Made by a program: the position numbers and the translations under genes. A model generated the notes under the pieces. It searched no databases, was not told the origin of the DNA, and saw only the letters and a list, made by a program, of their open reading frames with translations. 32,883 nt of DNA, from the NCBI GenBank assembly GCA_012270795.1, contig JAAXHO010000289.1:1-32883 (forward strand), read 5' to 3'. The stretch is from Candidatus Poribacteria bacterium (GTDB lineage Bacteria > Poribacteria > WGA-4E > WGA-3G). Below, piece after piece: positions 1 to 32,883 of this stretch. Every line of letters starts with the position of its first letter. Positions within the stretch are counted from its first letter, which is position 1.

Positions 1-150
1 GTAATTAACTGGCACAAGTCGTTATACGTTATAAGTCAAATAAAAATTACAGAAAAAACCACTTTTTTTACAAAAAATCTGCTTAAAATGTAAATTTCTT
101 AAGAAAATTCGTTTTTTTGCTAATATTCTGTTGTCTGAACCAAGATTTTT

Positions 151-318
151 GTCTGAACCAGGATTTTCAAATCAACGGTATGAATGCCTTTTGGCATTCC
201 CCGGGATTGGAGTTTGGTGCATTAGATTGCCATTCAAAAGTTGACATCAATCCTCACCACAAAACCTTGATGAGAAAAATCCTGGAAATTTATAAATCCT
301 GAAAATCCTGGTTCAGAT
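151..318. repeat. Palindromic repeat, family A (GTCTGAACC...GGTTCAGA ends)
   Basis: The left end GTCTGAACCAGGATTTTC and the right end GAAAATCCTGGTTCAGA are inverse complements. The same ends bound repeats at 5432-5581, 18591-18856 and 21426-21606. An extra partial left end (GTCTGAACCAAGATT) lies just before it at 133-150. The interior (GATTG-CATTCAAAAGTTGACAT) matches the copy at 21426. A micro-element interrupts the left arm at 168-203. A 61-codon open frame across this repeat has no ribosome site and is not a gene. Confidence 0.8.
168..203 (-). mobile_element. 36-bp hairpin-plus-tail micro-element, copy 1
   Basis: Read on the minus strand: GGGGAATGCC, loop AAAA, GGCATTC, then the tail ATACCGTTGATTTG. 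It interrupts a family A repeat. In the copy at 21426 the corresponding sequence runs from GGATTTTCAGGATTA into the GAGTTTGATACATTAG interior without this block. Three further copies are at 881-916, 14530-14566 and 21541-21577. Confidence 0.75.
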
Positions 319-352
319 TATTTCCATATTTCACCACAGTTTCATATAGCCT

Positions 353-508
353 TAACCCAAGTTGCTATCTATTATTTGTTGGAGGGGTTCTAACCCCGAT
401 TGATAACAGAAAACATAAAAACAACGAATTTTGATGCGTTTTGTCATAAATCGGGGTTAGAAACCACTCCAACAAGAATATTCTGAAAGTAGGTGGCAAC
501 TTAGGTTA
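353..508. repeat. Palindromic repeat, family D (TAACCCAAGTTGC...GCAACTTAGGTTA)
   Basis: The ends are near-perfect inverted repeats. A second, longer inverted pair is nested inside: TTGTTGGAGGGGTTCTAACC with its near complement ending at about 475. The related repeat at 9632-9780 has the same outer ends and a different interior. The inner GGGGTTTCTAACCCCG core also occurs in the repeats at 14015 and 23622. Confidence 0.7.
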
Positions 509-527
509 GCTTTAATGAAATTATTAG

Positions 528-556
528 TTGACAATTAATGTAAAATCATTTATTCT
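528..556 (+). promoter_or_regulatory. Possible sigma-A promoter with no gene directly downstream
   Basis: TTGACA at 528-533 and TATTCT at 551-556, with a 17-bp spacer. The -35 is a perfect match and the -10 matches 4 of 6. No open frame follows until 982. The first ~120 bases downstream can fold into a closed multibranch structure, so a small RNA is possible. An AT-rich chance match is also possible. Confidence 0.35.
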
Positions 557-565
557 AATTACTAT

Positions 566-684
566 GGTTTGGACAGTTTTTGAGTCGTGATGCTTTTCAT
601 TCTCATTTTAATCTCGTGCGAAAACACAATTCGCCTCTCTGGGGTTTAGAGTAGGGAAGGTTTTTAATCCCAAAAACACAAACC
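566..684 (+). ncRNA. Candidate structured RNA (unassigned)
   Basis: GGTTTG (566-571) and GTTTTTG (576-582) pair with CAAACC (679-684) and CAAAAAC (671-677), giving a two-part closing stem. Inside are possible hairpins GCGAA/TTCGC (618-634), CTCT/AGAG (637-651) and GGGA/TCCC (654-671, which overlaps the closing stem by one base). It starts a few bases after the possible promoter at 528-556. A weak GATCTG/CAGATC hairpin followed by ATTTTT lies at about 701-738 and could end a transcript. All folding was done by eye and no known RNA family was recognised. Confidence 0.2.
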
Positions 685-880
685 GAATCCCACATACAAA
701 GGATCTGAGCAACGGCAAATGCCCAGATCTGACATTTTTAGGTTAGTTGAAAGATTCCTCCAAAACCCTGAATCTGCTATACATTTTTCATCGAGTTATC
801 ATGGGTATGAATGTGCAATAAAACGCACATCAACCCTGAAATGTTAAACGTAATACCAACATAGATGCAGAATACCATAC

Positions 881-916
881 GGGGAATGCTATATAGCATT
901 CATAACGTTGATTTGG
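881..916 (+). mobile_element. 36-bp hairpin-plus-tail micro-element, copy 2
   Basis: GGGGAATGCTATATAGCATT followed by CATAACGTTGATTTGG. It sits in the loop of a host hairpin whose arms are GCAGAATAC (867-875) and GTATTCTGC (918-926). The uninterrupted form of that hairpin is seen at 6962-6986. This copy's stem reads GCT/AGC where the others read GCC/GGC, a paired change that keeps the stem. Confidence 0.8.
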
Positions 917-981
917 CGTATTCTGCCGAATTCAAAAATCTAATTTATCAAACTTACGTTAATTCACTATAAATACATAAC

Positions 982-2640
982 ATGAATGTCTTAGAAGATA
1001 TAATACAGCAATGCCACACACGGCATGCAGAAAGCGACTCACTCCGGCAACGTAAAACCGTCGTAACACTTGCGATGTATAAACTCTTGCCGTATCAAAT
1101 TAAGGTCCATTGTGCGCGAGCTAACCCCTTGACAGTCGAAGAGCTTAAAAAAGCAAATATTTCAATTATGCCGTTAGGACACGCTACCGAAAACGACCAC
1201 TTCCCACAAGATTTTGGTGGGAAGCGGTTCAAACGACAACAAGTATCAACAGATTGGAGTATGAGACAATGGAGGGATTCGTGGGGTATACAGATATATA
1301 CAGGCATGCCATCGGGACATAAGGGGGCACGATGGTACGACTTTGAATTCAAATATACCGCTATTTGTGACGCACCAGATGCTGTTGCTACATGCATAGA
1401 AACACTCTTGAATACAACAGCGACCCCATTGTTGACCTTGACAAAATCCGGAGGCATTCGCTTCTCCTGCAGAATCCAAAATTACCTACACCCCAACACC
1501 GATGAAGAAAAATTCCTTATCCATAAATGGATACCAATTGAAGACAACCTCAACCAACGTGAAATATATCTGGAAGTACGTGGGGACAAAGGATACAGTC
1601 CCTGGGATACGCGGTATGAAATTCTGTTAGGCAACCTATTAGACCCACCTGTTATTGCGAAAGAGGTCGTGTTTGCCCCAATAAATAAACTGCGTGACGC
1701 ACTCCATGAACCTGAAACACCGAAAACAAAAATTCTCAAAACTCTCGATGTGTGCCTACCCGATTTCAATTCTGCCAACCTTGATCTTGCAAAAGAAGCG
1801 TTCATAAAACGCGGATTTGCTTATGTTCAAGAATCAAACGGATTTTACTATTGGAGCAAAGATGATACCTCCGTCTTAATGTGGGAGGATCGAGACGTTG
1901 TATGGATACGCGCAGCGACCCCGAATACCGAGATACCAACAAAAGCTGTGCAGATAACTGAGATATGGAAAGACACAGACATTTCATCTAAAACACAAAT
2001 TAGCGAAAAAATTGCTGCTATTCGGAAGGGCGAGCTCAGTCCATTGGCAATAAAACGTCTACCACCGAAACTCCAAAAATCTCAAACAGCACCAAAACAA
2101 TATCAATCCCTGAAAAACCAACAGACGCAATTACAGCAACTTTTGAAGCGCGATACCCGAATTCTTGCACTCACATCTGCCGATGCAGGTTTATTAGTGA
2201 ACTCCGAAACAGAAACAGAACTCCTGAACAACAACGCAACCTGCCTAAACATTGCATCTTACAGTTTAGCAAAAGCAGCAGAAAAACGGTACAGAACAAA
2301 TTGCCAAACCACCATTGCACGCTGGAAATCAAGACTATACCGATGGGAGCAGGTCAAAGATATACCGGCAAACATACGCATGGAAAATCCTTTCCAGCAC
2401 GGCAATATGTGTGAAGATCCCGAACGGTGCCAGGCACTTGAAGCAAAGGGCGGCAATCCCCAGGAAAGTATCTGTCCAAACTGTCCCGTTTATACAGCAT
2501 GCAAAGAACGCGGCTTTTTATCACAACCTCTAACATTACAAAGCGCAAACGCAAAGATCTCCGCGATCGGAAAACTCTTTATAGAACCCCGGCAGGCACA
2601 CTTACTACAACACATATTGAACGCCAAACAGCCACAGTAA
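982..2640 (+). CDS. N-terminal fragment: PrimPol-like region and Fe-S-type cysteine cluster
   Basis: 552 residues. WYDFEFK (D120, E122) resembles motif I of archaeo-eukaryotic primases, and TKSGGIRFS from T154 resembles the conserved SGG motif. Around 390-410, where a helicase should have its P-loop, the sequence is ADAGLLVNS, with no lysine-Ser/Thr pair. Cysteines C477, C483, C498, C501 and C507 (C-x5-C-x14-C-x2-C-x5-C) lie between that site and the Walker B box, which is encoded just after the stop. This is the position of the Fe-S cluster in XPD/DinG-type helicases. No clear ribosome site precedes the ATG. The family assignment is my inference from motifs. Confidence 0.5.
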   Translation: MNVLEDIIQQCHTRHAESDSLRQRKTVVTLAMYKLLPYQIKVHCARANPLTVEELKKANISIMPLGHATENDHFPQDFGGKRFKRQQVSTDWSMRQWRDSWGIQIYTGMPSGHKGARWYDFEFKYTAICDAPDAVATCIETLLNTTATPLLTLTKSGGIRFSCRIQNYLHPNTDEEKFLIHKWIPIEDNLNQREIYLEVRGDKGYSPWDTRYEILLGNLLDPPVIAKEVVFAPINKLRDALHEPETPKTKILKTLDVCLPDFNSANLDLAKEAFIKRGFAYVQESNGFYYWSKDDTSVLMWEDRDVVWIRAATPNTEIPTKAVQITEIWKDTDISSKTQISEKIAAIRKGELSPLAIKRLPPKLQKSQTAPKQYQSLKNQQTQLQQLLKRDTRILALTSADAGLLVNSETETELLNNNATCLNIASYSLAKAAEKRYRTNCQTTIARWKSRLYRWEQVKDIPANIRMENPFQHGNMCEDPERCQALEAKGGNPQESICPNCPVYTACKERGFLSQPLTLQSANAKISAIGKLFIEPRQAHLLQHILNAKQPQ

Positions 2641-2697
2641 GATGTTTGTATCATTGATGAACGTAAAACATCAATTGAAGACCTCTTTCTCGAATGT

Positions 2698-3465
2698 GTG
2701 TTATTACGCGAAGCCATAGAAGGATGGAGCGTCAACTGGCGAGGAAAGGTTTTAGGAAACTTCGCAGTCGCACTTCTGAATGCAATTGAAACCTCTGACA
2801 AACCTTACAGCAACCCAATTAGTCAGGTTCGCACTGTTTTTGAAGCTTTCAAACAGCATGAAGATGAAATTATAAAGCAGATGTGTTACATTAATATACA
2901 TGGCAGAGTCGTAGAACGTAATACGCTGGACACAGAGACAAAAAAGGTATTAGCACATTTTGCAATTGATTTTAAAGAGGGGGCAAGTGCATACATCCCC
3001 TTGGATACCGAGGCAGAAGATAGACTGCACGCAAGGGGACTGCCTACTTTATCACCACATACCTTTACACCTAACGAAGAAATCTCTATCCCAATAGACA
3101 TCACACAAGCAATCGCATTAGGTATCCTTGATGTCCGAACCGTAGAGAAGATAGAAGCATTTCCCACCGTCTACCCAGATCCAGACTGGACATATTGGCA
3201 CCGTTTGAAGCTCTTCTTCAAGCATTACACACGGTACGCAGATGCCCCATGCAATGGGACAAAAGCCATCTTATATTTTGGTTACCACCGCAGCTGCATC
3301 CAAAAATCAAACGTCTTCTATTTACAACAACCTTCCACACCGAACAGCAACTTTACAGGATATTCCCAAATGAGAACACGGATGTCATTCGCGTTGAACC
3401 CGCAGCGTGGAAGCAGGACAACAAAGTTTTTCAAATACGCACAAGCAGCAAATCTAAAAGTGTAA
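2698..3465 (+). CDS. Middle fragment of the broken helicase (Walker B region)
   Basis: Coding resemblance begins at 2641, directly after the TAA, with CIIDERKT then EDLFLECVLL, so the first in-frame ATG/GTG/TTG at 2698 is probably not a real start. There is no ribosome site. Meaningful protein runs to about 3245 (FFKHYTRYADAP). The remaining codons to 3465 are out of frame and should be disregarded. This piece supplies the DE-box part of the helicase ATPase core. Confidence 0.4.
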   Translation: MLLREAIEGWSVNWRGKVLGNFAVALLNAIETSDKPYSNPISQVRTVFEAFKQHEDEIIKQMCYINIHGRVVERNTLDTETKKVLAHFAIDFKEGASAYIPLDTEAEDRLHARGLPTLSPHTFTPNEEISIPIDITQAIALGILDVRTVEKIEAFPTVYPDPDWTYWHRLKLFFKHYTRYADAPCNGTKAILYFGYHRSCIQKSNVFYLQQPSTPNSNFTGYSQMRTRMSFALNPQRGSRTTKFFKYAQAANLKV

Positions 3466-4370
3466 CGCAAAACTACAATAGCTACACAAACCAAATGGAG
3501 TTGACGAAAATGGGGGAACAATATATCATCGGAATCCGCGCTGAAATTGAAAAAGACCTGAATATAAACCACGCGATTGTTACAAATATACCTATTGTGC
3601 AAAAATTACAGGATCTCACAACAAAACCGAATGTCTGTTTTATAAAAAGTTTCAAAACTTTTCTATACAACAATATAAATCTTGAAACAACACAAGTGTT
3701 ATGGATAATCGGTACGCCGCGATGGAAAATAGATTTCACTTTACAACATGCGCGGATGTTGTTCGGAAATCACGAAAAACCACTCAATTACGATGAAGAA
3801 ATATGGGCAGACCACTATAAAGATGAACGCATACAAGAGATACATCATCAAAAGGTTGTGGGGTTACTCATACACATTGTCGGACGCGTAGGTTTGAACC
3901 GAAACAACGGCAAGACCGTAATGCTGCTCAACAACTACGAACTACCAGACATCACCGATAGACCCGAAACTCGCCTTTTTGACTGGGAAGACTATGAGAT
4001 CGCCGGCAGGTTAGACAAACTTGAGGAAACCATCTACACACGCGAACGTTTTGAAGCAGAACGTGATAAACTCAATGCCGATTCCAACAGAAAAGAGGTG
4101 GAACGGGTCTTAGGTTGTTCCTCACGGCAAGCGAACCGTGTCCTGAATAAATTACGTGGGGGCAACATTCCCCGCGTGCCATACCGTGAACAAATCCTCT
4201 TTCTACTGTCCTCCGGCCGTGAAAAAACAACAGCGTCCCTCGTCGCAGCGATTGATAGCAGCCCGCAAGCAATAGGGAATGAACTCAAGCGACTCTTAGA
4301 TGAAGGTAAAATCATCCGCTTACGCAGAGGTGTCTACACACTCCCTGAATTCCACCGACCAAATTCATAG
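3195..4370 (+). CDS. C-terminal fragment: helicase motor domain 2 and winged helix
   Basis: Real homology in this frame starts near 3249 (MQWDKSHLIFWLPP), not at the ATG at 3195. RLLFTTTF stands where SF2 helicases have motif III (SAT). VGRVGLNRNNGKTVMLL resembles motif VI (QxxGRxxR) followed by a strand. The last ~110 residues (CSSRQANRVLNKL, then a helix-turn-helix and RLRRGVYTLP) look like one or two winged helices. It ends 66 bp before the convergent PhyH gene. It would not be translated on its own unless re-initiation occurs. Confidence 0.45.
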   Translation: MAPFEALLQALHTVRRCPMQWDKSHLIFWLPPQLHPKIKRLLFTTTFHTEQQLYRIFPNENTDVIRVEPAAWKQDNKVFQIRTSSKSKSVTQNYNSYTNQMELTKMGEQYIIGIRAEIEKDLNINHAIVTNIPIVQKLQDLTTKPNVCFIKSFKTFLYNNINLETTQVLWIIGTPRWKIDFTLQHARMLFGNHEKPLNYDEEIWADHYKDERIQEIHHQKVVGLLIHIVGRVGLNRNNGKTVMLLNNYELPDITDRPETRLFDWEDYEIAGRLDKLEETIYTRERFEAERDKLNADSNRKEVERVLGCSSRQANRVLNKLRGGNIPRVPYREQILFLLSSGREKTTASLVAAIDSSPQAIGNELKRLLDEGKIIRLRRGVYTLPEFHRPNS

Positions 4371-4436
4371 GTCAAGTTCCGCAAACTCAACCCAACCTAC
4401 AAAACAGAAATCCATCTGCCAAATCATTGGTTCGCA

Positions 4437-5252
4437 TCAAATTGTAACGACTTGTGGTTCCTGTTCTATATTAAGATTGTGTGCTGCAGCCCATGCTGCA
4501 ACCGCACCACCCCCGCCACCAAGAAACTGTTTACCGATGTCGTCAACGTTTTTCAGCACCTCTGCGTCTGGTTGAAGTCTGTCATTATAATATAGGAGAT
4601 AGCCTTCCGGTTTCAGCCAAGTATAGTGATAGCCGTAAATGACAATCTTCGCGGTTTTATCTGTCAAGTTAAGGGCAGTGGTATGATAGATACGGTTTTC
4701 AAAGAAATAGGCATCACCTGCACACAGCAGCGGTTCATCGTAGGGTTCAATCGGATCAATTTTACCTTCCGGAATGCCTAAAGGTTCACCTGAAATATGG
4801 CTTTTTCGCATAAACAAAGTCGCCCCAGAATTCGGCACGTTACAATCGGTTAGGCAGTAAGCCACCTTCAACCCAACACGCGGGCAATTCTTGTGACCAA
4901 GGTCCAAATGCAAACCGACATCCCGATGCCATCCACGATTTTCTGGCAGTTCAGGCGGTTGCGGACGCTTATAAAGCAGGGCAGTGTTAGTAATATGTAG
5001 ATTTGTGCCAAGCAGCTGAATGACTAACGGTATCGCTTTTGTCTGTGATGTCAGTTCAGCAAACGCAGGTTCCTGCACCAATCCATCACGCTTGTGAACA
5101 TACTGCGCATCGGTATCCATTGAATCTACAATACGATCACCTGCTTCAGTTAAACGCGCGATCATCTCCTCATCAAGCACAGAACGCACAATAAAATATC
5201 CGTTTTCCTCAAATTCCTCACGTTGCGTATCTGTCAACTGGACAAATTCCAT
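4437..5252 (-). CDS. Phytanoyl-CoA dioxygenase (PhyH) family protein
   Basis: 271 residues, an Fe(II)/2-oxoglutarate-dependent dioxygenase of the PhyH family. Members hydroxylate varied small molecules or lipid acyl groups, and the substrate here cannot be told. The iron triad is visible: WHRDVG gives H109 and D111, and IYHTTALN gives H190. The position that often holds the 2-oxoglutarate-binding arginine about 10-12 residues after the distal histidine is K202 here. The N-terminus (FEENGYFIVRSVLDEEMI) is typical of the family. No signal peptide, so cytoplasmic. ATAGGAGC lies just upstream of the ATG. It is convergent with the broken helicase. The Gly run near 246-250 is unusual but short. Confidence 0.88.
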   Translation of the reverse strand: MEFVQLTDTQREEFEENGYFIVRSVLDEEMIARLTEAGDRIVDSMDTDAQYVHKRDGLVQEPAFAELTSQTKAIPLVIQLLGTNLHITNTALLYKRPQPPELPENRGWHRDVGLHLDLGHKNCPRVGLKVAYCLTDCNVPNSGATLFMRKSHISGEPLGIPEGKIDPIEPYDEPLLCAGDAYFFENRIYHTTALNLTDKTAKIVIYGYHYTWLKPEGYLLYYNDRLQPDAEVLKNVDDIGKQFLGGGGGAVAAWAAAHNLNIEQEPQVVTI

Positions 5253-5431
5253 GAGTTTTGCTCCTATACAATATTAATGGTAACGTATTAGAACATAGTA
5301 GCAAAAATTGATATTCATGTCTACTGATCTGCATAAATCCGGGGTTATTTAGTTTTAGGTATTTTAGGTGAATATGTTAACATACGCTAATAAATAGATT
5401 GTATGTTTATTGTCGATTTGATGTTCCCTTT

Positions 5432-5581
5432 GTCTGAACCAAGATTTTCAGGATTTACAGATTACCAGGATTACCTCATCAATAGTTTTTGATACAGATT
5501 TATGCCAACTTATGAATGGTGCGTCCTACCTCAAACTCATAATCCTGAAAATCTGTAAATCCTGAAAATCCTGGTTCAGAC
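5432..5581. repeat. Palindromic repeat, family A, uninterrupted copy
   Basis: GTCTGAACCAAGATTTTCAG at the left and CTGAAAATCCTGGTTCAGAC at the right form an inverted pair of about 40 bp that includes TACAGATTACCAGGATT-like inner arms. It lacks both insertions seen in sister copies, so it shows the ancestral form: compare 18591-18856, which carries an extra ~116 bp after ACTTAT. It lies between the PhyH gene and the UPF0261 promoter. Confidence 0.8.
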
Positions 5582-5630
5582 AGCATGGTTGCAAAAAACT
5601 CTACACCCATCTGTATAAATCCGAATTGAC

Positions 5631-5659
5631 TTGACATATTTTAATACGCTCCATATAAT
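5631..5659 (+). promoter_or_regulatory. Consensus sigma-A promoter for the UPF0261 gene
   Basis: TTGACA (5631-5636) and TATAAT (5654-5659) with a 17-bp spacer, a full match to the housekeeping consensus. Transcription would start near 5666, leaving a ~34-nt leader with ACGGAGG at 5684-5690 before the ATG at 5700. Confidence 0.8.
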
Positions 5660-5699
5660 TGCCAACACAACCTAACAGACATAACGGAGGAATCTACCG

Positions 5700-6905
5700 A
5701 TGGCGAAAACAGTTTGCATCGTTGGAACAATGGATACAAAGGGGTTAGAATTTGCCTTCATCAAAGAACAGATAGAAACAAGTGGTATTTCAACATGCGT
5801 TGTCAATACAGGCATCTTGGGGGAACCACAGTTGAAACCAGATATTTCTGCTGATGAAGTTGCACAAGCTGGTAACACATCGCTAAAAGCGTTACGTGAT
5901 GAAGGAGATCGCGGTAATAGTGTCGCTGTGATGGCACAAGGCGCAGCAACGCTCATTGCTGAAAAACATGCTGCAGATGAAATTGACGGTATAATTTCAC
6001 TCGGAGGCTCTGCAGGAACAACCATAGGTACAACAGCCATGCAGGCATTACCTATCGGCGTGCCGAAACTCATGGTCTCTACCCTCGCCTCTGGTGATAC
6101 AAGCCCCTATGTGCAGTCAAAAGATATCTGCATGATGTATTCTGTCGTTGACATTGCAGGCATCAACCGCTTATCACGACAGATACTCGCAAACGCTGCA
6201 GGGGCAATCGTTGGGATGGTTACTGCTGATACACCCGAAGCAACGACAGACAAACCCCTCATCGCTGCAACAATGTTCGGCGTAACAACCCCCTGTGTCA
6301 CAAAAGCACGTGAAATCCTTGAAGCCGCAGGTTACGAAGTACTCGTTTTTCATGCAACAGGCACAGGTGGACGCGCAATGGAAGACCTCGTCAAAGGCGG
6401 ATTCCTTGCAGGTGTGCTGGACGTAACAACAACAGAACTCGCGGATGAACTGGTCGGTGGCATTCTCAGTGCCGGTCCCGAACGATTAGAAGCCGCAGGA
6501 CAAGCAGGGTTACCACAAGTCATCGCCCCCGGTGCTTTAGATATGGTCAACTTCGGCCCGCCAGATACCGTACCAGAAAAATTCAAGCAACGCCACTTCT
6601 ATCAACACAATCCAACGGTCACACTCATGCGAACAACCCCTAAAGAAACTGCTGAATTAGGCAAAATCATGGCACACAAACTCAACGAAGCAAAAGGACC
6701 TACGACCGTCCTTATTCCCACACAAGGCGTTTCTGCCATTGATAAAACAGGACAACCCTTTGATTCACCCGAAGCGAGAGACGCATGGAGAGAAAGCCTA
6801 AACACACACATCGGCAACAATGTTACAGTCATTGAGATGGATACCCACATTAACGATGATGAATTCGCTACTAAACTTGCGGAAACACTGTTAGAGAATT
6901 TATAG
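5700..6905 (+). CDS. Tm-1-like ATP-binding protein (UPF0261 family)
   Basis: 401 residues, the usual full length for UPF0261. The N-terminal signature IVGTMDTKGLEFAF (G9-F20) is characteristic. GGSAGTTIGTTAMQALPIGVPKLMVST and the later GVSAIDKTGQPFDSPEA also match the family pattern. Relatives form the ATP-binding N-terminal part of the plant antiviral protein Tm-1. The bacterial role is unknown, and these genes often occur near catabolic enzymes. Strong leader: consensus promoter at 5631-5659 and ribosome site ACGGAGG nine bases before the ATG. The TAG stop is the first part of a palindromic repeat (TATAGTGAAATC) that fills the gap to the next gene. Cytoplasmic, no membrane segments. Confidence 0.92.
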   Translation: MAKTVCIVGTMDTKGLEFAFIKEQIETSGISTCVVNTGILGEPQLKPDISADEVAQAGNTSLKALRDEGDRGNSVAVMAQGAATLIAEKHAADEIDGIISLGGSAGTTIGTTAMQALPIGVPKLMVSTLASGDTSPYVQSKDICMMYSVVDIAGINRLSRQILANAAGAIVGMVTADTPEATTDKPLIAATMFGVTTPCVTKAREILEAAGYEVLVFHATGTGGRAMEDLVKGGFLAGVLDVTTTELADELVGGILSAGPERLEAAGQAGLPQVIAPGALDMVNFGPPDTVPEKFKQRHFYQHNPTVTLMRTTPKETAELGKIMAHKLNEAKGPTTVLIPTQGVSAIDKTGQPFDSPEARDAWRESLNTHIGNNVTVIEMDTHINDDEFATKLAETLLENL

Positions 6906-7040
6906 TGAAATCTAAAATCACTATTACATTGCGATTTCGGTAGGTGCGGTTTCCTAACCAATGCAGAATACCACACGCGTATTCTGCATTGGTTAGGAAA
7001 CCGCACCTACCGGGGAGTGTGCACATATTTTTAGATTTTA
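6901..7040. repeat. Palindromic repeat, family B, with a 33-bp perfect hairpin core
   Basis: The outer ends TATAGTGAAATCTAAAATCA and TTTTTAGATTTTAGTA are imperfect inverted repeats of the type also inserted at 18673-18789. The core at 6939-7011 is a perfect 33-bp stem (GGTAGGTGCGGTTTCC... with its exact complement) around a 7-base loop CACACGC. The innermost arms, GCAGAATAC/GTATTCTGC, equal those of the interrupted hairpin at 867-926. The element supplies the stop codon of the upstream gene. Confidence 0.75.
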
Positions 7041-7061
7041 GTAAAAAATAAGAGGAATCAC

Positions 7062-7952
7062 ATGGCAAAAACTTACAAAACACTTACAGAATCAGATGTC
7101 CAACATTTCATTGAAAAAGGACACGTTGTCCTGAAAGACTGCTTTTCACGCGAGTTAGCAGCGGAATGGCGCGCATTTGCTTTCAAACGCCTCGGATATG
7201 ACCCCGAAGACGCATCAACTTGGCAGGAATCGCGCATTCACATGCCCACCATGAACCGTAAACCCATTCGAGAAATCGCACCCAGAGCCTGGGACGCTAT
7301 CTGTGACATACTCGGTGGTGAAGATAGAATTGCCAATACACAACCATCATGGAGTGATGGATTTATCATTAACTTTGCCTTAGGTGCAGAAAAAGAGTGG
7401 ATACCGCCTGAAAAATACCTTTGGGGTTGGCACAAGGATGGCGATTTCTTCCGCCACTTCTTGGACAGTCCCGAACAAGGACTGCTCACTATCGTTGTCT
7501 GGTCTGATATTCAACCGAAAAGCGGCGGCACTTTTGTAGCTTGCGATTCAGTACAGCACGTGGCACAGCATCTGTTTGAAAACCCACAAGGACTCCGCCC
7601 CGGAGATGGTTTCGGTCAATTGGTCGAGAAGTGCAAGGACTTTGTAGAAATCACAGGGAATGCAGGGGATGTTGTCCTATTACATCCGTTTATCTTACAC
7701 TCTGCATCTAATAATCCATCGGGGCGCGCACGTTTTATTACAAACCCGCCCGTCGCACTCAAAGAACCGATGAATTTCAACCGTGACAATCCTGACGATT
7801 TCTCACCTGTGGAGTTGGCAGTCTTGCAGGGATTAGGGAAAGACCGCTTAGACTTCAAAACAGAAGCACCGCGCGAACGATTAGTACCAGAACGTATCAA
7901 ACGCCAAAAGAAAATGCTGGAAGAACAGAAAAAACGACTTGCAGCGGGATAG
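7062..7952 (+). CDS. Phytanoyl-CoA dioxygenase (PhyH) family protein
   Basis: 296 residues. The Fe(II)-binding motif is WGWHKDGDFF (H124, D126) and the distal ligand is FILHSASNN (H213), followed by SGRARFITNPP, whose arginines (R222/R224) fit the 2-oxoglutarate site. It differs from the other two PhyH proteins here in the spacing and context of these motifs, so they are not recent duplicates. The C-terminus is a lysine-rich helix (RIKRQKKMLEEQKKRLAAG). The ribosome site AAGAGGA lies 9 bases before the ATG. It follows the UPF0261 gene on the same strand, with a strong hairpin repeat between, so co-transcription is uncertain. Substrate unknown, cytoplasmic. Confidence 0.88.
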   Translation: MAKTYKTLTESDVQHFIEKGHVVLKDCFSRELAAEWRAFAFKRLGYDPEDASTWQESRIHMPTMNRKPIREIAPRAWDAICDILGGEDRIANTQPSWSDGFIINFALGAEKEWIPPEKYLWGWHKDGDFFRHFLDSPEQGLLTIVVWSDIQPKSGGTFVACDSVQHVAQHLFENPQGLRPGDGFGQLVEKCKDFVEITGNAGDVVLLHPFILHSASNNPSGRARFITNPPVALKEPMNFNRDNPDDFSPVELAVLQGLGKDRLDFKTEAPRERLVPERIKRQKKMLEEQKKRLAAG

Positions 7953-8010
7953 TTGATACCATCCAAGGTTTCACACTTTTCTCTCGTTTGAGCACCCCTA
8001 TTTCCTACTA

Positions 8011-8125
8011 ATACCATTTCAAATTAATAATGTCTCTTTTATGTAGCATAAACTTCCAGTTTGTGCCTAAAGAATGACTACCATAACAACCGTTCTAATG
8101 AGACAATAATTTATAGAAATGGTAT
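8011..8125. repeat. Palindromic repeat, family C (ATACCATTTC...GAAATGGTAT)
   Basis: The ends ATACCATTTC and GAAATGGTAT are perfect 10-bp inverted repeats. Just inside them lie TGTCTC and its complement GAGACA. Related elements are at 14229-14392 and 32677-32833. Inside is a small hairpin, GTAGCATAAACTTCCAGTTT then GTGCC (8043-8067), also found in other repeats. Confidence 0.8.
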
Positions 8126-8187
8126 AAAATCCTCTTTAATTATTTACAATCCTTCCAATCTAACCCCCGAACATCGCAGCCCATCAG

Positions 8188-8224
8188 TTTTATGTAACCT
8201 TTTTCTTTGATTTACATTCTTACA
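8188..8224 (+). promoter_or_regulatory. Candidate ECF-type promoter, site A
   Basis: TTTTATGTAACCTTTTT, then a variable stretch, then TACATTCTTACA. The same 37-base block, with about 31 identical positions, stands at 10430-10466 upstream of another gene. Read as AACCTT-N16-TCTTA it has the AAC-type -35 and 16-bp spacing typical of ECF sigma promoters. An ECF sigma gene lies between the two sites. It ends 47 bp before the redoxin ATG. Confidence 0.5.
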
Positions 8225-8271
8225 TATAAAAGCACGCTCAAAATAGCAATCAGAAAAAAGGAGAAATAACC

Positions 8272-9585
8272 ATGAAAGAAAGTAATGCCGATGTGTGGAA
8301 TGACTGTCTGAATACGCTTGAAAACCGTGGACTCGCAACCGTTGATTGGGAAGTAGCACCAGATGTTCAGAAAAAGTTAATCAACTATTTCAAATCAAAA
8401 ATTGATGAAGGAGTTTCTGATGGAAAAACATCGCTGCCACCCGATCTGATAGATTACATCTATCGCTTCCCAAAAGAGATGCGATGGGCACTGCGTGTTC
8501 ATGCTGAAGGGGCATTAGAAAGCCAACCAGACAATGGTGCAGCAGCAAAATACTTGGCGATAGAAACGTTGAAAGTACTTAATGTAACGATTCCATTCAA
8601 TCAAAAACGTCCACTATTGGAAAAAGCAATAGAACAATTGTCAAAGGATGTTGAAATCTGCTTCTTTGCCTTTATGCAATATGGATCCTATGAAGAAGAC
8701 GAAAATGCACTCCAATCTTTGGAAAAAATGTTTGAGAGACTTCAAGACGCTTCTCAAGAGATACAATGTGAATGGATATACCGATTATACGATTATAGTG
8801 AAGTCTGGCAAAATCCAAATGATATCTATCAGGGGCTTAATACAGACGATCCATTCATTGAACGGTGGAATGTCGTGTTTAGCAAAATACAAACTATCTT
8901 GAAGAAACAGTTAGAGCATAAACCAAACAATTGGGCAGCTGCACGGATGTTAGCTGAGATTCACGAAACATTAGGCGACACTGAAACGGTGAAAGCAGTT
9001 TTTAAGGAAGCACAACCCGTTTTTGAGAAGGTATTGGAACAAAAACCGGACGATTGGGATGCTCTAAACGCTCTCACTAATATCCATGAAAAATTAGGAA
9101 ATACCGAACTTGCCCGCCAATATCAGCTAAAGCAAGATCCGACTTTAGCATGGAAGGGACAAATCTTGCCCGATTTCTCATCAGCAACAGTTGACCTTGA
9201 TGGCAACCCTATTTCACTTACAGACTACCGCGGAAAAGTGGTACTACTTGATTTTTGGGCGGTGTGGTGTGGCCCCTGTCTCGGAGAAATACCCAACGTT
9301 AAAGCAGTATACGAGAAATATCACGACAAAGGTTTTGATGTCATTGGGGTGTGTTTTGACAAAGACGAAGCAGTATTGCGTGAATTCATCAACGAAAAAG
9401 AGATGCCGTGGCGACAAATTTTGGATAAAGATGGCTTTCGCGGCGTATTCGCAAAGCAGTATGGTGTGCGTGGTATTCCAGCACCGTTTCTGATTGACCC
9501 TAATGGTAAGGTGCTCTCAGTCAATGCAAGAAATAACCTACTTGGTGAACTCGTTAAAACAGAGATTGAAGGTAAACAGAATTAA
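8272..9585 (+). CDS. TlpA-type redoxin with N-terminal helical-repeat module
   Basis: 437 residues. Residues ~1-210 form one helical module (WNDCLNTLENRGLA ... YFKSKIDEGV-DGKTSLP ... QPDNGAAAKYLA) that occurs twice in each of the larger redoxins further on. A TPR-like stretch (LEQKPDDWDALNALTNIHEK) follows. Residues ~295-437 are a thioredoxin-fold AhpC/TSA-Redoxin domain with active site WCGPC (C333, C336) and a cis-proline loop in GVRGIPAPFLID. There is no signal peptide or membrane anchor, unlike most TlpA/ResA proteins, so a cytosolic disulfide or peroxide role is likelier than cytochrome maturation. AAAAGGAG precedes the ATG, and a candidate ECF promoter lies at 8188-8224. It is the simplest, perhaps ancestral, member of the window's redoxin family. 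Confidence 0.85.
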   Translation: MKESNADVWNDCLNTLENRGLATVDWEVAPDVQKKLINYFKSKIDEGVSDGKTSLPPDLIDYIYRFPKEMRWALRVHAEGALESQPDNGAAAKYLAIETLKVLNVTIPFNQKRPLLEKAIEQLSKDVEICFFAFMQYGSYEEDENALQSLEKMFERLQDASQEIQCEWIYRLYDYSEVWQNPNDIYQGLNTDDPFIERWNVVFSKIQTILKKQLEHKPNNWAAARMLAEIHETLGDTETVKAVFKEAQPVFEKVLEQKPDDWDALNALTNIHEKLGNTELARQYQLKQDPTLAWKGQILPDFSSATVDLDGNPISLTDYRGKVVLLDFWAVWCGPCLGEIPNVKAVYEKYHDKGFDVIGVCFDKDEAVLREFINEKEMPWRQILDKDGFRGVFAKQYGVRGIPAPFLIDPNGKVLSVNARNNLLGELVKTEIEGKQN

Positions 9586-9631
9586 ACAATTACACAAACC
9601 AATTGGTGCTGCTGATTTTGAGAAGCTAAAA

Positions 9632-9780
9632 TAACCTAAGTTGTTACATAAGTAGCACAATCTTCCAGATTGTGTCGTAAGGGCGCAAACTGGATTGCTA
9701 CAAAATCTTGCGAAAATGAGTTATTCTCTGTAAAAAACGGTGTTGCGTGTCTAAAATTTTGTAGGTAGCAACTTGGGTTA
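9632..9780. repeat. Palindromic repeat, family D, with nested small hairpin
   Basis: The outer ends TAACCTAAGTTGTTAC and GTAGCAACTTGGGTTA form an inverted pair, the same ends as 353-508. Inside, GTAGCACAATCTTCCAGATT then GTGT (9652-9675) is a small hairpin of the kind seen at 8043. A mirrored relative (GCGCAAACTGGATTGCTAC) follows. The repeat ends 21 bp before the sigma factor ATG. Confidence 0.7.
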
Positions 9781-9801
9781 AAATATAAAAGGTGTAGTGT
9801 T

Positions 9802-10410
9802 ATGGATGAACTTCACGACGAAGAACTAATACATCAAAATATAGACATTGATGATGACGGGGCATTTGAGATCCTTTACCACCGTTATGAAGGTCCTTTG
9901 CTCAGCTTCTTCTATAGGCGCGTTGGGAATTGGGAAACCGCGCAAGACCTCGTGCAAGAGACGTTTATTAAGGTGCATCAGAATCTACGCACACTTCGGA
10001 ATCCCAAAAGTTTTTCCAGTTGGTTGTTTAGCATCGCGCACCAACTCATCGCAGCACACTTCCGACAAGAACAGAGAAAACTCGAAATCGGTTCAATTGA
10101 GGGAAGCCCAGAAGCATATTTGGTAGACCTTGAACACCGTTCACCTATCTATCGCATCATTGCAAAAGAACAGATGGAAATTGTTTACGCGCTTGCACAA
10201 CGACTGCCTATTTCCGAACAAAAAGTATTTGAAATGAAACTCGCAAACCCCAAAATGCTGTTGGAAGACATCGCAAAAAAATTGGAGATCAATCTATCAG
10301 CAACTAAAGTTCGATTTCATCGTGCCAAGAAAAGAATTCGTTCCTGGATGAAAACTGAGTATCCCGGTGAATTCGACAACATTTTTGGAATAGAAAATGA
10401 TACAAAATAG
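9802..10410 (+). CDS. RNA polymerase ECF-type sigma-70 factor
   Basis: 202 residues, normal ECF length. Region 2 is clear: AFEILYHRYEGPLLSFFYRR, then AQDLVQETFIKVHQNL and FSSWLFSIAHQLI (about 20-90). Region 4 (about 145-192) ends in a helix-turn-helix (LLEDIAKKLEINLSATKVRFHRAKKRI). It directs RNA polymerase to alternative promoters. No anti-sigma gene with a membrane helix is recognisable next to it; the downstream genes encode GF-repeat proteins and ferredoxins. A shared promoter-like block at 8188 and 10430 flanks it. No copy of that block precedes the sigma gene itself, so autoregulation is not evident. Ribosome site AAAGGTG. Confidence 0.92.
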   Translation: MDELHDEELIHQNIDIDDDGAFEILYHRYEGPLLSFFYRRVGNWETAQDLVQETFIKVHQNLRTLRNPKSFSSWLFSIAHQLIAAHFRQEQRKLEIGSIEGSPEAYLVDLEHRSPIYRIIAKEQMEIVYALAQRLPISEQKVFEMKLANPKMLLEDIAKKLEINLSATKVRFHRAKKRIRSWMKTEYPGEFDNIFGIENDTK

Positions 10411-10429
10411 AGTGGTATAGCAAAATGGA

Positions 10430-10466
10430 TTTTATGTAACCTTTTTAGTCTATATACATTCTTACA
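10430..10466 (+). promoter_or_regulatory. Candidate ECF-type promoter, site B
   Basis: TTTTATGTAACCTTTTT plus ATATACATTCTTACA, nearly the same as site A at 8188-8224. It ends 17 bp before the ATG at 10484, so the transcript leader would be very short and begin close to the AAAAGGAGG ribosome site. Confidence 0.5.
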
Positions 10467-10483
10467 CTAAAAGGAGGACACAC

Positions 10484-11194
10484 ATGACACCGAATGATGT
10501 CAAGGAACTACTAATAACTTTAATCGCAGCGCAGGAACTGCCAATCAATGTGGTTGATACAGAACTTGAACGATACCGTGGTGGATCAGACTACACCACA
10601 GAAGAACGTATAAAGGATGTTATCCACCAATGGAACAAAGATGGTAAAATATACACGCGCCATCCCGGACGCGCAGATATTATGGAGTTTTATACAAAAA
10701 CTGACGCTACGTCACCTGCAAAAGAATTGTTGGAATCTTTGGAAGTTGAAACGCTGCTTGAATCCATCATCAAAGAACAAGAACTATCTCTCTCTTTCAC
10801 AGACCACGGCTTCCGACTGGTTACTATGGCTGAGGATGATACATCGCGTTACCCTGTCAAAATCCTGCACGGTGGATTTCGGTTAGAGAAACAAACAGAG
10901 GCTAAGGCTTTGATCGCACAGCTAAAAAGTGTCGCGAAGAAATTCGAAATAGTACTAAAGGAGAAACGCATCAAAGCAAAACTATTCCACAGAGGTTTCA
11001 GATTAAAGAAAACTTCTGAATCCAACATTCCCCTCTCACAGATAAGTGAGATTGCCAAACGGATTGATGAAACCCTCGGCATTAACTACAGATTGAATTC
11101 ATACCGCACACCACCATCAGAGGATGACTTCAAGTCTACCAATTGTATAAGTGCTAATATTCGTCAATCTCTGTGGCGGTTTCCAAGGCGTTAA
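10484..11194 (+). CDS. GF-hairpin repeat protein 1 (unknown family)
   Basis: 236 residues, not recognised. It is built from a repeated unit: an amphipathic helix of the form V-LL--LI-EQ-L, then two short strands around a conserved G-F. Examples are VETLLESIIKEQELSLSFTD + HGFRLV, YPVKILHGGFRLEK, and IKAKLFHRGFRLKK. The first unit lacks the GF. The last ends in LGINYRLNSYR. It shares this plan with the two genes downstream but is the most divergent. No signal peptide, membrane segment, cysteine cluster or catalytic motif. Strong ribosome site AAAGGAGG, and a promoter-like block at 10430-10466. It lies 73 bp after the sigma gene. A role as a binding or regulatory partner is only a guess. Confidence 0.75.
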   Translation: MTPNDVKELLITLIAAQELPINVVDTELERYRGGSDYTTEERIKDVIHQWNKDGKIYTRHPGRADIMEFYTKTDATSPAKELLESLEVETLLESIIKEQELSLSFTDHGFRLVTMAEDDTSRYPVKILHGGFRLEKQTEAKALIAQLKSVAKKFEIVLKEKRIKAKLFHRGFRLKKTSESNIPLSQISEIAKRIDETLGINYRLNSYRTPPSEDDFKSTNCISANIRQSLWRFPRR

Positions 11195-11253
11195 ATCGCT
11201 CTGTAAGGCTAAACTTGACAACAATTCTATTTCTAATGTAAGGAGACTGAACC

Positions 11254-11997
11254 ATGAATCCAAGCAAAGTTAGAGAAATACTAAACGGTTTAATTGAAGA
11301 ACTCAATCTTCCTATCTATATCTACGATAGCGGACCGAAAGTGATTATTGGACATAGTAACAGAAATACAAACAAACGAGAACGAGCAGAAAAGATAGTA
11401 GAAGAGTGGATGGATGGAGAAATTCTGAGTCATTGCATTTCTGTCGGACGCACCGTCGCAGAAAGTGATAAACTAACAACACGCCTGGCTTTAGACACCC
11501 ACCGTTCCTCAGAAGTAAAGACTATCCTCAAATCACTCATTACAGAACAATCACTGCCTTTGAAAGTGACTGATTGCGGGTATCGATTGGAAATCCTAAT
11601 AGATGAAGGCGTTGATTATCGGAGTGAAGAGATGATAACACTGGAATCAATGTACGAAAAAGAAGGTTTAGAAATTCCAGTACGGCACAACGGTTTTGGC
11701 ATACGGCATAAAGAAGACGACACCGAAGTTCAGTTTTCTGATGCCGAAACATTGACAAAACATCTCACGTCTTTGTTGATAGAATACGGACTACACGTAA
11801 AATTACTCCATATAGGTTTTCAAGTGCATAAAAAGCAAGAAGACGAAATTGATATCGCAGAGGTGCAAGAGTTGACAAATCGATTGGAGACTATGGTAGG
11901 CATCCGCTATGTCCAAGGTGGTCACGGGTACATAGTACCCGGTTTGGATACAGACATTCACTGGACACACGCAGATATAAATACTGCTTTGCCATAA
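11254..11997 (+). CDS. GF-hairpin repeat protein 2 (unknown family)
   Basis: 247 residues, clear paralogue of the next gene. Five units are readable: VREILNGLIEELNLPIYIYD; VKTILKSLITEQSLPLKVTD + CGYRLE; LESMYEKEGLEIPVRHNGFG; LTSLLIEYGLHVKLLHIGFQ; and LTNRLETMVGIRYVQGGHGY. Each is a helix followed by a strand, a G-[FY] turn and a strand, about 40 residues in all. The C-terminus DIHWTHADINTALP matches gene 3 (EIHWESADVNTALP). No known domain was recognised. GTAAGGAG lies 8-9 bases before the ATG. It is 59 bp after gene 1 and probably co-transcribed. Confidence 0.75.
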   Translation: MNPSKVREILNGLIEELNLPIYIYDSGPKVIIGHSNRNTNKRERAEKIVEEWMDGEILSHCISVGRTVAESDKLTTRLALDTHRSSEVKTILKSLITEQSLPLKVTDCGYRLEILIDEGVDYRSEEMITLESMYEKEGLEIPVRHNGFGIRHKEDDTEVQFSDAETLTKHLTSLLIEYGLHVKLLHIGFQVHKKQEDEIDIAEVQELTNRLETMVGIRYVQGGHGYIVPGLDTDIHWTHADINTALP

Positions 11998-12210
11998 TTA
12001 TCAACACATAGACACGAAATTCACATACATATTAACCTGAACGAATCAAATATCTGGAATTAATTATAGTGCAAGTGGAAACAGTATGGGAAATATAAAA
12101 AAAGTGAAACCAGAATGGAAATCGGATATTAATTGGAACTATGTAAAACTGTTCACAAGCAGCCCTTATTATTAATTCAGTTTAGCAACACCCCTACCAA
12201 AGGAGAATAA

Positions 12211-12987
12211 ATGATGAATCCGAATAAAGTAAAGGAATTACTCAACACCTTAATTAACGAACTCAAATTACCAATCCGTGCTACTGTTACGCATTGTGGA
12301 CCTATTCTGGTTTTCGGTCCAGGAAGTGGTGATACACGCTCACGAGCAAGAGAAGTATTAACACAATGGTCTATAGAAAATAATCGCAGTTGGAACATCT
12401 CTGCAGGACTACCTATAAAAGAAAGGGATGAGGCAACAACGTGTCTGGCATTGGACACACATCGTACGACAGAAATAAGGGGTATACTGGATTCTTTAAT
12501 CGTTGAACAAGCTTTCCCTTTAACTGTTGTTGACAGTGGTTATCAATTAGAAATTCTAACTGATGAAGGGGTAGACTATCGCAATGAAGATATGATAAAA
12601 CTGGAAGCACTGTTAGAAAAAGAGGGCATAAATGTTCCAGTACGTCACAGTGGTTTTAGTCTACACCACAAGGAAATTGACGCAGAACTTCTGTTTTCGG
12701 AAGTCAACACATTGGCAAATCATCTCGCATCTTTACTGGTAAGACACGGGTTACACGTGCGACTGCTCCATAACGGTTTTAGAATACTTAAAAACCAAGA
12801 CGACCCAATACATATCGCTGAAGTGTGGGAACTCACCAATAGATTAAAGATTATGGTTGGTATCCGTTATATCCAAGGTGAATATAGATATTCAAAGAAC
12901 GTACAAAACCCTGAAATTCATTGGGAATCTGCTGATGTGAATACCGCCTTGCCATCAGGGTTCTCTAGCTTTAGGGTTTTCAGATAG
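12211..12987 (+). CDS. GF-hairpin repeat protein 3 (unknown family)
   Basis: Up to 258 residues. Its plan is that of gene 2: VKELLNTLINELKLPIRATV; IRGILDSLIVEQAFPLTVVD + SGYQLE; LEALLEKEGINVPVRHSGFS; LASLLVRHGLHVRLLHNGFR; LTNRLKIMVGIRYIQGEYRY. Two ATGs are adjacent. The second, at 12214, gives MNPNKV, matching MNPSKV of gene 2, and sits 8 bases from AGGAG, so it is the likelier start. The 213-bp gap before it shows no repeat or clear promoter. The GF units are the most regular in this copy. Function unknown. Confidence 0.75.
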   Translation: MMNPNKVKELLNTLINELKLPIRATVTHCGPILVFGPGSGDTRSRAREVLTQWSIENNRSWNISAGLPIKERDEATTCLALDTHRTTEIRGILDSLIVEQAFPLTVVDSGYQLEILTDEGVDYRNEDMIKLEALLEKEGINVPVRHSGFSLHHKEIDAELLFSEVNTLANHLASLLVRHGLHVRLLHNGFRILKNQDDPIHIAEVWELTNRLKIMVGIRYIQGEYRYSKNVQNPEIHWESADVNTALPSGFSSFRVFR

Positions 12988-13095
12988 ATTTTATCACAAA
13001 CGTTAATACTACTATTGCTTATTTGGAGATATTTATTTTCTTTCTCATAATAACAATATATCTAATGAATAACATACAAGAAGGAGGATTTCCAA

Positions 13096-13362
13096 ATGAC
13101 CTACGTAATTTGCGAACCTTGCATTGACGTAAAAGATCACGTCTGCGCCGATATATGCCCTGTGGATTGTATCCACCCAATGCAAGACAAAGAACCAGAT
13201 GAATTTGAGGAAGTAAACCAACTATACATCGACCCAGAAGAATGCATCGATTGTGGAATATGCGAATATGAGTGTCCCGTTGAAGCTATCTTCATAGAAG
13301 AAGAAGTACCAGAAGAATGGGAACATTTCATCGAAATCAACGCTGATTATTTCAAAAAATAA
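13096..13362 (+). CDS. 7Fe-type ferredoxin 1
   Basis: 88 residues. C9-x7-C17-x3-C21-x3-C25 and C50-x2-C53-x2-C56-x3-C60 match the layout of 7Fe ferredoxins (FdxA / Azotobacter FdI): one [3Fe-4S] from C9, C17 and C60, one [4Fe-4S] from C21, C50, C53 and C56, with C25 free. The residue equivalent to FdI C11 is valine, which fits a three-iron cluster. It is very acidic, with a shared tail VPEEWEHFIEINADYF. A cytosolic electron carrier. Ribosome site AAGGAGG. First of three tandem copies. Confidence 0.9.
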   Translation: MTYVICEPCIDVKDHVCADICPVDCIHPMQDKEPDEFEEVNQLYIDPEECIDCGICEYECPVEAIFIEEEVPEEWEHFIEINADYFKK

Positions 13363-13370
13363 AACAATTC

Positions 13371-13398
13371 TTGACAAATTCATACAATAGGATATAAT
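13371..13398 (+). promoter_or_regulatory. Consensus sigma-A promoter inside the ferredoxin array
   Basis: TTGACA (13371-13376) and TATAAT (13393-13398) with a 16-bp spacer, starting 8 bp after the stop of ferredoxin 1. It would give ferredoxin 2 and probably ferredoxin 3 their own housekeeping expression, separate from the upstream cluster. Confidence 0.75.
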
Positions 13399-13416
13399 AT
13401 TAAAAGGAACAAACAG

Positions 13417-13701
13417 ATGACTTATGTAATTTGTGAGCCCTGCGTTGATGTAAAAGACAGTTCATGTGTTGATATTTGCCCCTGTGATTCTATTCGCCCG
13501 AATCCTGGATGGGAAGCCGAAGAATATGAGGCGGTTGACCAACTTTTTATTGACCCAGATACATGTATCGAATGTGGTGTATGTGAACCAGAATGTCCTG
13601 TTGAAGCTATATATTTTAATGAAAATGTACCTGAAGAATGGGAGCATTATATAGAAATAAACGCTGATTTTTACAAAAAACAAGAAACAGTGTTTAAGTA
13701 G
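13417..13701 (+). CDS. 7Fe-type ferredoxin 2
   Basis: 94 residues, paralogue of its neighbours with the same cluster spacing (C9, C17, C21; C50, C53, C56, C60). The sequence after the third cysteine is CPCDSIRP: the otherwise conserved C25 is serine and a new cysteine appears at 23. In FdI the corresponding cysteine is not an iron ligand but lies beside the [4Fe-4S] cluster, so its redox properties may differ. The C-terminus is extended by KKQETVFK. Ribosome site AAAAGGA, with its own promoter at 13371-13398. Confidence 0.9.
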   Translation: MTYVICEPCVDVKDSSCVDICPCDSIRPNPGWEAEEYEAVDQLFIDPDTCIECGVCEPECPVEAIYFNENVPEEWEHYIEINADFYKKQETVFK

Positions 13702-13742
13702 ATAATGAGTACGTTATAATATAATAGAAAGGAGATTTTATA

Positions 13743-14006
13743 ATGACCTATGTAATTTGTGAACCCTGCATAGACGAAAAAGACAGTTCATGTGTTGATG
13801 TCTGTCCAGTTGATTGCATCCACCCACATCCAACTGATGCACAGGATGACTTTGAAGACGTCGAAATGCTCTACATTGATCCGGAAGAATGCATTGACTG
13901 CGGTGTTTGTGAACCGGAATGTCCCGTCGAGGCTATCTTCATGGAAGAAGATGTACCAGAAGAATGGGAACATTTCATCGAAATCAACGCAGCATATTTT
14001 GAGTAA
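13743..14006 (+). CDS. 7Fe-type ferredoxin 3
   Basis: 87 residues with all eight family cysteines (C9, C17, C21, C25, C50, C53, C56, C60). It is closest to ferredoxin 1 in the second cluster (ECIDCGVCEPECPVEAIF) and shares the acidic tail VPEEWEHFIEINAAYF. AAAGGAG precedes the ATG. Forty-one bp separate it from ferredoxin 2, and a TATAAT-like string lies in the gap without a good -35, so it is probably read from the promoter at 13371. Followed by repeats and a large hairpin that may end transcription. Confidence 0.9.
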   Translation: MTYVICEPCIDEKDSSCVDVCPVDCIHPHPTDAQDDFEDVEMLYIDPEECIDCGVCEPECPVEAIFMEEDVPEEWEHFIEINAAYFE

Positions 14007-14014
14007 TTACTCCC

Positions 14015-14102
14015 TATCTCATAAATGGTAGGAGGGGTTTCTAACCCCGGTTTACCAAACACGCAATACGATCAATTTGAAAAAAATTGCTTTTATGAGA
14101 TA
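14015..14102. repeat. Palindromic repeat, family E (TATCTCATAAA...TTTATGAGATA)
   Basis: The terminal inverted repeats TATCTCATAAA and TTTATGAGATA surround an AGGGGTTTCTAACCCCGG core. A close second copy is at 23622-23709. It begins 8 bp after the ferredoxin 3 stop. Confidence 0.75.
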
Positions 14103-14136
14103 CGCGGCACCTATTGACTGTAAAACAGTACAAACT

Positions 14137-14226
14137 AAGGGTGTTGTCTAAATATCGCTTGATATTGACGCAAGTTCTAACAACAAGAACTATGCTCTAT
14201 CATTCGTTAGGCAACACCCTTTTTTG
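14137..14226 (+). terminator. Large hairpin with T-run, probable terminator or small MITE
   Basis: AAGGGTGTTG (14137-14146) pairs perfectly with CAACACCCTT (14212-14221), followed by TTTT. An inner hairpin AGTTCT/AGAACT lies in the ~65-nt loop. It could end the ferredoxin transcript. The long loop and clean outer ends also fit a small non-autonomous element. Confidence 0.45.
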
Positions 14227-14228
14227 TA

Positions 14229-14392
14229 ATACCATTTCTAATTGAAGTGACTCTTTATGGTAGCATAAACTGCCAGTTTGTGCATTTCAAATGGATATTG
14301 TCTCTTTTTTGTAGCATAAACTGCCAGTTTGTGCCTTTCTCCGTTTCATTTCTAACAACCAGTAATGAGAGAAAATTCAATAGAAATGGTAT
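14229..14392. repeat. Palindromic repeat, family C, with a duplicated inner hairpin
   Basis: The ends ATACCATTTC and GAAATGGTAT match the copy at 8011-8125. The small hairpin GTAGCATAAACTGCCAGTTT + GTGC occurs twice here (14260-14283 and 14311-14334), so the inner unit has been duplicated or inserted again. It abuts the hairpin ending at 14226. Confidence 0.75.
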
Positions 14393-14453
14393 AATTCACC
14401 ATAATAGTTAAGCGAGGAGGGTGCATAAATAAATTTGATTTTAAGCTTATGTC

Positions 14454-14572
14454 GTAGGTCGGGTAGAACGCAGTGAAACCCGACACAATCGTATCCAGTC
14501 TCGCATGTCGGGTTTCGCAAGCTCTACCCGGGGAATGCCAATAAGGCATTCATACCGTTGATTTGGACCTAC
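14454..14572. repeat. REP-like palindrome (GTAGGTCGGGTAGA...) split by a micro-element
   Basis: GTAGGTCGGGTAGAACGC and GTGAAACCCGAC pair with GTCGGGTTTCGC and CTCTACCCG...GACCTAC. Removing the block at 14530-14566 restores CTACCCGACCTAC, the exact complement of the left arm. This resembles REP sequences associated with RAYT transposases in other bacteria, but no such gene is in the window. The rest of the 747-bp gap (14573-14753) shows nothing I can name. Confidence 0.7.
14530..14566 (+). mobile_element. 36-bp hairpin-plus-tail micro-element, copy 3
   Basis: GGGGAATGCC, loop AATAA, GGCATTC, tail ATACCGTTGATTTGG. It lies in the right arm of the REP-like palindrome at 14454-14572. The host sequence is complete on both sides when the block is removed, apart from one shared G. 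Confidence 0.85.
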
Positions 14573-14753
14573 AAAATCTTGTCCTTTTTACACTAAGAAT
14601 GGTGTCCATCCACATGAAGGAACTTTATCTTTTTGAATCAGTACAATTTAATACAAATTCCGCCAATATCAAAAAATATGCACCCGATCCCACACAAAGT
14701 CGCGTCACAGATATAAAGAACTAATAAAATTATCTATTCGCAAGAGGTGACAA

Positions 14754-17700
14754 ATGACACGCAACGATACCGAACTCATCCAACGCACCCTCACAGGCGA
14801 TGACAGCGCATTCTCATCCCTTTATGAAAAATATAAAAAGCAAGTTCACGCCCTTGCATGGAGAATTCTCGGTGATTTTCATCTCGCCGAAGAAATAACC
14901 TCAGACGCATTCCTGAAAGCATATAAAGAACTGCGTTCCTTGAAAGAACCCCAATGTTTTGGGAGTTGGTTGTCCGTTATCACAAGACGGTGTTGCATGG
15001 CGTGGCTACGAAAAAAACGTGTGCAGACAGAATCACTTGAGCATCTTCAAGAGAATGACAATGAACAATTAGAAGAAACATTATACTCTGAATATATCGT
15101 TGAAGAAAAGGAGCGAACAGTTGCAGAAGCAAAACGTACCGTTGTGAAAAAACTGCTTGCAAAACTACAGGAAAGTGACCGAACTGTCGTAACATTGCAT
15201 TACTTCGGGGAAATGTCGTGTTCAGAAATTGGCGAGTTTCTGGGTGTCTCCTCAAATACGATTAAAAGCAAACTTCGCCGCGCCAGACATAGACTCAAGC
15301 GGGAAGAACCCATGATTAGAGAAGCACTGGAACACTTCAAAATATCGCCCACTCTCAAGGATAACATCATGCAAGAGATTTCACAAACAGAACCCGCTGC
15401 ACCAACTGCAAGTAAACCCTTCATGCCATGGTTATTCGCTGCATCAACAGTTGTAGTCGTGTTGCTCATGTTAGGTTTTGGAAACAGCAAATTCTTGGCA
15501 CGTTTTCAGCAACCCTATAACTTTGAGGCAAACACAGAGACAACGGTTGATATTGTTGAAGCACCCATCATGGCAAAACTTGTGTTAGAACCCAATTTAC
15601 AGAAACAACTTGGCAATGTAAACGCACAAGACAATGAAGCAATTCCTGAACAGCAACCTAAGGAAAACTTACCTCTATCTAAAACAGTACAGGCAGATGG
15701 AACAGTACAACACTTTTCACAATGGAGATTACCGAAACATGCAAAAGCGCGTTTGGGGAAAGGGCGTATTACCACTATGCAGTTTTCACCAGATGGCAAC
15801 CAACTTGCACTCGGAAGTCCTATCGGTATCTGGCTATATGATGCCAATACAGGTAAGGAATTTCACCTATTCCCTGGTCCGTGCAGCTCACTCGCTTTTT
15901 CACCAGATGGACGTTACCTCGTAAACGGAGGTAGTACTTGGTTTACTGGTGGAAAATTCCAGATGTGGGATACCACGACTTTTTGTAAAGTGCCACTTAC
16001 TAAAATCCCTCCCAAATCAGTAGCGTTAGGATTCAATGAAGATGGCAAAACGCTTGTCAGCATTGCATCAGGAAATTACAGAAAAAGTGGAATCGATTCA
16101 ATAAGTACGATAAATCTTGACACTAAACAGGTAGATGTAAAGGATGTAAAAAAGCAACTTAGTTCACCATTGGAATATCCTAAAGTTTATGCACTAACGC
16201 AAGATAAATTTGCCGTTGGTGGAAAAAATGGTCTAATTAAGTTATGGGATATAGTATCTGGCAAAAAGGTATCCACCCTGGATGGACACGCAGAAATAAT
16301 AGGTATAGAAAACTATATTATAGCGTTGGCGTTTTCCCCCAATGGCACACGTCTTGCCAGTGGAAGCAGAGACAAAGCGGTACTACTATGGGACACCACT
16401 ACTGGCAACCAGTTACTCACACTCCAAAAACACAAGGGTGATACAAACGTATTAGCATTCTCCGCAGATGGAAAAATATTAGCGATCGGAAGTAATGATA
16501 CAACAGTCCAATTGTGGGATGCCACTACTGGTAAATCTCTCGCTACTTTCACTACACATATCGGTGCTGTAGCTGCATTAGCTTTTTCACCGGATAGCAG
16601 TACACTCGCTACTGCCAGCTCAGACGGCACCGTCCAGTTGTGGAATATTGAGACAAGGAAACCACTACCAACACGTATTACAGGACACACAGCACAGGTA
16701 CACACGACAGCTTTCTCTAAGGACAACTCTATACTTGCCAGTATCGCGGACAATGGTACACTGACTTTTTGGGATCTGAAAACATTACATAAACCCGAAG
16801 TCAATTCTATAAGTAGGTTCAGGTTCATGAGCATAAGAACAGGAAATACTTGGTTCCCATATTTCGCGTTTTCTGCTGATGGAACAAAAATCGCAAGTCC
16901 CCGTTTAGAAAACAATAAACGTGAATTTCAACCATTTCCTGGTCCTGGGCGACTAATCGCAGTGTGCAATGGGAAAATTCATTTAACTGATGTCTACACC
17001 GGACAAGAGTTGACAACTTTTACCTGCCGATTTAATACCATCAATTCCCTGTCAAAAATGGTGTTATCCCCTCATGGAAAAACATTAGCTGTCGGTGATG
17101 CTGGAATAATACACTTGTGGAAAACAAAGACCGGTGAAAAATATGAAATATATCTCGCAGATCCAGCGGAAAATCCACAAGAAATGTTTACCCTTTCCTA
17201 TTCACCTTTGTCAATCACTGCGTTAGTTTTCTCACCAGATGAAAAAAAACTTGTCAGTGGAACAATGAGCGGACGTGTACAGATGTGGGATGTGGAAACT
17301 GGAGATGAATTAACTACCCTCTTTGAAGGGTTGAACCTGGACGACACGTTAAAAATAAGAGAGGGTGGCGGAGATCGCTCCATTAGGGTAACCGGTAGGG
17401 AACCTATTAATGATCTGGCATTTTCGTCAAATGGAAACTTACTTGCTGTGAGTAATCAAAAACAAACCTTTTTGTTTGATACCAAGAAACAAACTCATAT
17501 TGATAAAATGAAGATGCCAAGCTCAGGTACTTTAGTGTTCTCACCCGATGATACCATGCTCATAACTGAATCAAACGGCAAAATCGTGTTATGGGATATG
17601 ATAACGGGAGACAAATTATCCACAATTGACGGAGATATGAATAGAGAGGGGAAGTTGGTGTTTTCGTCTGATAGCAAAAATTTGGCAAGCATAGAAGGTG

Positions 17701-18038
17701 GCGGCACAATACTCGTCTGGGATTGGGAAGCAATACGAAAAAATTCACTTGAAAACTATGACCCCTTAGAACAATTAAAAGAAAAAATAAACTCTATTAC
17801 TTCCCCAAGTTCTGAGCGCGGGACGTTTGCGAAAATTGCCAATTATGGAAAAAATACCAAAGACAAAGAGCGTTACATCTCTATGCTGAATCAAATAATT
17901 CAAGATATGTCAAACAAGTTGACCGTGCAATTAAATGCTACTCTCGTCTTGGCACAATTCTATCATGAAAACGGCATGCTTGAAAAAGCTGAAGAACTTA
18001 TACAAAAAACAGGTTCATCACTGAAGACCACTGGTTAA
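14754..18038 (+). CDS. Sigma factor fused to membrane helix and 14-blade WD40 domain
   Basis: 1,094 residues. Residues 1-182 are a full ECF-type sigma factor (region 2: HLAEEITSDAFLKAYKEL and FGSWLSVITRRC; region 4: SCSEIGEFLGVSSNTIKSKL). Residues ~223-243 (PFMPWLFAASTVVVVLLMLG) form one membrane helix. Residues ~338-995 hold about 14 WD40-type units ending in motifs such as IKLWDIVSG, VLLWDTTTG, VQLWDATTG and IVLWDMITG, enough for two seven-bladed propellers outside the membrane. A TPR-like stretch (LNATLVLAQFYHENGMLEKA) ends it. It looks like a membrane-tethered transcription factor with an external sensor; how the sigma part would be freed is unknown. The TAA at 18036 results from a -1 shift near an A6 run (18004-18009), and a further domain follows out of frame. 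Ribosome site AAGAGGTG. Confidence 0.88.
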   Translation: MTRNDTELIQRTLTGDDSAFSSLYEKYKKQVHALAWRILGDFHLAEEITSDAFLKAYKELRSLKEPQCFGSWLSVITRRCCMAWLRKKRVQTESLEHLQENDNEQLEETLYSEYIVEEKERTVAEAKRTVVKKLLAKLQESDRTVVTLHYFGEMSCSEIGEFLGVSSNTIKSKLRRARHRLKREEPMIREALEHFKISPTLKDNIMQEISQTEPAAPTASKPFMPWLFAASTVVVVLLMLGFGNSKFLARFQQPYNFEANTETTVDIVEAPIMAKLVLEPNLQKQLGNVNAQDNEAIPEQQPKENLPLSKTVQADGTVQHFSQWRLPKHAKARLGKGRITTMQFSPDGNQLALGSPIGIWLYDANTGKEFHLFPGPCSSLAFSPDGRYLVNGGSTWFTGGKFQMWDTTTFCKVPLTKIPPKSVALGFNEDGKTLVSIASGNYRKSGIDSISTINLDTKQVDVKDVKKQLSSPLEYPKVYALTQDKFAVGGKNGLIKLWDIVSGKKVSTLDGHAEIIGIENYIIALAFSPNGTRLASGSRDKAVLLWDTTTGNQLLTLQKHKGDTNVLAFSADGKILAIGSNDTTVQLWDATTGKSLATFTTHIGAVAALAFSPDSSTLATASSDGTVQLWNIETRKPLPTRITGHTAQVHTTAFSKDNSILASIADNGTLTFWDLKTLHKPEVNSISRFRFMSIRTGNTWFPYFAFSADGTKIASPRLENNKREFQPFPGPGRLIAVCNGKIHLTDVYTGQELTTFTCRFNTINSLSKMVLSPHGKTLAVGDAGIIHLWKTKTGEKYEIYLADPAENPQEMFTLSYSPLSITALVFSPDEKKLVSGTMSGRVQMWDVETGDELTTLFEGLNLDDTLKIREGGGDRSIRVTGREPINDLAFSSNGNLLAVSNQKQTFLFDTKKQTHIDKMKMPSSGTLVFSPDDTMLITESNGKIVLWDMITGDKLSTIDGDMNREGKLVFSSDSKNLASIEGGGTILVWDWEAIRKNSLENYDPLEQLKEKINSITSPSSERGTFAKIANYGKNTKDKERYISMLNQIIQDMSNKLTVQLNATLVLAQFYHENGMLEKAEELIQKTGSSLKTTG

Positions 18039-18148
18039 TCCTCGGACCTTTTGACAACACAGATGGAAACGGTTATAACACTGCATTCATTCCAGAAAAC
18101 ATCACACAAGTTGACACAACCGCAAAATACAGAACCCTAAATAAGCAG

Positions 18149-18505
18149 GTGAGTTGGCAAAAATCCACAGATGACACACTAAACGGTTATATCCATCTTG
18201 GGAAAGATGTTGATTGGCGTGTCGCCTATGCCTTTGCTACCGTGACCTCCCCCGATGAACGGGAAGTCCAACTCCGCTTCGATAGCGACGATCAAGGCAA
18301 AGTCTGGCTAAACGGTACAGAGATATATGCACATACAAAATCACATAGTGCAGAAATTGACAAGTATACTGTTCTTGTGACGCTTAAGGCAGGCAAAAAC
18401 AGTATCCTTGTCAAAGTATGTGATGAAGAATATGGATGGGGATTCTATCTACGTATCACAGACCAAGATGGACAACCCTTTGATGATTTGAAATTTGATA
18501 AATAA
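18149..18505 (+). CDS. Frameshifted C-terminal domain of the sigma-WD40 protein
   Basis: Homology starts earlier than the GTG at 18149: in this frame from ~18020 it reads TEDHWLILGPFDNTDGNGYN, joining the preceding protein after IQKTG. The ~160-residue domain, with GPFDN near the start and LRFDSDDQGKVWLNG, LKAGKNSILVKV and GWGFYLRITD, resembles the beta-sandwich (PA14 / galactose-binding-like) domain common at the ends of Planctomycete and Poribacterial proteins. There is no ribosome site at the GTG. One missing base restores a single protein of about 1,250 residues. A true mutation, a sequence error or slippage on the A6 run are all possible; a canonical ribosomal slippery site is out of phase here. 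Confidence 0.6.
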   Translation: MSWQKSTDDTLNGYIHLGKDVDWRVAYAFATVTSPDEREVQLRFDSDDQGKVWLNGTEIYAHTKSHSAEIDKYTVLVTLKAGKNSILVKVCDEEYGWGFYLRITDQDGQPFDDLKFDK

Positions 18506-18590
18506 CGACTTTGGATACGCAAGGTTATTTATGGTGGATTATACAATTAATTCTACATTATATTAAATGATTTTATTTGATATTCCCTTT

Positions 18591-18856
18591 GTCAGAACCA
18601 GGATTTACAGGATTTACAGATTACCAGGATTACCTCATCAATAGTTTTTTGACACAAATTTATGCTAACTTATATAGTAAAATCTATAATTATTTACACA
18701 TTTTGCACCTGCCTGATCTCCCCTCGCTTGCGGGGGGATAAAGGGGGGGTAGTCTTTCGTATGTAAACTTAATTGTGGATTCTACAATAAATGGTGCGTA
18801 ATACCTAAAACTCATAATCCTGAAAATCTGTAAATCCTGAAAATCCTGGTTCAGAC
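18591..18856. repeat. Palindromic repeat, family A, carrying a nested ~116-bp element
   Basis: The ends GTCAGAACCAGGATTTACAG and GAAAATCCTGGTTCAGAC match the uninterrupted copy at 5432-5581 over most of their length. After ACTTAT an extra block is present before AATGGTGCG resumes. This repeat fills most of the 404-bp gap before the redoxin array. Confidence 0.8.
18673..18789. mobile_element. Family B element inserted in a family A repeat
   Basis: The ends TATAGTAAAATCTATAATTA and TTGTGGATTCTACAATA are imperfect inverted repeats like those of 6901-7040. The core is CCCCTCGCTTGCGGGGGG. Comparison with 5432-5581 shows the block is an insertion, possibly with a TA at each side, though the exact ends cannot be fixed by eye. 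Confidence 0.65.
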
Positions 18857-18909
18857 AAGTAACCAAAACTTTACACACCCTTTTACAAACAAAATATAGG
18901 AGAACCATA

Positions 18910-21330
18910 ATGTTCGATAAATACGATTCAACAGACTTCTGGTACATCTTCATCAACTCACTCTATAACTTCGGGCTCGCTTCAGGAAAAGGTGGATTGG
19001 AGATGGATGAAGAAACGCAGGAAAAACTCCTCCTTTACCTCAAAGAAAAAATTGAGGAAGGAGTAACGCATGGCGAAACTGCACTCCCTCCCGGCCTCCA
19101 CAACTACTTTTGGCGATTCTCAGAAGATATCCTGTCAAAAATACAAACATTAGTAGAAGGTTTTCTCAAGTCAGACCCCGACAACAGCGCAGCATCCATG
19201 ATGTTCACATTAATAAAACGCGCAAATTGGGAAACCCAACGCCCCTCCCTCTTGGACACTAATATAGAGACAATTCCAAATGACCCGTGTATGAATTTAG
19301 CAATTATTGACGAATATAGAAGTAGCCACGGTGGTTTTGGAGATTTCAAAAAACAGGTTGTTATTCTCAAGGTACTTGAAAACCTATATTTGTGGGCAAA
19401 ACAACAAGACAATACTGCTCGTTATCAGGAAGCAAGAGCATTTTATATGCAGCATCGGATAACCCCTTACACAGTGTATAAGCACTTAAAAGAAGGACTT
19501 CAGCGTTTTAAACAGCACTTTGAAGAGACAGCAAGCTTAGAAAATAAGACCTCCGTAAATGGTAAATATAAATTAGAAATTAAAAAGTGTAGAGATTTGG
19601 TGTCTATGGAAAATGCTGCATTCCGAAGAAATTTTGGGCAACAATCAAAGGACCAGCAAGACTTAACCGATGCAATATCTCATAATACAGATATATGGAA
19701 AACATATCTGAAATCCCTTGAAAAGCGTAAAAATGCACCGCCAAGAAGACTTTCCCAGAAAGACCAAGAACAACTGCTAAAGCACCTGAAAACGAAAATT
19801 GAAGCAGGGGTTGTTGATGGCAAAACTACCCTACCCGCAAACCTTTATAAACACATCTCAGACTTTCCTGAAGCAATGCATCTGGAACTTCGTGAATTTA
19901 CTGAAGAAGTGTTTGAAGCACAGCCAGAAAACGGTGCCGCTGTGAAAATGTTAGCAACAATTGTGTGGGACGGTAAATGGATCAGTTATGGTGAATCGGA
20001 TAGTGAACTTACCTTGCTTGAAAAAGCGATGGTCTTGATACCCAACGATCCTGAAACCTGCTTTTTTGCTATTAGTCATTACGATGACTCCTACGATCCT
20101 TTGTTTAAAATGACACTCACTGCACTTGAAAGATTGTTTGAAAGAGCAAAACAGCAAGATGAATCAAACTTGTCCAGCTGGTTGACAAAACTCTATAAAG
20201 AATTAGGCAAAACGCCTTGCTATATCTATCGTTCACTAATGGACAATCCTGATGAAAATGCCGAACTTATCAAAAAATGTAAACCGTTGATAACTGAAAT
20301 GCAACAGGCATTTCAACAAAAACTTGCTCATGAACCTAAAGACTGGCACGCATTACGAGGACTGAGTGATGTCTACGAAGCACTCGGTGAAACGGAATTA
20401 GCTCTGAAGCATCCGTGGCAACCCCATTCAGAATTTAGATGGAAACAAGAAGCATGGGTCGGAAAACAACTTCCAGATTTTTCTACCGTTGCTATGGATG
20501 GTACACCTATAACTTTCTCGGATTACCGTGGCAAAATGTTGGTGCTAAATTTCTGCGCAAAGTCATGTGGTTTTTGTCCGCCAGAAATTCCATACCTCAA
20601 AGATGTTTATGAAGAATATCACAACAAAGGATTAGAGGTTATCGGTGTGAGCCTGGATAATAACGAAACAGAAATTCGCGAGTTTACTGATGAACACCAG
20701 ATACCTTGGCTACAAATCTATGATGGAAAAGGATGGAAAAGTGAACTTGCACAGTTTTTCGGCATTAACAGTGTCCCTTCACAGTGGTTAATTGACCGAG
20801 ATGGGAAAATTCTCTCAGTGGATACAAGAAAAGAACAACTAAGTCAACTTGTCAAGTGGGCAGAGATCACACGATTAAATAACGTTATCCCCGATTTTAC
20901 CGCAGTTGATGTAGAAGGAAGTCCTATTACTGCCACTGCCCTTCAAGGAAAAGTTGTCCTACTCCACTTTGGTTACATACATGAACAAGAACGCACTGAC
21001 ATTGATGCACTGCACAAAAAACATCACGAAAAAGGGTTTGAGATAATTGGTATCAATATAGGCGGATGGGTAGACGAAGAAGCACTACGCAATGTTGTTC
21101 ACAGACAAAAATATAAAGGACACTTCATTTATGCCGATAGTGACGGAAAGCACGCTGCACTTGCTGAACAGTTCGGTTTCGGGCACGGTTCAGGAAGTCG
21201 TAAAGTTGACCTGCCTGCCTACATCCTTATTGATACCGAAGGAAAGGTCATTGAAGCACGTTCTGGAAAAGTACATTCACCCGAAGTCTGGACAGCAAGA
21301 TTGGAAAAACTTATTACACAAAATCTATAG
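18910..21330 (+). CDS. Multidomain redoxin 1: two helical modules, two thioredoxin folds
   Basis: 806 residues, intact, the full form of the family. Module 1 (~5-215: STDFWYIFINSLYNFGLASG ... LYLKEKIEEGV) and module 2 (~258-500: TYLKSLEKRKNAPPRR ... HLKTKIEAGVVDGKTTLP) are copies of one helical unit, followed by a TPR-like HALRGLSDVYEALGETELA. Redoxin domain 1 (~520-650) carries SCGFC (C553, C556) where sister proteins have WCGFC or WCGPC, with an extra cysteine at 549. Redoxin domain 2 (~658-806) keeps the fold (VIPDFTAVDVEGSPI, YILIDTEGKV) but its active-site loop (LLHFGYIHEQERT) has no cysteine. No signal peptide. Probably a cytosolic disulfide or peroxide protein; the modules may bind partners. 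Ribosome site TAGGAGAACCATA is shared by the array. Confidence 0.85.
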   Translation: MFDKYDSTDFWYIFINSLYNFGLASGKGGLEMDEETQEKLLLYLKEKIEEGVTHGETALPPGLHNYFWRFSEDILSKIQTLVEGFLKSDPDNSAASMMFTLIKRANWETQRPSLLDTNIETIPNDPCMNLAIIDEYRSSHGGFGDFKKQVVILKVLENLYLWAKQQDNTARYQEARAFYMQHRITPYTVYKHLKEGLQRFKQHFEETASLENKTSVNGKYKLEIKKCRDLVSMENAAFRRNFGQQSKDQQDLTDAISHNTDIWKTYLKSLEKRKNAPPRRLSQKDQEQLLKHLKTKIEAGVVDGKTTLPANLYKHISDFPEAMHLELREFTEEVFEAQPENGAAVKMLATIVWDGKWISYGESDSELTLLEKAMVLIPNDPETCFFAISHYDDSYDPLFKMTLTALERLFERAKQQDESNLSSWLTKLYKELGKTPCYIYRSLMDNPDENAELIKKCKPLITEMQQAFQQKLAHEPKDWHALRGLSDVYEALGETELALKHPWQPHSEFRWKQEAWVGKQLPDFSTVAMDGTPITFSDYRGKMLVLNFCAKSCGFCPPEIPYLKDVYEEYHNKGLEVIGVSLDNNETEIREFTDEHQIPWLQIYDGKGWKSELAQFFGINSVPSQWLIDRDGKILSVDTRKEQLSQLVKWAEITRLNNVIPDFTAVDVEGSPITATALQGKVVLLHFGYIHEQERTDIDALHKKHHEKGFEIIGINIGGWVDEEALRNVVHRQKYKGHFIYADSDGKHAALAEQFGFGHGSGSRKVDLPAYILIDTEGKVIEARSGKVHSPEVWTARLEKLITQNL

Positions 21331-21425
21331 TCGTAGCACAATCTGCATGAAGATTAATTTATTAATTCGGTAATTTCTTGTTTTTGTAATTTTTTTAGAA
21401 TAGTTGGGTAGTATACCTGTTCTTT

Positions 21426-21606
21426 GTCTGAACCAGGATTTTCAGGATTACCAGATTTTCAGGATTAGAGTTTGATACATTAGATTGTCATTCAAAAGTT
21501 GACATAAATACTTATCAAAAAACATTGATGCGGTAATCCCGGGGAATGCCTAAATGGCATTCATACCGTTGATTTGGTAATCTGATAATCTTGTCCTGGT
21601 TCAGAC
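21426..21606. repeat. Palindromic repeat, family A, split by a micro-element
   Basis: GTCTGAACCAGGATTTTCAG at the left and TTGTCCTGGTTCAGAC at the right. The inner sequence (ATTAGATTGTCATTCAAAAG) matches the copy at 151-318. A 37-bp block at 21541-21577 is inserted near the right arm. The repeat occupies most of the 351-bp gap between redoxins 1 and 2. Confidence 0.8.
21541..21577 (+). mobile_element. 36-bp hairpin-plus-tail micro-element, copy 4
   Basis: GGGGAATGCC, loop TAAAT, GGCATTC, tail ATACCGTTGATTTGG. GGTAATC stands both just before it (21534-21540 region) and just after it (overlapping its last GG), which could be a target duplication or chance. Confidence 0.85.
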
Positions 21607-21681
21607 AACAGAGAACATAACAACCCAGAATAGATTCAAATCATTCAAATTAGCCTATATGGATAAATTAGGAGAAACATA

Positions 21682-23604
21682 ATGTTCGATAAATACGATT
21701 CAACAGACTACTGGTACACATTCCTCAACTCACTTGATAGCCTCGGACTCACAATAAAAAGTGGCATATCAGAAATTGACGAAGAGATGCAAGAAAAACT
21801 CCTCACTTATTTCAAAGAAAAAATTGAAGCAGGAGTTACCAACGGGGAAACCGCACTCCCACCAAGCCTGTCAGACTACTGTTGGCGTTTGCCAAAGGAG
21901 ATGTTACCAAAACTTCGGTCCTTAGCAGAAAGTTTCCTTGACACTGATCCCCAAAACGGACCAGCAGCCGTGCTATTGGCAAATGTTGCCTATACCGACT
22001 TAGGAAGTAGTGAATCATTGCCGTTTGTAGAAAAAGCATTAACACTGGTACCAAAAGATCCATGCCTGAATTTGCTTATGATTTACAAACATAGACGGTA
22101 CTATGGTGGTGCAAAAATTGTAGAAGTGCAAGAAACGATTCTCACTGTGCTTGAAAACGTATTGGAGTGGACAAACCGACAAGATAATTCTGCACGCTTT
22201 CAAGATGCAAGATCTTTCTATTTTCGACAGGGGGTAACCCCCTATTCAGTTTACACAAACCTTAAATCAATCGAGGCACGATGGGAAAAGAAAGAAAAAG
22301 TTGAGGTTGTTAAAAAATGCAAAGAGGAAATTGAAAAATGCCGCACTTTGATATACACAGAACAGGAAACGTTTCATAGGGAGGCAATTCAAGCGTCAGA
22401 AGAACAACCAATCATAGTCAATGAATCACCCGAAAATGTAAATTTTTGGGAAGCATTCCTTGATACACTGATAGAACGTGGTCTCTCAACCCCAAGATGG
22501 GTACTTACCAAAAATGTTCAAGATCAACTACTGAAATACTTCAAAACGAAAATAAAAGAAGGCGTTACTGATGGATTAACGACATTACCATCGGACCTTC
22601 CTGAGTATGTTCCACGCTTTCCCAAGGCAATGCATTTAGAACTCCGGGAATTCGCTGAAGAAATGCTTGAAAAACAACCAGAGAACGGTGCTGCAGCAAA
22701 AATGTTAGCCATCGTTGTAGAAAAGAATGATAATCCAAACTCAATTCGGTTAGGAAATCCATTCATCGAACCGGCAGTGCAGTTGGTACCGAACGACCCA
22801 GAAATCTGCTTTTTTGCAATGAGCAGTAACAGGGGACTTGATGAATTGTCCCTACTGGAAAAATTGTTCAATGGGGCACAATCGCAGGGTAAAACCGAAT
22901 TGTTCCGTTGGTTAGCAAAATTATACAAAGAGGTAGGCACAACCCCTTGTCATATCTATCGTAATCTGATGAAAAAGCCAGATGAAAACGCTGAGTTGAT
23001 TAAGCGGTGTAAGCCGCTGATTGAACAAGCACAGCAAGCCTTCCAGCAACGTCTTGAAGAAGTACCCGATGATTGGTATGCATTACGCGGACTCGGTGAT
23101 ATCTATGAAGCCTTGGGCGAAACCGAATTGGCACAAAAATATCCGTGGGAGGGGCATTCAAATATAGAAACTGTGTGGAATCAGAAAGCATGGGTAGGTA
23201 GAAAACTACCAGATTTTTCAGCAACCACTCATGATGGCACACCAATATCTGGATCAGATTACCACGGCAAAATGTTAGTGCTAAACTTCTGTGCAAAGTG
23301 GTGCGGGTTCTGCGCGTCAGAAATACCACATCTCAAAAAAGTCTATGAGGAATATCACGACAAAGGACTTGAGATTATTGGGGTGAGTCTTGATGAAAAC
23401 GAGGCAGAACTTCAAGAATATATCAAAGAGAACGACATACCGTGGCCACAAGTTTTTGATGGCAAAGGCTGGAATACAGAACTTGCCCGGTATTTCGGTA
23501 TCATTAGTCTCCCATCACAGTGGCTCATTCATCGGGATAGAACGATCATCTCTGTAGACACAAGAGGTGAACAACTTGGTCAACTCGTTGAACAGTTGAT
23601 ATAA
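21682..23604 (+). CDS. Multidomain redoxin 2: two helical modules, one thioredoxin fold
   Basis: 640 residues, intact. Module 1 (~5-215) and module 2 (~250-470) match redoxin 1. The phrase YKEVGTTPCHIYRNLMKKP and the TPR-like DWYALRGLGDIYEALGETELA precede a redoxin domain (~505-640) with active site WCGFC (C541, C544), an extra cysteine at NFCAK, and a cis-proline loop in IISLPSQWLI. It stops after this domain (QLGQLVEQLI), so the second, cysteine-free redoxin domain of redoxin 1 is absent. Its first 30 residues are almost the same as those of the broken third copy, which suggests recent duplication or conversion. Ribosome site TTAGGAGAAACATA. Confidence 0.85.
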   Translation: MFDKYDSTDYWYTFLNSLDSLGLTIKSGISEIDEEMQEKLLTYFKEKIEAGVTNGETALPPSLSDYCWRLPKEMLPKLRSLAESFLDTDPQNGPAAVLLANVAYTDLGSSESLPFVEKALTLVPKDPCLNLLMIYKHRRYYGGAKIVEVQETILTVLENVLEWTNRQDNSARFQDARSFYFRQGVTPYSVYTNLKSIEARWEKKEKVEVVKKCKEEIEKCRTLIYTEQETFHREAIQASEEQPIIVNESPENVNFWEAFLDTLIERGLSTPRWVLTKNVQDQLLKYFKTKIKEGVTDGLTTLPSDLPEYVPRFPKAMHLELREFAEEMLEKQPENGAAAKMLAIVVEKNDNPNSIRLGNPFIEPAVQLVPNDPEICFFAMSSNRGLDELSLLEKLFNGAQSQGKTELFRWLAKLYKEVGTTPCHIYRNLMKKPDENAELIKRCKPLIEQAQQAFQQRLEEVPDDWYALRGLGDIYEALGETELAQKYPWEGHSNIETVWNQKAWVGRKLPDFSATTHDGTPISGSDYHGKMLVLNFCAKWCGFCASEIPHLKKVYEEYHDKGLEIIGVSLDENEAELQEYIKENDIPWPQVFDGKGWNTELARYFGIISLPSQWLIHRDRTIISVDTRGEQLGQLVEQLI

Positions 23605-23621
23605 CCCAAGTTCCTACAACC

Positions 23622-23709
23622 TATCTCATAAATGGTAGCAGGGGTTTCTAACCCCGATTTACCAAAAACACGATTCGGTGAATTTAGACAAAATCGCATT
23701 TATGAGATA
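23622..23709. repeat. Palindromic repeat, family E
   Basis: TATCTCATAAATGGTAG at the left and GCATTTATGAGATA at the right, with an AGGGGTTTCTAACCCCGATT core. Close copy of 14015-14102. Directly before it stands TAACCCAAGTTCCTAC, a lone left end of family D. Confidence 0.75.
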
Positions 23710-24016
23710 CACTGTAAATACTTCATTCTTCGCAAAAATTCGTAACACTAACTAACATATCTTTCTGAATCTGATATTCAAAATATAGGAGAACCATAAT
23801 GTTCAATAAATTCAATTCAACAGACTTCTGGTACACATTCCTCAACTCACTTGACAACCTCGGACTCACAATAAAAAGTGGCATATCAGAAATTGACAAA
23901 AAGATGCAGAAAAACTCCTTACCTATTTCAAAGAAAAAATTGATGAAGGAGTTACCGACGGGGAAACCGCACTCCCCCCAAGCCTGTCAGACTATTGTTG
24001 GCGTTTACCAAAGGAG

Positions 24017-25909
24017 ATGCTGCCAAAGTTACGGTCATTAGCTGAAAGCTTTCTTAATACTGATCAAGATAACGGCACAGCACTTGCATTATTAGCAAAT
24101 GTTGCTTATACAGAGATGCAGTTCAGTGAGGCTTTTCCGTTAGTGGAAAGAGCTTTAACAATACTGCCCAAAGATCCAGGTTTGAATCTGCTCTTAATAA
24201 ATAAGTACAGGAAAAGCCACGGTTCTTACGGACCCATTGATGCGTTTCCAATTATTTTCGCTGCACTTGAAAACATATTTGAGTGGGCAAAACAACAAGA
24301 TAATTCGGCACGCTATCATGAAGTGAGATATTTCTATCACCGACATAGAGTAACACCCTATTCAATATATACACGTCTAAAATCGTTCAATCAGCGATAT
24401 TGGGAAAAACGAGAAGGGGATAGGATTAGCCAAATAGGTGAAGATGGCATTAAGAAATGTAGAGATTTGATAGCGGTAGAACAAACGGCATTTTATAAAT
24501 TAATAGAAGAAGCCGACGACCCAATCATCTTCAAGGATGAAACATCTGAGAATACCGATTTTTGGGAGGCTTATCTGAATACATTACAAGACCGTGGACT
24601 TGCAGTACCCAGATGGAAATTAACACCCAAAATACAAGAAAAACTACTGTCTTACTTCAAGACAAAAATAGAAGCAGGGGTTATTGACGGCCTGACAATG
24701 TTACCATCACAACTTCCGAAGTACGTTCCACTGTTCCCTGACACAATGCTGCTGGAACTAAGAGAATTTGCTGAAGAAGTATATGATAAACAGCCTGAAA
24801 ACGGTGCTGCAGCAAAAATGTTAGCACTAATTGAGCAGAACGGTTACAATCCATTTAATGAACAAGCAATAACTTTGGTACCTAACGACCCAGAAATTTG
24901 CTTTTATGTAATCAGATACAATATTTCACTTACGTTACTTGAAAAGCTATTTGAAAGATCACAACGACAAAGTAAATCAGAATTGTACCATTGGTTAGTA
25001 AAACTTTACAAAGAGATAGGTACAACGCCATGTGTTAGTTACCGGAAGTTGATGAAATATCCAAAGGAAAATGCAGAATTAATTGCAAGATATAAAGCAT
25101 TGATTGTGCAAGCACAAAAAGTATTTGAGCAGCGTCTGGAACACGAACCCAATGACTGGTATGCATTACGCGGACTCGGGGATATTTATGAAACGTTAGG
25201 CAAAACGAAATTAGCACAACAATATCCATGGAAACCGCAATATCCATGGAAACCGCCTGCCGAAAACAGATGGGCACAGCAAGCATGGATAGGACGACAG
25301 ATGCCTGATTTTAGTGCTGTTGCACTTGATGGCACACCAATATCTGGATCAGATTACCACGGCAAAATGTTGGTGCTTAATTTCTGTGCAAAGTGGTGCG
25401 GTTTCTGTGCCCCAGAAATTCCTTACCTCAAAAAAGTCTATGAGGAACATCACGACAAAGGATTAGAGGTTATCGGTGTCAGTCTGGATGAAAGCGAAGC
25501 GGAACTGCGTGAATATATTGAGGAACATGAAATTCCGTGGCTACAGATTTTTGAGGGCAAAGGTTGGAAAAGTGAACTTGCACAGTATTTTGGTGTAACC
25601 AAGGTGCCTTCCCAGTGGCTTATTGACCGAGATGGAAAAATAATCTCTGTGGATACAAGAAAAGAACAACTTGACCAACTCGTGAAATGGACTGAAGCAA
25701 CGCGGGTTGGAAACGTAATCCCAGAATTCTCCGCAGTTGATGTAAATAGAAAACCTATATCACCTTCGGCATTTCAAGGGAAAGTTGTCCTACTCTATTT
25801 TTGGACAAGCCAAGATTACTGTGAAAAAGAATTAACTTATATTGACACAGTCTATCAAAAATACCACACCAAAGGATTTGACATTATCGGTGTCAACATC
25901 GCAGGATAG
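24017..25909 (+). CDS. Main open part of broken redoxin 3
   Basis: 630 residues from an internal ATG (MLPKLRSLAESFLNTD) with no separate purpose-built leader, though CAAAGGAG happens to precede it, so translation from here is conceivable. It contains the end of module 1, all of module 2, the TPR-like stretch, the WCGFC redoxin domain and the first part of the second redoxin domain (LLYFWTSQDYCEKEL). If translated from here it would still make a complete first redoxin domain. Confidence 0.55.
   Translation: MLPKLRSLAESFLNTDQDNGTALALLANVAYTEMQFSEAFPLVERALTILPKDPGLNLLLINKYRKSHGSYGPIDAFPIIFAALENIFEWAKQQDNSARYHEVRYFYHRHRVTPYSIYTRLKSFNQRYWEKREGDRISQIGEDGIKKCRDLIAVEQTAFYKLIEEADDPIIFKDETSENTDFWEAYLNTLQDRGLAVPRWKLTPKIQEKLLSYFKTKIEAGVIDGLTMLPSQLPKYVPLFPDTMLLELREFAEEVYDKQPENGAAAKMLALIEQNGYNPFNEQAITLVPNDPEICFYVIRYNISLTLLEKLFERSQRQSKSELYHWLVKLYKEIGTTPCVSYRKLMKYPKENAELIARYKALIVQAQKVFEQRLEHEPNDWYALRGLGDIYETLGKTKLAQQYPWKPQYPWKPPAENRWAQQAWIGRQMPDFSAVALDGTPISGSDYHGKMLVLNFCAKWCGFCAPEIPYLKKVYEEHHDKGLEVIGVSLDESEAELREYIEEHEIPWLQIFEGKGWKSELAQYFGVTKVPSQWLIDRDGKIISVDTRKEQLDQLVKWTEATRVGNVIPEFSAVDVNRKPISPSAFQGKVVLLYFWTSQDYCEKELTYIDTVYQKYHTKGFDIIGVNIAG
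25220..25255 (+). repeat. Perfect 18-bp tandem duplication inside redoxin 3
   Basis: CAATATCCATGGAAACCG occurs twice in a row, adding QYPWKP in frame just before the redoxin domain. Sister genes have the phrase once (KYPWE, HPWQP). Confidence 0.9.
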
Positions 25910-26193
25910 CAAAACGAAGAAGATTTTCACCAATTACTCAGTGAGAAAAACTATCAAGGACACCATATCTACGATGGAGGCAAATTGAAACAAGGACCAC
26001 TTGCTCAGCAATTTGCCGTTCAAGAAATCCCTTCACTTCTACTGATTGATACGAATGGAAAGATCATTGAAGCACGATCTGGAAAAATCCATTCACCTGA
26101 AGTATGGGCTGCGCGGTTGAAAGAACTTGTGGCAACGCATCTATAGAGGATGTGTAGGCATTTTATAGTACTCAATTTAGGAGAACAATTATA

Positions 26194-26592
26194 ATGGAAA
26201 AATACAATTCAACAGATTTCTGGTATACGTTCCTCAATTCACTCTACAACTTCGGACTCGCATCAGGTAGGGGTAAATTGGAGATGGATGAAGATATGCA
26301 GGAAAAATTCCTTACCTATCTCCAAACAAAGATTGAAGAAGGTGTGACAGATGGACAAACAGCACTTCCCCCTGGTCTTCACGATTACTATTGGCGGTTT
26401 CCAAAAGAGTTGCTGCCAAAACTACGCGCATTAGCTAAAGGTTTTCTTGAAACAGCCCCAGAAAATGCTGCCGCAAATATAATTTTGGCAAACATAGCAT
26501 GGACAGAAAGAGACTCTGAATACCAGACACACATAGATATCGCTGTGCAATTGGTACCGAGAGAGACCCAGGATCGAATTTATTTATCATAA
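26194..26592 (+). CDS. N-terminal fragment of redoxin 4
   Basis: 132 residues, with module 1 from WYTFLNSLYNFGLASGRG to DIAVQLVPR. The last residues, from ETQDRIYLS, come from the wrong frame after the GA expansion. It has the array's normal ribosome site, so a short protein could be made. Confidence 0.5.
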   Translation: MEKYNSTDFWYTFLNSLYNFGLASGRGKLEMDEDMQEKFLTYLQTKIEEGVTDGQTALPPGLHDYYWRFPKELLPKLRALAKGFLETAPENAAANIILANIAWTERDSEYQTHIDIAVQLVPRETQDRIYLS

Positions 26593-26924
26593 ACGAATTC
26601 CACTATAACTCTTTAGACCGAGCAACTGATGGAGAAGAATTATTCCTCACTGTACTTGAAAACCTATATGAATGGGCAAAAAAAGAAGGTCCGACTAATC
26701 GTTATAAAGACGTAAAGTCAGCTTATGAGCACATCGGTAGAAGCCCAGGCACAGTATATGGAAGGTCAAAGAAAAAGCTGTTGAAACTCAAGAAAAACCC
26801 CGACAATCCAGAAAACCAAAAGGAACGTAGAGACCAAATTGAAAAATATAATGCTCGGATTAAAAGATGTAAAGATTTGTTTCATGAGGAACATGCAGCG
26901 TTCTAAAAAGAATCGCTTCAAGAA

Positions 26925-28106
26925 TTGGATGAACAGCAAGACTTTGGAAATCCAACTTCCGAAAAGATTGATTTTTGGGAGACCTATCTCAATTCACTTG
27001 ATAACCATGAACTCTCAAGTCGCAATTGGAAACTCACACCCAAAATCCAAGCACAACTTCTAACGTATTTCAAGACCCGTATTGGGGTCGGTGTTGTTGA
27101 TGGGAAGACGGTTTTACCAGCGGAACTACAGAAGTACATCTCACGTTTTCCAAGAGTGATGCGTATAGAACTTCGAGAATTCGCTGAAGAGACACTCGAA
27201 AAACAACCGAACAACGGAGCTGCAGCAAAGATATTGGCATTTCTTGTAGAAGATAAAGAATTCCCATACCTTGAACAAGCAATAGAGTTGTTACCAAACG
27301 ACGCAGAAATGTGCTTCTCCGCAATAAAACGATACGGCGATAATGATAATGCCTTCTTTGAACGCACGCTGCCAACACTTGAAAAGTTGTATACATGGGC
27401 ACAGCAGCATGGCGGCTCCGAATTGTACGAATGGCTTGCAAAACTTTACAAAGAGATCGGCAGAACGCCTTGCCATATCTATCGAAAACTGATGCAACAC
27501 CCAGAGGCAAATGCTGAAATGATTGCAATCTGCAAACCACTGATTACGCAAGCAGAACAAGCGTTTCAGCAAAGACTTGAAAAAGAACCTGACGACTGGT
27601 ATGCATTACGCGGACTCGGTGATATCTATGAAACATTAGGTCAAACAGATGAGGCACAAAAATATCCATGGGAACACCATCTAGAGTTTAAATGGAGTAG
27701 AAAAGCCTGGGAAGGATTAGAAATTCCCAATTTTTCAGCAACCACACTTGACGGTAAACCGATTTCTATTACTGATTACCGAGGTAAAATGGTGCTACTC
27801 AACTTCTGTGCAAAATGGTGTGGTCCCTGTAAAGGAGAAATACCTTATATCAAACAGGTATACGAAGAACATCACAAGAACGGTTTTGAAGTTATCAGTG
27901 TAAGTTTAGATGATAGCGAAGCAGAACTGAGGGAACATATAGAAAATTATGATATTCCTTGGCTCCAGATTTTTGATGGAAAAGGTTGGAAAAATGATCT
28001 CGCTCAGTATTTTGGTATAAATAGTATTCCTTCTACGTGGCTCATTGACCGCAATGGAAAAATCATTTCTGTCGATTCCAGGGGAGATAGTTTGGTTCAA
28101 AAGTAA
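26925..28106 (+). CDS. Central fragment of redoxin 4 (module 2 and WCGPC redoxin)
   Basis: 393 residues, open from just after the TAA at 26904. It holds module 2 (WETYLNSLDNHELSSRNWKL ... PNDAEMCFSAI), the TPR-like DWYALRGLGDIYETLGQTDEA and a complete redoxin domain with NFCAKWCGPC. No good ribosome site precedes ATG 26925, so translation would need re-initiation. The final codons after DSLVQ are out of frame with the sister genes. Confidence 0.5.
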   Translation: MDEQQDFGNPTSEKIDFWETYLNSLDNHELSSRNWKLTPKIQAQLLTYFKTRIGVGVVDGKTVLPAELQKYISRFPRVMRIELREFAEETLEKQPNNGAAAKILAFLVEDKEFPYLEQAIELLPNDAEMCFSAIKRYGDNDNAFFERTLPTLEKLYTWAQQHGGSELYEWLAKLYKEIGRTPCHIYRKLMQHPEANAEMIAICKPLITQAEQAFQQRLEKEPDDWYALRGLGDIYETLGQTDEAQKYPWEHHLEFKWSRKAWEGLEIPNFSATTLDGKPISITDYRGKMVLLNFCAKWCGPCKGEIPYIKQVYEEHHKNGFEVISVSLDDSEAELREHIENYDIPWLQIFDGKGWKNDLAQYFGINSIPSTWLIDRNGKIISVDSRGDSLVQK

Positions 28107-28138
28107 ATTGGACAGAATCATCGCGGGTTGGTGATACG

Positions 28139-28567
28139 GTGCCAGATTTTTCTGCAGTTGATATAGATGGAAATCCTATATCACCTACTACATTCCGCGG
28201 GAAAGTTGTCCTGCTTTATTTAGGTTTTCCCGAACAATTGCTAAATGATGTGGAACCAATATATCGGAAATATCATCCAAAGGGATTTGAAGTAATTTGT
28301 GTCAGCATATTCTCGCATTCAAACGAAGACAAATTCCGCACCAGAGTCCGCAAAGAAAACTTACTCGGGCAACATATTTATGATTGTCATGACTGGAACG
28401 GTCCGTTAGCACAGCAATTTGGCACTGCTTTCTGGCGTTTACGTCCAGCAATTGTATTGATTGATAAAGATGGAAAGATTATTATGTCCCGCTACGAAGA
28501 TGTGCATTCTCATGAAGCTTGGATGGCAAAATTGGAAGAACTTGTGGCAACACATCTTAGACTGTGA
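28139..28567 (+). CDS. C-terminal fragment of redoxin 4 (second redoxin domain)
   Basis: 142 residues beginning VPDFSAVDIDGNPISPTTFR from a GTG, the second redoxin domain of the family. The active-site loop is LLYLGFPEQLLNDVEP with no CxxC, as in redoxin 1. No ribosome site. It is separated from the preceding fragment by a one-base shift near 28090 and is really its tail. Confidence 0.5.
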   Translation: MPDFSAVDIDGNPISPTTFRGKVVLLYLGFPEQLLNDVEPIYRKYHPKGFEVICVSIFSHSNEDKFRTRVRKENLLGQHIYDCHDWNGPLAQQFGTAFWRLRPAIVLIDKDGKIIMSRYEDVHSHEAWMAKLEELVATHLRL

Positions 28568-28596
28568 TAAAATAGAAGTTAGGAGGTATAACCGTT

Positions 28597-29055
28597 ATGG
28601 CGTATTTTATAACTGACGAATGCATCGGGTGTATACAGTGTTTAGACAATTGTCCGGTTGATGCAATCACTGGCGATCGCAATAAATTGCACATCATAGA
28701 CCCAAATGTATGCATTGATTGTAGTGCATGTGGCATGGTATGTCCAGTTGAAGCGATTCGGGATCAATTTGGTAGAGTGTGTAAGTTTATCAATGTTCCC
28801 TCTCAACGACCAATTGCTGTCATTTATGAAGAACTCTGCTCGGGGTGTGATTTCTGTGTGCTAATCTGTCCGTGGGAGTGCCTTGAAATCGTAGACCCAA
28901 TTACCAATGAACACGCTGACAGTTTCTTTGGTATCTGCGGACTTGTGAAACCGAAGGATTGTGTCGGTTGCTTGCTTTGTGAAGAAGTTTGTATCAAGGA
29001 TGCAATTCGGGTCGAATCACCTATTTTATTGGAACTCGCTGAAGCCGCAGATTGA
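28597..29055 (+). CDS. Ferredoxin with four [4Fe-4S] motifs
   Basis: 152 residues. Four CxxCxxC-type motifs: C9/C12/C15/C19, C39/C42/C45/C49, C81/C84/C87/C91 and C122/C125/C128/C132. It reads as two dicluster ferredoxins joined end to end. The first half is regular (CIGCIQCLDNCP, CIDCSACGMVCP). The third motif is CSGCDFCVLICP and the last ends VCIKD, lacking the usual proline. Extra cysteines at 62, 95 and 114. Similar polyferredoxins serve as electron-transfer subunits, but no partner oxidoreductase is next to it. Strong ribosome site TTAGGAGG. It starts 29 bp after redoxin 4, so probably shares its transcript. Confidence 0.9.
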   Translation: MAYFITDECIGCIQCLDNCPVDAITGDRNKLHIIDPNVCIDCSACGMVCPVEAIRDQFGRVCKFINVPSQRPIAVIYEELCSGCDFCVLICPWECLEIVDPITNEHADSFFGICGLVKPKDCVGCLLCEEVCIKDAIRVESPILLELAEAAD

Positions 29056-29107
29056 GAACGGCTTTATTCTAATGTAGCACATTCTGTTAGATTGTCCATC
29101 TCCTATT

Positions 29108-29965
29108 CTAATCCGATTCCAGAATGGGTATAACATCATGTTGTACCTCATCTTCCATACCCGGATAGGTTTTACCCCGAATCCACATGGGGGGTCGTTT
29201 CTTGTTGACAGCGTCTGGGCGTGTCCATTCTGCTCTTGCGTTGATATAATGTGCTATGTTGGCACGCCTGAATCGTTCACTGTGGTTGTCGGTGCTCTTG
29301 TGCAGGACTTGGCTATTAAACCAGATGACCGCCCCAGCAGGAACTTCAACCGCAACACCATCTTCATCCCTTGCACCTTCCGCCTGCCGAAACTCTCCTT
29401 GTTGTGAACCTTCCAGTTTCAAATGGTCATGAACTTCACCTTTGTGGCTACCAGGGATAACGTATAAACATCCGTTCTCTTTATCCGCATCATCAATCGC
29501 AGACCACGTTGCAACCGTCGTTCCAGTCTTATATTGGTGATTGAAATACCATTTATCTTGATGCCACGGGAATCCGAGACCAATTTTGGGTGGTTTCCAA
29601 ATATATAGATTGTTGAGGCCGAGGAGATCAGGACCGAGTATGTCAACAACAGGATCCGTCAAACGCGGATCACGTGTTCGCTCAAGGAATTCTTCACAAT
29701 TACAACTCACATATTGGATATTGTGTATTGCATAGATGCCTTCCGCTTCCGCTTTTCCATCTATGACTAACGCATTTTGAAAGATATGATAGTCTGGGAA
29801 GGAACGTTTTCCATCAACGATGTCATCAGCGATTTGCGCTAAAGTGTCGTTTTCTTCTTTGCTGAAAACATCTAATCGGACAAAGTATCCGTTTTTATTC
29901 CACTGTGCCAGTTCATCATCAGTCAGTTTATACTTGCGTTCCTCTGGTGTCGTATTTGTGCTCAC
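29108..29965 (-). CDS. Phytanoyl-CoA dioxygenase (PhyH) family protein
   Basis: 285 residues starting at GTG, with GGGAGGG just upstream. The canonical PhyH iron site is PWHQDKWYF (H135, D137) and the distal histidine is QVLHKSTDN (H222), followed by SERFRRANIAHYI, where R231/R233 fit the 2-oxoglutarate anchor. ENGCLYVIPGSHKGEVHDH is the typical family loop. It is the most classical of the three PhyH proteins here, probably acting on a small molecule or CoA-linked substrate that the sequence does not reveal. Convergent with the ferredoxin gene and separated from it by 52 bp. Confidence 0.92.
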   Translation of the reverse strand: MSTNTTPEERKYKLTDDELAQWNKNGYFVRLDVFSKEENDTLAQIADDIVDGKRSFPDYHIFQNALVIDGKAEAEGIYAIHNIQYVSCNCEEFLERTRDPRLTDPVVDILGPDLLGLNNLYIWKPPKIGLGFPWHQDKWYFNHQYKTGTTVATWSAIDDADKENGCLYVIPGSHKGEVHDHLKLEGSQQGEFRQAEGARDEDGVAVEVPAGAVIWFNSQVLHKSTDNHSERFRRANIAHYINARAEWTRPDAVNKKRPPMWIRGKTYPGMEDEVQHDVIPILESD

Positions 29966-30032
29966 AGTCCCTCCCGTTATGATAGATTGAACATCGGTTT
30001 TGCTATTCTGCGGAAGTCCTTATAAAAGAAGA

Positions 30033-30107
30033 TACCCCCGACGAGATTTGAACTCGTGTCGCCGCCGTGAAAGGGCGGTGTCCTTGGCCAGGCTAGACGA
30101 CGGGGGC
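30033..30107 (-). tRNA. tRNA-Glu (anticodon TTC)
   Basis: 75 nt. Acceptor arm GCCCCCG / CGGGGGT with a G-U end pair, anticodon stem CCGCC with loop CTTTCAC giving TTC, T arm ACGAG-TTCAAAT-CTCGT. No CCA is encoded. It follows tRNA-Lys after 15 bp on the same strand. Confidence 0.95.
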
Positions 30108-30122
30108 ATATAGGATATTACA

Positions 30123-30195
30123 TGAGCCGTACAGGAATCGAACCTGTGACCCACTGATTAAAAGTCAGTTGCTCTGCCTGCTGAGCTAACGGCTC
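30123..30195 (-). tRNA. tRNA-Lys (anticodon TTT)
   Basis: 73 nt. Acceptor arm GAGCCGT / ACGGCTC, D arm TAGCTCAG-CAGG-CAGAGC, anticodon loop CTTTTAA giving TTT, T arm ACAGG-TTCGATT-CCTGT. No CCA encoded. First gene behind the promoter at 30212-30240. Confidence 0.95.
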
Positions 30196-30211
30196 AAATT
30201 CACAATATATT

Positions 30212-30240
30212 ATTGTACCCGCTTTTTTGGCAAATGTCAA
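30212..30240 (-). promoter_or_regulatory. Sigma-A promoter for tRNA-Lys and tRNA-Glu
   Basis: On the minus strand TTGACA (30240-30235), a 17-bp spacer, and TACAAT (30217-30212). The -10 matches 5 of 6. The start of transcription would fall about 10 bases before tRNA-Lys. Confidence 0.8.
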
Positions 30241-30296
30241 GTTAAAATGCAAGAACTTGGTGCAAGTACAGCGAAGTAAAGTTTTATTGCAATAAC

Positions 30297-31592
<1,296 letters not shown>

Positions 31593-31654
31593 TTACGCGT
31601 CTCAAGTTGGAGGACGCTTCTACTGTGTTGTTCAAGTTTAAATTTGGGTTATAA

Positions 31655-31720
31655 ATCGCGATCGGGAGATTGCTCCTACAGAAGACGAAATATCGTGATA
31701 CGGAGATCGCTCCTACAGAA
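31655..31720 (-). repeat. Pair of 29-bp direct repeats (GGAGNTNGCTCCTACAGAA)
   Basis: 31655-31683 and 31692-31720 share ATCG-GAT-GGAGAT-GCTCCTACAGAA with few differences. They are single arms of the GTAGGAGCGACCTCC palindrome family seen complete at 32721-32762. They lie between rpsI and purA. Confidence 0.65.
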
Positions 31721-31725
31721 AAGCA

Positions 31726-32121
31726 TTAACGTTTTGAGAATTGGAACCGTGCGCGTGCGCCTTTTTGTCCATATTTCTTACGTTCAACCATCCGCGGATC
31801 GCGTGTAAGAAATCCACCTTTTTTCAATGTAGGTTTCAACGATGCGTCTGCTTTCACGAGTGCGCGTGCAAGACCGTGTGAGATAGCACCGGCTTGTCCT
31901 GTATTCCCACCACCACGGACGTTCACATGGACAGCGAATTCACCTGTACGTTCAACGTGTTCAATCGGACGGCGTGCAACCTGGATGTGGTCAGAACGGT
32001 CGAAATAATCCTCAATAGGTTTCTTATTGACAACGATTCCACCTTCGCCACCCGGTATGATTCGAACCCGCGCGACCGAAGTCTTACGCCTACCAGTTCC
32101 CCAATATTGTTCAATTGCCAT
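31726..32121 (-). CDS. rpsI: Ribosomal protein S9
   Basis: 131 residues from ATG 32121: [19 protein letters not shown], with the family motifs [19 protein letters not shown] and the C-terminal RARFQFSKR that reaches the ribosomal P-site tRNA. A TTG 12 bases upstream would add MRNN, but those bases include the ribosome site (TTGAGGA), so the ATG is the right start. It follows rplM by 15 bp, the standard rplM-rpsI operon. Confidence 0.97.
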
Positions 32122-32136
32122 ATTATTCCTCAACTG

Positions 32137-32574
32137 TTAGAAAGTTAAAACTTCTGGTTCCTGTGCTTGGTGCGGATGGTTCGGGCCTTTGTATACGCGT
32201 AGACCCTTCATCAATTTTGCACCGAGACTATTTTTGGGTACCATCCCTTTGACAGCAGCCGTGATAATGAATTCTGGGCTGCGTTCCATTTGTTCGTTAT
32301 AGGTTCTATATTTGTCACCACCGGGGTATCCACTATGTCGGAAATAGGTTTTCTGTTCAGCCTTATTTCCGGTGACAACGACCTTTTCTGCGTTGATTAC
32401 AGCAACGCGATACCCTAAATCTGCATGCGGTGTGAAACCTGGGTCGTGTTTTCCTCTGAGTATTTGTGCAATTCGGGACGCTAAGCGTCCAAGCACCTGT
32501 CCTTCCGCATCTACGACATACCACTTAATCTGTTTGTCGGCATTAGGAAAATAGGTTTTTGTTTTCAATACCAT
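32137..32574 (-). CDS. rplM: Ribosomal protein L13
   Basis: 145 residues, typical length. WYVVDAEGQVLGRLASRIA, then LRGKHDPGFTPHADLGYRVAVINAEKVVVTGNK, and the C-terminal MVPKNSLGAKLMKGLRVYKG and HPHQAQ are diagnostic of L13, a 50S assembly protein. GAGAAGG lies before the ATG, and a strong promoter is at 32638-32667. First gene of the rplM-rpsI operon. Confidence 0.97.
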   Translation of the reverse strand: MVLKTKTYFPNADKQIKWYVVDAEGQVLGRLASRIAQILRGKHDPGFTPHADLGYRVAVINAEKVVVTGNKAEQKTYFRHSGYPGGDKYRTYNEQMERSPEFIITAAVKGMVPKNSLGAKLMKGLRVYKGPNHPHQAQEPEVLTF

Positions 32575-32637
32575 AATTTTTGACCTTCTCTGAAAATACT
32601 TGTATTCCTGATGATTTTTGTTTTCATGTGTAATTGT

Positions 32638-32667
32638 ATTATACTATATTAAAGTCTGGGTTGTCAA
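32638..32667 (-). promoter_or_regulatory. Consensus sigma-A promoter for rplM-rpsI
   Basis: On the minus strand TTGACA (32667-32662) and TATAAT (32643-32638) with an 18-bp spacer. The leader to the rplM ATG at 32574 would be about 57 nt. Confidence 0.8.
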
Positions 32668-32676
32668 AATTAAATG

Positions 32677-32833
32677 ATACCATTTCTAATATATTATGTC
32701 TCATTAGCTGCGGAGATCTGGTAGGAGCGACCTCCCGGTCGCGACCTGGAGGTCGCTCCTACCGAAGAGAGGACCTCCAATCAGCAATAACAGTGGAATT
32801 CCTTAATGACATAATATTTATTAGAATTGGTAT
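32677..32833. repeat. Palindromic repeat, family C, with nested GTAGGAGCGACCTCC hairpin
   Basis: ATACCATTTCTAATA at the left and TATTAGAATTGGTAT at the right are the family C ends, with ATTATGTC and GACATAAT inside. Nested at 32721-32762 is a perfect 15-bp stem GTAGGAGCGACCTCC / GGAGGTCGCTCCTAC. Another arm of this hairpin starts at 32860 and is cut by the window edge. The repeat stops 10 bp upstream of the rplM -35. Confidence 0.75.
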
Positions 32834-32883
32834 GAGATCCCATTTGTTGAGGTGTTCTTGTAGGAGCGACCTCCTGGTCGCGA

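Follow-up and report, generated by a model that had tools for sequence, protein, structure and literature searches.

A probably mobile hairpin unit of 34-35 bp nested in intergenic repeats of Candidatus Poribacteria

The DNA analyzed in this study (the window) is the whole 32,883-nt contig C132 of a Candidatus Poribacteria MAG, whose genome comprises 5.18 Mb in 298 contigs. It includes a gene at 14754-18038 for a protein of 1094 aa that contains many WD40 repeats and is of the kind reported for Poribacteria as eukaryote-like repeat proteins (PMC3909097), and large AhpC/TSA (redoxin-like) genes at 18910-28561, which form tandem diverged copies with repeated segments ~2-2.7 kb apart. Rfam matches in the window were limited to two tRNAs, and the unit described below matched no known RNA family in this search.

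Four copies of a short hairpin-plus-tail unit were found in the window, each within a host repeat (Table 1). A search for GGCATTCATACCGTTGATTTG with up to 3 mismatches recovered exactly four places, where 0 were expected from 100 shuffles, and these were the places at which a preliminary description had noted a block of ~36 bp. The same copies were identified as full units by a covariance model trained on 35 distinct units (60.6, 53.8, 51.4, and 50.6 bits for copies 1, 2, 3, and 4, respectively), while all other matches in the window scored below 20 bits. The hairpin and tail of the block were retained but its limits were revised: the unit starts one base earlier, measures 34-35 bp, and leaves the final TG to the host in the cleanest sites.

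Each copy had been thought to split a different host palindrome. The hosts are indeed split and can be rebuilt, but copy 1 and copy 4 both lie in the AATCC-TG (GTTCAGACA-ended) family, which leaves three host types; unit-free members of this family occur at 5431-5582 and 18589-18858. The intact GCAGAATAC/GTATTCTGC hairpin exists in the window as claimed, although at 6963-6987 and not at 6962-6986, and the paired change from GCC/GGC to GCT/AGC in the stem of copy 2 is real. For the host of copy 3, an intact form of CTACCCG+GACCTAC had been proposed, whereas the filled/intact pair gave CTACCC-GACCTAC; the own-genome comparison yielded six filled/intact pairs for the intact CTACCCGACCTAC form. 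Some of the host sites are hairpins, but not all are hairpin loops, and the AATCC-TG site is located in a direct-repeat tract.

Table 1. Copies of the unit and associated host repeats in the window.
Feature	Position	Strand	Sequence and evidence
Unit copy 1	170..203	-	CGGGGAATGCCAAAAGGCATTCATACCGTTGATT; insertion AATCC^TGAAAATCC; pattern search, intact-host pair, covariance model
Unit copy 2	880..913	+	CGGGGAATGCTATATAGCATTCATAACGTTGATT, stem variant GCT/AGC; pattern search, covariance model
Unit copy 3	14529..14563	+	CGGGGAATGCCAATAAGGCATTCATACCGTTGATT; pattern search, intact-host pair, covariance model
Unit copy 4	21540..21574	+	CGGGGAATGCCTAAATGGCATTCATACCGTTGATT; insertion at AATCC^T; pattern search, intact-host pair, covariance model
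Host repeat around copy 1, AATCC-TG (GTTCAGACA-ended) family	131..317		
Host repeat around copy 4, AATCC-TG family like that of copy 1	21410..21610		
Host hairpin GCAGAATAC...GTATTCTGC, split by copy 2	867..926	+	intact relative at 6963-6987
Perfect inverted repeat (34-bp), unit-free, containing the intact copy 2 host hairpin (6963-6987)	6938..7012		
Host repeat GCTCTACC...GACCTAC, split by copy 3	14521..14572	+	intact CTACCCGACCTAC elsewhere in the genome

The consensus of the unit consisted of CGGK, a 7-bp stem enclosing a loop of 4-5 nt, and a 3' tail of ATACCGTTGATT. Its ends can also pair, as CGGT is complementary to ACCG; a bulge of 2 nt and a tail of 6 nt then stay unpaired. The fetched DNA contained 266 distinct ATACCGTTGATT-like tails, and a hairpin was present directly upstream of 215 of them; these hairpins mostly had 7 bp and a loop of 4 or 5 nt, and they were preceded by CGGG or CGGT. 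The stems GAATGCC, GAACGCC, GAATGCT, GAATGAC, CTATGCC, TCATGCC, GAAGCCC, GAAGTCC, and AAAGCCT were each seen with their complement. Among the 35 distinct units, two-sided changes were present at five of 11 pairs and amounted to 29 cells, compared to 3.9 in shuffles and at most eight in slid-structure controls; membership in this set required at least six of seven stem pairs, which favors pairing, whereas the survey of 266 tails required the tail only. Invariant columns included the two G of the 5' end, nearly all of the 3' ATACCGTTGATT, and the ATA columns. As single-stranded DNA, the unit folded at -7.2 to -10.3 kcal/mol, with z-scores of -3.3 to -5.5 relative to shuffles. The fold and the ends of the unit are conserved while the sequence of the stem is free to vary.

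In its own genome, the unit was identified in 293 copies at up to 3 mismatches, compared to 0 for a reversed-pattern control, and the copies do not share one flank. The majority of the units examined (67 of 75) were outside ORFs of at least 90 aa. Coding genes were considered as a readout of the junctions and set aside, as the six ORF overlaps were taken to be spurious ORFs over repeats. In G046, a genome with one complete chromosome, 39 units were on the plus and 22 on the minus strand; the GC skew was noisy and the replichores were not resolvable.

The occurrence of the unit varied sharply among related taxa, in a sample with one genome per species, whose assemblies are fragmented and often end at repeats. 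CATACCGTTGATTT was found in every genome of the genus (18 of 18), with 12 to 253 occurrences per genome, and was patchy in the sister genus g4 (0 to 104 per genome), while genomes elsewhere in the phylum had at most one. The covariance model recovered the same two genera plus a single match elsewhere (G018). Within g4, its counts, which are lower bounds once ~80-100 is reached, ranged from zero in G049, G050, and G072 to at least 80 in G065, G070, G071, G073, and G078. Exact matches in named genome records, among the matches listed, were all in Candidatus Poribacteria MAGs. A single IMG/VR match was dismissed as a viral copy, as it reads as chance and is in an apparent coding region. A limited literature search found no description of the unit in Poribacteria.

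Comparison with intact, unit-free relatives of the hosts allowed the junctions to be read directly. A spanning intact relative was found for 57 of 75 own-genome units, in a search that covered 413 kb of the genome and with some of the 57 matches being weak. In the best filled/intact pairs, the identical flank bases numbered 79/80, 78/80, 78/80, 77/80, and 76/78, and the indel was exactly the unit. The filled site in the cleanest pairs equals the empty site plus CGGGGAATGCC-loop-GGCATTCATACCGTTGATT (34-35 bp), positioned before a T, as in GTAGG^TGCGG, GTAGG^TCGGG, GCGACC^TGGAGG, GCGACC^TCCTGG, AATCC^TG, and ACACC^TATGGG. No target duplication was observed at the unit junctions of the filled/intact pairs. 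A second set of hosts (CTACC-C-GACC, CACA-C-GCG, and others) carried the unit plus TG in place of one host base, which may represent a second junction type or host variation.

The flanks of the unit fell into 46 classes, several of which were large (24-32 members) and others unique. Over these classes, the filled sites followed A(27) C(29) C(29) ^ T(41) G(33) G(29), a consensus partly made by the junction itself. Most insertions are at RCC^T(GG) or AGG^T, and the placement of the unit relative to its target is fixed. The resemblance of CCTGG to a Dcm-type site raised a mismatch-repair nick as the entry point, an idea that was set aside because the consensus is partly produced by the junction. 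Among the genomes compared, no orthologous site was polymorphic for the unit alone. No orthologous pairs were present among the fetched loci, and for the loci of the window the intergenic DNA of relatives was too diverged for orthologous comparison.

Insertion of the unit was associated with other repeats. Units were located in a repeat with an intact paralogue more often than random noncoding points were (76% versus 45%; odds ratio 3.8, p=5e-7). The preference for host repeats is real, although nearly half of the noncoding DNA itself consists of repeats. Two insertion positions were found within one REP family, and several AATCC^TG positions within one host family. Units within units were seen as well. 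A lengthened TTGATT tail was present in 11 of 15 units directly behind another hairpin-ATACC and 10 of 12 directly behind another tail, compared to 10 of 173 single units, which is the pattern predicted if a unit enters another that is already in place. The converse was also observed, as a REP-like repeat of ~110 bp with TTAATCTTCAT arms is inserted in the loop of the unit at L113:2275-2424 and likewise in L036, L067, and L029, so that nesting runs the other way too.

An empty site in another genome was identified for a host repeat. At the L200:17491 gene pair of the own genome, the unit is inserted at GTAGG^TGCGG inside a repeat of ~126 bp, which is bounded by ACCAAATT/AATTTGGT and has ATAAT on both sides. 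G038 has a single ATAAT at this position, and several other relatives have a short spacer only. For the ~126-bp host repeat, the G038 locus provides a clean empty site at the orthologous position, with the unit absent together with its host, and the unit either came with the repeat or arrived later. Empty sites, which the preliminary description had proposed to look for in related strains, were hence found as intact paralogous hosts within the genome, while the empty site across genomes was that of the host repeat and not of the unit alone. The ~126-bp repeat itself (L200:17450-17590, also in L303) is palindromic and MITE-like, with a GTAGG-TGCGGTTTCCTAACCGCACC core, and is present in the own genome and not in G038.

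The unit was present in high copy number and in many unrelated hosts, with precise junctions, a covarying stem between fixed ends, and nested copies. We consider it probable that it is a non-autonomous mobile hairpin of 34-35 bp, which inserts precisely and without duplication by means of an enzyme acting in trans. It would move as a folded single strand recognized by its ends and fold, would often enter other intergenic repeats as well as the unit itself, and may be multiplied further by the copying of host repeats in which it resides. A part of the copies certainly spread together with their hosts, and the independent insertions are therefore fewer than the copies. The preliminary description of a mobile unit that is very small and nests in other repeats is borne out to this extent by the rebuilt hosts and the number of flank classes. 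That the unit is itself immobile, having been inserted a few times and then carried along by host repeats, has a low probability: the large flank classes and the joint absence of unit and host at the G038 locus speak for such passengers, but the unique classes, the multiple positions within single host families, and the units within units speak against them. Still less probable, to the point of being very doubtful, is a spread in which a small hairpin RNA is reverse-transcribed. Precise insertion without duplication would suit this route, and tails with one to three TTGATT repeats are reminiscent of those at the 3' end of non-LTR retroelements; however, nesting explains most of the long tails, and RVT_1 was undetected in G037, G041, G044, G045, G046, G065, G070, and G073, copy-rich genomes among them.

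The enzyme had been suggested to be of the IS200/IS605 or RAYT type, which the present results did not support. In the former case, the unit would be what is left of one end of an IS200/IS605 element, in the manner of a MITE, and an IS200-type TnpA would move it. This appears unlikely, even though insertion without target duplication, the hairpin near one end, and the IS200-type Y1 genes in most genomes (Y1_Tnp in 74 of 85) are consistent with it. Unit and Y1 numbers were hardly correlated in the genus (rho 0.12), and G043, at 94% completeness, has 132 copies and no Y1_Tnp match, where a loss of Y1 after the spread of the unit is possible. In addition, the right junctions vary by one base, between insertion before T and replacement of a base by the unit plus TG, a variation that a strict Y1 cut would not produce. 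In the latter case, the unit would be a REP moved by a RAYT (TnpA-REP), as its other strand reads AATCAACG-GTAT-palindrome, with GTAT in the place of GTAG. Its size, palindrome, tag position, intergenic location, and copy number match those of REPs (PMC8266576, PMC3733652), and RAYTs were above the cut-off in 39 of 59 genomes of the family. The own genome has one as well (NF047646), which scores 90.9 bits in a frame of 142 aa and shows one in-frame stop over a longer match. We nevertheless regard this reading as rather improbable. The tag is GTAT rather than GTAG; no RAYT above the curated cut-off was detected in G030, G038, G043, G045, and G046, while the strong RAYTs of G042 and G031 go along with few copies; and rho between unit and RAYT numbers in the genus was -0.06, with RAYT counts taken by reading the match list. 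Among 84 Y1/RAYT loci scanned (some overlapping), GTAG palindromes were within 500 bp at 22, whereas the unit was within ~1 kb of only three or four distinct loci and bracketed none, which also answers the proposal of a transposase with the unit at its own ends. The RAYT of the own genome (L127, G000:C141:5719-6105) adjoins repeats of the GTAGGAGCGACC type, which are likely its cognate REP family and serve as a host of the unit. The resident RAYT, going with GTAG-type REPs, is not supported as the enzyme of the unit. Cleavage by TnpA-REP involves the GTAG tag, which may also direct the choice of site (PMC8266576), and a relative of this logic with a GTAT tag is possible despite the RAYT distribution.

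Other sources of an enzyme were also considered. The window contains none, as the preliminary description had observed, and searches for Y1/RAYT, IS110, and reverse transcriptase genes found none for the unit. An IS110/IS1111 origin found no support, as a DEDD transposase was present in 0 of 59 genomes. Likewise, lone heads and tails of the unit, examined as possible ends of a larger autonomous element, led only to REP-like loop inserts or composite hairpins. Tentatively, the unit might be a 34-bp hairpin among the smallest free-moving DNA units of bacteria, recognized through its fold and short fixed ends, and its enzyme might belong to none of the Y1/RAYT, IS110, and reverse-transcriptase families.

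Several known systems resemble the unit. The small dispersed repeats (SDRs) of cyanobacteria (Elhai et al. 2008) are reported to be mobile sequences of ~20-30 bp found inside other repeats, and they are not known to have an enzyme. The unit, also very small, dispersed, and inserted in other repeats, is likened to SDRs by these traits; in contrast to them, it belongs to another phylum, and its fold covaries between fixed ends. SDRs are cited in PMC3116915 and PMC2884548. REPs are, like the unit, palindromes of 20-50 nt with an adjacent tetranucleotide, intergenic, and present in hundreds of copies, and those of the CGTC type share its 4-5 nt loops, short tail, and lack of a known transposase (PMC3733652, PMC8266576). 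Some REPs lie inside other palindromes (PMC3733652). The unit differs in its CGGK tag (GTAT on the other strand), its fixed 12-nt 3' tail, its directly readable junctions and target, and its frequent insertion into GTAG-type repeats and itself. It was not classified as a REP because the palindrome has GTAT on one strand and CGGK on the other in place of GTAG, the 5' motif is CGGG/CGGT rather than CGTC, and no RAYT gene is flanked by the unit or tracks its abundance. MITEs are similarly non-autonomous and multicopy, but the unit is far smaller and has neither a target site duplication nor terminal inverted repeats beyond CGGT/ACCG. The GC clusters of yeast mitochondria (GC42) are mobile hairpins of ~40 bp that are merged and shuffled by an unsettled mechanism, but they occur in organelle DNA with AG or ACT flanking direct repeats, whereas the unit has no target duplication (PMC4478555). 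Repetitive hairpin elements of sponge mitochondria are likewise short, recurrent in intergenic DNA, and without a known enzyme, but they are found in organelle DNA, and their link to the unit is only that Poribacteria live in sponges (PMC2800124). By analogy, the unit may work like REPs, SDRs, and mitochondrial GC clusters (PMC3733652, PMC8266576, PMC3116915, PMC4478555).

For these three systems, the movement of units of 20-40 bp has long been a puzzle. In Poribacteria, the unit, its target, exact junctions, intact hosts, and covariation of the fold are visible together with a distribution that switches sharply between presence and absence among related species, and the spread within g4, from none to at least 80 copies, makes a presence/absence search for the responsible gene feasible. 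Additionally, nested insertions provide a relative order of repeat families in an uncultured phylum.

Variants of the unit were also noted. In one lineage (RHO3_bin_69), the tails of L031, L072, L078, and L120 read TTGATTCTGATTTTGATTCTG, with a tail repeat of 6 nt rather than 8 nt. Composite elements with CGGGG and ATACCGTTGATT ends were found at L204:3017-3120, L084, L036:4112 (-), L094, and L101, and their two-hairpin middle occurs in both orientations, as if inverted.
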